From positions 1 to 47,760 of IMG/VR virus record IMGVR_UViG_3300021478_000045: a stretch of 47,760 bases of DNA. One strand, given 5' to 3'. Made by a program: the position numbers and the translations under genes. Positions within the stretch are counted from its first letter, which is position 1. The number at the start of each line of letters is the position of its first letter. The notes under the pieces were generated by a model, which saw nothing but the letters and a program-made list of their open reading frames with translations, did no database searches and was not told where the DNA came from. Positions 1-47,760 of the stretch are shown here, in pieces. Source of the stretch: a virus.

Positions 1-1417
1 CACCATCCTCTGTTGACCATAAAACATTACCACCCAGTTTTGTTTCCAATGACCTTCTGATATCTACCAGTGGCGGTACTATATATCCATTTCTCCTTAC
101 ATCACGACTATCTTTGATTTTGATATTCTCCACCACCATTGAGGGTACCAAATCTACCAATTGATTACCAAATTTGCGATCACTTAGTTTGTGGCGCTGC
201 CCAGATGGAGAGTGATTATAATCATTTAACAACAACGCTTTAATTACTGACACTTTCCCATCTATTAATTCACCATAAGGCATTTCTTTTGAGTTGACAA
301 TAGAATATAGCCATTCTTGTACGCCACTCATACTCTGTTGTTTTTGGAATATCAATTCTTCTGTAACTGGCGCTATTCTGAGATCAACATCGTATTTGTG
401 ATTCATAAAATAATACATGAGCGCCTCAGCGCCACCGTTGTGGAACCATGTGTCGAGCTCAGCAAAGTATTTGGTATCACGTCTCTTATCTTCTGATGCA
501 TGGAGTGCGAATATACGTCTGGCTTTGAATCCAGCGCTGACGAGCCATTCTGGATTTCCAGTTATGAACAGGTGAAGATGATTTGGTACGCTATATACTG
601 GCACATATTTGTCATTGATAGGTAACGTTGGGCCAGTTATGATATCTTTTAGTAATGATTCATCTTTCTTGCTTCCAGCCCAAACCGCTTCCTCTAAATG
701 AAGTATGATTGTGTTCTTTAATTGGCCATTGTGATCGCCAAATATGTATTGTGGATTTGATGTTTTAAAACAATATGGGCGCATCATTTCAGATAGACGC
801 TCAACAAAGAATGATTTGCCTACGCCCTCATCTCCACGTATTACCACAGCTATACCTGGTTTTAATTGTGGTTCTTGGAACATTTGTGCAATGAGCGCTA
901 CTAGATAATCAAAATTAGTTTCATTTCCAGAACAAATAATATTTCTCATCAAATCTATAAATTGTGAACAATCTCCAGCAATTGCTTTGATTTTATATCC
1001 TTTGAATAAATTGTATTTATCATTTCTATTACCCAAATATGATGGATCAAAATCAAATCCGTATTTAAAGTGGCGCCGCTCAGGGCTGGCAAACCATACC
1101 TCTGTAATTTGAACATATTTTGGATCACCACCCTCTGCTGGCACTATCATAATGCGTCTATCTGAATAACCAGCAACTAAATCTTTTTTATCCATTATTT
1201 CTAATGTGCCATCTGGATTCTCTCTGACTACTTTGAAGCGCCCATTTAAATATGTGGTAAAATGATCTTGATTTAATTCTAATATGGCATCCTTCTTGGG
1301 ATCGCCAGTTCTCTTATATTCTGGTCTTGTTTGATTTGTTTGATTTTTCTGGAACTCAGGAGTTTCGTCCAAACGTGTAATATTCTCACGTGCTTTGAGA
1401 TCTTCTTCATCAGACAT
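1..1417 (-). CDS. D5/P4-like SF3 primase-helicase (DUF5906-like), C-terminus beyond left edge
   Basis: Read by translating the minus strand from ATG 1417; about 472 residues are visible and the frame is open at base 1. Walker A GDEGVGKS lies near residues 195-202, a Walker B-like IILHLEE near 237-243, a sensor-like LFITGNPEW near 283-291 and a likely arginine finger (KARR) near 298-301. This order is typical of the superfamily 3 helicase domain of D5/P4/NrS-1-type replication proteins, hexameric ATPases that unwind DNA at phage forks. No primase catalytic motif is seen at the N-terminus; the primase is probably the separate gene at 18701-19939. It closely resembles the 490-residue product at 3188-4660 (shared RGxEGVGKSFFVE and EELxxQKQQSMSGV). 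The alignment suggests only about ten residues are missing. It is last in a minus-strand operon with 1431-1625 and 1638-1808. Confidence 0.85.
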   Translation of the reverse strand, partial: MSDEEDLKARENITRLDETPEFQKNQTNQTRPEYKRTGDPKKDAILELNQDHFTTYLNGRFKVVRENPDGTLEIMDKKDLVAGYSDRRIMIVPAEGGDPKYVQITEVWFASPERRHFKYGFDFDPSYLGNRNDKYNLFKGYKIKAIAGDCSQFIDLMRNIICSGNETNFDYLVALIAQMFQEPQLKPGIAVVIRGDEGVGKSFFVERLSEMMRPYCFKTSNPQYIFGDHNGQLKNTIILHLEEAVWAGSKKDESLLKDIITGPTLPINDKYVPVYSVPNHLHLFITGNPEWLVSAGFKARRIFALHASEDKRRDTKYFAELDTWFHNGGAEALMYYFMNHKYDVDLRIAPVTEELIFQKQQSMSGVQEWLYSIVNSKEMPYGELIDGKVSVIKALLLNDYNHSPSGQRHKLSDRKFGNQLVDLVPSMVVENIKIKDSRDVRRNGYIVPPLVDIRRSLETKLGGNVLWSTEDG

Positions 1418-1430
1418 GGCGCGCCCACCC

Positions 1431-1625
1431 TCAATTATTGCTTATGTTCATTATCTCTCTAAATTTAGTTTCTGATATATGTATTGGTTGAAGACCTGAT
1501 GCTTCAGTAAAGTTTACTCTGATAATTTTATTTTCAGATGGATGTTCAATATATGTATCAATCATGGCTATATGATTAATATTGTACCATTTATCTTTTT
1601 CTTCATCTGGAATATATATGAACAT
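1431..1625 (-). CDS. Small phage protein of unknown function
   Basis: A 64-residue protein beginning MFIYIPDEEKDKWYNINHI. The minus strand has a good ribosome binding site (GGGAGGT) a few bases before ATG 1625. It lies between the zinc-finger gene (12-nt gap) and the helicase gene (13-nt gap), so the three are probably co-transcribed. No domain is recognised; the composition is that of a small soluble beta-rich protein. Function unknown. Confidence 0.7.
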   Translation of the reverse strand: MFIYIPDEEKDKWYNINHIAMIDTYIEHPSENKIIRVNFTEASGLQPIHISETKFREIMNISNN

Positions 1626-1637
1626 TGATACCTCCCA

Positions 1638-1808
1638 TCATGCTGCAAACAAGTCTTTCATTTTTGATTTTGGACGCTGATTATGCCATTTATATCTGCA
1701 AGCATCTGAACAAAACATCTGTTTGGAACTGAATCTAATATATTCAGTTTCGCATTGTTTACATTTGAATACTCGCTTCTTGAGTAGTTCTTCGATTGCG
1801 GTATCCAT
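1638..1808 (-). CDS. 56-residue zinc finger with C-terminal KDLFAA
   Basis: Translated from ATG 1808 to TGA 1638, after a strong AGGAGGTGA ribosome binding site. Cysteine pairs CKQC (residues 16-19) and CSDAC (33-37) followed by WH form a small zinc-binding module related to phage zinc fingers such as the one at 34758-35024. The last residues, MKDLFAA, repeat the DLF tail seen on the primase, ligase, HAD phosphatase and DNA polymerase of this window. This may mean recruitment to a sliding clamp (inference). It is first in the minus-strand operon ending in the D5-like helicase, so a replication role is plausible but unproven. Confidence 0.75.
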   Translation of the reverse strand: MDTAIEELLKKRVFKCKQCETEYIRFSSKQMFCSDACRYKWHNQRPKSKMKDLFAA

Positions 1809-1835
1809 TCTCACCTCCTGCTACCTGGGAGGCGA

Positions 1836-1864
1836 ACTATAGCACAAACGCAAACCCGTGTAAA
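1836..1864 (-). promoter_or_regulatory. Sigma70-type promoter for the minus-strand helicase operon
   Basis: On the minus strand a -35 TTTACA (1864-1859) is followed after 17 bp by -10 TATAGT (1841-1836). TGTGC directly precedes the -10, as at 21600, 33398 and 35528. It lies about 30 bp upstream of the zinc-finger start. Confidence 0.6.
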
Positions 1865-1916
1865 CTACTTTTTTCTTTTGTTGAAATTCAGCCTTAATTT
1901 CGCCGTATTTTCATAG

Positions 1917-1922
1917 TATAAT
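1917..1922 (+). promoter_or_regulatory. -10 box TATAAT giving a possibly leaderless transcript
   Basis: A perfect TATAAT ends 6 nt before ATG 1929. Transcription starting about 7 nt downstream of the -10 would begin on or next to the A of the start codon. The -35 region is weak (TTAATT at 1894-1899). No Shine-Dalgarno sequence is present. Confidence 0.4.
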
Positions 1923-1928
1923 TGTGAT

Positions 1929-2216
1929 ATGTTCGAAGCTCCAACTGAAACGGCCCGTGAGCGAGCTCAAAGAATATGGCGAAATGCTTGGATTCAAGGA
2001 CGTACTGAGACTCAAGTAATAGAACAACCGCAATCAATAGATGAAGAACGCAAGTTAAATCAGTTTAAGACCAAATTGGTTAGATCTATTAAGGAAGTAT
2101 TGGCTGATAGTAAACATATCCAAAATGTGGAACATTACTTGGCTTTGATACATCATAGAAGGCGCAAGTTGTTAATGGAGAAACTCCGCAGACTGGAGCG
2201 CAACAGAAATGACTGA
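1929..2216 (+). CDS. Small basic protein upstream of terminase small subunit
   Basis: A 95-residue, highly charged, probably helical protein (rich in Arg, Lys, Glu) ending in a run of RRRKLLMEKLRRLERNR. No family is recognised. The ATG has no ribosome binding site but sits just after a TATAAT box, suggesting leaderless translation. Its last 8 nt overlap the start of the terminase small-subunit gene (ATGACTGA), so the two are translationally coupled. A DNA-binding or packaging accessory role is only a guess from charge and neighbours. Confidence 0.6.
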   Translation: MFEAPTETARERAQRIWRNAWIQGRTETQVIEQPQSIDEERKLNQFKTKLVRSIKEVLADSKHIQNVEHYLALIHHRRRKLLMEKLRRLERNRND

Positions 2217-2853
2217 TCCAATCCATAACATTGATCCTGGTCCCACGGTGATGTGGGAAGAAGATTATGAGCGCCTCAAGAAACAGCAGAAGCTGGATGC
2301 TGAGATTGAGCGCCAACGTAAAGCTAAACAAGACGCTATTGATCGTGAATTGTACAAAGAAAATCAGAAGATTAAGGATCAAATAGATTACACTGAAGAG
2401 TTGGCGACAGAGATTTGTGAGAGGATCAGTGCTGGTGAGCTATTGATCAACATTTGTAAAGACTCACACATGCCAACTGTGCGCCGCTGTTCAGCATGGC
2501 TGAAGACAGAAGCTGATTTCCAAGCGCTGTATAATATGGCTATTGCTGACAGACTGACTATATTTGAAGAAGAAGTGATATCAATTGCTGATGATGCAGC
2601 ACGTGATATGAAAGAAATTATTAAATCTGGTAAAACTATTAAAGTGCAAGATGCTGATGTGATTGCTCGTGCCAAATTGAGAGTTGAGGTGCGCTTCAGG
2701 CATCTCAAAGCTGGGCGACCTGGTAAATGGGGTGACAGCACTACACTCATCACTAAGTCAGAAGATGAGAATATTGCTGATATGCCACTGCCTGAGTTGG
2801 AAAAGAAGATTGCTGAACTTGAACTCAAAGATCGAGTGGTTAAGGCAGTCTAA
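2209..2853 (+). CDS. Terminase small subunit (Sf6 gp1-like)
   Basis: A 214-residue protein. A charged coiled-coil N-terminus (residues 15-60) precedes a helix-turn-helix-like block (residues 62-110, TEELATEICERISAGE then MPTVRRCSAWLK) and a helical core with DVIARAKLRVEVR and AGRPGKWGD. This layout matches terminase small subunits of the Sf6 type, which recognise the packaging site and load the large subunit. The gene overlaps 1929-2216 by 8 nt. No large subunit follows; the next gene is a helicase cassette flanked by inverted repeats. The N-terminus shares VMWEEDY and a following charged helix with the C-terminus of the primase at 18701-19939. Confidence 0.75.
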   Translation: MTDPIHNIDPGPTVMWEEDYERLKKQQKLDAEIERQRKAKQDAIDRELYKENQKIKDQIDYTEELATEICERISAGELLINICKDSHMPTVRRCSAWLKTEADFQALYNMAIADRLTIFEEEVISIADDAARDMKEIIKSGKTIKVQDADVIARAKLRVEVRFRHLKAGRPGKWGDSTTLITKSEDENIADMPLPELEKKIAELELKDRVVKAV

Positions 2854-2893
2854 TTCCATCATTCAATGATTGATCCATGATACTCAAAGCATG

Positions 2894-2917
2894 GTGTCTG
2901 CCTGTCTAGCTGTCTAG
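2894..2917. repeat. Left cluster of three 8-bp repeats (iteron-like)
   Basis: GTGTCTGC, CTGTCTAG and CTGTCTAG lie in tandem. The 15-bp segment TGTCTAGCTGTCTAG at 2903-2917 is the exact reverse complement of 4686-4700, on the other side of the helicase gene. Two such clusters in opposite orientation could be ends of a mobile cassette or binding sites of a replication or repressor protein. Confidence 0.7.
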
Positions 2918-2946
2918 GTCGAAACTTGCTTTTGTCGCGAAAATGC

Positions 2947-2971
2947 GAAGGGTTTCCGGCGGGAACCCTTT
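2947..2971 (+). terminator. Intrinsic terminator after the terminase small-subunit gene
   Basis: Stem AAGGGTTTCC/GGGAACCCTT with a 3-nt loop (GGC), followed directly by TTTT. It sits between the terminase gene and the promoter of the second helicase, and insulates the two. Confidence 0.65.
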
Positions 2972-3039
2972 TCATGAATTTTCATCAATGATTGATATTC
3001 ATAGCATTCAGAACTCATTTTCTCAAAAAAAGAAAGCCC

Positions 3040-3068
3040 TTGTGGTGGTTTCGGAAATGTGTTATAAT
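3040..3068 (+). promoter_or_regulatory. Strong sigma70-type promoter of the second helicase
   Basis: -35 TTGTGG (3040-3045), 17-bp spacer, perfect -10 TATAAT (3063-3068). The predicted start near 3075 gives a leader of about 110 nt before ATG 3188. Unlike most promoters here it lacks TGC before the -10, in line with a separate origin for this cassette. Confidence 0.7.
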
Positions 3069-3144
3069 AGAGGCATCGATTGGGAGAGAGACCCGGCCGA
3101 GGCGCTGTTTGACATTGTGAATAAGCAGAATACAAGGACCCATC

Positions 3145-3177
3145 ATGGAAAGAAGCCCTCTGGGCGCAACAAAATGA
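3145..3177 (+). CDS. Possible 10-residue upstream peptide (MERSPLGATK)
   Basis: ATG 3145 has an AAGGA ribosome binding site 6 nt upstream and stops at TGA 3177, 10 nt before the helicase start. The stop overlaps the GAGGA ribosome binding site of the helicase gene, so its translation could deliver ribosomes to that start. This is a small open frame with good signals only; whether it is translated is unknown. Confidence 0.3.
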   Translation: MERSPLGATK

Positions 3178-3187
3178 GGATAGTATA

Positions 3188-4660
3188 ATGGACAAAGAAA
3201 TAGAGAAAATGGGTAGACTCATAAAGTTTACCCGGCAACCAGAGATCTTCTTCCAGAAGAATGGTTGGGGAGTAGCAGAAGATGAGGTAGTGCGTAATAT
3301 GAATACGTTCTATGCTCATGTTCTAGTAAGTGAGAGTGAGCAGGCTAGAATACTGCACATAAAAGAAGATGGCTCAAAGAGCTGGATGAAGAAATCGGAT
3401 TTTATGTCTCAGCACGCGAATATGACAATCCTTGTCGAAGATGACAAGGGCAAAGAAAAGCGTGTGAATGTCGGAAAACTCTGGTTTCTATCTCGAATGA
3501 GGCGCTTCTATAATAAAGTGGTATTCAAGATAGTAAAGCCTCAAGAGGAACCTCTCCCAGATTGGATCTATAATCTGTGGGAAGGATATGATATCCAGCC
3601 GGTTGCTGGTAATGTTCAACCTTTCTTAGATTTTATGAGAGAGGTAATCTGTTCTGGGAACGACGAACACTTCACGTACTTGGTTGCGCTTCTGGCGCAA
3701 ATGTTCCAGGAGCCAGAGGATAGACCTGGAGTTGCAGTTGTTCTTAGAGGTGAAGAAGGTGTTGGCAAGTCTTTCTTTGTTGAGAAGATTTGCGAACTGA
3801 TAAAGAGCTACTACTTCAAATCCTCTAATCTGCATCATATTTTCGGATCGTTTAACTCTCAGTTGCGGAATAAGTTGATTCTGCATATTGAGGAAGCTAG
3901 ATGGTCTGGGAATAGCAGAGACGAACAGATGTTGAAAGATCTCATAACGGGCGAGAAAATATCCGTGAATGAGAAGCATGTGCCTGTGATGTTGATGCAA
4001 AACTATTTGCATGTGTTCATTACAGGTAATCCGAAGTGGTTAGTATCCGCCTCATTTAGCGCGCGTCGCGTTTATGCGCTGTATGTGAGTTCAACGCATC
4101 GCAAGGATACTGAGTATTTCGGGAAGCTGAACGAAGAGTACGAGAATGGTATGAATACAGCACTCTTGCACTACTTCCTAAATTATGACTATAGCTCGGT
4201 GGACTTGAGAAGGATACCCGTAACTGAAGAGCTACTGCATCAGAAGCAACAAAGTATGTCTGGTGTAGAGGAATGGTGGCTCAATAACTTAACAACGGGT
4301 GAGCTTCCTCAAGGTATTCTCGATGGTGAGAATTGCAGAGTTCTCAAGGAACTTCTTTATATTGACTTCTGCAAGTCTCGATGGGTGCGCGACAGGACGA
4401 AATTGAACGAGACCGCTTTTGGAAAAGCATTCGTTCAGTTAATACCGCAGGTAATAGATGGTAAAGTCCAAAAGCACAGTAATGGCTCCAGAGTTACTAT
4501 TGTGCGAGATGGTAGAGCGCCTGTCACAAAGACGGGAGTGAGGCCATACGTGTATATAATCCCGTCGTTGAGAGTGTGTCGCGAGCTAATGGATGTTCTT
4601 CTGGAAGGAAAGAACACTTGGGATCCAGAGCAGGTTAACTGGATCTTCAGGACTAGATAA
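3188..4660 (+). CDS. Second D5/P4-like SF3 helicase (paralogue of 1-1417)
   Basis: A 490-residue protein. Walker A GEEGVGKS is at residues 188-195, followed by LILHIEEARW (Walker B region), VFITGNPKW (sensor) and SARRVYAL (arginine finger). The C-terminal block EELLHQKQQSMSGVEEW is shared almost word for word with the minus-strand helicase at 1-1417. The N-terminal 140 residues diverge, so partner or primase contacts may differ. It has its own TATAAT promoter and leader, a terminator before it and inverted repeat clusters on both sides. Known relatives are ring helicases of phages, satellites and plasmids. Possible explanations are an acquired satellite-like replication cassette, a duplication that gained a new control region, or a regulator that antagonises the first copy. 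Confidence 0.85.
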   Translation: MDKEIEKMGRLIKFTRQPEIFFQKNGWGVAEDEVVRNMNTFYAHVLVSESEQARILHIKEDGSKSWMKKSDFMSQHANMTILVEDDKGKEKRVNVGKLWFLSRMRRFYNKVVFKIVKPQEEPLPDWIYNLWEGYDIQPVAGNVQPFLDFMREVICSGNDEHFTYLVALLAQMFQEPEDRPGVAVVLRGEEGVGKSFFVEKICELIKSYYFKSSNLHHIFGSFNSQLRNKLILHIEEARWSGNSRDEQMLKDLITGEKISVNEKHVPVMLMQNYLHVFITGNPKWLVSASFSARRVYALYVSSTHRKDTEYFGKLNEEYENGMNTALLHYFLNYDYSSVDLRRIPVTEELLHQKQQSMSGVEEWWLNNLTTGELPQGILDGENCRVLKELLYIDFCKSRWVRDRTKLNETAFGKAFVQLIPQVIDGKVQKHSNGSRVTIVRDGRAPVTKTGVRPYVYIIPSLRVCRELMDVLLEGKNTWDPEQVNWIFRTR

Positions 4661-4685
4661 AACGCGATAAAAAACGAAAACGCCG

Positions 4686-4709
4686 CTAGACAGCTAGACA
4701 CCTAGACAG
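4686..4709. repeat. Right cluster of three 8-bp repeats, inverted to the left one
   Basis: CTAGACAG, CTAGACAC and CTAGACAG lie in tandem just after the helicase stop. Bases 4686-4700 are the exact reverse complement of 2903-2917. Both clusters have three units of the same length. Confidence 0.7.
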
Positions 4710-4846
4710 TGGGGCTCATCAAGCCCTGCTGGAGCGCTCCAGTGCGAGTGCCCCTGAACTATTCATCAATCAATGGTTGAAATGTGGATGACATCAACTT
4801 TTGAAAGTACTGATATATCAGCAAAATCATGGTATTTTCCCTTTTT
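4710..4846. other. Non-coding stretch with hairpin and 14-bp palindrome
   Basis: No convincing gene is seen. GGGCT-CATCA-AGCCC (4712-4726) forms a short hairpin. CTGGAGCGCTCCAG (4729-4742) is a perfect palindrome, which could be a dimer-binding site. The rest is AT-rich. A 42-codon frame in this area has no ribosome binding site. Confidence 0.4.
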
Positions 4847-4904
4847 GTTCCCGTACTGTTCCCGATACGTTCCCCTTGCTTTCCTGCCCGGAACGTGCTA
4901 GGGT
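4847..4904 (+). promoter_or_regulatory. Promoter with three phased GTTCCC operators
   Basis: GTTCCCG at 4847-4853 and 4858-4864 and GTTCCCC at 4869-4875 are spaced exactly 11 bp apart, one helical turn. They run into -35 TTGCTT (4876-4881), a 17-bp spacer ending in TGC, and a weak -10 TAGGGT (4899-4904). ACGTTCC (4867-4873) is matched by its reverse complement GGAACGT in the spacer (4890-4896). A weak promoter with phased sites suggests activation or repression of the small-gene array downstream. Confidence 0.55.
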
Positions 4905-4912
4905 TTTTTCTC

Positions 4913-5177
4913 GGGGCGGTTCCCGCCCCTTAAAGGAGTTGATTTCATCCATTTTCCCCGCGGAGAAAACCGCGGCGCAGGCCACAAAGCCGAATAGCGA
5001 AATAAACCCGGCAAAATGACGAGCCGAGCGGTTAAGTAGTTGGTGCCAGGCAGTCTCTCCCCGAAGGGCGAAAAGTTCCAGGGAGAAAAACCGGCCAGTT
5101 GCGTCGTTTAGGCGGAAGGAAATATCCGCCTGAGATAGCAAAACAGAGCACAGTGCCCTGAAAAGGGTGCTGTGCTC
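4913..5177 (+). ncRNA. Structured GC-rich leader (or small RNA) of about 265 nt
   Basis: A run of hairpins: GGGGCGG/CCGCCCC (4913-4929), CCGCGG/CCGCGG (4958-4975), AGGCGGA/TCCGCCT (5110-5131) and a 13-bp stem with two wobble pairs at 5146-5177 (GAGCACAG against CTGTGCTC). It starts near the predicted start of the promoter at 4876-4904 and ends 14 nt before the ribosome binding site of 5205-5618. It is much richer in G and C than its surroundings. It could be a regulatory 5' leader, a separate RNA or a replication or packaging site. No known RNA class is recognised. Confidence 0.5.
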
Positions 5178-5204
5178 AATTGTGCTATTTCTAACTAGGA
5201 GAGT

Positions 5205-5618
5205 ATGATGTCATCGAAAGCACGCGCAAGACTAAGGCAAATGAAAGCAAATCCTATAGATGCTGGAAGATCAGGGCATACGAATATGAATATCACCCCT
5301 GTTCGTAAGACGTTTATAGTTGATTTCAGCAAATTAAAAGATCCAGGCGAAAAGCCTAGTGAGGAATTGGAAATAGATCAGGATTACAGTGTAATCAAGA
5401 AAAGAGTTAAAACATTTGCGTCAGGCAAGATCGAAATCAAATATGTTAAGAACAATCCTCCTGGAAAGCGGTACTTTCCGCGATCTGAGAGCAAAATAGC
5501 AAAGGGTGATTCCATCGGAGATTACGGTTCTGTCACAGGAACAACTTTTGCTGATTATCAGAGCCGAATCAAGGCTCGGAAGAAAGAAGCTGAGGAAGCT
5601 TCTTGGCGTAAGAAGTAG
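5205..5618 (+). CDS. Small basic protein, first gene of the array
   Basis: A 137-residue lysine- and arginine-rich protein. The start (tandem ATGATG) follows CTAGGAGAG, a good ribosome binding site. Both termini are strongly basic (KARARLRQMK and KARKKEAEEASWRKK), with a more mixed centre. No family is recognised; nucleic-acid binding is plausible from charge alone. It is first in a long plus-strand array of tiny genes behind a structured leader. Confidence 0.65.
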   Translation: MMSSKARARLRQMKANPIDAGRSGHTNMNITPVRKTFIVDFSKLKDPGEKPSEELEIDQDYSVIKKRVKTFASGKIEIKYVKNNPPGKRYFPRSESKIAKGDSIGDYGSVTGTTFADYQSRIKARKKEAEEASWRKK

Positions 5619-5628
5619 GAGTAGCGTT

Positions 5629-5793
5629 ATGGACAAGTCAAAACTCAAAGATAGGAGCATTTTCAGAAAACAGCCAAAAATGCCGCCACTACAGCGATTG
5701 TTTGTCAGCGTTGCAACTGGACATGCCAATCGTAGCAAAAAGCAGAAAGTTTCAGTTGCACCTATGCAATTCACCACGAAACAGGAGAAGTAA
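5629..5793 (+). CDS. 54-residue basic protein
   Basis: Start chosen at ATG 5629, 9 nt after an AGGAG site; the longer upstream frame overlaps the previous gene and has no such site. The protein is rich in Lys and Arg, with a hydrophobic centre (LQRLFVSVATG). No family is recognised. The next gene begins 1 nt after its stop. Confidence 0.55.
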   Translation: MDKSKLKDRSIFRKQPKMPPLQRLFVSVATGHANRSKKQKVSVAPMQFTTKQEK

Positions 5794-5794
5794 A

Positions 5795-6130
5795 ATGAGT
5801 AGACTAGAAAAATCTCTCGATGATTTCACAGAAATAATGAAGGAACTATCCGGCTTGATAAAGGAGGTAAAATTGGACAATTCAGTCCTGTATAACGAAG
5901 ATATTCATCACAATCTCCTTGCTGAAGGATATTCGTATGAAGGAAGGAATTCTGAATTCAGCGAATCATACGACGAATACGAGCATCCTGACTGCGACGA
6001 TTGGCTTGCCATCTATTCGGATGGGCGCGTCGAGTTCTTGGATATCTGCGAATACACTGAAGGCTCAGTTACAGGTCGAGCAGTCAAAGAGCAGTGGATT
6101 AATCGCAGAAACAGAGTTTTGGAGCACTAA
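5795..6130 (+). CDS. 111-residue acidic protein
   Basis: ATG 5795 follows AGGAGAAGTAAA. The product starts with a helical segment (MSRLEKSLDDFTEIMKELS) and then carries an acidic region with YDEYEHPDCDDW and VEFLDICEY. No family is recognised. Its TAA stop is immediately followed by the first hammerhead ribozyme, so its mRNA is predicted to end at base 6163. Confidence 0.6.
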   Translation: MSRLEKSLDDFTEIMKELSGLIKEVKLDNSVLYNEDIHHNLLAEGYSYEGRNSEFSESYDEYEHPDCDDWLAIYSDGRVEFLDICEYTEGSVTGRAVKEQWINRRNRVLEH

Positions 6131-6191
6131 GACCGAAACTGGTGCGCCACAAGCCCACCAGTCCTAGCGTTGGGCGCTAGCTGACGAGGTC
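6131..6191 (+). ncRNA. Type II hammerhead ribozyme 1
   Basis: Stem II GACC (6131-6134) pairs with GGTC (6188-6191). GAAA core at 6135-6138. Stem III ACTGGTG/CACCAGT closes a loop and ends in GTC, with predicted cleavage after C6163. Stem I CTAGCG/CGCTAG has a 5-nt loop. The CTGACGA core is at 6181-6187. All invariant hammerhead core positions are present. GACC/GGTC replaces the GATC/GATC of other copies, a compensatory change. Confidence 0.9.
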
Positions 6192-6211
6192 AGTAACCAG
6201 GAGTTGTTAAA

Positions 6212-6559
6212 ATGGCAAAGATTAGAGTTAGACGCGGTTCTGAAGGTCCAAAGCACGATCCGTATTCATTTACGGAGATTACATTCTACTTTACTGATAC
6301 AACGCGTAATCCAGTCACAATCCATAGCGGATTAGGCGAATGGGTTAAAACTGGCGATAGACATTACGATGCTCAAAACTCTTGTGGAATAGATCCGGCT
6401 CTGATATTTGAAGAATTAACTGGACTTTCAGTTCGCAGAGCTGAAGCGATTCCAAATATGCTGTTTGAGCGCTCCATGCGTAAGTATTCCAGAGCGGAGC
6501 GTGAGAGCATTATGGAGTGCATCGAGGCTGACGAAGCAATGCTCAGAAATTGCTACTGA
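6212..6559 (+). CDS. 115-residue protein of unknown function
   Basis: ATG 6212 follows CAGGAGTTGTTAAA. The N-terminus MAKIRVRRGSEGPKHDPYSF is basic and the middle is beta-rich (ITFYFTDTTRNPVTIHSG). It ends in a helical region (SRAERESIMECIEADEAM). No family is recognised. It is predicted to be a single-gene mRNA, released by ribozymes 1 and 2. Confidence 0.6.
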   Translation: MAKIRVRRGSEGPKHDPYSFTEITFYFTDTTRNPVTIHSGLGEWVKTGDRHYDAQNSCGIDPALIFEELTGLSVRRAEAIPNMLFERSMRKYSRAERESIMECIEADEAMLRNCY

Positions 6560-6560
6560 A

Positions 6561-6623
6561 GATCGAAATTGGAGCGCCCACAAAGCGTTCCAATCGCAAC
6601 GTAAGGCGTTGCCTGATGAGATC
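6561..6623 (+). ncRNA. Type II hammerhead ribozyme 2
   Basis: Stem II GATC (6561-6564) pairs with GATC (6620-6623). GAAA 6565-6568. Stem III ATTGGAGCG/CGTTCCAAT ends in ATC, with cleavage after C6595. Stem I GCAACG/CGTTGC has loop TAAGG. CTGATGA at 6613-6619. The usual C-G pair next to the core is replaced by T6569-A6593, a compensatory double change. Confidence 0.9.
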
Positions 6624-6642
6624 AGTAACTAGGAGTTGTAGA

Positions 6643-6933
6643 ATGGCAAAATATCTGGTTATCAATAGCGCACCTGACGGACGTCATCTTTCACTTTATC
6701 CTACACTTGAGAAGGCTCGCGAGAGAGTTCTCAGCATGGTAGGCGGAGTTGAGAGAGAATTCGCCGTTGGTATTTCATATTATTCCGATTGGGGTAATCG
6801 CCTCACCATAGAGACACGTCCAGATAATTGGACTCTTCGTATGGAAGAGTCAGTGGGCGCTGCTTTCGATGCTCGTGAGTGCGGAACAGCTACCAAACAT
6901 CAACTTAACCTGCTCGATTTAATGGGTTATTAA
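6643..6933 (+). CDS. 96-residue protein of unknown function
   Basis: Start chosen at ATG 6643 after TAGGAGTTGTAGA; any earlier start would lie inside ribozyme 2. The N-terminus resembles the 6212 product only in MAKxxV. Features are PDGRHLSLYPTLEKARERVL and a C-terminal KHQLNLLDLMGY. No family is recognised. Its TAA is directly followed by ribozyme 3. Confidence 0.6.
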   Translation: MAKYLVINSAPDGRHLSLYPTLEKARERVLSMVGGVEREFAVGISYYSDWGNRLTIETRPDNWTLRMEESVGAAFDARECGTATKHQLNLLDLMGY

Positions 6934-6996
6934 GACCGAAACTGGAGCGCCCAAAAGGCTCTCCAGTCACGCTGTAATGCAGCGTCTGACGAGGTC
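6934..6996 (+). ncRNA. Type II hammerhead ribozyme 3
   Basis: Stem II GACC (6934-6937) pairs with GGTC (6993-6996). GAAA 6938-6941. Stem III ACTGGAG/CTCCAGT has an inner GCC/GGC pair set and ends in GTC; cleavage after C6968. Stem I ACGCTG/CAGCGT has loop TAATG. CTGACGA 6986-6992. It shares the GACC/GGTC stem II with ribozyme 1. Confidence 0.9.
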
Positions 6997-7021
6997 AGCA
7001 ACAAACAGCCAGGTGATAAAA

Positions 7022-7183
7022 ATGTTAATGGAAATAGAAGGAAGTAGGGCTAATCTGATAGCTGAGGCTGTCAAAGCCATTCTTGAAATCTCAGAAGAGA
7101 AACTCAAGGAACTGTGTGCTACCATTGAGAAGATGGTAGATGCTGCCTATGTTGAAGGCAAAGAAGATGGGCAGTGGAGTTAA
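7022..7183 (+). CDS. 53-residue helical protein
   Basis: Start chosen at ATG 7022 after AGGTGATAAAA; an upstream in-frame ATG lies inside ribozyme 3. The product is almost entirely helical and acidic (EISEEKLKELCATIEKMVDAA). No family is recognised. It is paired with the next gene (10-nt gap) between ribozymes 3 and 4. Confidence 0.55.
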   Translation: MLMEIEGSRANLIAEAVKAILEISEEKLKELCATIEKMVDAAYVEGKEDGQWS

Positions 7184-7193
7184 GGAGGTAGCA

Positions 7194-7433
7194 ATGGAAA
7201 AGGTTACTATTGAGTTTGAAATAGCCCAAGCACAGGAGGTGGCTTCCACAATTAGAACAACAGTCAAAAAAATAGACTTTGTTTTGGATAATCCTCCGCC
7301 GAAGATGAAGCCAGGACAATTATCTGATCTCGATGTGCGAGCAAAGATATTGACAGTAGCTGCTCAAACCATCGAAGATAAGCTTCACGCAAGAGCATTG
7401 GCAAACGTAGTGAAGATTGCTGATAAAAAATAA
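7194..7433 (+). CDS. 79-residue protein of unknown function
   Basis: ATG 7194 follows the near-perfect ribosome binding site AAGGAGGTAGCA. The sequence alternates helix and loop (MEKVTIEFEIAQAQEVAST, then DNPPPKMKPGQLSDLD). No family is recognised. Ribozyme 4 starts 1 nt after its TAA. Confidence 0.6.
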   Translation: MEKVTIEFEIAQAQEVASTIRTTVKKIDFVLDNPPPKMKPGQLSDLDVRAKILTVAAQTIEDKLHARALANVVKIADKK

Positions 7434-7434
7434 A

Positions 7435-7494
7435 GATCGAAACTGGCCGCAGTGATGCGCCCAGTCGCAGCGTAAGGCGCTGCCTGAGGAGATC
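7435..7494 (+). ncRNA. Type II hammerhead ribozyme 4, core doubles as ribosome binding site
   Basis: Stem II GATC (7435-7438) pairs with GATC (7491-7494). GAAA 7439-7442. Stem III ACTGG/CCAGT with inner CGCA/TGCG and a GTGA tetraloop ends in GTC; cleavage after C7466. Stem I GCAGCG/CGCTGC has loop TAAGG. The core is CTGAGGA (7484-7490), G at the free position. The next ATG is at 7498, so GAGGAGA inside the core and stem II is the only Shine-Dalgarno candidate for the following gene. Confidence 0.9.
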
Positions 7495-7497
7495 AAA

Positions 7498-7755
7498 ATG
7501 TCATTTGTAAAACGCGATGCTGAAGCAGTAAAGGTGGTAGTTCAAATCTCTACCATCTACGAGAATGGTACAGCGCCATTCGTACAAGGTGACGAGGTAG
7601 TTCGCCAATTTACAGTTGAGGCTACCAGTGGCGACTATAGTGTTACCCAACTTGCAATGGCAATCCAAATGCAGGTTGAGAAAGGTATTGGCGTAGTTGC
7701 TGATACACAATCTTGGCCGCTCACCCCAGAGCAAGACAACCCAAACTGTTCGTAA
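7498..7755 (+). CDS. 85-residue protein translated from the ribozyme 4 boundary
   Basis: ATG 7498 lies only 3 nt after ribozyme 4, and its ribosome binding site GAGGAGA is part of the ribozyme core. The product (MSFVKRDAEAVKVVVQIST, later SVTQLAMAIQMQVEKGIG) appears beta-rich and then helical. No family is recognised. It is paired with the next gene, 12 nt downstream. Confidence 0.6.
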   Translation: MSFVKRDAEAVKVVVQISTIYENGTAPFVQGDEVVRQFTVEATSGDYSVTQLAMAIQMQVEKGIGVVADTQSWPLTPEQDNPNCS

Positions 7756-7766
7756 GGATAACAGAG

Positions 7767-8102
7767 ATGATAAGGTTAGTATCTGAGCAAGATCCGTTTG
7801 ATTGCTACTTAGCAATTGGCAAGAAAAACGGAATAACAAAATCATATTGGTCAATATCAGCAGATAATGATTTTATAAATATGAGTTTTAATCACCCTTA
7901 TGTTGGCGCTACTGAAGTTTCGTATCCTGCTGATATGCAGTGGGGTAAGGCATCTTCAGTTAAGATTGAAGGTCCAACTTGGCTTGATCTGTGGAAAGCA
8001 GCAGATAAAGCCATACAGGAAAGTGGCGATGAGCACCACGTTTTCATAGAAGATTTCTATGAATTAGAGAATGGTGTTCTTCAACTTCATACTGGCAGTT
8101 AA
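7767..8102 (+). CDS. 111-residue protein of unknown function
   Basis: Start chosen at ATG 7767 after AAGGATAACAGAG. Aromatic-rich, with two WxxxW-like clusters (MQWGKASSVKIEGPTWLDLWKA) and an acidic C-terminus (ESGDEHHVFIEDFYELENG). No family is recognised. Its TAA is directly followed by ribozyme 5. Confidence 0.6.
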   Translation: MIRLVSEQDPFDCYLAIGKKNGITKSYWSISADNDFINMSFNHPYVGATEVSYPADMQWGKASSVKIEGPTWLDLWKAADKAIQESGDEHHVFIEDFYELENGVLQLHTGS

Positions 8103-8167
8103 GATCGAAACTATGTGGCGCCACTAAGCGCCCATAGTCGCAGGGTTTCTCCCTGCCTGATGAGATC
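8103..8167 (+). ncRNA. Type II hammerhead ribozyme 5
   Basis: Stem II GATC (8103-8106) pairs with GATC (8164-8167). GAAA 8107-8110. Stem III ACTATG/CATAGT with inner GGCGC/GCGCC ends in GTC; cleavage after C8139. Stem I GCAGGG/CCCTGC has loop TTTCT. CTGATGA 8157-8163. Confidence 0.9.
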
Positions 8168-8183
8168 AGTAATAGGAGGTAGC

Positions 8184-8405
8184 ATGACAAAAGTTGATAA
8201 AATGTCTACTTTTGAAGACGGTACTGTCACTACTGTTGAGAGGCCAAAGACAAGGGCCGAAAAGATCTCTCAGTGGAAGAGAGACAATCATGCAGCCTAC
8301 AAGCGTGCTTGTGATGATTCACATTGCACATGCACTCCAACTCGTGCTCAAATGCTCATTATCCAGCAGTACGAGGGCAATGGTCCAGACTATCTTAATC
8401 AGTAA
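8184..8405 (+). CDS. 73-residue protein with HCTCT cysteine motif
   Basis: ATG 8184 follows AATAGGAGGTAGC. The sequence MTKVDKMSTFEDGTVTTVE is followed by a basic helix (KTRAEKISQWKRDNHAAYKRA) and DDSHCTCTPTRAQ. Two Cys and one His are too few for a clear zinc site. No family is recognised. It is followed by an intrinsic-type hairpin instead of a ribozyme. Confidence 0.55.
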   Translation: MTKVDKMSTFEDGTVTTVERPKTRAEKISQWKRDNHAAYKRACDDSHCTCTPTRAQMLIIQQYEGNGPDYLNQ

Positions 8406-8417
8406 GTAATTGAACTT

Positions 8418-8444
8418 TGGGGCGCAGCAGTGCGCCCCACTTTT
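8418..8444 (+). terminator. Intrinsic-type hairpin, boundary cassette B1
   Basis: TGGGGCGC/GCGCCCCA with a 6-nt loop, then CTTTT. It is embedded in AATTGAACTTT...ACTTTTAGG, a wording shared with 8763-8795. A small GGTC-ATTTAA-GACC hairpin follows before the next ribosome binding site. Confidence 0.6.
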
Positions 8445-8477
8445 AGGTCATTTAAGACCGCTAACCAGGAGAGTAAA

Positions 8478-8765
8478 ATGTCAAATAGCATAAATGAAAT
8501 AAAAGTAGGCGGAAAGGTTGATCCCAAAAAGGGAGCAAAAATCCAAAATATCTGTAATAAGATGAGAAGGATTATTGGCGGACAGCCTTCTGATGTTATA
8601 TTTGAGGCATTAGCTATTGTATGTGCCACAAATATAAAAGAATATATGGAAATGGCAATAGCAGATAATGTTTCAATAACAGAAATTGAAGTTTATAATC
8701 TATTTATTGACCATATAAAAAATCGTTTGGAATCATTAGTTTTTATTCCTGACCAAACAAATTGA
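8478..8765 (+). CDS. 95-residue helical protein
   Basis: ATG 8478 follows AACCAGGAGAGTAAA. The sequence is helical throughout, with IFEALAIVCATNIKEYMEMA and YNLFIDHIKNRLESL. No family is recognised. It lies between two terminator-like hairpins, so it may be expressed as its own unit. Confidence 0.55.
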   Translation: MSNSINEIKVGGKVDPKKGAKIQNICNKMRRIIGGQPSDVIFEALAIVCATNIKEYMEMAIADNVSITEIEVYNLFIDHIKNRLESLVFIPDQTN

Positions 8766-8769
8766 ACTT

Positions 8770-8791
8770 TGGGGGCTTTGCCCCCACTTTT
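8770..8791 (+). terminator. Intrinsic-type hairpin, boundary cassette B2
   Basis: TGGGGGC/GCCCCCA with a TTT loop, then CTTTT. The flanks AATTGAACTTT and ACTTTTAGG match cassette B1. A short GGCA-ATTT-TGCC hairpin follows at 8793-8804. Confidence 0.65.
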
Positions 8792-8821
8792 AGGCAATTT
8801 TGCCAACTAAGGATGTGTATA

Positions 8822-9121
8822 ATGACAAAGAGCGACCCATGGATTCTCTGCCCAGTTTGCGATGGGGAGGGAACGACAGTCAATCCAAATATAGATTGTA
8901 ATGGATTGACTCGCGAGGACTTCGATGAAGATCCAGACTTCGCTGAAGACTACAGGAATGGCACATATGATATCACATGTGCCGCTTGTTCTGGAAAGCG
9001 TGTGTTGAAAGCAGCGCGCCTCGAAGAATTGGCGCAACATGCTGAAGATCGCCGCCTCGCTGCTCGTGAGAACGGCGATTTTGAAAGCTATTGTGGCGCA
9101 GGCGATTGGAGATTCGGATGA
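8822..9121 (+). CDS. DnaJ-type zinc-finger protein, 99 residues
   Basis: Start chosen at ATG 8822. CPVCDGEG (residues 10-17) and CAACSGK (residues 53-59) match the CxxCxGxG repeat of the DnaJ cysteine-rich domain, here as a single two-half zinc site. An acidic linker and a basic helical tail follow (KAARLEELAQHAEDRRLAAR). DnaJ-like zinc fingers bind unfolded proteins or act as redox or zinc scaffolds; no J domain is present. The stop overlaps the next start (ATGA). Confidence 0.65.
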   Translation: MTKSDPWILCPVCDGEGTTVNPNIDCNGLTREDFDEDPDFAEDYRNGTYDITCAACSGKRVLKAARLEELAQHAEDRRLAARENGDFESYCGAGDWRFG

Positions 9122-9342
9122 GTGCATCTGACGTTTGGGTATATTCCAGAGGAAACAAGCTCATTCGTCGCGAAGAAAATGACGGATGGACTTATCTAAA
9201 CCGTGGGCCAGAAGCCAATGAACAAGAAATCATTGGTATTGGCGGTTTTTACCAGGTAATCGTAGTTGGCGGCAAAAAGTTGCCAATTCAATATTGCGGT
9301 GACTGGGAAACAATCGTTGCCCATTTTACTAAGGAGTCATAG
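9118..9342 (+). CDS. 74-residue protein of unknown function
   Basis: Start ATG 9118 overlaps the previous stop by 4 nt (ATGA), indicating coupled translation. The product is beta-rich (SDVWVYSRGNKLIRR, GIGGFYQVIVVGGKKLP). No family is recognised. Confidence 0.55.
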   Translation: MSASDVWVYSRGNKLIRREENDGWTYLNRGPEANEQEIIGIGGFYQVIVVGGKKLPIQYCGDWETIVAHFTKES

Positions 9343-9343
9343 A

Positions 9344-9592
9344 ATGAAACTTAATCAGCAAAAAGAAAACAGAAAGAAGTATCCATTCATCGTTGCATGG
9401 GGATACCGTCTTGGTTCTTTCCAGTATTATATCGACGGTGAAATTGAAAGAGCCATCGAGGACGGTGCTCCTGAACGTGCCATTTACAAAAGCGGTAGCG
9501 GTGAGTGGCGCACCATAGATGATTGTTCTAACCTCAATGCAAAGGAGGAATGTGAAGTTTGGGTTGCCAAGAATTTCCCCAAAACAAGATAG
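9344..9592 (+). CDS. 82-residue protein of unknown function
   Basis: Start chosen at ATG 9344 after AAGGAGTCATAGA. Features are a basic start (KLNQQKENRKKYPF), an aromatic core (WGYRLGSFQYYIDG) and ECEVWVAKNFPKTR at the end. No family is recognised. It is part of a tight run of genes from 8822 to 10017. Confidence 0.55.
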   Translation: MKLNQQKENRKKYPFIVAWGYRLGSFQYYIDGEIERAIEDGAPERAIYKSGSGEWRTIDDCSNLNAKEECEVWVAKNFPKTR

Positions 9593-9599
9593 GTGCCTA

Positions 9600-9827
9600 A
9601 TGATACAAGAGCAAGCTGAATTTGAGTTATGGAAGTCCAGAGTAGAAGTCTATTTGGAGCAAATGGTAAAGAAATCTACTGATGATTTTCGATACAACTA
9701 TTTGCAGGACTTCAATAATAATGTTCCACCCAGCATAACGGCCACGCGTGTGGTGCGTACTGGTTATCGTCAAGGAGGTAGCAATGGTATATCAAGTAAA
9801 ACGAAACGGCCACAAACTTCTCGATGA
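9600..9827 (+). CDS. 75-residue protein overlapping the SWIM gene
   Basis: ATG 9600 lies 7 nt after the previous stop. The N-terminal half is helical (MIQEQAEFELWKSRVEVYLEQ) and the C-terminal tail is basic. It overlaps the next gene by 44 nt, which is long for this array. The true end or the start of the neighbour could be questioned, but both have plausible sequence. No family is recognised. Confidence 0.4.
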   Translation: MIQEQAEFELWKSRVEVYLEQMVKKSTDDFRYNYLQDFNNNVPPSITATRVVRTGYRQGGSNGISSKTKRPQTSR

Positions 9828-10017
9828 ATATCGAGGTGATCGCGTTTATGGCGATTGCTACTGTATTCTTAAAGATGGAAAGGAAACTTATGAAGTTGTT
9901 CTTTCTACCATAGGTGACAGTTGTAATTGCCCAGGATTTACCAATCACGGTAAATGCAAACATCTTAATATGCCATATGAATATGCACCATGCATTGAAG
10001 GGCAAGAAATATATTGA
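9784..10017 (+). CDS. SWIM-type zinc-finger protein, 77 residues
   Basis: ATG 9784 follows CAAGGAGGTAGCA, a strong ribosome binding site. The protein contains CNCPGFTNHGKCKHL, the CxCx(n)CxH signature of SWIM zinc fingers, which bind DNA or proteins. The N-terminus is beta-rich (DCYCILKDGKETYEVVL), as in known SWIM modules. A second, shorter SWIM protein lies at 17544-17753. Ribozyme 6 begins directly after its TGA. Confidence 0.75.
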   Translation: MVYQVKRNGHKLLDEYRGDRVYGDCYCILKDGKETYEVVLSTIGDSCNCPGFTNHGKCKHLNMPYEYAPCIEGQEIY

Positions 10018-10074
10018 GATCGAAACGGCCAGTGCGATTGGCCGTCGTTGCGTGTGGCGCAACCTGATGAGATC
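10018..10074 (+). ncRNA. Type II hammerhead ribozyme 6
   Basis: Stem II GATC (10018-10021) pairs with GATC (10071-10074). GAAA 10022-10025. Stem III ACGGCCA/TGGCCGT with a 7-nt loop ends in GTC; cleavage after C10046. Stem I GTTGCG/CGCAAC has loop TGTGG. CTGATGA 10064-10070. This is the shortest of the seven copies. Confidence 0.9.
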
Positions 10075-10092
10075 AAAATAGGAAATTGTAAA

Positions 10093-10962
10093 ATGATACA
10101 AGAACTTATAAAATATGAGGCCGCTTGTAGAGCGGTTGCTGAAGCGTACAGAGTTGACGAAATTAAGGATATTCGTGATAAGCACATTGCCATTCAGGAA
10201 TATGCTAGAGTTTCAAAAAACTTCGTAATGGAAAAGCAAGCATTGGAAATAAGGATGCGTGCTGAAAGAAAGGGAGGTGAGTTGTTAATACAGTTGAAGG
10301 AAGAAGGGAAAAGACACCAAAAAGAAGAAAACAGAAAGGTTGTTGAAAAACCGAAAGTGGCCGAAATAGTTGCGGAAATTCCGAAGTCGCCGGACGCGAC
10401 TTCGCAAAATCCGCAACCGACACCGCCAATTTCTGTAATTCCGAAACTAGCTGATTTAGGAGTTGATAAATATTTGTCTGCTCAAATGCAAAAATTGGCA
10501 AAAATGCCGGAAGAAAAATTTGAGGAACATATTGGAATTCAAAAGGATAAAATTGATCAAAAACAAGTCAAGGAAGAAGCCAAAGTAGAAATCATAAAAG
10601 AGCGCGAAGCTAATCGTGCTGAGAAAGAAAGACTCAAACAAGAAAGAATAGAGTTCAATAAGAGAGTAGATGAGTCAGACTTAGATCCATTCCTTAAGAA
10701 GGAATTGAAGAGTGAAGCATCAGTAAAACATATTGTTCCATTTACTGTTGATTTTGCTCGTCATTTGGAAAGAGATAAAGAAAAATTAGATCAAATAATG
10801 CTAAATTCTGACAATCTAAATATTTATTCACGTCACAAATTAGCACAGGTTCTGAGAACATTGGGAGCACATTTTATTGAATGTGCAGAAAAACTCAAGG
10901 AGAAAGAGCACACTCCTGATTTTGATAATATGAGGCTCGCAAATCCAGATAATCTAAACTAG
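10093..10962 (+). CDS. 289-residue coiled-coil phage protein
   Basis: Start chosen at ATG 10093 after ATAGGAAATTGTAAA; earlier starts lie inside ribozyme 6. Residues 1-75 (AACRAVAEAYRVDEIKDIRD..., ALEIRMRAERKGGELL) match a helical module common in phage and prophage proteins of unknown role. A proline-rich linker (about residues 85-120) leads to long charged helices (KEEAKVEIIKEREANRAEKERL). A C-terminal helical region ends at PDNLN. It may be a scaffold or DNA-associated regulator, but this is inference. Confidence 0.6.
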   Translation: MIQELIKYEAACRAVAEAYRVDEIKDIRDKHIAIQEYARVSKNFVMEKQALEIRMRAERKGGELLIQLKEEGKRHQKEENRKVVEKPKVAEIVAEIPKSPDATSQNPQPTPPISVIPKLADLGVDKYLSAQMQKLAKMPEEKFEEHIGIQKDKIDQKQVKEEAKVEIIKEREANRAEKERLKQERIEFNKRVDESDLDPFLKKELKSEASVKHIVPFTVDFARHLERDKEKLDQIMLNSDNLNIYSRHKLAQVLRTLGAHFIECAEKLKEKEHTPDFDNMRLANPDNLN

Positions 10963-10980
10963 GTTCAGAAAGGTAGCAAA

Positions 10981-11568
10981 ATGAACGCAAGTAATGAAAT
11001 GCGAAAATGGCTTGAGAGACTCGGCAAAATCGCATATGTTATGCATCAAAATGGTAACAATTGGCCAAATGCAAAGGATATAGCCAGAGAACTTGACAAA
11101 ATACCAGGTCAAAAATATTACTCTTATGATGGATTAGAGATTAGTAGTCTTCAATACGTTCTCCATCGCTTACCGGATGTTCCATCTACCATACATAGAA
11201 TGTATGGTATTAGACCGATATCAATTAACGCAATTTTTTATATTAATGGTTGTATTAAGCCCAAATCTATAGATCAAGCCAAGAGATTTCTCACAAGTTC
11301 AGGACATCCAATATACGGAATTTATTTTCATATCGGAGAACGTGATCTTATTTATCAAGCACATTATTTACGTAATGTGGATAAAGCTAACAGGCTTAAT
11401 GATAGAAATCTTGAGTTCCTTGTAACTCATACAGAAGCTAACGTCTTTTCTGACGAAGATGCTTTGCAAGCATTGGCTGCTTCGGATGAAGAAGCAGATA
11501 GAATCAAGTTGCGTAATGACAGACTACGCACCATTATACAGAGTGGCGGCAGAAAGCTACTGAAATAA
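10981..11568 (+). CDS. 195-residue protein of unknown function
   Basis: ATG 10981 lies 18 nt after the previous stop, with AAAGGTAGCAAA before it. The N-terminal 70 residues look like a winged-helix or HTH fold (NWPNAKDIARELDKIPGQK, then SSLQYVLHRL). The middle is beta-rich (ISINAIFYINGCIKP) and the C-terminus acidic then basic. No family is recognised. Ribozyme 7 starts 1 nt after its TAA. Confidence 0.55.
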   Translation: MNASNEMRKWLERLGKIAYVMHQNGNNWPNAKDIARELDKIPGQKYYSYDGLEISSLQYVLHRLPDVPSTIHRMYGIRPISINAIFYINGCIKPKSIDQAKRFLTSSGHPIYGIYFHIGERDLIYQAHYLRNVDKANRLNDRNLEFLVTHTEANVFSDEDALQALAASDEEADRIKLRNDRLRTIIQSGGRKLLK

Positions 11569-11569
11569 A

Positions 11570-11634
11570 GATCGAAACTTGGGGCGCCACAAAGGCGTTC
11601 CAAGTCGTGCTGTTAGGCAGCACCTGATGAGATC
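11570..11634 (+). ncRNA. Type II hammerhead ribozyme 7
   Basis: Stem II GATC (11570-11573) pairs with GATC (11631-11634). GAAA 11574-11577. A 12-bp stem III (ACTTGGGGCGCC with GGCGTTCCAAGT, two G-U wobbles) has loop ACAAA and ends in GTC; cleavage after C11606. Stem I GTGCTG/CAGCAC has loop TTAGG. CTGATGA 11624-11630. Confidence 0.9.
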
Positions 11635-11658
11635 GTCAGCAACCAAGGAGGGACTCGT

Positions 11659-11796
11659 ATGGGTGACCCAGAAGAGCATACCAAAGCTGAAGAGCCGGTA
11701 GTAGAAGCTCCAAAAGAAGCAGAAGCTCCTCCAAAAGAAGCAGAAGCTGAACCGGTTCCGCCAAAAGGGACGGAAGATCAACCAGAAGTTGCGTAG
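11659..11796 (+). CDS. 45-residue Glu/Pro/Ala-repeat peptide
   Basis: Read from ATG 11659 after AAGGAGGGACTCGT to TAG 11796. The product is very acidic and repetitive, with two copies of PKEAEA plus related EEPVVEAP and EAEPVPPKG units, so it is likely disordered. No family is recognised. Such acidic tails can mimic nucleic acid or act as spacers, but nothing here shows that. It stands alone between ribozyme 7 and a terminator. Confidence 0.55.
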   Translation: MGDPEEHTKAEEPVVEAPKEAEAPPKEAEAEPVPPKGTEDQPEVA

Positions 11797-11816
11797 CGTA
11801 ATGGCGTAGTCTATGG

Positions 11817-11848
11817 CCGCTCCCATGCTTCCGTGTGGGAGCGGTTTT
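11817..11848 (+). terminator. Intrinsic terminator
   Basis: CCGCTCCCA/TGGGAGCGG (9 bp, 10-nt loop) followed by TTTT. It ends the transcript that starts at ribozyme 7. Confidence 0.7.
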
Positions 11849-11863
11849 AACCAGGAGAAGAAA

Positions 11864-12034
11864 ATGGCAAAAATGAAAACACTACATATGAAGACATACG
11901 AATATGAAATGTTACATCATGCTCTTATGATCTATATTGCGATGGTAACAGAAGAATACCACGAAAAACCATCAAAAATTAGATCAAAACGGATGGAAAA
12001 AGCTGTAGAGCTCAAAGAGAGGTTGTTCAAATGA
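11864..12034 (+). CDS. 56-residue helical protein
   Basis: ATG 11864 follows AACCAGGAGAAGAAA. The product is a single helical domain with Met- and His-rich stretches (EYEMLHHALMIYIAMVTEEY) and a basic tail. No family is recognised. It overlaps the next gene by 4 nt (ATGA). Confidence 0.55.
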   Translation: MAKMKTLHMKTYEYEMLHHALMIYIAMVTEEYHEKPSKIRSKRMEKAVELKERLFK

Positions 12035-12228
12035 ATTGGCCACATGAGATGCGTCTCAAAGACTGCCCATGCGGTAGTGGCTTAGAACGCTCAGCTAACC
12101 AAGATGCTCGTGGCATTTTCTTGTGCTACACTTGTGACAAATGTCACGACGAAAAAATGTCTCGGTATAGACCAGACGTTCTTACTGACCCGGATTATTG
12201 GCACGACGAGCCAATTGACGAAGATTAA
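12031..12228 (+). CDS. 65-residue zinc-binding protein (CPCGSG family)
   Basis: Starts on the ATGA overlap with the previous gene. CPCGSG (residues 13-18) and CYTCDKC (about residues 32-38) form a four-cysteine or more zinc site. It is followed by YRPDVLTDPDYW and a DEPIDED end. Small proteins of this pattern are widespread in rhizobial genomes and their phages and are annotated as hypothetical. Its function is unknown. Confidence 0.65.
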   Translation: MNWPHEMRLKDCPCGSGLERSANQDARGIFLCYTCDKCHDEKMSRYRPDVLTDPDYWHDEPIDED

Positions 12229-12235
12229 TTGAGAT

Positions 12236-12280
12236 CACCTGGTCGGGTTGTTCGCCCCCCGGACCATCGCGGGCCAGGTG
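12236..12280 (+). ncRNA. Hairpin element upstream of terminator
   Basis: CACCTGG (12236-12242) pairs with CCAGGTG (12274-12280), enclosing a smaller TGGTC/GACCA hairpin. CCTGG/CCAGG words recur in the adjacent terminator stem, so alternative pairing between the two is possible, in the manner of an attenuator. No known class is recognised. Confidence 0.35.
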
Positions 12281-12287
12281 TAGACTT

Positions 12288-12325
12288 GCCGCCAGGATTT
12301 GTAATGAGTACCTGGCGGCCCTTTT
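12288..12325 (+). terminator. Intrinsic terminator, boundary cassette B3
   Basis: GCCGCCAGG/CCTGGCGGC (9 bp, 14-nt loop) followed by CCTTTTAGG. A GGC-AATTTA-GCC hairpin follows, as in cassettes B1 and B2, just before the next ribosome binding site. Confidence 0.65.
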
Positions 12326-12359
12326 AGGCAATTTAGCCCCAACTAGGATTTAAAATGTC

Positions 12360-13382
12360 ATGTACCTCATGGATCACATAACAGAAACAGTTCATGAAGC
12401 TAAGAGAAGAAGGCTTCTTAGCCATCCTGTCATAAGTATCTTCCCAATATTGGAAGAAAAATTGAAAGGATGTCCTCGCTTCCTGTTTGACGACGCAACT
12501 ATCCACACAGCAGTGGAACTTACTCTGGGGCGCCCCAAGGTGCTTCGAGAAGCCATGGCTCATCTTAGAATACCATATACTAAGATGTGGATAGAATGGC
12601 CAGAAGCGGGACGAGAGAAATTGAGAACAACATTCTCAATAGATGCTTATGAGTATCCTAATCGTCCATTACCAACTCGTTTGGGTTTTCTACTAGAGAC
12701 AGATGAGTTTGGTAGAAAAGGAATGGTTACTTGGGTATGGAGTAATCATTTTATCAAGAAGGGCGAGCCACCAAACGTTGGTCCAATATCTGCTTTCTTC
12801 GACCTAGATTTTGATTACAGTAAAATCACAAGTCCAAGTTTTGTTAAGAGTTTTTTGGATGCTAATTTAGCTAATATCTGGAAAGATAATAAAATCCAAC
12901 TAGACGCGCTCCTTAGCATTTGGGATACATCATACCATAAACCATCTGAATGGGGAGCAAAGTTTTTGGAGCTACCTCCTCATTATCGGCTTAGGCTTAA
13001 TGGAAATAGCCAAGATGCTCAAATAGCCAACTTCTATGCAGATGTGTATGGCGAATATATTATGATATGGTCGTGTCTAATGTTACTGACATCTTCCAGA
13101 AAAATTGTAGAGTTGGAGCATGTCGATATGTCTCCACTCAATAGAATACGCAGAAGAATGAATAAAGCTCAGAGATTAGACCATACCATAGTTACCATGC
13201 ATATTAGCCAAGAAACTCGTATGCATCAACAAGGTATGCCGCTTGGATATACTCGAAAGAGTCCACGCATACATATGGTAGGCTCATATCTCAACAGACG
13301 CGGCGATAAACATTGGATCGTGCAGCCTTTCTGGCGCGGCTCAGGAGAGGTTATCAGTCGCCACGTACACGTTAAACCATAG
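12360..13382 (+). CDS. 340-residue conserved phage-type protein
   Basis: ATG 12360 is used; an out-of-frame ATG at 12355 is better spaced to TAGGA but opens only an 8-codon frame. The N-terminus is helical (EAKRRRLLSHPVISIFPILEEKL). A middle domain contains WEWPEAG-like and GFLLETDEFGRKGM segments. The C-terminus has RKSPRIHMVGSYLNRRGDKH and IVQPFWRGSGEVISRH, a basic, aromatic ending seen in uncharacterised phage and prophage proteins. No enzyme motif is visible. It is one of the two largest products in the small-gene array. Confidence 0.6.
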   Translation: MYLMDHITETVHEAKRRRLLSHPVISIFPILEEKLKGCPRFLFDDATIHTAVELTLGRPKVLREAMAHLRIPYTKMWIEWPEAGREKLRTTFSIDAYEYPNRPLPTRLGFLLETDEFGRKGMVTWVWSNHFIKKGEPPNVGPISAFFDLDFDYSKITSPSFVKSFLDANLANIWKDNKIQLDALLSIWDTSYHKPSEWGAKFLELPPHYRLRLNGNSQDAQIANFYADVYGEYIMIWSCLMLLTSSRKIVELEHVDMSPLNRIRRRMNKAQRLDHTIVTMHISQETRMHQQGMPLGYTRKSPRIHMVGSYLNRRGDKHWIVQPFWRGSGEVISRHVHVKP

Positions 13383-13390
13383 GAGGAAGT

Positions 13391-13606
13391 ATGCCATCAC
13401 ATTACTATTCACTTCTAGGAATGGTAAGAGCTACTCCAATAAAGCATGGATGGAATGTCGAGGTATCCTACAAGGATGAAGATGTCCATTCTGGACAATA
13501 TAAAGTAACTACCAAGTGGCATCCTGTTGGCGAGGTTACCACTGTTGAAGAATTAAATGCCTTAGTAGAAACCCTAGTTAATGAGGAGACCAAACGTGAA
13601 ACGTAG
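13391..13606 (+). CDS. 71-residue protein of unknown function
   Basis: ATG 13391 follows TAGGAGGAAGT. The product looks like a small beta-sheet domain (GWNVEVSYKDEDVHSGQYK) with a C-terminal helix. No family is recognised. Its last 11 nt overlap the GTG start of the next gene. Confidence 0.55.
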   Translation: MPSHYYSLLGMVRATPIKHGWNVEVSYKDEDVHSGQYKVTTKWHPVGEVTTVEELNALVETLVNEETKRET

Positions 13607-13820
13607 CATAATCATAGTGGCAATGCTAATGTCAAGCAGCGCCATTGCTCAAACAACAACAATAGAGACCCATAACGGTATCACTTATGGGCGATCTACT
13701 GACGGCCACCGTTGGCAAACTGAGACGCACAACGGTATTACATATGGTCGCACCAACGATGGAAAACGTTGGACAGAGGAAACCCACAATGGAGTGACCT
13801 ATGTCCATCCTCAGAACTAA
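13596..13820 (+). CDS. Exported protein made of three tandem repeats
   Basis: Start chosen at GTG 13596, 7 nt after GAGGAG, giving a clean signal peptide (KR, hydrophobic IIIVAMLMSSS, cleavage after AIA or AIAQ). The mature part is three near-identical units of about 19 residues: ETHNGITYGRSTDGHRWQT, ETHNGITYGRTNDGKRWTE and a short ETHNGVTYVHPQN. It is likely a periplasmic or secreted beta-repeat protein. It overlaps its neighbours by 11 and 20 nt. Function unknown; the repeats suggest binding to a repetitive partner (inference). Confidence 0.65.
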   Translation: MKRSIIIVAMLMSSSAIAQTTTIETHNGITYGRSTDGHRWQTETHNGITYGRTNDGKRWTEETHNGVTYVHPQN

Positions 13821-14163
13821 TGTAATCGTAGTGGCGCTGCTAATCTCAGGCAGCGCCAATGCAGAGATGTGTGATATGCAACATCATTGCTATCCTGAGC
13901 AACCATATTACGATATACATGGTAACAAAATTCCGCCACCAGCACCGCAATATCCACAACCTAAACCATTACCAATACCAAATAATATAACGGTGCAACC
14001 AACAATTAATTCAAATGTTTGTAAGTTGGCCAAAATCAGGGTTGCTCCTGAGGCGCCACAGACTATCGTTGAAATCTGCACGATGTCAGATGAAGAAGAA
14101 AGAATGTATCGTGAGAGGCAGAGAGAACTTCAAGTATCAATCCCTAGATTTGGAGACTACTAA
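13801..14163 (+). CDS. Exported proline-rich protein
   Basis: 120 residues. The N-terminus has a signal peptide (VIVVALLISGSANA, cleavage before EM). The mature part starts with a Cys/His-rich piece (CDMQHHCYPEQPYYD), then a proline-rich linker (PPPAPQYPQPKPLPIP). A C-terminal domain follows with VCKLAKIRVAPEAPQTIVEIC, whose two Cys could form a disulfide. The start lies inside the previous gene. No family is recognised; a periplasmic location is likely. Confidence 0.6.
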   Translation: MSILRTNVIVVALLISGSANAEMCDMQHHCYPEQPYYDIHGNKIPPPAPQYPQPKPLPIPNNITVQPTINSNVCKLAKIRVAPEAPQTIVEICTMSDEEERMYRERQRELQVSIPRFGDY

Positions 14164-14426
14164 TGGAAACCTTCTCAGTTTGTCAATTTTTCGAAGATGA
14201 ATCTTACGAGTGGGTGCGTACCAATGTACCAGCTGAAGAAGCTGTTAAAGCGTTCCAACATTATACCAATAATGTTGCTGTCAAATTAGGTGTAACAAAG
14301 CGTGTCATCATTACGGATAGCGGTGACTGCGTTTGTTACGAATGGAAACATGGCAAAGGTATCACTTTCCCAACCAAAGAGGAACTTGACAATGCCAGAA
14401 CACAGACTCCCAAAGAAGAAAAGTGA
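14163..14426 (+). CDS. 87-residue protein of unknown function
   Basis: The ATG overlaps the previous stop by 1 nt (TAATG). The product looks like a small alpha/beta protein (SYEWVRTNVPAEEAVKAFQHY, then TKRVIITDSGDCVCYEW). No family is recognised. It overlaps the next gene by 35 nt. Confidence 0.55.
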   Translation: METFSVCQFFEDESYEWVRTNVPAEEAVKAFQHYTNNVAVKLGVTKRVIITDSGDCVCYEWKHGKGITFPTKEELDNARTQTPKEEK

Positions 14427-14763
14427 GTTTCCACAAGTACCTCCTACTGGTAACTACATGTATATTATCAAGCCTACTGACACTACATATGCTGAGGGCA
14501 GAGTGCTCACAGCACAGCCAACACTCGACATGTTGGTTTTCGGTGTTGAAGGCCATATCGAAATTGTACCACGGTTTAATAGATTCGGTGGACGTCCATG
14601 CATAGCCTTCTGTAATGAAGAAGGCAAAATGCAAGGCAAACGACCAAATCATCTTGCCCAAATTCTCTGGGAAGAGAATGTTGGGCGCATCATAAACGAA
14701 GATCAACTTGTTGGCAACATTGTAATCATAGTTGCTGACGCAGCTTTTCTGAGGGCAATGTAA
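14392..14763 (+). CDS. DUF3846-like protein
   Basis: Start chosen at ATG 14392, 9 nt after GAGG; an alternative is ATG 14458 just before YIIKPTDTTY. The core LDMLVFGVEGHIEIV, AFCNEEGKMQGKRPNHLAQ and LVGNIVIIV matches the DUF3846 pattern: a glycine before an IE strand, NEEGK, N at the helix, then LVGN. The family is common in phages and plasmids and has no settled function. About 123 residues with the chosen start. Confidence 0.65.
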   Translation: MPEHRLPKKKSEFPQVPPTGNYMYIIKPTDTTYAEGRVLTAQPTLDMLVFGVEGHIEIVPRFNRFGGRPCIAFCNEEGKMQGKRPNHLAQILWEENVGRIINEDQLVGNIVIIVADAAFLRAM

Positions 14764-15050
14764 TGCGAGCCATCTCAATCGTTGCACTAACAGTAGGAAT
14801 GATCAATGCAGCAGATGCTCACTGCTATTCTCGATGGTATTATCCGTATCCTCAGAAATGTGGAGGAGTTTATTCTCGTGCGAACAACAGATCTCCAGTG
14901 GTACATCGCGTTAATTTCAATCCTCCTCTTCCTCCTGATCCTAGCGATATTCCACTCCCAAATCTAAGTGCAGATTTTGGAAGCGCACTAGATACGCAAT
15001 TGGAACTCCAATTGCGCCTCCGAGCATTAGGCTACCAATCAGATCGTTAG
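14763..15050 (+). CDS. Small exported protein
   Basis: 95 residues starting on a TAATG overlap. The N-terminal signal peptide (MRAISIVALTVGMINAADA) is followed by an aromatic, Cys-containing stretch (CYSRWYYPYPQKC). The rest is a proline-rich region and a helical tail (LDTQLELQLRLRALGYQ). The two Cys may form a disulfide in the periplasm. It is the third signal-peptide gene in 1.5 kb. No family is recognised. Confidence 0.55.
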   Translation: MRAISIVALTVGMINAADAHCYSRWYYPYPQKCGGVYSRANNRSPVVHRVNFNPPLPPDPSDIPLPNLSADFGSALDTQLELQLRLRALGYQSDR

Positions 15051-15072
15051 GCACTTTGCCAAGGAGACTATT

Positions 15073-15402
15073 ATGAAGAAAGAGCACCAGAAAATCCTTC
15101 AAACTGCTGTTACCGCTCTTGTTGAACAAAACAGCAAGTTTGACTCACTTGTTGCTGATTCCATAGGAGTAATTGACAAGGAATTAGAGAATCTTGGAAA
15201 TCTAGCAGACAGTCTTCAATCTGAATTCGACGAAATGTCTGAGACACAACAGGAAAGTGACAAAGGTTCCGAGCTTGAAGAAGCTATCAATAAGGTAGAT
15301 GAAATCAAGACGGAACTTGAAGAGCTTAAGGATGAACTCGATGATAAGCCATTCGAGGATCTCATTACTAAGCTAGAAGAATTGGATCCTGCTACCAAGT
15401 AA
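15073..15402 (+). CDS. Acidic coiled-coil protein
   Basis: ATG 15073 follows AAGGAGACTATT. 109 residues, strongly acidic, with heptad-like runs (DKELENLGNLADSLQSEFDEM and KVDEIKTELEELKDELDD). It probably forms a helical rod or oligomer. Function unknown. A hairpin follows at 15411-15436. Confidence 0.6.
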   Translation: MKKEHQKILQTAVTALVEQNSKFDSLVADSIGVIDKELENLGNLADSLQSEFDEMSETQQESDKGSELEEAINKVDEIKTELEELKDELDDKPFEDLITKLEELDPATK

Positions 15403-15410
15403 AAAATTTT

Positions 15411-15436
15411 TGGGGCGCTGCTTAGGTGGCGCCCCA
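15411..15436 (+). terminator. GC-rich boundary hairpin without U tract
   Basis: TGGGGCGC/GCGCCCCA with a 10-nt loop, preceded by AAAAAATTTT but not followed by T's. It shares the GGGGCGC stem with cassette B1. It may be a weak terminator, or protect the 3' end of the mRNA. Confidence 0.45.
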
Positions 15437-15454
15437 ACTACATAGGAGACTTAA

Positions 15455-15691
15455 ATGACAATAGGTCCAGGTAAATATGATAACGAAGCTACATGGGTAC
15501 AGGCTAGAACCCAGGCACATGGTGTATTGTTAATGATATTACAAGGTAATAAAGGTGATGGTTTTTCAATAGCTAGTTTCGATATTCAAGCAACTCTTGA
15601 TATCACATTAGCATTACCAAAACTACTTAGGAGTATGGCAGATCAGGTAGAAGCTGATATAAAGGAACAAGATCTTGGCCAAACCAAGTAA
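15455..15691 (+). CDS. 78-residue protein of unknown function
   Basis: ATG 15455 follows ATAGGAGACTTAA. It contains helical segments (ATWVQARTQAHGVLLMI and QATLDITLALPKLLRSMADQ). No family is recognised. It overlaps the next gene by 17 nt. Confidence 0.55.
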   Translation: MTIGPGKYDNEATWVQARTQAHGVLLMILQGNKGDGFSIASFDIQATLDITLALPKLLRSMADQVEADIKEQDLGQTK

Positions 15692-15893
15692 TCAAGAAGT
15701 ACAATTCAGATTGCTGCAAATGCCATGTTGCGGTATTTTGATTTGTTGGGTCAATCCTCGCAGACCAATGCGCTGTCCTGAGTGCGGAGAGCGTGTCTTT
15801 CATCATTATCCTAAAGATAGATGGGAAGCTCAATACTCAAGAGCATGGTTGCGCGTCGAGGATTATGATAAGGCTACTTGGATTAAAGATTAG
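15675..15893 (+). CDS. Zinc-ribbon protein starting at TTG
   Basis: Start TTG 15675 lies 8 nt after AAGGA, inside the previous gene. CCG (residues 18-20) and CPECGE (residues 34-39) form a zinc-ribbon knuckle pair. A basic, aromatic C-terminus follows (YPKDRWEAQYSRAWLRVEDYD). 72 residues. A nucleic-acid or protein adaptor is plausible. A structured RNA follows directly. Confidence 0.55.
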   Translation: MAKPSNQEVQFRLLQMPCCGILICWVNPRRPMRCPECGERVFHHYPKDRWEAQYSRAWLRVEDYDKATWIKD

Positions 15894-15895
15894 TT

Positions 15896-15977
15896 TTGCC
15901 TGACGTCCCAGCGGGCTACCGCACAATATCCCCACGCTGGCGTTAGTTCATGGCTGTTTCTAACGAAAGTCAGGCAA
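15896..15977 (+). ncRNA. Three-way-junction RNA of unknown class
   Basis: P1 TTGCCTGAC/GTCAGGCAA (9 bp) encloses P2 CCAGCG/CGCTGG (15908-15913 with 15935-15940). P3 CGTTAG/CTAACG (15941-15946 with 15960-15965) abuts it with no linker. Junction strands are GTC before P2 and AAA before the closing strand. The folded element begins 2 nt after a stop codon and precedes a terminator. It resembles a compact ribozyme or riboswitch but lacks the CUGANGA of the hammerheads nearby. Confidence 0.55.
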
Positions 15978-15979
15978 GG

Positions 15980-16021
15980 AGTGGGAGGGTTTAGCACCCC
16001 CGCAATGACCCTCCCACTTTT
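15980..16021 (+). terminator. Intrinsic terminator
   Basis: AGTGGGAGGGT pairs with ACCCTCCCACT (17-nt loop) and is followed by TTT. It directly follows the three-way-junction RNA, an arrangement typical of a riboswitch or attenuator. Confidence 0.7.
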
Positions 16022-16039
16022 CTCCAAATAGGAATGAAA

Positions 16040-16297
16040 ATGTCAAAAAAGCGAGAAACCAAAGAAGAGCATGAGAAAAACTGTTTTCGTTGCAGGCTTC
16101 ATGCATTAGTTGACGAATTGTATCCGCATGGCATTGCGGATCAACAAGAAGGTCGCTTCATTCTAGTAGCACTAGCTGAAGCAGCAGGTCAAATGCTAGC
16201 AGATTATGATGAAAAAGAATTTCATTTATTTATGACAGCTATAATAAAATTTCATAACGACAAATGTGAAGAAGATGCAAGTGAAACCAAACACTAA
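16040..16297 (+). CDS. 85-residue protein with CxxC near N-terminus
   Basis: ATG 16040 is preferred to ATG 16034 because TAGGA lies at proper spacing. After a basic start comes CFRCRLH, a possible metal site, and then a helical domain (FILVALAEAAGQMLADY). Proteins of this pattern occur in alphaproteobacterial phages as hypotheticals. Function unknown. Confidence 0.6.
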   Translation: MSKKRETKEEHEKNCFRCRLHALVDELYPHGIADQQEGRFILVALAEAAGQMLADYDEKEFHLFMTAIIKFHNDKCEEDASETKH

Positions 16298-16315
16298 CCA
16301 AGAGAGGTAGCACTC

Positions 16316-16654
16316 ATGGAATTCGACCACGATACTCTCCAATATGCTTTAGGTCGTCATCAAATTCCGATACGTATGTATCCAGGTATAATAAGATGGA
16401 TACTAGACGGTGTTAAACCTGGACATTTTCTTCTTGCCATAGTAGAAAATGATTTAAAAGGTGCAATTGATAGAGCAGATGATGAGAATATCATCAGGCT
16501 GCAAGCATATGTCAGATTTTTCTATAATTCAGCGCCAGGAGGTTGTTGGGGCTCAAAAGAGCGTGTTGAAGAATGGGCTAAACAGGGAGGGCTAAGAAAA
16601 ATACACTCCATTGAAAATTTAGTAGTTGAGGAAGAATTTGACGAAGGAGAGTAA
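16316..16654 (+). CDS. Conserved phage protein, 112 residues
   Basis: ATG 16316 follows GAGAGGTAGCACTC. The sequence IPIRMYPGIIRWILDGVKPGH, FLLAIVENDLKGAIDRADDEN and APGGCWGSKERVEEW fits a small helical family common in phages and bacteria, with a conserved G-x-FLxAxxxNDLxxAxxRAD pattern. No function is established. It is not adjacent to any known partner. Confidence 0.65.
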   Translation: MEFDHDTLQYALGRHQIPIRMYPGIIRWILDGVKPGHFLLAIVENDLKGAIDRADDENIIRLQAYVRFFYNSAPGGCWGSKERVEEWAKQGGLRKIHSIENLVVEEEFDEGE

Positions 16655-16655
16655 T

Positions 16656-16865
16656 ATGAAAACCTCTCCGTATAATGAAAAGCTTCACAAATTTTTAATG
16701 GGGAAAGGATACCATTATTCTGAGCATGTGCGCTACGACAGATATGATCACGCTAAGGATGGTATCACAATATTTTATTACATAAACAATTACATAATGA
16801 TACTAGATAAAAATGGGGAGCCAGCGTCCAAGCAAGTGTCTCGTGAAATCGAGAAAGCTCTTTAG
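16656..16865 (+). CDS. 69-residue protein of unknown function
   Basis: ATG 16656 follows AGGAGAGTAAT. Basic, aromatic (HYSEHVRYDRYDHAKDG, IFYYINNYIMILD). No family is recognised. Confidence 0.55.
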   Translation: MKTSPYNEKLHKFLMGKGYHYSEHVRYDRYDHAKDGITIFYYINNYIMILDKNGEPASKQVSREIEKAL

Positions 16866-16874
16866 GAGAACCAA

Positions 16875-17081
16875 ATGGCACGTATGACAATCAACATCAA
16901 CCAGCCGAACGTCGAACAAATTGAGTTTACAGCGCAAGAAGTTAATAGTTGGGTGGAAAATCCAACAGGACACGGACATGAAATCCAAGACAAACTTCAA
17001 ACTTCGTTAGATGAAGCGCAAGCAGACGTTATGAACGGTAGTTCAGAAATACAGTATGTCTTAATCAAAATAACAATATAG
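16875..17081 (+). CDS. 68-residue protein of unknown function
   Basis: ATG 16875 follows AGGAGAACCAA. The sequence has a short beta start (MARMTININQPNVEQ) and a helical middle (IQDKLQTSLDEAQADVM). No family is recognised. Confidence 0.55.
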   Translation: MARMTININQPNVEQIEFTAQEVNSWVENPTGHGHEIQDKLQTSLDEAQADVMNGSSEIQYVLIKITI

Positions 17082-17090
17082 GAGGGAGGA

Positions 17091-17273
17091 ATGGAAAAGG
17101 GATATGACAGCGAATGTTATAATCTGGCTGAGCATTTCTTGGATGACGACGAAACTGTACCACCAGATAGAAAGGAGGAAATGCTGAGATTACTAGCTCA
17201 AGAAATACAAGACACAGTTGAGTCTTTCATCTATCAGTCGATGCCACATTTGTTGGCTCCAAAAGGAGGATAA
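17091..17273 (+). CDS. 60-residue helical acidic protein
   Basis: ATG 17091 follows AGGAGGGAGGA, a very strong ribosome binding site. The product resembles small helical phage proteins (CYNLAEHFLDDDETVPPDR, LAQEIQDTVESFI). No function is known. Confidence 0.6.
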   Translation: MEKGYDSECYNLAEHFLDDDETVPPDRKEEMLRLLAQEIQDTVESFIYQSMPHLLAPKGG

Positions 17274-17274
17274 A

Positions 17275-17553
17275 ATGACGCTAGGAGTAATGACATTTAT
17301 AGGGGATTTCCCTGTTGCTGGTCAACCGAACTGGGACGTTAACTTTGAATCTTTGGAGGCAGCAATTGCTGCCGCCAAAGAACAACATGCACACTTCAAA
17401 GTAGAAGAAAATGATGAACATTATACTGTTGTATTGGATTTAGAAAGAAGTGAAGAGGACGATGTATTATGGCTTATGTATAAAGATGAGATAAAGGAGG
17501 GAATGAAAGCACAAGAAGTAGCTGAAACTTTAGCTTATGGAGAATGTCCGTGA
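17275..17553 (+). CDS. 92-residue protein of unknown function
   Basis: Start chosen at ATG 17275 after AAAAGGAGGATAAA. It starts 1 nt after the previous stop. The product has FESLEAAIAAAKEQHAHF and VVLDLERSEEDDVLWLMY, an alpha/beta pattern. No family is recognised. It overlaps the SWIM gene by 10 nt. Confidence 0.55.
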   Translation: MTLGVMTFIGDFPVAGQPNWDVNFESLEAAIAAAKEQHAHFKVEENDEHYTVVLDLERSEEDDVLWLMYKDEIKEGMKAQEVAETLAYGECP

Positions 17554-17753
17554 AAGAAGACTATGAATATTACCCACATCAAATCGACAAGGATCATTGG
17601 TTAATATTCAAAGTCAATACGTATCATTATAAAGAACCAGAAAAAATATATGAAATAAAACCAGATTGGACAGGCAATCTTTATTGTGATTGCAAAGCTT
17701 CTGGGCGCTGCAAGCATCTGACAATGATTCTGCCCAAAAAAGAATTATTTTGA
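17544..17753 (+). CDS. Second SWIM-type zinc-finger protein, 69 residues
   Basis: CDCKASGRCKHL near residues 49-60 is a compact CxCx(n)CxH SWIM motif, a shorter relative of the one at 9784-10017. ATG 17544 is given; GTG 17550, which has better spacing to GGAG, is equally possible. SWIM domains bind DNA or proteins. The TGA stop lies inside an 11-bp inverted repeat. Confidence 0.65.
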   Translation: MSVKEDYEYYPHQIDKDHWLIFKVNTYHYKEPEKIYEIKPDWTGNLYCDCKASGRCKHLTMILPKKELF

Positions 17754-17776
17754 TAATAAGAATGGTCTTATTATCA
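17751..17776. repeat. AT-rich 11-bp perfect inverted repeat
   Basis: TGATAATAAGA (17751-17761) and TCTTATTATCA (17766-17776) are separated by ATGG. No T tract follows, and the left arm includes the stop codon of the SWIM gene. It could be an operator for 17791-18156 or an mRNA 3' hairpin. Confidence 0.5.
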
Positions 17777-17790
17777 GTTATGGAGTATCC

Positions 17791-18156
17791 ATGGCTAAAG
17801 TGGTAGCATGGCCTAGTACGCCGCCTGAACCTAAGCGGCGCACTAGTATCAGCTCCTCAGTGTTCCGTATTGTTACGGGTCATTGGGAGGAGCTTAGTCC
17901 GCGCCTGAAAGTTCTTCAGGACGAAGATTCTATTTCAGGATCTTGGCGTGACGACTACGCTGTCGCAGCCTCTGAGATTAAGAGGATTGGGACAGAGGAA
18001 GGAGATCAGACCATTATCAACGCTAAGGAGCGTGAGATTAAGGCCACGATCTCACCCGTGCTTGAGAGAATGGAACTCTCTCGCAAGGAGCGTTTGATTG
18101 CTTTGAATGCTCCAGATCCAGATACGCCTCCTGAAGGCGATACATCAACAGCGTAA
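17791..18156 (+). CDS. 121-residue protein of unknown function
   Basis: ATG 17791 follows TATGGAGTATCC. The product is mostly helical after a basic proline-rich start (PSTPPEPKRRTS) and ends in a disordered acidic tail (NAPDPDTPPEGDTSTA). Its base composition looks slightly richer in G and C than the neighbours. No family is recognised. A terminator follows. Confidence 0.6.
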   Translation: MAKVVAWPSTPPEPKRRTSISSSVFRIVTGHWEELSPRLKVLQDEDSISGSWRDDYAVAASEIKRIGTEEGDQTIINAKEREIKATISPVLERMELSRKERLIALNAPDPDTPPEGDTSTA

Positions 18157-18165
18157 TAATAACCT

Positions 18166-18195
18166 TGGAGCCAGTGCCTACACTGGCTCCACTTT
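18166..18195 (+). terminator. Intrinsic terminator
   Basis: TGGAGCCAGTG/CACTGGCTCCA (11 bp, CCTA loop) followed by CTTT and then AGGAG of the next gene. Confidence 0.65.
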
Positions 18196-18206
18196 AGGAG
18201 TCGAAA

Positions 18207-18704
18207 ATGCCAAAACCTACGAAACGAAAGCAAGTGGAAGATTTTATCCTAGCCTATGAGGCGCTCCATAAATCTCTTCCGTCAAGAGAACAGATAGCCA
18301 AAGAATTGGATGTTTCTCATGCAACAATAGAGGTGGTTTTAATTCCACTTAAAGAAATGAGGGAGAAAAAGAAATCAAATCCAATTAAATTTACGAAAGC
18401 TCAACAAAAACAAGTTGAAGCTGCGATAGCCATTCGGCTTAAAGTTGAAGTAGATAAAATTCGTGAAGCAGCATTTCCAAGATGGAAACAAGAAGTTGAA
18501 AGTGCTCGTAAAATGCAGCACAGTTTGGATAAAGTAATAGATGGATATAAACCAGTATTTACAGATACTGAGTTTTCAAATATTATGAGATGTTTGCATC
18601 CAGATTCTCGTAGTTCTGTAACAGATGAACTACTAAAGATAGCGTTCCAAACTTTTATGGCGCGCAAGGAAAGACTTCTCACACCTAAAAAGGTGGCAGC
18701 CTAG
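18207..18704 (+). CDS. Helix-turn-helix DNA-binding protein
   Basis: 165 residues. The N-terminus LPSREQIAKELDVSHATIEVVL (residues 23-44) is a helix-turn-helix. The C-terminal MRCLHPDSRSSVTDELLKIAF resembles a J-like segment seen in uncharacterised phage proteins. ATG 18207 follows TTAGGAGTCGAAA. Its stop overlaps the stop of the convergent primase gene, so this gene closes the small-gene array. It may regulate transcription (inference). Confidence 0.65.
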   Translation: MPKPTKRKQVEDFILAYEALHKSLPSREQIAKELDVSHATIEVVLIPLKEMREKKKSNPIKFTKAQQKQVEAAIAIRLKVEVDKIREAAFPRWKQEVESARKMQHSLDKVIDGYKPVFTDTEFSNIMRCLHPDSRSSVTDELLKIAFQTFMARKERLLTPKKVAA

Positions 18705-19939
18705 CTGAACAAATCTTTATCTGCTTGAGAGATTGATTGTTTCTTTCTCTCAAGTTCTTCTTTTTGTTTCAAATAATCTTCTTCCCACATTACTTCGCCT
18801 ATCCAAGGTGGCTTAAATCCATTCTCCTTTGCTGCCCAAATAAGACCTCCAAGACTTTTAGTCCCATTTCTAGGAATTTCTGGGCGATGCGATTTCCACT
18901 GTCGCATGAAGTAGCCTTGGCCGCGCCCCATTACACCGTATCTGGCACCGCCGCTAACTGCTTCAAGAAACAGTTCTGTTGCCTCATCTATTGTTATATT
19001 ATTGGCTTCGTTATCGTCATGTATAGCACCTATTAATGGTAGCATAACATGCAACGTATACCATTCATTTGTATCTGCTAGACCTTGATCTCTAATGAAC
19101 TCTATACATGCCAACGCTTTCTTATATGCTGTCCATTGAGAATTCTTGCGAGGAACAAATGGATGCTTTAAACCACCTACGCGAACTTGCATTATGGCTG
19201 GCACTTTTGATCGCAATATACCAATGCTGTATTTATGAAAATAATTTTTGGCTATGTATGATTGCGCTATTGTCTGTCCTTTGGCTATCTTCTCTGCTTT
19301 TGGATAATTTATCGTTCCTGGCAGACGCATTACGCGGTCTATATTGGACATATTATCTACTTTAACTGGTAGATGTGCAACTTTGGAGCGCAACAAGGTC
19401 TCGAAATCATGGCCTAACGCTGCAATGTTTGAGCGATTTGCTATCATTTTTACATTATCTTCTTTTTCTTTGTCATTTTTCGGCGGCCTAAATAACCATG
19501 TTACTTCTCTTTTATCCAATAAATATATAAGATGAAAGCCACCACCAGTATTTATAACTAGCGATGGTTTTAATTCTAGTTCCTTATCTATGAAATTTAA
19601 AACAGCTTCTTGATCTCTTTCAAAAGACGTAAAGTCTATATCAAATGCTAATGCTCTGATAGCGATAATATCGTCAATATTGTTCTTGCCTCCAGAACCT
19701 TGCCTCTCAGTTATTTTGCAAGGTTTATTGACACTATAGTACACATTTGATTTACGTGCTTGCCGCTTTTTGATATCGGCGATGAGCAACTCTCTTTGGT
19801 GCGCCTCAAATGTTTTGCCAGCTTCCCATACAGGCCCGTTCTCTGGACCTCCAAATGGAGCTTCGCTCGCTATTGTGTGGCGCCCATCCGGTTCTAGTAT
19901 ATCAAGAAATTGCAGAGCTTCTTGGATATTTAATTCCAT
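18701..19939 (-). CDS. Archaeo-eukaryotic-type primase (RepB/D5-associated)
   Basis: 412 residues. LAFDID (D100, D102) supplies the metal-binding DxD, TGGGFHLIYLL (about 131-141) the nucleotide-binding loop with histidine, and DRVMRLPGTINYPK (about 203-216) the basic motif typical of AEP primases linked to D5 helicases. It probably makes primers for the replisome and partners with the D5-like helicases at 1-1417 and 3188-4660. A C-terminal extension carries VMWEEDY and ends in ADKDLFS, a likely clamp-docking tail. It is the second gene of a minus-strand operon with its own promoter at 20191-20219. Its stop overlaps that of the convergent gene. Confidence 0.8.
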   Translation of the reverse strand: MELNIQEALQFLDILEPDGRHTIASEAPFGGPENGPVWEAGKTFEAHQRELLIADIKKRQARKSNVYYSVNKPCKITERQGSGGKNNIDDIIAIRALAFDIDFTSFERDQEAVLNFIDKELELKPSLVINTGGGFHLIYLLDKREVTWLFRPPKNDKEKEDNVKMIANRSNIAALGHDFETLLRSKVAHLPVKVDNMSNIDRVMRLPGTINYPKAEKIAKGQTIAQSYIAKNYFHKYSIGILRSKVPAIMQVRVGGLKHPFVPRKNSQWTAYKKALACIEFIRDQGLADTNEWYTLHVMLPLIGAIHDDNEANNITIDEATELFLEAVSGGARYGVMGRGQGYFMRQWKSHRPEIPRNGTKSLGGLIWAAKENGFKPPWIGEVMWEEDYLKQKEELERKKQSISQADKDLFS

Positions 19940-19940
19940 C

Positions 19941-20162
19941 TTACTCTCCTTTCTTCACTACTTTAATTTTAGTTTTTCCAGTTTTAACCAATTTTGCTTG
20001 TTGAACAGCAAATTCTTTTGCTGCTTCATCTAATTCTTTATGTGCATGTCTCAACAATAGATTCATTGAATCATATAAATCTATCGCATGATCAAAAGTT
20101 TTTCTGGCTTCTTCCCATTTAGTCTTGGCTTTTTCGTACTCATCCGTAAATAGATCTGGCAT
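19941..20162 (-). CDS. 73-residue protein upstream of the primase
   Basis: Start chosen at ATG 20162; a longer frame from 20222 would start upstream of the promoter. The N-terminus MPDLFTDEYEKAKTKWEEA carries a DLF word. The rest is helical and basic at the end (TGKTKIKVVKKGE). The 1-nt gap to the primase suggests coupled translation. It may be a primase accessory protein (inference). Confidence 0.6.
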   Translation of the reverse strand: MPDLFTDEYEKAKTKWEEARKTFDHAIDLYDSMNLLLRHAHKELDEAAKEFAVQQAKLVKTGKTKIKVVKKGE

Positions 20163-20190
20163 CTTTTTCTCTTTCCCGAAATATTCGCGC

Positions 20191-20219
20191 AGTATAGCAT
20201 AAAGCAGAAAAGAAAGCAA
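20191..20219 (-). promoter_or_regulatory. Sigma70-type promoter of the primase operon
   Basis: Minus strand: -35 TTGCTT (20219-20214), 17-bp spacer ending in TGC, -10 TATACT (20196-20191). This is the same design as promoters at 21600, 33398 and 35528. Confidence 0.7.
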
Positions 20220-20269
20220 CACACAATTGCGTTATCGCAATTCTCAATCAACCACAGAAGGAATGAAAA

Positions 20270-20614
20270 ATGGCGAGCTTCACCTACAAATCGTATAATT
20301 TCGTTGATAAAGATCCTATAATTGACGAAATCAGAACTGTTTATCAGGACAGCGGCGTAAATTATAAATGGATTGAAGATAACAGTGGCGTAACATCGAA
20401 TACTTTATCAAATTGGTTTTCTGGTAAAACAAGAAAGCCGCAAGCAGCTACTATCAATGCTGTTTTAAGAGCATTGGGATACAAACTTGGTATTGTTCCG
20501 CATGGAGAACAAGTTAAAGTTTATCCAATAATGGAACAGCCAAAAATACACAAACTAGTTTCTGTGCGCCATGTTGTGCAGATGAGCAAATATAAGAAAA
20601 AAGCAAGAAAATGA
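20270..20614 (+). CDS. XRE/Cro-type helix-turn-helix protein
   Basis: 114 residues. YKWIEDNSGVTSNTLSNWFSG (residues 32-52) is a Cro/CI-like helix-turn-helix, and KPQAATINAVLRALGYKLGIV completes the five-helix fold. The basic tail ends in KYKKKARK. ATG 20270 follows GAAGGAATGAAAA. It is divergent from the primase operon, so it may regulate the early promoter region. A long structured RNA follows its stop. Confidence 0.75.
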   Translation: MASFTYKSYNFVDKDPIIDEIRTVYQDSGVNYKWIEDNSGVTSNTLSNWFSGKTRKPQAATINAVLRALGYKLGIVPHGEQVKVYPIMEQPKIHKLVSVRHVVQMSKYKKKARK

Positions 20615-20616
20615 GG

Positions 20617-20826
20617 AATCCCACCGAGGATACAACCCCAGCAGCGGATGTGTGATTACCGGCTAGTGATGGATAACAATGATGTTCCAGCGTGGTCAGA
20701 CGTAGCAATAACGCCGTCGCACGCGCCCCATAGTGAGCGGTCATTGTTGTTTTGGCACTACAAGATGCGATTCAGGTTCTCGGTGGGTTTTGACATTACC
20801 TGTGAAATCGCATAACATCACATATT
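20617..20826 (+). ncRNA. Rod-like structured RNA with predicted pseudoknot
   Basis: CCCACCGAG (20620-20628) pairs with CTCGGTGGG (20779-20787). Inside are TAGTG/CACTA (20664-20668, 20756-20760), AACAATGA/TCATTGTT (20675-20682, 20741-20748), GCGTG/CACGC (20690-20694, 20720-20724) and GACG/CGTC (20699-20702, 20715-20718). These make a long interrupted rod. A hairpin GCGATT..AGGT/ACCT..AATCGC (20767-20811) holds the 3' strand of the outer stem in its loop, so both can form only as a pseudoknot. The shape recalls 6S RNA, but no identity is claimed. Confidence 0.55.
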
Positions 20827-20866
20827 GGCGCTGCTATCGGAATGGGCCGGTAGCAGCGCCTCTTAT
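20827..20866 (+). terminator. Intrinsic terminator of the structured RNA
   Basis: GGCGCTGCTA/TAGCAGCGCC (10 bp, inner TCGG/CCGG) followed by TCTTAT. It ends the transcript containing the rod-like RNA. Confidence 0.6.
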
Positions 20867-20892
20867 CATTCAATGCCCATAGGAGAAGAAAA

Positions 20893-21312
20893 ATGAAATA
20901 CAAAGTGGAGTTTTCAGGTAACGCAGAGATCATGTTTGCTATGATGGCAAAACTTTTGCCAGATGAACTTAATGTTCATGTTGAAGAACTTCCTGAACCA
21001 AAAGAGGAACACTTTTCTAAAGTGGCGCAACTTGTTGCTCATAACCAAAAGTTAATGGCACCGCCACATAATAAAAAGCAAAGACAATCTCATTTTAAAC
21101 ATCCAGATGGAAAAACAGCAATGGATTTTACTCTTGAATTTTTACAGAAGCGCCAATCGGCAGAATGGCGAGAAATGAGTCATAATCTTGTATCATTAGG
21201 TTACAATAAAAGTACAATCAATAATGCTGTAACTAGATTGATGGAGAAGAAGCTTGTTGAGAAGATTGCACCGGGTGTTTATAAGCTCACAAAGAAATCA
21301 CATGAAAAGTAA
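20893..21312 (+). CDS. Winged-helix-like protein, 139 residues
   Basis: ATG 20893 follows ATAGGAGAAGAAAA. The N-terminus is beta-rich (MKYKVEFSGNAEIMFAMMA). The C-terminal 65 residues look like a winged helix: SAEWREMSHNLVSLGYNKST, INNAVTRLMEKKLVEKI, APGVYKL. Such domains bind DNA. It overlaps the next gene start by 11 nt. Confidence 0.65.
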   Translation: MKYKVEFSGNAEIMFAMMAKLLPDELNVHVEELPEPKEEHFSKVAQLVAHNQKLMAPPHNKKQRQSHFKHPDGKTAMDFTLEFLQKRQSAEWREMSHNLVSLGYNKSTINNAVTRLMEKKLVEKIAPGVYKLTKKSHEK

Positions 21313-21586
21313 TTATTGCGTCTATGTTTGGAAACGAACTGATATAAACAAAATATTTTATGTTGGTCACGGAAGTAAAAACCGTGCACTGAATGGTAAT
21401 AATCGTTCAAAAGGATTCAATCAAGTAATTGACGAATTACATAAAGCTGGATTAATGCCTCTTGTCCATATTGTGAAAGAGGATCTATCATTATTACAAG
21501 CTTTAGAATTAGAAGGTATCACAATTGAGATTTGTCTCAAAAATAACGAACCACTAGTCAATGTAAATCACATGAAGAGACGGTAG
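21302..21586 (+). CDS. GIY-YIG-type nuclease-like protein
   Basis: 94 residues from ATG 21302 inside the end of the previous gene. YCVYVW (residues 5-10) and FYVGHGSKNRA (about 19-29) correspond to the GIY and YIG strands and the conserved arginine. LELEGITIE supplies the catalytic glutamate region and PLVNV the terminal asparagine. A minimal GIY-YIG domain without a DNA-binding extension could be a homing, repair or defence-related nuclease. Confidence 0.6.
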   Translation: MKSNYCVYVWKRTDINKIFYVGHGSKNRALNGNNRSKGFNQVIDELHKAGLMPLVHIVKEDLSLLQALELEGITIEICLKNNEPLVNVNHMKRR

Positions 21587-21599
21587 TTTAAAAAAGCGT

Positions 21600-21628
21600 T
21601 TGCTTTCGTGTCGCAACTGTGCTAATGT
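21600..21628 (+). promoter_or_regulatory. Sigma70-type promoter of the DNA metabolism operon
   Basis: -35 TTGCTT (21600-21605), 17-bp spacer ending in TGTGC, -10 TAATGT (21623-21628). The start would be about 10 nt before the ligase ribosome binding site GAGGGTG. Confidence 0.65.
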
Positions 21629-21645
21629 ACTATAGAGGGTGAAAA

Positions 21646-22791
21646 ATGCTTCTGGATCAAATATACAAAGCGGACGTATCTGGTAATGTTAGAGTTTGGC
21701 AAGCCGAAGTGGGGGAAGGCGAATGGGAAGGTTGCTGGAGATCGCATTATGGTGTCTTGGGTGGACAAATAATTACAACAGAGTGGACCCAAGTAGAATT
21801 AAAATCACAATCTACTATAAGCAGTCAAGCTTTATTTTATGCCAGGGCGGAGATGAACAAGAAATTGAGAATAGATTACAGATTGGACATTGATAATATT
21901 CACGAGACTAGATTAAGTCTTATCAAGCCTATGCTTGCTCAAAAATACATAGGCTGGCAGCGCCCTTGTTTTGTTCAGCCTAAGCTCGATGGCGTTCGCT
22001 GCTTGGCTAATGCGGATGGACTCTGGTCGCGCACCAATATACAGCTCATTTCTACTCCTCATATCGAGGGAGAATTGAAAGCATTTTTTGAGGAATATCC
22101 AAATATAGTTCTTGATGGAGAACTATATAATCACGATCTACATGACAATTTTAATAAGATCATTTCTCTAGCCAGAAAGACTAAGCCACAGTTTGCTGAC
22201 TTAGAAGAATCAGCACAACTTATAGAATATTGGATATACGATATGTTTGACTTAGAAAGTCCACATATCAATTTTGAGAATAGATGGGAATTTTTATGGC
22301 TAGAGTTGTTTAGTAAAGATCATAACATAAATATGATAAAGGCAACGCCAACAAAATTTGTAACAACAGAGGATGAGCTTGATATCTACAATCAAGAACT
22401 TCTGTTGCAGGGATTTGAAGGCCAAATCGTGCGCCACAATGCTAGATATGAACAGAAGCGCTCAGATAAACTTCTCAAACGTAAAGAATTTGTTGACGAA
22501 GAATATGAATTAAAGGACATACTTGAAGGCGAAGGAAATTGGTCAGGCTATGCTAAAATAGCTGTTTGTTCTATGCCAGATGGCACAGAATTTAGAGCTG
22601 GTATTGCAGGAACACAAGAATTCACAAAGGCTCTTTTGGAAGATAAAGATGCTTTTCATTCTGTTACAATTAAATATCAAGCACTAACTCCAGATGGAGT
22701 TCCTCGTTTCCCAATAGCTATAAAGTTTTGGGAAGAATTGTTTGATAGGATGGAAGAAGTAATCAAACCGAAACGTGATCTTTTCTCATAG
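21646..22791 (+). CDS. ATP-dependent DNA ligase
   Basis: 381 residues. The nucleotidyltransferase motif KLDGVR places the AMP-accepting lysine at K113; VLDGELYNH follows near 159 and EGQIVR near 265, then LLKRKEF (motif V). The C-terminal OB-like region holds VTIKYQALTPDGVPRFP. The N-terminal 75 residues (VWQAEVGEGEWEGCWRSHYG...) look like a WGR-type module. The enzyme seals nicks between 3'-OH and 5'-phosphate ends in lagging-strand DNA. It ends in KPKRDLFS, the shared DLF tail. It is first gene of the long DNA metabolism operon. Confidence 0.9.
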   Translation: MLLDQIYKADVSGNVRVWQAEVGEGEWEGCWRSHYGVLGGQIITTEWTQVELKSQSTISSQALFYARAEMNKKLRIDYRLDIDNIHETRLSLIKPMLAQKYIGWQRPCFVQPKLDGVRCLANADGLWSRTNIQLISTPHIEGELKAFFEEYPNIVLDGELYNHDLHDNFNKIISLARKTKPQFADLEESAQLIEYWIYDMFDLESPHINFENRWEFLWLELFSKDHNINMIKATPTKFVTTEDELDIYNQELLLQGFEGQIVRHNARYEQKRSDKLLKRKEFVDEEYELKDILEGEGNWSGYAKIAVCSMPDGTEFRAGIAGTQEFTKALLEDKDAFHSVTIKYQALTPDGVPRFPIAIKFWEELFDRMEEVIKPKRDLFS

Positions 22792-22800
22792 GAGCGGAAC

Positions 22801-23607
22801 ATGAATGAACTACAAACGAAGCCCCAAGGTAGTCTGGCTTTAGATGATGAACTCCTCGGCTTGGGAGGAATGGGAACTGAGAACGTCAAAGCTAAGGACG
22901 TTCTTATTCCACGTCTAGTTATTCTTCAAGCACTATCTCCTCAATTGAATAAAAAGAAAGCTGAGTATATCGAAGGTGCGGAGATTGGTGATTTCTGCAA
23001 TGTCGCGACAGGTGATATCTATAAGGAATCAGTTCTTGTTGTTCCTTGCCATTTTACTACAGACTATATTGAATGGACAAAGAACAGAGGTGGTCTTGCT
23101 AATAATCATGGCGACGATGCCAATATATTGAAACAAACTGTTAGAAATGACAAAAATGAAAATGTATTGCCTAGTGGCAATATAATCCAAGAAACAGCGC
23201 AGTGGTATTGCCTTATCCAAGACGGCGCTACTTGGTCAAGGATATTTTTTCCACTCAAGGCAACCAATCTAAAACATTCACGTAAATGGCTCACACTCTG
23301 TCGAACAGAGACAGTTCAACTTCCTAATAACGAGCTGTGGAAGCCGCCTCTTTTTTGGCGCTCCTGGAAGCTTGATATTGTTAGTGATGGAAATGAACAG
23401 GGAGATTGGTATACATTTAGACCAATAAAGGGTGAGCTAATAATGGATCTTGATCCAAGCAAACAACTAATTAGACTGTGCAAGTCATTCTACGAAGATA
23501 TTCGTACCAATGTTGTTCGTCCTGATATCGAACAGACTCAGGATGAAAGTGGTCCTATTATTGAAGGGAGAGTAAATCCTTCAAAGGGCGAAAATATACC
23601 ATTCTAA
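22801..23607 (+). CDS. Phage protein of the replication operon, function unknown
   Basis: 268 residues, 9 nt after the ligase gene, with AGGAGCGGAAC before ATG 22801. The N-terminus KAKDVLIPRLVILQALSPQ and EYIEGAEIGDFCNVATGDI matches a family of phage proteins placed among replication genes, with IPxLxxxQxxSPQ and GxxxGDxxN words. The central WSRIFFPLKATNLKHSRKW is basic. The end is acidic, then NPSKGENIPF. A ssDNA-binding or annealing role fits position and size but is inference. Confidence 0.6.
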   Translation: MNELQTKPQGSLALDDELLGLGGMGTENVKAKDVLIPRLVILQALSPQLNKKKAEYIEGAEIGDFCNVATGDIYKESVLVVPCHFTTDYIEWTKNRGGLANNHGDDANILKQTVRNDKNENVLPSGNIIQETAQWYCLIQDGATWSRIFFPLKATNLKHSRKWLTLCRTETVQLPNNELWKPPLFWRSWKLDIVSDGNEQGDWYTFRPIKGELIMDLDPSKQLIRLCKSFYEDIRTNVVRPDIEQTQDESGPIIEGRVNPSKGENIPF

Positions 23608-23619
23608 ACAGGAGAAAAC

Positions 23620-24054
23620 ATGACAGAGAATGAAAGCCTAGCTGTCAATAGAGCGACAGAAGAAATTGAGAACATGCTTAGATTGGATAGACCACCTACA
23701 AGATTTTCAAGACCTGTTATCGCACCTGTAATTGAACAACCGCCGGAACCTGAACTTGTGCCAGAACCTGTTAAAATAGACCATACATTAATTCCAATCG
23801 ACGCACTTGAAGAAGTGTCTCGTGCGCTTATGTATGGTAAAGAAAGGCACGGTGCTTGGGGTTGGATTGAAAATCCAAAATCCTATACTGAGCTTCTTGC
23901 CAAAACGCAGCGCCACATCTTTGAGTTTCAAAAAGGCGTACTAATTGATCCTGCTACTGGATTATCACACATAGCATGTGCTATTTGTGATCTCATGTTC
24001 CTACAGTCCAATATATTAAAGGGACGTGGAACAGACGACAGGCTCAAGGGTTAA
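23620..24054 (+). CDS. dATP/dGTP diphosphohydrolase-type N-terminal domain (DUF5664-like)
   Basis: 144 residues. After a proline-rich linker, ALMYGKERHGAWGWIENPKSY, LLAKTQRHIFEFQKG and DPATGLSHIACAICDLMFL match the DUF5664 pattern (GKxKYG..W, RHxxxxxxGE-like, DPxTGxxHxxxA). The family is linked to nucleotide-pool enzymes of phages, and the ThyX and nucleotide-type neighbours support this. The expected GE after the RH helix reads KG here, so activity is uncertain. ATG 23620 follows ACAGGAGAAAAC. Confidence 0.65.
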   Translation: MTENESLAVNRATEEIENMLRLDRPPTRFSRPVIAPVIEQPPEPELVPEPVKIDHTLIPIDALEEVSRALMYGKERHGAWGWIENPKSYTELLAKTQRHIFEFQKGVLIDPATGLSHIACAICDLMFLQSNILKGRGTDDRLKG

Positions 24055-24059
24055 TATTT

Positions 24060-24362
24060 ATGGCGCGATCCGGTTACAGAAATCGGATGAATGGCCCTTA
24101 TGCTTCGAGGGTTAATTCTTGGGAAGTGGGAAGCAGCTTCCATGAGCGCGCCTATTTGAAAATGTGGAAGGAGGACATTGTGGATTATAGAGAATTTGAT
24201 TGCGCTGTATGTCATTGTCATGTATATACATGGGCAGATGATACTAGAAATACTTGTGCTGTTTGTTCTTGGATCAAACAAATGCCTGGTATCACTCCCG
24301 AAGAAGAAGCTGAGATACGTGTGATTACAGCTACCCCAATTTTGGAGAAAGAAAATGACTGA
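24060..24362 (+). CDS. Zinc-ribbon protein, 100 residues
   Basis: CAVCHCH (residues 49-55) and CAVC (about 66-69) form a zinc ribbon. Basic N-terminus (MARSGYRNRMNG), acidic C-terminus. The last 8 nt overlap the next start. No family beyond zinc binding is recognised. Confidence 0.55.
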   Translation: MARSGYRNRMNGPYASRVNSWEVGSSFHERAYLKMWKEDIVDYREFDCAVCHCHVYTWADDTRNTCAVCSWIKQMPGITPEEEAEIRVITATPILEKEND

Positions 24363-24909
24363 CGATGTCCGTGATATGTTCGGATTTGTTGCGCCATCAG
24401 AAGAGCAATTATCATCCATATCGAAATGGGCAAGTAAAGCCCTAGAGTTGCAAGCTGAGATCGAACAAGTTGAGGCGCACCTAAAAGAATTGAATAGGGA
24501 ACTTGCTCAAATTGAGGAAGTAGATTTACCTAGAGCTATGATGGCTGCTGGCTCAGAAGAATTTACAATGACAGGCGGCGGCAAAATTAGCATAGATGAT
24601 GTTATCCAGGGTAGTTTAGCTAAGGGTGAAGAGAAACGTGAGTATGCTATTCAATGGGTAGCAGAAAACGACGGCTCAGAAATTATCAAAAGACATTTTG
24701 AGATTGACTATACTAGAGGTCAACACTCTTATGCGATGGCTTTGCGTAAACTGTTGGAAGAAAATCAGGTACACTTCGATGAGTTCGAGAGTATCCATAC
24801 GAGTACGTTCAAAGCGTTCCTGCGTGAGAAGTTGAGAAGGAACATTGTCCCACCTTTTGATAAGATGGGATTTCGTTTCTTCAAGAAGGCCATTATCAAA
24901 CCGAAGTAA
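24355..24909 (+). CDS. Coiled-coil phage protein, 184 residues
   Basis: The N-terminal half is a coiled coil (ALELQAEIEQVEAHLKELNREL), followed by the word VDLPRAMMAAGSEEFTMTGGGK. A C-terminal helical region follows with YAMALRKLLEENQVHFDEF. The DLPxAMxxxGxxxFxxxxG pattern recurs in uncharacterised phage proteins of replication operons. Function unknown. Confidence 0.6.
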   Translation: MTDDVRDMFGFVAPSEEQLSSISKWASKALELQAEIEQVEAHLKELNRELAQIEEVDLPRAMMAAGSEEFTMTGGGKISIDDVIQGSLAKGEEKREYAIQWVAENDGSEIIKRHFEIDYTRGQHSYAMALRKLLEENQVHFDEFESIHTSTFKAFLREKLRRNIVPPFDKMGFRFFKKAIIKPK

Positions 24910-24915
24910 CAAAAT

Positions 24916-25797
24916 ATGGCAGATATCCATATTATAGGTGCTGGTATGTCAGGACTCTTGGCAGCTAATATGCTAAGACGTCATCACATAACCGTGTTTG
25001 AAAAACAAGAAAAACTGCCAAATAACCATCATGCAGTCTTGCGGTTTAGAACTCCAGAAATAGGTAATATTTTGGGAATACCTTTTAAAAAAGTTAATAT
25101 GTTAAAGACTCATGAACCATTTAGAAACGTAGTGGCAGATAGTCTCTCTTATTCAAGAAAATGCACTGGCAAATATCTATCAGATAGATCCATTATTGCG
25201 GGTACTATTCAAGAAGAACGATATGTAGCGCCACAAAATTTAGTAGAGCAAATGGCAGAAAATGTTAATGTCTGCTATGGAACAGGATTTGATCCATTAA
25301 AAAACAAAGCGGATATACCAGTTAAAGCTATCTCTACATTGCCAATGCCAGTTTTAATGGCATTGTTAGAATATGAACATGATATTAATTTTGATAGTAT
25401 TCCAGGTTGTGTATTCACAGGTAGAATATTGGATTGTGATGCCTATGTCTCAGTTCTATACCCAGGTCCAGAAGTATATAGTCGCGCCACTATTACAGGG
25501 GATCAACTCATTGTTGAGTTCCCAAACCGTACTGAAATACCTGATTTTATTGATTTGGCTCTTGTTTATAATAGTCTTGGTTTATATGATTGTGTCGTAC
25601 TCGACGCTGACTTTAAGAGACAGCCATACTTCAAAATAACAGAGATAGATGAAGCAGAACGTAAAGCGTTTATGCGTTGGGCAACAGTACATCATGGTAT
25701 CTATTCTTTGGGGCGCTACGCAACATGGCGACCCAAATTACTGCTAGATGATCTAATCCAAGATGTTCGCAAGATAGAGGGATGGATATGCAAGTAA
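24916..25797 (+). CDS. FAD-dependent oxidoreductase (Rossmann, NAD(P)-binding type)
   Basis: 293 residues. HIIGAGMSGLLAANML with ITVFEKQ is the dinucleotide-binding beta-alpha-beta fold with GxGxxG and the acidic residue at its end. Later segments (YVAPQNLVEQMAENV, ISTLPMPVLMALL) fit the flavin monooxygenase/amine oxidase-like superfamily, here short. It overlaps the thymidylate synthase ThyX start, so it may feed flavin chemistry or modify a nucleotide or base. The substrate is unknown. Confidence 0.65.
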   Translation: MADIHIIGAGMSGLLAANMLRRHHITVFEKQEKLPNNHHAVLRFRTPEIGNILGIPFKKVNMLKTHEPFRNVVADSLSYSRKCTGKYLSDRSIIAGTIQEERYVAPQNLVEQMAENVNVCYGTGFDPLKNKADIPVKAISTLPMPVLMALLEYEHDINFDSIPGCVFTGRILDCDAYVSVLYPGPEVYSRATITGDQLIVEFPNRTEIPDFIDLALVYNSLGLYDCVVLDADFKRQPYFKITEIDEAERKAFMRWATVHHGIYSLGRYATWRPKLLLDDLIQDVRKIEGWICK

Positions 25798-26522
25798 CAC
25801 TCATCGACGGAACAGGTATGGGTTCTGAAGATCCTGGTCGCTATGCTGCTAATATCATTGCATACACTAGATCAACAAGACTTAAAATGTCTCCAGGATT
25901 GCTCGATGAGATACGAGCGAAACCGGATTATGAGGTTTTAAAAGAACTTCAATTGGCAGCAGGCACATTGCCATCTAGTTGGGAATTTGTTCAATTTACA
26001 TTCCTCATAGAGAAGGTTACAAGAGCGTTCACCCATCAATTGGTGCGCACCAGAACTGCATCATATGCTCAGCAAGCTATGCGTATTGTGAATATGGAAG
26101 ATTTTGAATATGCTACAGGTCCATCAGTTGTAGGGAATGAACTTTATAAAAATACAATGGAAACTATTGCTGCCAGTTATAAAATAATGATAGATAACGG
26201 TGTGCATAATGAAGATGCGCGAGGTGTCTTGCCAACAAATATTCTAACAAATATCAATATGTCTATCAATATGCGTAACTTTGTTAATATGACAAGGAAA
26301 CGTGTCAGCAGACGTGTACAAGATGAGTATAGAAACGTAATGGATGCTATGGTAATAGAGGTTGAGAAAGTATATCCTTGGTTCTATCTTTTTTATAAGA
26401 ATGATGCATTCAAAGCCAGAATAGATCTACAGAACATGATCTATGAAAACAAGAAACTTACATCTGAAGAAAAAACTGACATAGTAAAGAAATTGGATAT
26501 TATAGGAGCGAATGAACTATAA
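25782..26522 (+). CDS. thyX: FAD-dependent thymidylate synthase ThyX
   Basis: 246 residues from ATG 25782; ATG 25788 (after GAGGG) is equally likely. The ThyX signature region reads RTRTASYAQQAMR, where the family usually has RHRx7S, so H is T and the motif serine is A. Downstream ARGVLPTNILTN and NMRNFVNMTRKRVSRRVQDEYR are typical substrate-binding ThyX blocks. The enzyme methylates dUMP to dTMP with methylene-THF and NADPH. It sits in an operon with nucleotide-pool proteins. Confidence 0.8.
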   Translation: MDMQVTLIDGTGMGSEDPGRYAANIIAYTRSTRLKMSPGLLDEIRAKPDYEVLKELQLAAGTLPSSWEFVQFTFLIEKVTRAFTHQLVRTRTASYAQQAMRIVNMEDFEYATGPSVVGNELYKNTMETIAASYKIMIDNGVHNEDARGVLPTNILTNINMSINMRNFVNMTRKRVSRRVQDEYRNVMDAMVIEVEKVYPWFYLFYKNDAFKARIDLQNMIYENKKLTSEEKTDIVKKLDIIGANEL

Positions 26523-26707
26523 TGGAACTCAAACTTAGTTGGGCAGAAGAAATCGCCTTAGATGTATCAATGTGTTATCAGCAAGGAAAGGTGGCGCGAC
26601 AGAAAGGTGAGAGTAGATTTACCAATCCTTATACCAAGAAAAAATTCACTTATGAACAAGCCTGGGATACAGGTTGGATTGACGAGGACGGCCTAATAAA
26701 TCAATGA
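26522..26707 (+). CDS. Ribosome modulation factor-like protein (tentative)
   Basis: 61 residues starting on a TAATG overlap. CYQQGKVARQKGESRFTNPY and QAWDTGWIDED resemble the G-x-x-A-x-x-G, NPY and AWxxGW words of RMF, a small protein that dimerises ribosomes in slow growth. RMF-like proteins occur in some phages. Identity is tentative; the basic charge expected of RMF is partly lost. Confidence 0.45.
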   Translation: MELKLSWAEEIALDVSMCYQQGKVARQKGESRFTNPYTKKKFTYEQAWDTGWIDEDGLINQ

Positions 26708-27150
26708 TTGTAGTTATAGATATTGATCATACTGTAGCTGACTCCTTTTGGAGAGACAGCATGATCGGTACTGTGCCTTGGGATGAGTACTACGAAAACG
26801 GAAAATATGACAAACCATTTAAGAACGTAGCTAATTTAATCAATTCTCTTTCTGCTATGAATTACGAGATTGTAGGATTTACTGGGAGACCAGAAAAGTT
26901 CAGAACACTAACTGTTAGTTGGTTAGTACGAAATAGGATTGATATAAATACAATCTTGATGCGCCCAGACGAGGATTATACCAAGAACAGCGAATTGAAA
27001 CTTAGATTAATCAAAGAACATTTTAAGGATAGATTTTATCAAATACATTTTATTGTTGACGATAATGAAGAATCAATTCTTGAATTTTATAAATTAGGAA
27101 TACCAACTCTGCAAATCCGTAACATAAGACCAAAGGATTTGTTTGCATGA
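26704..27150 (+). CDS. HAD-type phosphatase / 5'(3')-deoxyribonucleotidase-like
   Basis: 148 residues. DIDHT (residues 6-10) supplies the two catalytic Asp, GFTGRPE (about 58-64) the motif II threonine, KLRLI the motif III lysine and VDDNEES (about 119-125) the motif IV acids. The form resembles phage nucleotidase and the 3'-phosphatase domain of polynucleotide kinases. It may remove phosphates from dNMPs or DNA ends. It overlaps both neighbours by 4 nt and ends in RPKDLFA. Confidence 0.7.
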   Translation: MIVVIDIDHTVADSFWRDSMIGTVPWDEYYENGKYDKPFKNVANLINSLSAMNYEIVGFTGRPEKFRTLTVSWLVRNRIDINTILMRPDEDYTKNSELKLRLIKEHFKDRFYQIHFIVDDNEESILEFYKLGIPTLQIRNIRPKDLFA

Positions 27151-27434
27151 CAACAGAAACAGAGCGTGCCATAGAGTTAGCTAATCAATTAATAGAAATT
27201 ATGAAAGAGCGTGAGAAGGAGTATGGTAGCAATGAACATAAAACTGCTCAAATATTAATGATTCTGTTTCCAGAAGGAATACATGTTAACTCATTTGAGG
27301 CAGCAGTCAGAATGAAATTCTTAATTTATATAATAGATAAACTCAGTAGATATTCAAAGAAAGGAGATTTTGATAGTTTATTGGATTTGGCAGGGTATGC
27401 GTTGCGTTTGGCAGTGTTCGATCCAAAGGAGTAG
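27147..27434 (+). CDS. DUF6378-like phage protein (tentative)
   Basis: 95 residues. MKEREKEYGSNEHKTAQILMI, AAVRMKFLIYIIDKLSRYSKK and DSLLDLAGYALRLA follow the ExxxxYG ... KxxR ... DxLxDLAGYA pattern of a small family in phages, possibly distant MazG-like helices. It sits among nucleotide enzymes. The family call is from memory of the pattern and not certain. Confidence 0.5.
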   Translation: MTTETERAIELANQLIEIMKEREKEYGSNEHKTAQILMILFPEGIHVNSFEAAVRMKFLIYIIDKLSRYSKKGDFDSLLDLAGYALRLAVFDPKE

Positions 27435-27439
27435 CAGCT

Positions 27440-27727
27440 ATGGCAAATGAAAACGAGGTAAAGAGAGCACAGCTTATTCTTGATATCAAAACAATGTCGT
27501 TCAAGCAAACTGTAGATGAATTAGAAAGGATGAAAAAGAAAAAATCAACATACGGTCGCGCACCAGCAGTAATTACTAACGAATGGCTAGAGCGAGCAGA
27601 TAATGAAAATGCAACCCTACATTCTTGGATGATGAGACAATTTATGGTAGAGCCTCCTCCTAGACCAAGGAGGTTACATGATGAAAATCAGAGACCAATA
27701 CAAGAGGTTTTTAAACTCGACAAATGA
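27440..27727 (+). CDS. 95-residue protein of unknown function
   Basis: ATG 27440 follows AAGGAGTAGCAGCT. The product is helical and basic at first (RMKKKKSTYGRAPAVIT), with a proline-rich tail (PPPRPRRLHDENQRP). It overlaps the exonuclease gene by 4 nt. No family is recognised. Confidence 0.55.
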   Translation: MANENEVKRAQLILDIKTMSFKQTVDELERMKKKKSTYGRAPAVITNEWLERADNENATLHSWMMRQFMVEPPPRPRRLHDENQRPIQEVFKLDK

Positions 27728-28260
27728 AAGCTACAGTATTCGATACTGAAACTACAGGGTTAATCATCAACCCAGCACGCAAACTGGATGCGCAACCAGA
27801 AATCATCTCAATTGCCATCCAGTCTTTTGAATCAGATACGGGTGAAATGCAAGATTTATATTATAGGGTTTTCAAACCAACTAGACCTATATCTGAAGAA
27901 ATAACCAAAATCACAGGATTTACTAACGATTATGTAAAAGACTTTCAATCTATTGAACTAGAATTGCCATTTCTTATTCCAATACTAAGATCATCTAACT
28001 TATTAATTGGGCAGAATTTGCGCTTCGATATGGATATGATAGAACTTGAATGTAGAAGATATAATACGCCACCGCCTAGATGGCCTCCAACAATAGATTT
28101 GGTAGCCAATACTATTCATTTGAAAGGGTATAGACTTTCATTAAAAAATCTACATATAGAGTTGTTTGGTACTGCGTTTGAAGATTCACATAGAGCAGAT
28201 GTTGATGTTGCTGCAACGGTAAGATGTGCTGTTGAGTTATTCAAACGAGGCTTGCTATGA
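27724..28260 (+). CDS. DnaQ-like DEDDh 3'-5' exonuclease
   Basis: 178 residues. FDTETTG (residues 6-12) gives the first D and E, NLRFDMDMIELE (about 97-108) the second D, and SHRADVDVAAT (about 157-167) the H and final D. This is the DEDDh exonuclease family, as in the epsilon subunit of DNA polymerase III. It probably proofreads for the DnaE-type polymerase three genes downstream, whose own PHP domain has lost its metal ligands. It ends on an ATGA overlap with the next gene. Confidence 0.8.
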   Translation: MKATVFDTETTGLIINPARKLDAQPEIISIAIQSFESDTGEMQDLYYRVFKPTRPISEEITKITGFTNDYVKDFQSIELELPFLIPILRSSNLLIGQNLRFDMDMIELECRRYNTPPPRWPPTIDLVANTIHLKGYRLSLKNLHIELFGTAFEDSHRADVDVAATVRCAVELFKRGLL

Positions 28261-28523
28261 AGTATGTAAAATATCATATATCAAAACACAATAGACGTGA
28301 GGTAGAAGTTCCAGAAAATTGGAAAGAAGCACTTGATATGCTTGAACATTCAATGAAAAATTATAACGAAAGACGTGGCGGGAATAATGAGCGTATGTCA
28401 GTAGCATGTCGTGTTGCTTTTGGTATGTTTAATCCTCATGGATTAATACCTGATCCAACTCATGCGTTAATGTATTTAATGATGGAAATTTGCAAACGAA
28501 AAGGAGCAGGTCTTGGAAAGTAA
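28257..28523 (+). CDS. 88-residue protein of unknown function
   Basis: Starts on the ATGA overlap. Basic start (YHISKHNRREVEVPENWKE), then a helical region with YNERRGGNNERMSVACRVAFG. No family is recognised. It overlaps the TTG start of the next gene by 11 nt. Confidence 0.5.
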   Translation: MKYVKYHISKHNRREVEVPENWKEALDMLEHSMKNYNERRGGNNERMSVACRVAFGMFNPHGLIPDPTHALMYLMMEICKRKGAGLGK

Positions 28524-28746
28524 AATATGTGATTGTTGTGAAAGAGAAGTTGATTATGTTAGAGGATCAATGTGGCACGGTGACAATAGAATTTGCAAAG
28601 AATGTTTTATAGAATGGTATGATGGAGATAGGCCAACATACGGCACAGATGATTCTAATAAATTAAATATTGGTAATTGGATAAGAAAGAGACATGGTCT
28701 AGGCCCAATAGATCATACCTTCGTAGAAAGGGGACTTGGAATATAA
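28513..28746 (+). CDS. Zinc-ribbon protein, TTG start
   Basis: 77 residues. TTG 28513 lies 6 nt after AGGAG. CDCC (residues 6-9) and CKEC (about 28-31) form a zinc knuckle, with aromatic WYDGDRPTYG after it. It directly precedes dnaE, whose ATG overlaps its stop (TAATG). Role unknown. Confidence 0.5.
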   Translation: MESKICDCCEREVDYVRGSMWHGDNRICKECFIEWYDGDRPTYGTDDSNKLNIGNWIRKRHGLGPIDHTFVERGLGI

Positions 28747-31631
28747 TGCGCATCAAATCTGAATATAGTTTCCGTCACGCATACGGAAAGATTGAGGATG
28801 TTCATAATCGGGTGCTTCAACTCAACTGGCTAGCCGCGCCCATCTCAGATCGTTTGAGCACATTTGGTTTTACAGATTGGGAAAAACTATGTGATGAAGT
28901 TAAAGTTAAACCAGTGTTTGGTGTAGAGCTTGGAGTGACCCCAATTCTAGGCCAGAAGAAACCTCCGGTATCTTACTGGACCTTTTTCGCCACAAGCAAG
29001 CTCCGCACCATTAACGAATTAGTGTTGAATGCAACATCTAAATCAGGTTATTATCCAGTTCTCTCTTATGAAGAAGCTATTCTTGCAACTGATGTAATCA
29101 AAATTGCTGATAACAAATTGCTTCTGTCCGAAGTGTATCCTCATGAGTATTTTTTTATTGCCTTGTCGCCATCCATTCCCATAGGTTTATTTCGTGAAGC
29201 AAAAGCCAAAGGATTTCAATTTATAGCTACATCAGATAATGTTTTTACATATCCAGATGACAAACTTCCATATCATACGTTAATAGGAAATAATGCCGAA
29301 TCATCTATACACCCACAATACATACTAGACGATAATGAATGGCGAGCTGCGCTACCATATGCAGTATCTGATATTGACGCGCAATGTGCGATAGTCAACA
29401 GAGACTTTGCAATGGATATATGCAATGCCAAATTGCTTAAAGCTGATATTTTTAGACCAGCACATAATTACTCACTCAGAGATATGTGTGAGGAGGGCGC
29501 AGCAAAACTTGGTATAGATCTAAATGATCCAGTATATGCTGAGCGATTAGAGCGTGAATTGAAACTCATTACTGAAAAGAATTTCCAAGACTACTTTTAT
29601 ATCGTTGCAGATTTGGTTAGTTATGCCAAAGAACACATGATAGTAGGACCGGGCCGTGGATCTTCATCTGGTTCTTTGCTCTGTTATCTTACTGGTATTA
29701 CAAATGTTAACCCTATTAAATTTGGACTCCTTTTTGAGAGATTCATCGATATCACGCGCGCTGATTTACCTGATATTGATCTCGATTTCAGCGATGTCAA
29801 GCGTCACATTGTTTTTGATTATATCAGGCAGAAGTATGGATTCAATCATGTGGCACGGCTGGGCTCAGTAATGAGTTATAAGCCTAGAAGTATCATCAAT
29901 ACTGCCGGTAAAACTTTGGGTATACCAAAGTGGCTATGCGATAAGGTAGCTGACACACTTATCGAGCGATCATCAAAAGATTCTCGGGCGCTACAATCAT
30001 TCGAGGAAACCTTCTCAGATACAGAAATCGGAAGGAAACTTTTAGATGAGTATCCAGAAATATCCGCCGTATTTGAAGCAGAAGATCACGCAACTAATGC
30101 TGGTCAGCATGCAGCCGGTATCGCTATTACCTCTGGTGAAGTATTGGACTATGTTGCTATTGATGGCAGGACTGGTGCAATCATGGCAGACAAATATGAT
30201 GCAGAAATTCTCAACATCCTTAAAATTGATATATTGGGCTTATCTCAACTATCCGTTTTTGAGCGCGCTCTTGAGTTAATAGGTGAGGAACCAAGAAACG
30301 GTTTTCTTGAGGCGCTCCCATTAGACGATCAGAAAGCGTTCGACGTACTCAACAAGAAACAATTCTCTGGTATCTTCCAGGCTAATGGAAAGAGCTTGCA
30401 GATTTTGTTTCAATCTATTCATACGGATAGATTAGGTGATCTTGTAGCAATCACTTCTTTGTCGCGCCCAGGTCCAGTTGCTGCTGGTGGAGCAGTCCGT
30501 TGGACACGTAAAAGAATGGGTACAGAGCCAGCTACATATCATCACCCGATGCTAATTCCATATTTGGAAGTAACATATGGCGAAGTAGTTTATCAAGAAC
30601 AAGTTATGTCCATTTGTCGAGACGTAGGCAAGATGGATTTTCGTGGTGTTACTAAGATCAGAAAGGCTATGTCTAAATCATTAGGCGTAGAAGAAATGAA
30701 AACTTTGGGCGAACCTTTTATGAAGGGTGCGCTTGAGAATGGATTAGATCAAAAGACGGCAGATACTATTTGGGCAGAACTAATTCAAATGGGTGCTTGG
30801 TCGTTTAATCTTAGCCATGCACTTAGCTATTCACTTATAACATATTGGTGTTGCTGGCTTAAAGCATATCATCCTGTAGAGTTTGCGGCAGCCACATTAG
30901 ATAATGAGTACGAGCCTATGAAGCAACTCAGATTGCTTCGAGAACTAGATATGGAAGGTATCAAATATAAGCCATTAGATATTCAAGCATCTACAGACAG
31001 ATGGAATATTAAAGTAGAGGATGGCAAGAAAATCCTTGTTGGTCCTCTTACGAATATCAAAGGTGTCGGTCCAGTTACGGTGCGTAAGATATTGGAATCA
31101 CGCAAACCTGGTAGCGCCCCATTAACTGCTGCCATTATGGCAAAGCTAGAAACAGCATCAACTAAGATAGATTCATTAACTCCGATAGCTGATATAATCA
31201 AGAAAGTAGATTTGAAAGCTTTGAATATCGTTACAAAGCCAGAGCCTATAATTGATCTGTATGCAGGCTTAGATGGAATACATTCAATATTCGGATTAGT
31301 CAAGAAAATACAGCCTCGGGATGAGAATGATTTGCACTCATTAGCAAAGAGGGATGGACGTAGAATAGAAGGTCCATCTTGGAGTTTAAATCTGTTTGTG
31401 CATGACGACACAGATGAGATACTATGCAAAATTGATAGGTATGATTATGAAGAATGTAAACCTTTTATGGAAGAAACAGGAGTTCCAGGTGATAGTCTTT
31501 ATGCTATCAAGGGAAGAATTCCAAGAGGATTCAGAATGATTCTAATAACTAGAATCATCTTTCTTGGTAAGATGTCCGTTCTTGACGCGCCACCTCCACC
31601 TAAGATGAAAGGACCGGATTTATTCGCATGA
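28746..31631 (+). CDS. dnaE: DNA polymerase III alpha subunit, phage DnaE type
   Basis: 961 residues from ATG 28746, shorter than the roughly 1160 of E. coli. GPGRGSSSGSLLCYLTGIT (residues 301-319) and PDIDLDF (342-348) are C-family palm motifs with the catalytic Asp pair. KIDILGL near 500 provides the third Asp. IKGVGPVTVRKILESR near 770 is a helix-hairpin-helix. The N-terminal PHP domain is degenerate: IKSEYS replaces HxHSEYS, and ISDRL replaces the TDH motif. Proofreading is probably done by 27724-28260. It ends in MKGPDLFA, a likely clamp-binding tail. The overlap with the next gene is 4 nt. Confidence 0.9.
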   Translation: MRIKSEYSFRHAYGKIEDVHNRVLQLNWLAAPISDRLSTFGFTDWEKLCDEVKVKPVFGVELGVTPILGQKKPPVSYWTFFATSKLRTINELVLNATSKSGYYPVLSYEEAILATDVIKIADNKLLLSEVYPHEYFFIALSPSIPIGLFREAKAKGFQFIATSDNVFTYPDDKLPYHTLIGNNAESSIHPQYILDDNEWRAALPYAVSDIDAQCAIVNRDFAMDICNAKLLKADIFRPAHNYSLRDMCEEGAAKLGIDLNDPVYAERLERELKLITEKNFQDYFYIVADLVSYAKEHMIVGPGRGSSSGSLLCYLTGITNVNPIKFGLLFERFIDITRADLPDIDLDFSDVKRHIVFDYIRQKYGFNHVARLGSVMSYKPRSIINTAGKTLGIPKWLCDKVADTLIERSSKDSRALQSFEETFSDTEIGRKLLDEYPEISAVFEAEDHATNAGQHAAGIAITSGEVLDYVAIDGRTGAIMADKYDAEILNILKIDILGLSQLSVFERALELIGEEPRNGFLEALPLDDQKAFDVLNKKQFSGIFQANGKSLQILFQSIHTDRLGDLVAITSLSRPGPVAAGGAVRWTRKRMGTEPATYHHPMLIPYLEVTYGEVVYQEQVMSICRDVGKMDFRGVTKIRKAMSKSLGVEEMKTLGEPFMKGALENGLDQKTADTIWAELIQMGAWSFNLSHALSYSLITYWCCWLKAYHPVEFAAATLDNEYEPMKQLRLLRELDMEGIKYKPLDIQASTDRWNIKVEDGKKILVGPLTNIKGVGPVTVRKILESRKPGSAPLTAAIMAKLETASTKIDSLTPIADIIKKVDLKALNIVTKPEPIIDLYAGLDGIHSIFGLVKKIQPRDENDLHSLAKRDGRRIEGPSWSLNLFVHDDTDEILCKIDRYDYEECKPFMEETGVPGDSLYAIKGRIPRGFRMILITRIIFLGKMSVLDAPPPPKMKGPDLFA

Positions 31632-33355
31632 TAAGAGTCATTACAGAATCAAACTATCTAATGATTCACGGACCATTTCCGCTTGAGTTCCTTAAGATAT
31701 TGTCACGCCTAAATGGACCAAAAATACGTTATTCATCTAAATCCATTAGATACGATATGTCTAATTGGAATGTTAAGGTTTTGAGAGAAAGCGGATTTGA
31801 AATAGAATGGGAAGATGCTGCTGCTGAGATAAAGCAGTTAGATGAGATTCAAGAAATTAAGGAAATGATGGATGATATTAAACCTATCAAATTTAATTAT
31901 CATCCTAAGTTCGAGCTTAAAGATCATCAAATAGAAGGTCTTAATCTCAGTACGTATCGCAAAGCATTTGCTTGGTTCTTAGAGATGGGATTAGGCAAGA
32001 CGGCAATGGCTATTGCCAATTTTTGTATTCTATTTATGGAAAAGAAAATTGAAGCTGCTATAGTTTTAGCACCCAAAGGCGTACACAAGCAATGGATAAT
32101 AGAGGAAATTCCAAAACATATAGATCCATCTATCCCTTTAAATATGACATTATGGCATGCTGGAAATTCTTATGAGTCTTCAGAATTAAAGCAACCTGGC
32201 AAGCTCAATATCTTTGCCTTAAATATAGATTCAGTTAATACTAAAGATGGATGGTTTGCAATAACGCAATTCATGCGTTTATTTGGAGCTAAATTTGATA
32301 TAAGGTATACCAAAAAAGGCGCAAGAGTATATGAGAATATTACCCAAAAATCTAAGTTGATGATGATTATTGACGAATCTCATCAGATAGGCAATTATAC
32401 TTCTGGTAGAACTCAAGAGACAATAGATTTTGGAAGACTAGTTGAGTATCGCAGGATATTGACAGGCACTCCTATTGCCACTAGCTTACTTAATATTTGG
32501 TGTCAATTTATGTTTCTTGATCCTAAGATTATTGGATATAACTATGTTACTCCATTTAAAGCGCACTTCTGCGAACTTGGTGGATATACAGGTCAAGAAG
32601 TTGTTGGCAGCAAGAATGTTGAAGAGTTCTATAGTATCATTGCGCCACATAGCTTTAGAAAAACCAAGAAAGAATGTCTCGATTTACCTGATAAGATTTA
32701 TGCCAAACGTGTATACATGCTAGGTAATGAAACTCGTTGGCATTACGAGAATATCAAACACGCGTTTATGACAGAATTGAAGTCAGGAAATGTAGTCGCG
32801 CCCAAGAATGCTTTGGCCGCAATGGTGCGCCTCCAGCAGATCTGCTCTGGATTCTTACCCGACGATGATGAGAATGAGACTGCAAGTAAGAGAGTGTATG
32901 AAATCTTCTCTTACGAACGTGCCAAAATCGCACTAGATATGGTACAACAAATTGAGGGACAAGTTATTATTTGGGCGCGTTTCATCCCAGATATCAAATG
33001 CATTAGACATACATTCCATAAAGATTATGGTGACGATATAGTGTTGATGGAGCAATCAGATCAATTTAAATCTGGTAAGAAAAAGATCTTGTTATCCAAT
33101 CAAGCCAAAGGTATTGGAGGCAATCTGCAAGAATCAGGTTGCCAGAATATGATATACTATAATAACTCGTATAATTTAATTCATAGACTTCAATCAGAAG
33201 ATCGAGTACATAGGATGGGTATGAGAGGGGCATTGACTATTTGGGATATAGTTGCGGATAAGACTGTGGATAAAGGAATTGCTGATAATTTAAAAGCCAA
33301 GAAAGATTTAGCGCAATTTGCATTAGATGACATTAGACAACTTATCGAGGATTGA
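31628..33355 (+). CDS. SNF2-like SF2 helicase/ATPase
   Basis: 575 residues. Walker A LEMGLGKT (residues 118-125), DESH box near 246, LTGTP (motif III), and QSEDRVHRMG (motif VI) near 520 define a superfamily 2 ATPase of the SNF2 type, common in phage replication operons. It translocates on DNA and may remodel forks or remove proteins. The first 90 residues form an extra alpha/beta domain (PFPLEFLKILSRLNG...). It is last in the 21646 operon; no terminator is clear before the promoter at 33398. Confidence 0.85.
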   Translation: MIRVITESNYLMIHGPFPLEFLKILSRLNGPKIRYSSKSIRYDMSNWNVKVLRESGFEIEWEDAAAEIKQLDEIQEIKEMMDDIKPIKFNYHPKFELKDHQIEGLNLSTYRKAFAWFLEMGLGKTAMAIANFCILFMEKKIEAAIVLAPKGVHKQWIIEEIPKHIDPSIPLNMTLWHAGNSYESSELKQPGKLNIFALNIDSVNTKDGWFAITQFMRLFGAKFDIRYTKKGARVYENITQKSKLMMIIDESHQIGNYTSGRTQETIDFGRLVEYRRILTGTPIATSLLNIWCQFMFLDPKIIGYNYVTPFKAHFCELGGYTGQEVVGSKNVEEFYSIIAPHSFRKTKKECLDLPDKIYAKRVYMLGNETRWHYENIKHAFMTELKSGNVVAPKNALAAMVRLQQICSGFLPDDDENETASKRVYEIFSYERAKIALDMVQQIEGQVIIWARFIPDIKCIRHTFHKDYGDDIVLMEQSDQFKSGKKKILLSNQAKGIGGNLQESGCQNMIYYNNSYNLIHRLQSEDRVHRMGMRGALTIWDIVADKTVDKGIADNLKAKKDLAQFALDDIRQLIED

Positions 33356-33397
33356 TAACTACACTATGATCAAGTATATTAAAAAGCAAATTTTCGC

Positions 33398-33426
33398 TTG
33401 CGCTTTTCGTCGCAATGTGCTATATT
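33398..33426 (+). promoter_or_regulatory. Strong sigma70-type promoter
   Basis: -35 TTGCGC (33398-33403), 17-bp spacer ending in TGTGC, -10 TATATT (33421-33426). This is the best copy of the recurring promoter. It drives the GC-richer gene at 33470 with a short leader. Confidence 0.75.
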
Positions 33427-33469
33427 CTCTCCCAGGTGCGGGAAGGTCCCAATCCTCAAGGAGAGCATA

Positions 33470-34291
33470 ATGAGCAAAATTTTTCAGGTACGCTACACAG
33501 TTGCTGACAAAACTGTGGCGCACGAACACTATACGGAAAAGGGAGCCAAGATCGACGCCAAGGCTCTTTCCAAGGCGGTAGGAAATGCCGTTATTGGCGA
33601 AATTGACGTCAACGACGAAAACCAAGAAAAGGCTCTTGTTCGGATTTGGGAGTTCGCTGGCGGCGAAAGCGGTAAGCCCATCAAGAAGGACGGGACGCCA
33701 CCTTCCCACGTAGAAGTCCTCAAGACCGCGGATGAGACGCGGCTCCAAGAAACCGTCAAAGAGAAGAAGCCCAAGTCTCCGAAGCTGTCAGATGAGGAGA
33801 AGATCAAGAAGATCGCTGATGATGCGCAAGCCAAGCTTGAAGCAATCAGGGCGGGAACTTTCGTTCTTCCCACTCGCGGTCGTAAGGCAACCACGGAAAC
33901 CGGCGAACCCAAGGCGAAGAAAGCAGATGTCAACAAAGTTGATAAGATCGTTGAAGCGCTCGGCTGCACTACGCACGCAGCTGAAATTCTCAACGAAATT
34001 GGTACGACCGCAGTTAGCCGTCGCGCCAAGGTCGCGGCCCTTATCATCGACAGCAATGGTCCAATCGCAGCCTCAGCGATTGTGGAAAAGCTCGGCACCG
34101 ATCCAGACGAAACCGATCTTGACAACAAGAAGGTAGTTTCGGCTGCCAACTTCGACAACTATCTGCTCTCCAAACACGAGCAGCCTTGGCGGATTACCGT
34201 CAAGAGCAAGGGTGAAGATACTGTCTTCAACTTTGTTCCTGTCAAGATCGAGTACCAAGGCGGTGGTGAAGAGGACATCGCTGCTGAGTAA
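33470..34291 (+). CDS. 273-residue protein, probably highly expressed
   Basis: Start chosen at ATG 33470 after CAAGGAGAGCATA. The N-terminus is alpha/beta (KIFQVRYTVADKTVAHEHY). A lysine-rich acidic linker lies at about residues 95-160 (KEKKPKSPKLSDEEK...). The C-terminal half has a winged-helix-like region (SRRAKVAALIIDSNGPIAAS, AIVEKLGTD). Codon use is visibly richer in G and C than in the neighbours. Its own promoter and terminator suggest strong expression, perhaps of a DNA-coating protein. No family is recognised. Confidence 0.65.
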   Translation: MSKIFQVRYTVADKTVAHEHYTEKGAKIDAKALSKAVGNAVIGEIDVNDENQEKALVRIWEFAGGESGKPIKKDGTPPSHVEVLKTADETRLQETVKEKKPKSPKLSDEEKIKKIADDAQAKLEAIRAGTFVLPTRGRKATTETGEPKAKKADVNKVDKIVEALGCTTHAAEILNEIGTTAVSRRAKVAALIIDSNGPIAASAIVEKLGTDPDETDLDNKKVVSAANFDNYLLSKHEQPWRITVKSKGEDTVFNFVPVKIEYQGGGEEDIAAE

Positions 34292-34298
34292 CCAAACA

Positions 34299-34323
34299 AG
34301 GGCGCTCTTAGGAGCGCCCTTTC
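34299..34323 (+). terminator. Intrinsic terminator
   Basis: AGGGCGCTC/GAGCGCCCT (9 bp, TTAG loop) followed by TTTC. It ends the single-gene unit 33470-34291. Confidence 0.75.
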
Positions 34324-34341
34324 TCTATCAGGTATAAGGAT

Positions 34342-34605
34342 ATGATGAAAGTAAAAGTCAGATATTCTCCGTTAGAGCAGAGAATTTTAGAATCCATTCC
34401 TGTAGATGGAAGTCACATCAACACGCTCGAAATTATGGGCAGAGTTTACGCGCCTGGGGAAGCGCCCAGAAATGCGCGTCAGTCAGTTCTTCACACTATC
34501 AATCAGCTTATCGCTAAGAGCGATGAGAATGAAGAAGAATGGGAAATCTTTAAGTCAGTTTCTAAGCCAGCGTACTTTTGGCGAAAACCAAGAGGGGAGG
34601 GCTAG
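34342..34605 (+). CDS. Winged-helix-like protein, 87 residues
   Basis: Starts at tandem ATGATG. The product (YSPLEQRILESIPVDGSHI, NTLEIMGRVYAPGEAPRNAR, SVLHTINQLIAKSDENEEEW) resembles a small winged-helix domain. No family is recognised. A GC-rich non-coding stretch follows. Confidence 0.55.
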   Translation: MMKVKVRYSPLEQRILESIPVDGSHINTLEIMGRVYAPGEAPRNARQSVLHTINQLIAKSDENEEEWEIFKSVSKPAYFWRKPRGEG

Positions 34606-34729
34606 GGTGCCGCGGATCGGAGGGTGGTCGGCTCTGGGACCCGTTTTAGGCGGCCTAGCGCGGGGCAAGGGCGGCCTAATCGTTTGTGCCGGCTATGTGC
34701 ATAACCCCCTAGAAACGATTAGGTTTTTT
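34606..34729 (+). ncRNA. Possible small RNA ending in a strong terminator
   Basis: A GC-rich 120-nt stretch without a convincing gene. It holds two direct copies of GGCGGCCTA (34649-34657, 34670-34678) and ends in the terminator at 34675-34729. It could be a 3' UTR of 34342-34605 or a separate small RNA. No promoter is clear. Confidence 0.35.
34675..34729 (+). terminator. Strong intrinsic terminator
   Basis: CCTAATCGTTT/AAACGATTAGG (11 bp, 27-nt loop) followed by TTTTTT. Confidence 0.75.
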
Positions 34730-34757
34730 CTGAAAACCACAAAATAGAAGGTGATAT

Positions 34758-35024
34758 ATGGCAGGGTTGGATACTGGAAAATGCCAATATTGTGGCATAT
34801 ATTCACATAACCTTTTAGGTGGTTATTGCTCTCCAGTTTGCGATTCTCAATCACAGATACATGGTGATAATTTCGGAAAATTAAAATCTGCCAAAAGAGA
34901 AAGAAAATGTAATTGGTGCGGTAAAACATATCATTGGTATCAAGAGAGACAAAAGTTTTGTTCACCAAAATGTCGATCTGCAAATACTAACCAAAGAAAT
35001 AGGGAGAAAGCCAAAACTACCTAA
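34758..35024 (+). CDS. Double zinc-finger protein, 88 residues
   Basis: ATG 34758 follows AGAAGGTGATAT. Two modules of the same design are seen: CQYC (residues 9-12) with CSPVC (24-28), and CNWC (about 51-54) with CSPKC (about 67-71). The second resembles the finger at 1638-1808. The linker and tail are basic, fitting nucleic-acid binding. It overlaps the convergent LuxR-like gene by 8 nt at its 3' end. Confidence 0.65.
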   Translation: MAGLDTGKCQYCGIYSHNLLGGYCSPVCDSQSQIHGDNFGKLKSAKRERKCNWCGKTYHWYQERQKFCSPKCRSANTNQRNREKAKTT

Positions 35025-35316
35025 CAGTACCCATTTCGCCATAATACCGTTCAGCATTTCTTTGACGAGTTTCTATAGCATCTTCAGTCATAAAAAGCTT
35101 ACCGTAAGTAATGGCTAAAGCTACAGCATGAGTTACGTTGACTGCACACAGTTTAAAACGTGCCGAATCAAGATTCGTTTTAACTGTCCCAAATGATGTG
35201 CCTGTCAATAAGGCAATTTCTGAATAGGTTTTACCTTGAGCTGCCCAGGCGAGACACTCAGTTTCTCTATTAGAAAGACGTCTGATTGTAAGACGTGCTG
35301 TGAGACAATCCTGCAT
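35017..35316 (-). CDS. LuxR/GerE-type helix-turn-helix protein without sensor domain
   Basis: 99 residues. RRLSNRETECLAWAAQGKTY, SEIALLTGTSFGTVKTNLD and SARFKLCAVNVTHAVALAI match the four-helix GerE DNA-binding domain (LSxRExExLxWxAxGKxxxEIAxxxxxSxxTVKxHL), with N in place of the usual H. No acyl-homoserine-lactone domain is attached, so it may compete with host quorum-sensing regulators for their sites (inference). No ribosome binding site is obvious at ATG 35316. It lies next to the PEP-CTERM gene. Confidence 0.7.
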   Translation of the reverse strand: MQDCLTARLTIRRLSNRETECLAWAAQGKTYSEIALLTGTSFGTVKTNLDSARFKLCAVNVTHAVALAITYGKLFMTEDAIETRQRNAERYYGEMGTVR

Positions 35317-35330
35317 GTGGCGCCACTAAG

Positions 35331-35495
35331 ATGAGAAAAAGTGTCAGCGCAATCTTTCTTGGAATATTTATTCTCCTATTGTCAATTTTGTTATGGAATT
35401 TAACAGGAAGCCAAATTGGATGGTTAGTCTTGTTTTTACCGGGTTCATATTTTATCATACGTGGATTGTTCATAATGTTTTACAAAGGCGAATGA
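35331..35495 (+). CDS. Small two-helix membrane protein, 54 residues
   Basis: Read from ATG 35331 to TGA 35495. Two hydrophobic segments are seen, about residues 6-22 (SAIFLGIFILLLSILLW) and 31-50 (WLVLFLPGSYFIIRGLFIMF). No clear ribosome binding site precedes it; the palindrome TGGCGCCA lies just upstream, between it and the divergent LuxR-like gene. Function unknown, probably inner membrane. Confidence 0.5.
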   Translation: MRKSVSAIFLGIFILLLSILLWNLTGSQIGWLVLFLPGSYFIIRGLFIMFYKGE

Positions 35496-35527
35496 TTTTC
35501 ACATATTAAATTAGTACATAAACTGTC

Positions 35528-35556
35528 TTGCTTTTGTTGCATTGCGGTGCTAAGAT
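35528..35556 (+). promoter_or_regulatory. Sigma70-type promoter of the PEP-CTERM gene
   Basis: -35 TTGCTT (35528-35533), 17-bp spacer ending in GGTGC, -10 TAAGAT (35551-35556). The leader of about 95 nt contains a short open frame. Confidence 0.65.
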
Positions 35557-35596
35557 TAACATTCCGTAATGTTTCCTGAATAGATGGAGGGTGAGT

Positions 35597-35647
35597 ATGT
35601 GCTCTCCAGCTATGCGTAGCGTTCCTGCGTCCAGATCTGGAAACTAA
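35597..35647 (+). CDS. Possible 16-residue leader peptide
   Basis: ATG 35597 follows GGAGGGTGAGT, a strong ribosome binding site. It encodes MCSPAMRSVPASRSGN and ends at TAA 35647, directly before the GGAG of the PEP-CTERM gene. The position suggests translational coupling or attenuation. Whether the peptide is made is unknown. Confidence 0.4.
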   Translation: MCSPAMRSVPASRSGN

Positions 35648-35657
35648 GGAGAACTGA

Positions 35658-36392
35658 ATGAATAAGTATCTGCTTATGGGGGTGGCAGCCGCCGCTCTCT
35701 TTGGGGCGCAACCCGCCCAGGCGACGTTGCAAATCGCCTTCAGTGACGGCTCGACTGTGGTTACTTGTGCTGATGGTCAGGCCTGCGATCTTGCTGGCCC
35801 GTCGAACAACATCATCATCTTGAACACCACGGTCGGTGCGTTCCACATTATCGGTACTGTGGCAGCAAGCGTTAGCGGCGCGGGTGAGGACAATCTCCAG
35901 TTCTCAACTTCGCTGATCTCGAACAGCGGTCCAAGCACGGGTGCGCTGAGAATCGTGGTTGGCGATACCAACTTCGTCGGCCCAGTTAATGGCATCCGCG
36001 AGAGCGCGTCATTGACCTTCAACGATGCACTTGGGTCAGGGCCTTCGACGCTTGGCTTCTTTGCTGATTCTGCCAACGGCCAACCGGCTGGAATCGGACT
36101 CAGCACGCCTGGCACGACGCTGTTTCAGGACAGCGGCTCGCCGACTACCAACCCGTTCTCGTTCGCTGGTACGAACCTTTCGCCATTCTCGGCGGATGGT
36201 GCGTTTAGCATGACGGAAGCGGCTACTCTTGGTCTTCGTGGTGGCGCCTCCATCACGGGGTTCAACGAGAGCATGGAGACTGCGGCGATTCCTGAGCCCT
36301 CGACTTGGGCAATGCTTGGACTCGGCTTCGGTCTTATGGCGTTCTTTGGTATCAAGCGTTCGCGCAAGGATCGTCTCAACGTAGCGTTCTGA
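35658..36392 (+). CDS. Exported PEP-CTERM surface protein
   Basis: 244 residues. A signal peptide (KYLLMGVAAAALFGAQPAQA) is followed by a Ser/Thr/Gly/Asn-rich beta-type ectodomain. At about residues 211-240 lies IPEPSTWAMLGLGFGLMAFF followed by GIKRSRKDR: the PEP motif, one membrane segment and a basic tail. This tripartite C-terminus is recognised by exosortase/EpsH systems, linked to exopolysaccharide. The gene is much richer in G and C than the phage genes, consistent with recent transfer from the host. It has its own promoter, leader and bidirectional terminator. It may alter the host surface (inference). Confidence 0.85.
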   Translation: MNKYLLMGVAAAALFGAQPAQATLQIAFSDGSTVVTCADGQACDLAGPSNNIIILNTTVGAFHIIGTVAASVSGAGEDNLQFSTSLISNSGPSTGALRIVVGDTNFVGPVNGIRESASLTFNDALGSGPSTLGFFADSANGQPAGIGLSTPGTTLFQDSGSPTTNPFSFAGTNLSPFSADGAFSMTEAATLGLRGGASITGFNESMETAAIPEPSTWAMLGLGFGLMAFFGIKRSRKDRLNVAF

Positions 36393-36406
36393 GGCGCCAC
36401 TAAAAG

Positions 36407-36429
36407 GAAGGGGGCCAAAAGCCCCCTTC
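36407..36429. terminator. Bidirectional intrinsic terminator
   Basis: GAAGGGGGC/GCCCCCTTC (9 bp, CAAAA loop). On the minus strand it is followed by CTTTTAG and lies at the end of the minus-strand lysis and tail block. On the plus strand it closes the PEP-CTERM unit. Confidence 0.7.
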
Positions 36430-36680
36430 TACATATTTCCCATAAAGACTTTAATGGCTGCTAATACGCCAATCATAAGACCTGCAAATTCCAGCAATGT
36501 TTTACTAAAATCTCCACTAGAACAAACTGGTGGTATTTTATCTTGTTTCATAATATAAAATTGAACACATTCATATTCAGCATAAAACCCTATTCCCAAT
36601 AACATATATAATAAACCAAATACGCCAACTACGGCAATAATGGTAACGATCGCAATTGTACGTTTATCTTCGTCACTCAT
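36429..36680 (-). CDS. Membrane protein, 83 residues
   Basis: Two membrane segments: IVTIIAVVGVFGLLYMLLGIG (about residues 11-31) and LLEFAGLMIGVLAAIKVF (about 62-79), with a Cys pair in the loop between. ATG 36680 follows GAGGCGTA on the minus strand. It is last in the minus-strand block. It could be a holin-type or superinfection protein, but nothing decides this. Confidence 0.55.
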   Translation of the reverse strand: MSDEDKRTIAIVTIIAVVGVFGLLYMLLGIGFYAEYECVQFYIMKQDKIPPVCSSGDFSKTLLEFAGLMIGVLAAIKVFMGNM

Positions 36681-36698
36681 TACGCCTCTATTATATGG

Positions 36699-37259
36699 TT
36701 ATACAAACCAAGTAAGCATTGAATATCGAACACCAGATTTTATTGGTAAAACTTCATGCGGATACATGAAGTTTGGCGGGAACATTATGGCACAGCCAGA
36801 CGGTACTTTGATGATATGATCATCATTTCTCCAAAATCTAAACTCTCCTCCTGTATAGTCATCATTAAGACCGATTGACATGGATAATACTCTAGGAGCA
36901 TGATCATCTATGTGAGAACCAACATACTGCCCAATATCATAACGTAGTATATCAAAACCAGAATCAGAATGAGTATGAATATCAGGAAACCTTCCTTGAT
37001 AAATTCGTAATGCCTTATGTACTACCCTCAATAATGTATTGTCAATTTTTTTGACATTATCTAATTTACCTGCTGGTATTGGATAATTTCCTATAACAGC
37101 TGATGATACTGGGAATGTCGTACAAGTACGATCATAACCATACATCGCATCTGGGACGCGCCACTCAACTTCATTTAAGTCGGATAAAATTTCATCCAAA
37201 ACATTCTTTGTCATTAGAGGTTCTGTGATCATTATATAATCTGATAAATGTTCGTTCAT
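36699..37259 (-). CDS. 2-oxoglutarate/Fe(II) oxygenase (prolyl 4-hydroxylase type)
   Basis: 186 residues. HID (in GSHIDDHAP) gives the iron ligands H and D, MYPHEV the distal H, and SGVRYSM the arginine that binds 2-oxoglutarate. GLNDDYTGGEFRFW is the typical strand between them. The enzyme hydroxylates a protein or small substrate using O2. Phages often carry such genes near tail genes; here it starts 3 nt inside the previous gene and follows the lysis block. The substrate is unknown. Confidence 0.8.
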   Translation of the reverse strand: MNEHLSDYIMITEPLMTKNVLDEILSDLNEVEWRVPDAMYGYDRTCTTFPVSSAVIGNYPIPAGKLDNVKKIDNTLLRVVHKALRIYQGRFPDIHTHSDSGFDILRYDIGQYVGSHIDDHAPRVLSMSIGLNDDYTGGEFRFWRNDDHIIKVPSGCAIMFPPNFMYPHEVLPIKSGVRYSMLTWFV

Positions 37260-37561
37260 TTTGTCATATCCAAAGGACTTGGTAAATAATCTATAGGTTG
37301 TTCCACAACACTACTAGGACTATGCCAAGTTGTAGGTTTTGGTCCTTGCCGACAATCTCTAATATCGCCAACTAATTGTGCGATTAGATCCATTTGAGTT
37401 TTGTTGCGCTCAGATGCGTTGGCTGCAACTTCGCCCAAAACATATCCTGCAAAACCCAAAAAACCTACATTGACAATTAACAAGGCAATTGCCAAAGGAG
37501 TGCTTGCCATAGCTGTGACGGCAGACACTCCAACTTTCCCAGCCTCTTCAGTAATTCCCAA
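37256..37561 (-). CDS. Membrane protein of the lysis block (holin or spanin candidate)
   Basis: 101 residues. One strong membrane segment (TPLAIALLIVNVGFLGFAGYV, about residues 21-41) is followed by a charged helix (NASERNKTQMDLIAQLVGDI) and a proline-rich tail. The shape suits an inner-membrane spanin-like or holin-like protein. It directly follows the endolysin gene on the minus strand. No family is certain. Confidence 0.5.
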   Translation of the reverse strand: MGITEEAGKVGVSAVTAMASTPLAIALLIVNVGFLGFAGYVLGEVAANASERNKTQMDLIAQLVGDIRDCRQGPKPTTWHSPSSVVEQPIDYLPSPLDMTK

Positions 37562-37571
37562 TTACCCCTCC

Positions 37572-38018
37572 TCAGGTGAATCCGTTACGCGTACCTTTGT
37601 TATCAATAGTTAAAGTTTGGTGACGTGGTGGATCGCGTAGACCCAAATGTACCCATGTACCATATTCATGTATTAACTGGTCGATACCAAGATCCTTCAT
37701 ATACAATTCTAGCGTTTTGCAGATGGCAAGAGGTGTTCCAAAACTAGGGCAGATGAAATCGACTGCTAAAGCACTCATATGAGCACTATTTTTACTGCCA
37801 CCAACAGCAGCGTTAACTGATGGACTACGATAACCAGAACTAATCAAAATTGGTTTGTCACCAAGAATGGAGCGCACCTTCTCCATAAGTTCAGCAGTAC
37901 GTATCATATTTTTATGTTCTTGACTATTATGATGTGGGACATTGTTAATGCCCTTGCGCGCAGCAGTCTCACTTGTCGTGAATTCTTCTACAGTGAAGTT
38001 GGGTGTTAAATTAGTCAT
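37572..38018 (-). CDS. Endolysin, peptidase M15 (D-Ala-D-Ala carboxypeptidase-like)
   Basis: 148 residues. SSGYRSPSVNAAVGGS and SAHMSALAVDF give the Hx6D zinc ligands, and GTWVHLGL the third histidine, as in M15A-type peptidases. The enzyme cleaves peptidoglycan stem peptides at lysis. There is no signal peptide, so release would need a holin. Membrane-protein genes sit on both sides (37256-37561 and 38023-38214). ATG 38018 lies 4 nt after the previous gene. Confidence 0.8.
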   Translation of the reverse strand: MTNLTPNFTVEEFTTSETAARKGINNVPHHNSQEHKNMIRTAELMEKVRSILGDKPILISSGYRSPSVNAAVGGSKNSAHMSALAVDFICPSFGTPLAICKTLELYMKDLGIDQLIHEYGTWVHLGLRDPPRHQTLTIDNKGTRNGFT

Positions 38019-38022
38019 TTGC

Positions 38023-38214
38023 TCACCCGTGGATTGGAGGACCGAACACGCCCCAGCCTAGTAGAAACAGTAGTATCCAAATAATATAATTTGGCGCTGC
38101 ATTAAAATAGGGATTGCCAGCAATGGGTCTCCAGGTTACAAATCCATAAAAGATGAAACCTATGATCATGATGATCCAAAACAAGAGACCTATTGACATA
38201 GCAGTTGCCTTCAT
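38023..38214 (-). CDS. Two-helix membrane protein, holin candidate
   Basis: 63 residues with two hydrophobic segments: IGLLFWIIMIIGFIFYGFV (about residues 8-26) and YIIWILLFLLGWGVF (about 43-57). The size and position just before the endolysin fit a class II-like holin. It starts on an ATGA overlap with the previous small gene. Confidence 0.55.
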   Translation of the reverse strand: MKATAMSIGLLFWIIMIIGFIFYGFVTWRPIAGNPYFNAAPNYIIWILLFLLGWGVFGPPIHG

Positions 38215-38384
38215 TTAGATTTGGCCCAACATTCTAGTGGGAGATCAGAATTGATAATTTTGACCTGCACACAGATTTCTTGGGATGGCATTTGAATAGT
38301 AACAGCAGGCGTAGGCTCACATTTACCGGGACAGTTGGCTCCGTGTAGCATCACAACAATGAACCATGTGAGGGTATTATCCAT
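38211..38384 (-). CDS. 57-residue small protein with four cysteines
   Basis: Read from ATG 38384 (on a TAATG overlap) to TGA 38211. A short hydrophobic N-terminus (TLTWFIVVMLHGA) could be a signal or lipoprotein-like segment. It precedes CPGKCEP and, later, EICVQVK and ECWAKSK. It may be exported with two disulfides, possibly an outer-membrane spanin partner. No lipobox is clear. Confidence 0.5.
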   Translation of the reverse strand: MDNTLTWFIVVMLHGANCPGKCEPTPAVTIQMPSQEICVQVKIINSDLPLECWAKSK

Positions 38385-38560
38385 TAGAAGCGCCCAGTTA
38401 ATGCCAGAATAAGCACTATGATTAGAATAACGCCTACTATCCCAATGCCGCTATGTCCATAGCCATAGCCGTAATATTGAGGTCTTCCTATCCAAGGACC
38501 ACCTACACCTCCTATCAATATTATAATTAGGATAATGACTAGGAGTGTGCCTATTGACAT
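38384..38560 (-). CDS. DUF3309-like membrane protein
   Basis: Read from ATG 38560 to TAA 38384, 58 residues. MSIGTLLVIILIIILIGG, then RPQYYGYGYGHSGI, then a second membrane run (VGVILIIVLILALTG). This is the DUF3309 layout of two membrane helices joined by a Tyr/Gly-rich loop, common in Rhizobiales genomes. Its presence supports an alphaproteobacterial host. Function unknown. Confidence 0.7.
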   Translation of the reverse strand: MSIGTLLVIILIIILIGGVGGPWIGRPQYYGYGYGHSGIGIVGVILIIVLILALTGRF

Positions 38561-38561
38561 A

Positions 38562-38771
38562 TTAACCTCCAGGTGGCTTTAGAGCAGTTTGAATTGCTGC
38601 TTGTATAACATTGTTGATAGGTTGAGGATCAACAAACGGACGCATTGATCCATCTTGTGCCTTTACGAATACAATGGCATTATTAAGTGCCATTAGAATG
38701 TTGCTCACAGCTTCTCCTGTGAGGAGAATATCAGGAACCATTACAGGTTCATTTCTTAGGGGCATATTCAT
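38562..38771 (-). CDS. 69-residue protein of unknown function
   Basis: The start overlaps the previous gene by 23 nt. The product is helical (TGEAVSNILMALNNAIVFV) with proline words at both ends. No family is recognised. It probably belongs to the tail-lysis transcript. Confidence 0.5.
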   Translation of the reverse strand: MNMPLRNEPVMVPDILLTGEAVSNILMALNNAIVFVKAQDGSMRPFVDPQPINNVIQAAIQTALKPPGG

Positions 38772-39021
38772 CTTTTAGTCCTCTTTCTATTCTTTCTAGG
38801 TTTACTCCAAATGGACGAATCATATCATCTTCCACAATTGGATCTTCAATTATTGGCCTATTGCCTTCTGCATACCAATCAAGATATATTTGATATGCAA
38901 CATTTTTTGGATCTTTAGGAATCAATGCATTGTCCTCATTACGGACAATGATTCCTCTTCCATCTATTCTATATGTATAATTAAAAACTGGCTTTTCTGG
39001 TAATATAACCTTTGCCATCAT
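38749..39021 (-). CDS. Tail-region protein with DWxAEGN module
   Basis: 90 residues. VRNEDNALIPKDPKNVAYQIY followed by DWYAEGN is a module that recurs in 41797-42285 (VERDEDKAIIPEDMGN...DWLAEGN). Such short proteins between fibre genes often help fibre assembly. It starts 4 nt inside the fibre gene before it. Confidence 0.55.
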   Translation of the reverse strand: MMAKVILPEKPVFNYTYRIDGRGIIVRNEDNALIPKDPKNVAYQIYLDWYAEGNRPIIEDPIVEDDMIRPFGVNLERIERGLKDEYAPKK

Positions 39022-39935
39022 TGATACCTCATGATGATAGGGATCGCTATATATGGTGGCATATTATTATGCGGGCTACCAGAACCTGCATTTGCCATTG
39101 TTATACCAGTTCCTGCTGCAACATTTACCATACTAGTTACTGCTGCAACATTTGCCATACCAGTTCCTGCTGCAACATTTACCATACCTGTACCAACAGC
39201 ATAAATTCCTATACCAGTTCCTGCTGCGGCAACATTTATAGCACCTGGGAAACCCCACGGGGGACCGCCAGCAACATTCGATCCACCAGTTGGATTAAGA
39301 TATTGTTGCCCAGTACTATGTACGTGTCCTGGATCAGCAATACTATGTGCATGACCAGGATCAGTATGGCCGTGATTATGTCCAGGGTCGCTATGACCAT
39401 GATTATGTCCAGGATCTGTATGTCCATGATTATGTGTAGGATCAGTTAATGTATGTGCATGAACAGGCATTTCAGCCGTAGTTAAAGTATGATTTACTTC
39501 ACCTCCTGTTGCATTTAATGAGTATGCACCACCTGCACCAAGAATAAATTTTGCAACCATATTAGGAACAGCATTAGATGTTCCAGTAACTCCTCCATAT
39601 CTATTGCCTAATACAGGAGCCAATATAGGTATGGCTGTATTGAGATAAATTGTTCCATCACATAGCAACCAATTAGGAGGTGGTGTCATAGTACACCACA
39701 TCATCATACTACCAACTTTTATAATACTATCAACATATTGCTTTGTAGCCGCGCCCAATAATAGTGTTGGATCACCGGAAAGCACCAAAGGCCCTGTCAT
39801 AATACCGCCAGCAAGCGGTACATAGGTTCCTCCAGGTGCAGTAATCATTATCCATTTAGTGCCATCCCACTGCCAAGTAAGACCACCAGCTGTAAAAGTC
39901 TGGCCTACAGTAGGATTGTCTGGAAAATTAATCAT
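39018..39935 (-). CDS. Tail fibre with collar-like domain and His-rich repeats
   Basis: 305 residues. The N-terminus FPDNPTVGQTFTAGGLTWQW and GTKWIM is a known fibre-attachment word. KVGSMMMWCTMTPPPNWLLCDG is the start of a phage tail collar domain. A run of DPxHxHGH units (about residues 165-205) probably binds iron along the trimer axis, as in other fibres. VNVAAGTGM repeats follow, then PPYIAIPIIMRY closes the fold. It is one of several receptor-binding candidates. Confidence 0.75.
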   Translation of the reverse strand: MINFPDNPTVGQTFTAGGLTWQWDGTKWIMITAPGGTYVPLAGGIMTGPLVLSGDPTLLLGAATKQYVDSIIKVGSMMMWCTMTPPPNWLLCDGTIYLNTAIPILAPVLGNRYGGVTGTSNAVPNMVAKFILGAGGAYSLNATGGEVNHTLTTAEMPVHAHTLTDPTHNHGHTDPGHNHGHSDPGHNHGHTDPGHAHSIADPGHVHSTGQQYLNPTGGSNVAGGPPWGFPGAINVAAAGTGIGIYAVGTGMVNVAAGTGMANVAAVTSMVNVAAGTGITMANAGSGSPHNNMPPYIAIPIIMRYQ

Positions 39936-41797
39936 ATTTCAGCATTCAAAGCAACAGTGAAATAAGCAAAACCAGCACCTGCTGCTGTAAGCACAGATGA
40001 AACTCCAAACATTGTTGGATTACTAGTCCATAAAGTAAGAGTGCCAGCATTACTATAGCTTATAGCTGAAAAAACCGCAGTTGGAGCTTTGTTCATTATT
40101 GTACGTAATGTCCATGAACTATATGTAGCAGCACCAGCACCGCCATAATTCCAATTCATATGATTAACATATGTTTGAAAATATCTATCACAATCTGCTT
40201 GTCTCTTAGTTAATGATTCAAAAACATAAGGTGTAGCAACTGGACCAACTTCTAATTTAACACCAGTAAAAATAAAGTTTGCGCCATTAGTTCCTACAGT
40301 ATTGGTTGTCCCTGTTGCGCCAACATAATTCGCAGATGCCCATACGCCTGGCGGACCAAGAAGTGCTCCTAATCCACCAAAACAAAACCACAAATACATT
40401 CCAGCAGTATTACCATTTATTGTCCACGGACCTACAGTATCTCCTGGAATTGTAACAGAAATTTTTATCCATGTACCAGCGGATGGAATATTAAAAGTAA
40501 ATGGATATGCTCTATAAGTGGCAGAAACACTATTACGAATACAACCACTATATATTCCAGCTATACTAGCTTGACATACAAATGTTACTGTAACTGGTTG
40601 TGCGTTTGGTGTTCCCCAGGCAGTATCTGTAATAAAATCAGCTTCTATTGCTTGATAAAAAGTAAAATAATCACCAGCAACAGGCGCATAAGCTGAATTA
40701 GAAGTAAAATTTAAATAATAAGAAAATCCAAAAGGCCAAAGTCCTGCTCCAGCAGTTGCTTGTGACCAAGTACCTTTGGTTGCTAGAGTTGCGGCAAATT
40801 GCCATCTATCAATAGTATATCCAGTTGCTGTTCCACTAGCAAGTCCACGTTGATTAATCCTCATATCTCCATTTATAATTTTATTTGGATTAATATTTCT
40901 AGTATCAGCATAATTCTTTGTAGCAGCATCCAAAGGATTACTTGGATCAGAAGCTAGTGTAAGTATTCCAGTTAATGTTCCACCAGTTAGCGGTAATCCC
41001 TTTGCCCACAAAGCATTTGAGCGTCCATAAAACGCTCCATCTGTGGGCGCATCTACAAGACCTTGAGTATTATTCGCAATTACCCATTGCGTTGAAGTAC
41101 CATCATTATAGCTAATATAAAGTTGCGCCCCAACAGAATCCCACCACAAATTACCATTTAAAGGAGTAGCTGGAGGAGCGGCGCCAATATTCGCAGCAGC
41201 ACCACTCGTCCAATCTGAAATATCTGTACGCTTTAGATGTACCCAATTTGCATTATTTCTAGCATAAGTGGTACTGTCGCTGGGCGCATCAAAGAAAGCA
41301 AAGCCAGTAGGTGTCATCCAATATAGATTACCAGCACCATCTGTAGCAAGATTTTGACCTGCTGCGCCACCACCCAAACCGAACAATGTTGGATTAGCTA
41401 GAATTAATTTACCAGATAAAGTTCCTCCTGATAGCTTTAAATATGGTCCACCTGTAGGATTAGCTGACCAACTTAGACCTCCAGATCCATTAGTGACCAA
41501 CATATATCCTGGGGCGCCACCAGGGATAATGAGAGCACTCGGTCCAGATATATTTAATGGACCTGTTAATGTACCTCCAGAAAGCAACAAATATTTGTTA
41601 ATTGGATTATCAACTTTTATACCTTTTATATAATAATTATTGGCATTAATAGATCCTTCTTCAATAAATCCACCTTCTACATTAGATGGAACTAATACTG
41701 CTCCATCATATTGGACTGTTCCTCCTACAACAGTCCAAGGTTGTGGTGGCGTACCAGGACCGCCACCCATTAAGTCTTGTGTAAGGACTTCTGACAT
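39932..41797 (-). CDS. Tail fibre / receptor-binding protein, copy 1
   Basis: 621 residues. The N-terminus PPQPWTVVGG and SINANNYYIKG are shared with 42286-44118 and 44090-45988. Several LSGGTLTGPL units form a fibre shaft. The C-terminal half starts with NKIINGDMRINQRG and YTIDRWQF, a carbohydrate-binding-type tip found on phage fibres, and contains VKLEVGPVATPYVFESLTK. It probably recognises a host surface glycan. Confidence 0.75.
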   Translation of the reverse strand: MSEVLTQDLMGGGPGTPPQPWTVVGGTVQYDGAVLVPSNVEGGFIEEGSINANNYYIKGIKVDNPINKYLLLSGGTLTGPLNISGPSALIIPGGAPGYMLVTNGSGGLSWSANPTGGPYLKLSGGTLSGKLILANPTLFGLGGGAAGQNLATDGAGNLYWMTPTGFAFFDAPSDSTTYARNNANWVHLKRTDISDWTSGAAANIGAAPPATPLNGNLWWDSVGAQLYISYNDGTSTQWVIANNTQGLVDAPTDGAFYGRSNALWAKGLPLTGGTLTGILTLASDPSNPLDAATKNYADTRNINPNKIINGDMRINQRGLASGTATGYTIDRWQFAATLATKGTWSQATAGAGLWPFGFSYYLNFTSNSAYAPVAGDYFTFYQAIEADFITDTAWGTPNAQPVTVTFVCQASIAGIYSGCIRNSVSATYRAYPFTFNIPSAGTWIKISVTIPGDTVGPWTINGNTAGMYLWFCFGGLGALLGPPGVWASANYVGATGTTNTVGTNGANFIFTGVKLEVGPVATPYVFESLTKRQADCDRYFQTYVNHMNWNYGGAGAATYSSWTLRTIMNKAPTAVFSAISYSNAGTLTLWTSNPTMFGVSSVLTAAGAGFAYFTVALNAEI

Positions 41798-42285
41798 TAT
41801 AAGTCTACAACATTGGGTGGAAGTACATCAACAAAACCTGCTGCATAAAGATGACATTGATGAACAAAAGTACCAATATCAGCAACAAATCTAGCCCAAT
41901 CAGTATTGTGTTTGCTACCAGGTATGCTATGATATGTACCATCTAAATCAACAATTTCAGCATAAGGTAAACCGCCAGGAAAATTAGTATTGGAATTAAA
42001 ATAAGTTGCGTTAGAATTGACTATATCACTATATGGAGGAACTACTCCAAATCTACCTGAACCCATTGTGCTATTCGTAGCATTGATTGTAAGACCTTGT
42101 GCCATATATGCATCAATTTCTTGTTGTCTAGTTGGTGGAGGAGGAACATATGGATTTGTCACATTTCCTTCTGCAAGCCAATCTTGATATGCAACCCAAT
42201 CTATATTTCCCATATCTTCTGGGATAATAGCTTTATCTTCGTCACGTTCTACTTGATTCGGATGCGCTGTATATGTATATGACAT
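41797..42285 (-). CDS. Tail fibre-associated protein with DWxAEGN module
   Basis: 162 residues. The N-terminal module RDEDKAIIPEDMGN and DWLAEGN is shared with 38749-39021. The C-terminal 100 residues (GSGRFGVVPPYSDIVNSNATY, then HNTDWARFVADIGTFVH) are specific. It lies exactly between two fibre genes, 1 nt overlapping each side or adjacent. It may be a fibre chaperone or tip. Confidence 0.55.
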   Translation of the reverse strand: MSYTYTAHPNQVERDEDKAIIPEDMGNIDWVAYQDWLAEGNVTNPYVPPPPTRQQEIDAYMAQGLTINATNSTMGSGRFGVVPPYSDIVNSNATYFNSNTNFPGGLPYAEIVDLDGTYHSIPGSKHNTDWARFVADIGTFVHQCHLYAAGFVDVLPPNVVDL

Positions 42286-44118
42286 TTACAACTCCGCAGT
42301 CAATGTAAGAGGTGCTTGTCCATATCCATATCCTGCTGCTGTAATAGCTACTTGCCAACGAATCAAAGTAGCAGAAATAAGTCCAGCAGTCAATGCTGAA
42401 GCATTAGAATAGTTAATCGTACCATATGCCACAGTTGGATTAGCACGCATTTGAACTGGAAACATTGTAGGAATGTACACAAGACCACCAGCAGCTTGAT
42501 ATCCACCAATTAAAACATTAGAATATGTTTGAAAATACCGTTGACAATCAGCTAATTTCTTATCTAATGTTTCACTATGATATGGAGAAGCTACATTTCC
42601 TTTTTCAATTTTAACACCAGTTACATAAAAGTTTGCTGCATTAATTGAAGGAATATTAACAGAACCTATTACACCCAAAAAATTTCCAGCTATCCATGTA
42701 CCAGTAAAAGCAGTAAGGTATGTAGATCCAGCACCAAGACAAAAGGTTAAATTAAATGAAGCTGCATTACCTGCCATTACCCAAGTGCCAACAGCATCTC
42801 CTGGTATATTAATAACAATTCTTTGCCAACCTCCAGTAGTTACAAATGGCCAAGAAAATACATAAGAGCGAGTGGAAGCAGCATTACGTATAGAACCAGT
42901 AAATGTACCAGATTGATTAGAATACATATAAAATGATAATGTAATTGGTTGCGCGGCAGCACTTCCCCACATAAAATCAGTAATCATATCTGCTTCAATA
43001 TATTGCATAAATTCAAAATAATCAGAAGCTAATGAAACATAAGCTGAAGATGATACAAAACCTAAACTATATTTAAATGGTACAGCACCTATACCATTGT
43101 CATTTTGACTCCATGAACCTTTACTAGCTACAGAAGCAGCACATAGCCATCTATCAAGTGTGTATACGCTGGCTGCTCCTGCCACTGCTGTTGCAACAGC
43201 ACGTTGATTAACCCACATATCACCATTAATAAGTCGATTATTTCCAGCAGATTTATTATCAACATATTGTTTTGTTACTGCGCCCAATGCTACTACAGGA
43301 TCAGCATTTAAAATTAATGGACCTGTCATCGTATCACCAGATAACGTGACAGTAGTATTATCCACATACTGCTTTGTAGGGACTTGGAGCGCAGCAGTAG
43401 GATCAGCAGCTAAAGTAATGGTACTATTAGTTGTCAAAGGTCCAGTTAGTGCGCCTCCTGCCAAAGGCAGATAAGTTGACGCAGCATTAGCGATAGTTAG
43501 GAATGGACCGCCAGGTAGTACATTAGTCCAATAAGGCGTTGTAGCGCCATCTGTAGCTAATACGAAACCCATTTGTGGAGGTGTAGGTTGTGGTAAATTA
43601 CCTCCTCCTTGATTAATCCAAGTTAAATTCCCTTGTCCATCTGTTCTAATAATTTGACCTAAATTGCCTCCAGATATGGATAAAAGATTTATGCCTGGTA
43701 TAGTTAAAAGCCCAGTCATAACTCCGCCAGATAGCTTTAGAAAAGGGCCGCCTGGCGGAACATTAGTCCAATATGTACCTCCTAATCCATTTGATGCAAG
43801 TACGTTACCAGATAAGCCACCTCCTATATTTAAATGAGAAGGATCAGATATATTTAAAGGACCAGTAAGAGTACCTCCTGTTAATGGTAAATAATGTCCA
43901 AGTGTAACTTCTAGTCTGGTACCTTGGATATAAATATCATTTGCGTTAATAGTTCCTGGTCCCGTGTTGCCTCCAGCAACTCCGGATGGAACCATAACAC
44001 AACCTTCATAAGTGGCAGTATAGCCCCTTACGGTCCAAGGTTGTGGCGGCCCTCCAGGACCGCCAGATAATAAATCAACGCCGCCAATATCAACCATTAT
44101 AACCTGCTCTCTTTTCAA
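42286..44118 (-). CDS. Tail fibre / receptor-binding protein, copy 2
   Basis: 610 residues, a paralogue of 39932-41797. The N-terminus again has PPQPWTVRGY and TINANDIYIQG, with shaft repeats LTGGTLTGPLNISDPSHL and ADPTAALQVPTKQYVDN. The tip contains NRLINGDMWVNQRAV and YTLDRWLCA. Tip sequences differ more than anchors, suggesting diversified receptor choice. The end of 44090-45988 overlaps its start by 29 nt. Confidence 0.75.
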   Translation of the reverse strand: MKREQVIMVDIGGVDLLSGGPGGPPQPWTVRGYTATYEGCVMVPSGVAGGNTGPGTINANDIYIQGTRLEVTLGHYLPLTGGTLTGPLNISDPSHLNIGGGLSGNVLASNGLGGTYWTNVPPGGPFLKLSGGVMTGLLTIPGINLLSISGGNLGQIIRTDGQGNLTWINQGGGNLPQPTPPQMGFVLATDGATTPYWTNVLPGGPFLTIANAASTYLPLAGGALTGPLTTNSTITLAADPTAALQVPTKQYVDNTTVTLSGDTMTGPLILNADPVVALGAVTKQYVDNKSAGNNRLINGDMWVNQRAVATAVAGAASVYTLDRWLCAASVASKGSWSQNDNGIGAVPFKYSLGFVSSSAYVSLASDYFEFMQYIEADMITDFMWGSAAAQPITLSFYMYSNQSGTFTGSIRNAASTRSYVFSWPFVTTGGWQRIVINIPGDAVGTWVMAGNAASFNLTFCLGAGSTYLTAFTGTWIAGNFLGVIGSVNIPSINAANFYVTGVKIEKGNVASPYHSETLDKKLADCQRYFQTYSNVLIGGYQAAGGLVYIPTMFPVQMRANPTVAYGTINYSNASALTAGLISATLIRWQVAITAAGYGYGQAPLTLTAEL

Positions 44119-45988
44119 GAGCCTTTAATCTAATGGCTATTTCTTTAAAAGCATTGATAAATGCATAAGTCAAATAAGTAGTATCCAAAGTTTTAAGATC
44201 ATCTACTTCTTTACCATCAATAAATCCTCTAGTAAATTTAACCATATCTGGCATAACTCTCATAACTTCATCTGCAACAAGACCTGTGAATATTGTTTCT
44301 TCTTTGGCTTGCATAGCATGTACTGAAACGCTATCTTTAGTTTGAGTATCATTCCCTTTAAATCTAAAATTTCTGGGTACAAGTTCAGCAATTTCTTTAA
44401 GACCAGATTTGTATTCACTATGCAAAGTTTTAATACGAATATCAGAAGTATCTAACCAAGCACCGCCTCCTGGCTTAAAAGCGTTGCCATTATATACCAA
44501 TTGAGCAGACGGATTAATAGACAATAATCCACCGCTTCTTGGATTATATAAAATGGCATTCCCTGTTGTTGCTTGCCAACCAATTTCTGCCCTAAGAACT
44601 TGTCCTTGATCATAGCAATAAATACCAGAATCACCACCAACAGAATAACATGCAACACTTGGATTACATGCTATATATCCACTAGTAGTAAGAAATCCAG
44701 AAGCTGCCAGATTTCCATTAATGGTGGCGCCACCACCAGTAGTGAGAGCACCAGTAGTAACTAAAGCACCAGCAATATTTGTAGGACCAGTTATCGCAAG
44801 TCCACTACTACTGATTACAAGACGGTATCCTGTAGAATCATGATTAAGATATAAGTTTTCATTAAACAATCCAACATAGCCAATACGTGTTGCTGTATTG
44901 TTAAAAAATCCAACAAAGGCATTTGCATTTGGAGCAGTCTCTGTAATACTGACAAGTGCTACAGCAGATAAGGAACCGCCAAATGTTCCTGCTCCATAAG
45001 CGCCTAAACCTCCAGAAAGAGTAACTAATGCATTTGAGCGATTAATAGATATTGGAGAATCAATAAAATGTCCTAGATCATTACAACGTGAGATAATAAA
45101 ATTTGATCCTAGATTACCTCCAGTCTCGGCGGATCCATCACCTAATTGAATAATCCAACGATCAATAGTATTGGTTTGACCAATTATATCTCTAGTTAAT
45201 CCAGGAGCACAAGTAAGATTAATAGCTCCATTATCTAAAACATTTATACTACCATCAAATATAGCATCTCCAGTTAATCTATCAACTGTTAAAGGTACTG
45301 ATAAAAAAGCGCCTGTATCATCATAAGAAACTAACTTAAAGTTTGAACCACTATTATCTCCAGGTTCATTAACATCATCACCAAGTTGTAACTCCCAACG
45401 ATTACTCCCTATTGTTTGTCCAAATATAGAACGTGTAGTTTCAACAGGACCGCTAATATTCAAAGTAGTGAATGTTGCAAGAGGTCCAGATATTGGACCT
45501 CCTATTGTTCCTCCATTTAATGGGAGGAAAGGACCGGCAGAAAGTGGTAGGTAAGGACCGCCAGGGAGATTGCTAGTCCAATAAAAATTAACATTGCCAT
45601 CTGTTGCAAGAACATATCCTGCTTGACCTCCTCCTGGTAATCCAACATTTGTTAATGTTGACCAAACTAAATTTCCTCTACCATCAGCTGTTGCAAGCTG
45701 TCCTGCTAATCCATCAGCAAGATGCAAATTAGCTATACCAGGAATATACAACGGGCCAGATAGTGTACCACCGCCTAATGGCAAATAGTTATTGTTCAAA
45801 TAATTTTCAATAGAAACTCCTTTGAGAAATAAATCATTTGTATTAATAGTCCCTAAACCAGTATTTCCGCCAGGAACTGTAGATGGAACTAACAGTGCTC
45901 CATTATAGGCAATTGAATTAGTGCCAACAATCCACGGTTGTGGTGGCGCCCCAGGACCGCCGAAATCATAAGTATTAACTTCGGCCAT
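44090..45988 (-). CDS. Tail fibre with S74 intramolecular chaperone, copy 3
   Basis: 632 residues. It shares the PPQPWIVGTN and TINTNDLFLKG anchor. Long beta-rich shaft with GGTLSGPLYIPG units. The C-terminus has TSDIRIKTLHSEYKSG and VADEVMRVMPDMVKF, the peptidase S74 chaperone domain that trimerises the fibre and cuts itself off before the SDxRxK motif. The mature fibre probably lacks the last 110 residues or so. It ends 29 nt inside the next fibre gene. Confidence 0.8.
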   Translation of the reverse strand: MAEVNTYDFGGPGAPPQPWIVGTNSIAYNGALLVPSTVPGGNTGLGTINTNDLFLKGVSIENYLNNNYLPLGGGTLSGPLYIPGIANLHLADGLAGQLATADGRGNLVWSTLTNVGLPGGGQAGYVLATDGNVNFYWTSNLPGGPYLPLSAGPFLPLNGGTIGGPISGPLATFTTLNISGPVETTRSIFGQTIGSNRWELQLGDDVNEPGDNSGSNFKLVSYDDTGAFLSVPLTVDRLTGDAIFDGSINVLDNGAINLTCAPGLTRDIIGQTNTIDRWIIQLGDGSAETGGNLGSNFIISRCNDLGHFIDSPISINRSNALVTLSGGLGAYGAGTFGGSLSAVALVSITETAPNANAFVGFFNNTATRIGYVGLFNENLYLNHDSTGYRLVISSSGLAITGPTNIAGALVTTGALTTGGGATINGNLAASGFLTTSGYIACNPSVACYSVGGDSGIYCYDQGQVLRAEIGWQATTGNAILYNPRSGGLLSINPSAQLVYNGNAFKPGGGAWLDTSDIRIKTLHSEYKSGLKEIAELVPRNFRFKGNDTQTKDSVSVHAMQAKEETIFTGLVADEVMRVMPDMVKFTRGFIDGKEVDDLKTLDTTYLTYAFINAFKEIAIRLKALEKRAGYNG

Positions 45989-45991
45989 TAT

Positions 45992-46276
45992 TTATTTCCA
46001 TTGCACACAAACAAATGCATGATTAGCAAATTGACTTGCTACCGATACTGGAATTGTAGATCCATTTATAGCATAAAATGGTTGACCAGGCGGCAAAGCT
46101 GTTGTAGTTCCATTTGCAACAGTTGACGCTGGCCCTGTGGGATCAACGTATAACGTGCCTGGCGCATCAATAGGGTTGAGTATATACCCACCCTCCAAAT
46201 TTACGTCAAGTGCATTAATTGGCTGTCCAGGAGTAGCAGGAGTTATGAATGCTAGTCCAGCAGTAGGTATTGACAT
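45992..46276 (-). CDS. Small tail-region protein, 94 residues
   Basis: Rich in Gly, Pro, Thr and Ala, beta-type (LAFITPATPGQPINALDVN, ends ANHAFVCVQWK). It lies between fibre genes with a 3-nt gap downstream. The stop-start overlap with 46276-46572 is 1 nt. It may be a fibre connector or head decoration. No family is recognised. Confidence 0.5.
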   Translation of the reverse strand: MSIPTAGLAFITPATPGQPINALDVNLEGGYILNPIDAPGTLYVDPTGPASTVANGTTTALPPGQPFYAINGSTIPVSVASQFANHAFVCVQWK

Positions 46277-46572
46277 TATTCTTTATCCTCGCCAGAGAAA
46301 AGATCTTTGGCATCTACCTTTTGTCGAATATGTTGAGCAGGTATTTCTACTGGCCATTCATATGGACCAATTTCTCCAAATTCTCCATCCATTGCTTTTC
46401 TATATACCTCACGCCCATATTCCATCATATCCCATTCACTAGCATAAAATTGCATTATGCCATTATTGAATGTTCCGTCCAATACAATTGGACCTGTATG
46501 GTCTGGATTGCAATATCTCGGATTACGGAGAGTTGTCAAAAACTCTTGAACTTGTTCTGCTGTTAGCATCAT
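46276..46572 (-). CDS. Tail-region protein ending in [10 protein letters not shown]
   Basis: 98 residues; start chosen at ATG 46572 on an ATGA overlap with the collagen-like fibre gene, rather than a longer frame reaching far into it. [21 protein letters not shown] and [21 protein letters not shown] are helical. The end [13 protein letters not shown] carries the DLF word, here followed by an acidic tail; in a structural gene this may be chance. Confidence 0.5.
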
Positions 46573-47555
46573 GCTACCCTTTGATACATATCCACAGTAG
46601 TTACTGATTCTGGCTGCGTATATTGACCAATTATCAGGTGCAATATCTGTAACCATGAACCGCCGTAGGTTGACATATTTGTACCAGTATAAGTAACTGT
46701 TCCCCATCCCCAAGTATAATTTAGATTGGAACAAACAGTGTAAACTGCACCTGGTTGTCCATAAGCAGCAAACACGCCATATGGACCTTGCGGTCCTTGT
46801 GGACCAGGAGTACCTTGTGGACCCTGTGGTCCTGCGGCGCCAGTATTGCCCTGTGGGCCTTGCGCTCCAACGTGCCCAGCAGCACCTGCTGGTCCAGCAG
46901 GACCGGCAGCACCAGCAGGTCCGGGAGGACCAGCCGTATTTTGCACAGGATGAATTGGAATAACAAAATTATTCAAATTATAAATAAATTGCATTTCAAT
47001 GCCAGTAATTAACTCATTGGCAGTTAACGAGCTACCATCCAAATTAATAACAGGATAAGGAGGTAATCCATCAAAAGATGCAGTTGTTGGTCCACTGTTA
47101 TTATGTTGAATCATAATATTATATGTGGCGCCAGGTGTATATGCTGTCCCTTGAGTGGGAGGAAATGTAGCAGCTACAACTTGATTAACAGCGCCTGTAT
47201 CAGTTCCAACATGAACTAAAGAACCATCATTAATATCTGTTTTTTGCAGCATGGCACCCATAGCGCCAGCAGTATGCAAATGAGCAAAGATAGAACCAAC
47301 GGTCCATGCTTGCGCCACAGTTCCTTCTTGAGCGCGAACAATAGTTGCTGTATCAGCAGTAATATTAGTGACCCAAACAATCTCTCTTTGTGTTCCAGTT
47401 GCTTGATCAATTAAGGTAGCTATGAAGTGTTGACCAGGTTGCGGTTGTGGAAACTGTGCTCCTGTACCAACTGCAAGATTAACACTAACACTTGCTGATG
47501 TAATACTACCAGCAGTGGTAGATGCCATATTATTGCCGAAAATCAGAACGGACAT
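46569..47555 (-). CDS. Tail fibre with collagen-like Gly-X-Y segment
   Basis: 328 residues. The N-terminal 95 residues ([37 protein letters not shown]) form a beta-type base module common in fibres. A collagen-like stretch of about 17 Gly-X-Y triplets follows (near residues 210-260: [19 protein letters not shown] and on). The C-terminus is an aromatic tip ([15 protein letters not shown]). Collagen-like shafts are known in phage fibres. Confidence 0.75.
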
Positions 47556-47558
47556 TGT

Positions 47559-47760
47559 TTATCCTATCACCACATCAAAGTGGAATTGGAACGGTAATTC
47601 GAGCACACCAGATGCCACTGCTTCTTGGAAGATATCAACATTAGGCAAAGGTACAAGATTAACGTATGTTGAATGGAAATCATCATATTGAATTGCATTG
47701 TATTGAAAATTATTTGCATTATATACAGCACCACCAGTAAAGGTTCTATTGCCAGTAATA
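47559..47760 (-). CDS. C-terminus of a tail/structural protein, cut by right edge
   Basis: The minus-strand frame is open to base 47760 and stops at TAA 47559. About 66 residues are visible, ending in LELPFQFHFDVVIG, with QYNAIQYDDFHSTYVNLVPLP before. It precedes the collagen-like fibre gene by 3 nt. The type (baseplate or minor tail protein) cannot be decided from this piece. Confidence 0.5.
   Translation of the reverse strand, partial: ITGNRTFTGGAVYNANNFQYNAIQYDDFHSTYVNLVPLPNVDIFQEAVASGVLELPFQFHFDVVIG

Follow-up and report, generated by a model that had tools for sequence, protein, structure and literature searches.

The 47,760-base stretch of viral DNA analysed here (the window) carries seven complete type II hammerhead ribozymes, all on the + strand and none on the - strand, which probably cut one long phage transcript into mRNAs of a single gene or a few genes. 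This explanation draws on sequence, structure, covariation, gene context, conservation and one cassette exchange. The whole window was searched for the order 4-bp stem II, GAAA, stem III closed by an A-U pair, H17, a stem I hairpin, CTGANGA and the second strand of stem II. Seven hammerheads lie within 5.5 kb, against a chance expectation of 0.02 per window when 100 Markov-shuffled windows were searched in the same way. A covariance model trained on 45 viral hammerheads, including the window element at 10018, recovered the identical seven and nothing else in the 47,760 bases (E 4e-13 to 4e-16), so that both searches return the seven type II elements of the original prediction at the positions it gave. 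The core (C3 U4 G5 A6 N7 G8 A9, G12 A13 A14, the A15.1-U16.1 pair and H17) is intact in 7/7, as had been claimed, and H17 falls at 6163, 6595, 6968, 7466, 8139, 10046 and 11606, coinciding exactly with the cytosines after which cleavage had been predicted. In RNA folding, the minimum-energy structure of all seven was the hammerhead three-way junction, with three helices, loops closing stems I and III, and stem II left open. The elements and their neighbouring genes are as follows.

5795..6130, + strand: gene 5' of hammerhead 1; TAA stop flush with stem II
6131..6191, + strand: hammerhead 1, type II; expected cut after C6163; stem II GACC/GGTC (pattern, covariance model, fold)
6212..6559, + strand: gene between hammerheads 1 and 2, without known family
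6561..6623, + strand: hammerhead 2; expected cut after C6595; stem II GATC/GATC (pattern, covariance model, fold)
6643..6933, + strand: gene between hammerheads 2 and 3, without known family; start codon picked by Shine-Dalgarno position
6934..6996, + strand: hammerhead 3; expected cut after C6968; stem II GACC/GGTC (pattern, covariance model, fold)
7022..7183, + strand: small gene, first of two between hammerheads 3 and 4
7194..7433, + strand: second of these two genes; relatives in G001-G004
7435..7494, + strand: hammerhead 4; expected cut after C7466; N7 = G (pattern, covariance model, fold)
7498..7755, + strand: first of two genes between hammerheads 4 and 5
7767..8102, + strand: second of these two genes; TAA stop flush with stem II
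8103..8167, + strand: hammerhead 5; expected cut after C8139 (pattern, covariance model, fold)
8184..10017, + strand: interval from hammerhead 5 to hammerhead 6, holding about seven small genes and two hairpin elements of another kind
10018..10074, + strand: hammerhead 6; expected cut after C10046; top score of the seven (pattern, covariance model)
10093..11568, + strand: two genes between hammerheads 6 and 7
11570..11634, + strand: hammerhead 7; expected cut after C11606; stem II GATC/GATC (pattern, covariance model)
11659..11796, + strand: family F3 gene for a small acidic protein; a hammerhead lies upstream of it in all five related phages

A search with type II covariance models had been put forward as a check; the 45-sequence viral model finds the seven, but the Rfam models gave no match in the window at gathering score. 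RF02276 (Hammerhead_II) matched the element at 10018 alone, scoring 25.3 bits where the cut-off is 37, and by its curated score the elements fall outside that family. Because Rfam misses this subtype at gathering score, standard annotation reports too few ribozymes for viral genomes. The window elements have a 4-bp stem II, a 5-nt stem I loop that begins with U and an A directly before stem II; across hundreds of viral copies the loop U is invariant and the A (A-1) near-invariant. A Watson-Crick pseudoknot that joins loop I to the 3' tail of stem II belongs to the consensus of Perreault et al. 2011 and is found in the majority, not all, of type II hammerheads. In long-loop relatives it reaches at least 4 bp in 11/11. 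For the short-loop group, which includes the window elements, the pseudoknot was rejected, since at least 4 bp were present in 12 of 283 sequences and in 12.9 after swapping, i.e. at chance level. A type II subtype in which a short U-led loop and an A before stem II replace the pseudoknot is new here. By analogy, the stem I loop probably contacts the end of stem II through a non-Watson-Crick contact of the conserved U and A. The A that would take part in this docking comes from the single-stranded flank, often from a stop codon, since stem II is open.

When the window is taken together with four relatives, 100% of cells pair and both sides have changed at 12 of the 17 pairs, with a covariation score of 0.68 against 0.21 after shuffling. 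Between hammerhead 6 and its counterpart in G001 the differences in stem III are paired, and the counterparts of hammerhead 7 in G001 and G003 have a GACC/GGTC stem II where the window has GATC/GATC. A less circular test used pattern matches from viral contigs picked without regard to stems I and III: both stems (at least 4 bp) and U-H at the junction were present in 104 of 122 matches, against 2 of 122 when shuffled. These compensatory changes, found in all three stems, together with the intact catalytic letters and the conserved A-1 and loop U, make it scarcely credible that these are hammerhead-shaped hairpins, decayed or inactive, retained as mRNA stabilisers, even though a hairpin at the end of an mRNA generally stabilises it and the G002 hammerhead before the F3 gene has one extra base between core and stem II. 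Arrays of 5-10 hammerheads occur in at least 11 virus records, and the elements found lie almost all in viral contigs. Cellular genome contigs gave 96 pattern matches, with the structural finder positive at four loci only, one of them (L242) doubtful; two of the four share one 52-kb contig, in which the covariance model finds four hammerheads.

That the neighbouring genes are early had been an inference of the original prediction; the array lies among small orphan + strand genes, between a terminase small subunit/primase-like gene and replication genes. Phage matches to the primase-like and DNA polymerase genes are all below 60% identity, and the gene at 12360 has no match among 50,697 phage records. 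The ribozymes had been placed at the gene boundaries of a polycistronic unit; the placement agrees, but not with one gene each, as successive predicted cuts enclose 1, 1, 2, 2, about 7 and 2 genes. The hairpin elements of a different kind in the seven-gene interval are at 8406-8472 and 8766-8821. The stop codon of an ORF of at least 50 codons lies within -4 to +2 nt of stem II in 74% of elements, compared with 1-4% at shifted positions, and from the element to the following start codon the median distance is 23 nt.

Assuming that a single transcript crosses all seven sites, each element would fold co-transcriptionally, with stem II clamping both ends and the stem I loop docking on the A before stem II, and the RNA would be cut after the C between stems III and I. 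The upstream mRNA would then finish with the stem III hairpin and carry a 2',3'-cyclic phosphate about 30-38 nt past its stop codon, while the downstream mRNA would start with a 5'-OH and the stem I hairpin, about 30-55 nt before its start codon. Such ends might stabilise the mRNAs or set their ratios, as had been suggested. Gene and ribozyme would thus form a portable cassette able to make its own mRNA ends at any place of insertion. Not all seven need work, because 4 of 18 consensus hammerheads were inactive in vitro in Perreault et al. 2011 (PMC3088659).

The ribozyme tends to stay with the downstream gene: one precedes the F3 gene in 5/5 phages although the upstream genes differ, and one precedes the F11 gene in 3/3. 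This would also be expected if active ribozymes mainly built the leader of the downstream gene, or, in hammerhead 4, released a Shine-Dalgarno sequence that the core contains, instead of making separate mRNAs, which is possible but not the likely outcome. In hammerhead 4, N7 = G creates GAGGAG in the core, the likely Shine-Dalgarno for the ATG at 7498, and L042 has the same arrangement, with the ATG 3-5 nt past stem II. However, the elements also sit tightly against the stop codon of the preceding gene, and for most of them the Shine-Dalgarno lies outside the ribozyme, separate from the core, so release from the core is not general. A core-embedded Shine-Dalgarno was accordingly rejected as a general mechanism, GAGGAG with an ATG at that distance being confined to the window element at 7435 and L042.

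Transcript cutting is the explanation we prefer. Counterparts of hammerhead 5 precede a homologous gene in G001 and G003, and those of hammerhead 7 are found in four relatives, each before the homologous downstream gene. At a homologous boundary a relative sometimes has no hammerhead, or has another element in its place, such as the different hairpin of G002 at the gene boundary of hammerhead 2, so cutting at any given boundary is not essential. One G001 hammerhead is a chimera of two G003 hammerheads, with one gene cassette missing between them; its left flank is identical to that of the first at 287/300 positions and its right flank to that of the second at 291/300. Judged from these sequences, the crossover is in or beside the ribozyme, and the elements show cassette behaviour. 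The chimera would suit elements that serve mainly as recombination seams, short shared DNA for cassette swaps with ribozyme activity secondary, but we consider this unlikely: a seam would keep sequence rather than pairing, whereas the observed stems differ while pairing is kept, and a pure DNA role leaves the stop-codon placement, the invariant core and the same-strand orientation unexplained. More tentatively, we suggest that diverse phages may order runs of small genes as cassettes of one gene or a short block, each bounded by a hammerhead of a distinct subtype. The docking A, usually within or beside the stop codon upstream, would couple translation termination to RNA cutting, and the cassettes could be swapped at the ribozyme with their neighbours' expression undisturbed.

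Phage hammerheads had been thought to be known only singly, and a row cutting a polycistronic transcript to be undescribed; neither view stands. The first account of hammerhead clusters around single genes in prophages came in 2011 from Perreault et al. (PMC3088659), who also proposed that phage transcripts are cut into single-gene mRNAs. In that work three tandem arrangements cleaved in vitro, and the triple hammerhead arrangement flanking ardA in Agrobacterium tumefaciens cleaved in E. coli. The same study raised the idea of re-ligation: hammerheads can ligate, and successive ribozymes could join ends to give circular or spliced mRNAs. It sought such products and found none, and 14 records that bear arrays or are related, most of them fragments, contain no RtcB or RNA_ligase (Pfam) gene, although a host ligase could act; re-ligation is thus very improbable here. 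What hammerheads do in bacteria and phages is still termed an open question (PMC6155905, PMC10085705). With seven well-placed copies, and relatives that differ in whether a given gene boundary has one, the mRNA-processing idea becomes directly testable. What is new is the larger arrays, widespread in viruses, the subtype missed by Rfam, the attachment to stop codons with a start about 23 nt downstream, and the cassette behaviour.

The window array shares with the clusters of Perreault et al. 2011 the presence of several hammerheads in one gene run, around single genes or short blocks. Those clusters are in prophages and comprise up to three elements where the text states a number, whereas the window array has seven and other records have as many as ten; these lie with few exceptions in viral contigs, and nearly all belong to the type II subtype without the pseudoknot. 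RF02276 has the same type II permutation, catalytic core and order of parts, but the window elements score below its cut-off and have the 4-bp stem II, the 5-nt U-led loop and the preceding A in place of a pseudoknot. Loop I and the end of stem II probably meet in much the same way as the two loops of type I and III hammerheads (PMC6155905), a parallel that we infer; unlike in those types, stem II is open and the A is supplied by the single-stranded flank. In the haloviruses HF1 and HF2, the HHphage hammerhead likewise precedes the start of an early gene by 13 nt, and the mapped 5' end of a major transcript is at most 3 nt from its cleavage site (PMC3088659); it is, however, a single element with a variant core, unlike the array in the window.

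The window, whose genes include those for a terminase small subunit, a primase-like protein, DNA ligase, DNA polymerase, helicase, thymidylate synthase and tail fibres, carries seven complete type II hammerhead ribozymes between positions 6131 and 11634.

6131, + strand, hammerhead 1
6561, + strand, hammerhead 2
6934, + strand, hammerhead 3
7435, + strand, hammerhead 4
8103, + strand, hammerhead 5
10018, + strand, hammerhead 6
11570, + strand, hammerhead 7

A structural search of the window matched all seven coordinates and cleavage sites of the original prediction and found no hammerhead on the - strand, with a chance level averaging 0.02 hammerheads per shuffled window. The minimum-energy fold was the hammerhead junction in each of the seven, and a covariance model derived from 45 viral hammerheads, the element at 10018 among them, returned the seven and no others (E 4e-13 to 4e-16). 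Rfam models detected none in the window at the cut-off, the top score being 25.3 bits versus the 37 required. The array is real and well supported as a series of hammerheads whose variant is new or undercounted. Separately, tandem repeats of a 27-base unit were seen within a tail fibre gene (39071-39232).

As the 45 model sequences were picked for folding, their covariation is partly circular. For a less circular test, viral-contig pattern matches were picked only for their core letters and for stem II being GATC; both other stems (at least 4 bp, flush with the U-H junction) formed in 104 of 122 such matches, compared with 2 of 122 after shuffling. Across the 24 hammerheads of the window and four related virus records (G001-G004), all counted pairs were kept and 12 of 17 showed change on both sides, with a covariation score of 0.68, compared with 0.21 for shuffled and no more than 0.10 for slid controls, in an alignment biased toward pairing by its fitting to the covariance model. 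Stem II of hammerhead 7 is GATC/GATC in the window and GACC/GGTC in its G001 and G003 counterparts. The G002 hammerhead before F3, a small acidic-protein gene, has one additional base between core and stem II (L252:5592-5661) and may be weakened or inactive.

In 74% of the wider element set, an ORF of 50 codons or more had its stop ending between -4 and +2 nt of stem II, compared with 1–4% at shifted positions, and A-1, the A immediately 5' of stem II, was part of the stop codon in 131 of the 246 elements with a nearby stop. Four of the window stops are flush with stem II and three lie one base ahead of it. The next start codon follows downstream at a median distance of 23 nt. A ribosome terminating at such a stop should sit over the 5' half of stem II and so compete with folding. 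In hammerhead 4, the variable core base N7 is G, so that the core together with the first stem II base reads GAGGAG, shortly 5' of the ATG at 7498, an arrangement found in only one further element (L042); cutting here might also free a ribosome site.

The viral hammerheads divide into two groups, the long-loop side comprising 11 elements. Among 294 distinct viral hammerheads, 283 had an A directly 5' of stem II, and U was the first base in each of the 242 stem I loops of five bases. In short-loop elements, loop I and the 3' tail formed pseudoknots at chance level (12 of 283, compared with 12.9 with swapped partners) and A-1 was present in 279 of 283, whereas 11 of 11 long-loop elements had a pseudoknot spanning 4 bp or more (2.0 expected) and only 4 of 11 had A-1. 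Rfam Hammerhead_II matches reaching the cut-off occurred at L255 and L307, both of which contain long-loop elements. Given the presence of A-1 and the loop U and a pseudoknot frequency no higher than chance in the short-loop group, the window elements are members of this subtype, whose docking, by analogy with type I and III hammerheads, probably involves the loop U and A-1. The pseudoknot belongs to the type II consensus but is held only by the majority of type II members (Perreault 2011, PMC3088659), so members that lack it are not new in themselves. At L255 (record G009; 2303-5614, - strand), eight hammerheads stand in a row, most of them combining a long loop with a stem II of 3 bp, and four of the eight reach the Rfam Hammerhead_II cut-off.

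Arrays of at least five hammerheads were present in eleven virus records, a number that is not a frequency estimate since the records were found through hammerhead searches; the remaining searched records mostly had 1–4 each.

Hammerheads per virus record
G000, 7
G001, 5
G003, 6
G005, 10
G006, 8
G007, 6
G008, 5
G009, 7
G121, 7
G135, 5
G136, 7

Cellular genomes totalling 257 billion bases gave 96 matches to the same kind of pattern, and the structural finder was positive at only four of these loci, one of them doubtful, a lower bound because the finder is strict. Two of the four (L224 and L227) share a 52-kb contig of a Pyrinomonadaceae MAG (JALHNX010000012.1), where the covariance model finds four hammerheads; this contig, binned with a cellular genome, is possibly phage or prophage. 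Record G012 also contains a type P5 twister ribozyme (L047, 10002-10065, - strand; Rfam 49.2 bits) about 0.7 kb from same-strand hammerheads, forming a mixed ribozyme array.

The genes flanking the array in G001-G004 are partly common and partly replaced. F3 (window 11659..11796) had an upstream hammerhead in all five phages, beside four differing upstream genes, and family F11 had one in three of three. A single G001 hammerhead corresponds to two in G003 with a gene between them: its left flank is that of the first (287/300 identical) and its right flank that of the second (291/300), which indicates a crossover in or beside the element. At the boundary between gene families F10 and F16, hammerhead 2 of the window is replaced in G002 by a hairpin element of a different kind. 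In this second element a variable hairpin leads into the constant CTTTTAGG, after which come two variable bases and then ATTT; ATTGAACTT opens several of the copies.

Window 8406-8472, second intergenic element
Window 8766-8821, second intergenic element
Window about 12268-12356, second intergenic element
L251:8560-8632, second intergenic element
L252:3562-3631 and 4575-4641, second intergenic elements
L256:5368-5440, second intergenic element

It had no Rfam match at the gathering score and a single IMG/VR match beyond this group (L371); it looks like a terminator plus additional conserved sequence.

That hammerhead cleavage leaves a 5'-OH and a cyclic phosphate is well established in general. 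Cutting at all seven sites would release internal fragments of 432, 373, 498, 673, 1907 and 1560 nt, each of which would carry a 5'-OH and the stem I hairpin at its start and the stem III hairpin with a cyclic phosphate at its end. Cutting may affect mRNA life or translation in this phage, and placement and precedent make an mRNA-cutting device the best explanation for the array. The original prediction considered this an undescribed gene-expression strategy, a claim that fails because single prophage genes flanked by several hammerheads had already been described, with the proposal that long phage transcripts are thereby processed into short mRNAs (Perreault et al. 2011, PMC3088659). In the mostly openly accessible literature covered, we found no description of arrays this size, of the short-loop subtype or of the stop-codon placement. 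Hammerhead function has been called open (PMC6155905), and hammerheads and twister ribozymes occur near Mu-like phage genes (PMC10085705). Three tandem arrangements were tested in vitro, and a triple one was tested in E. coli, with no circular or spliced products found (Perreault et al. 2011, PMC3088659), and the discussion of that paper cites a halovirus transcript end at most 3 nt from a hammerhead cut.
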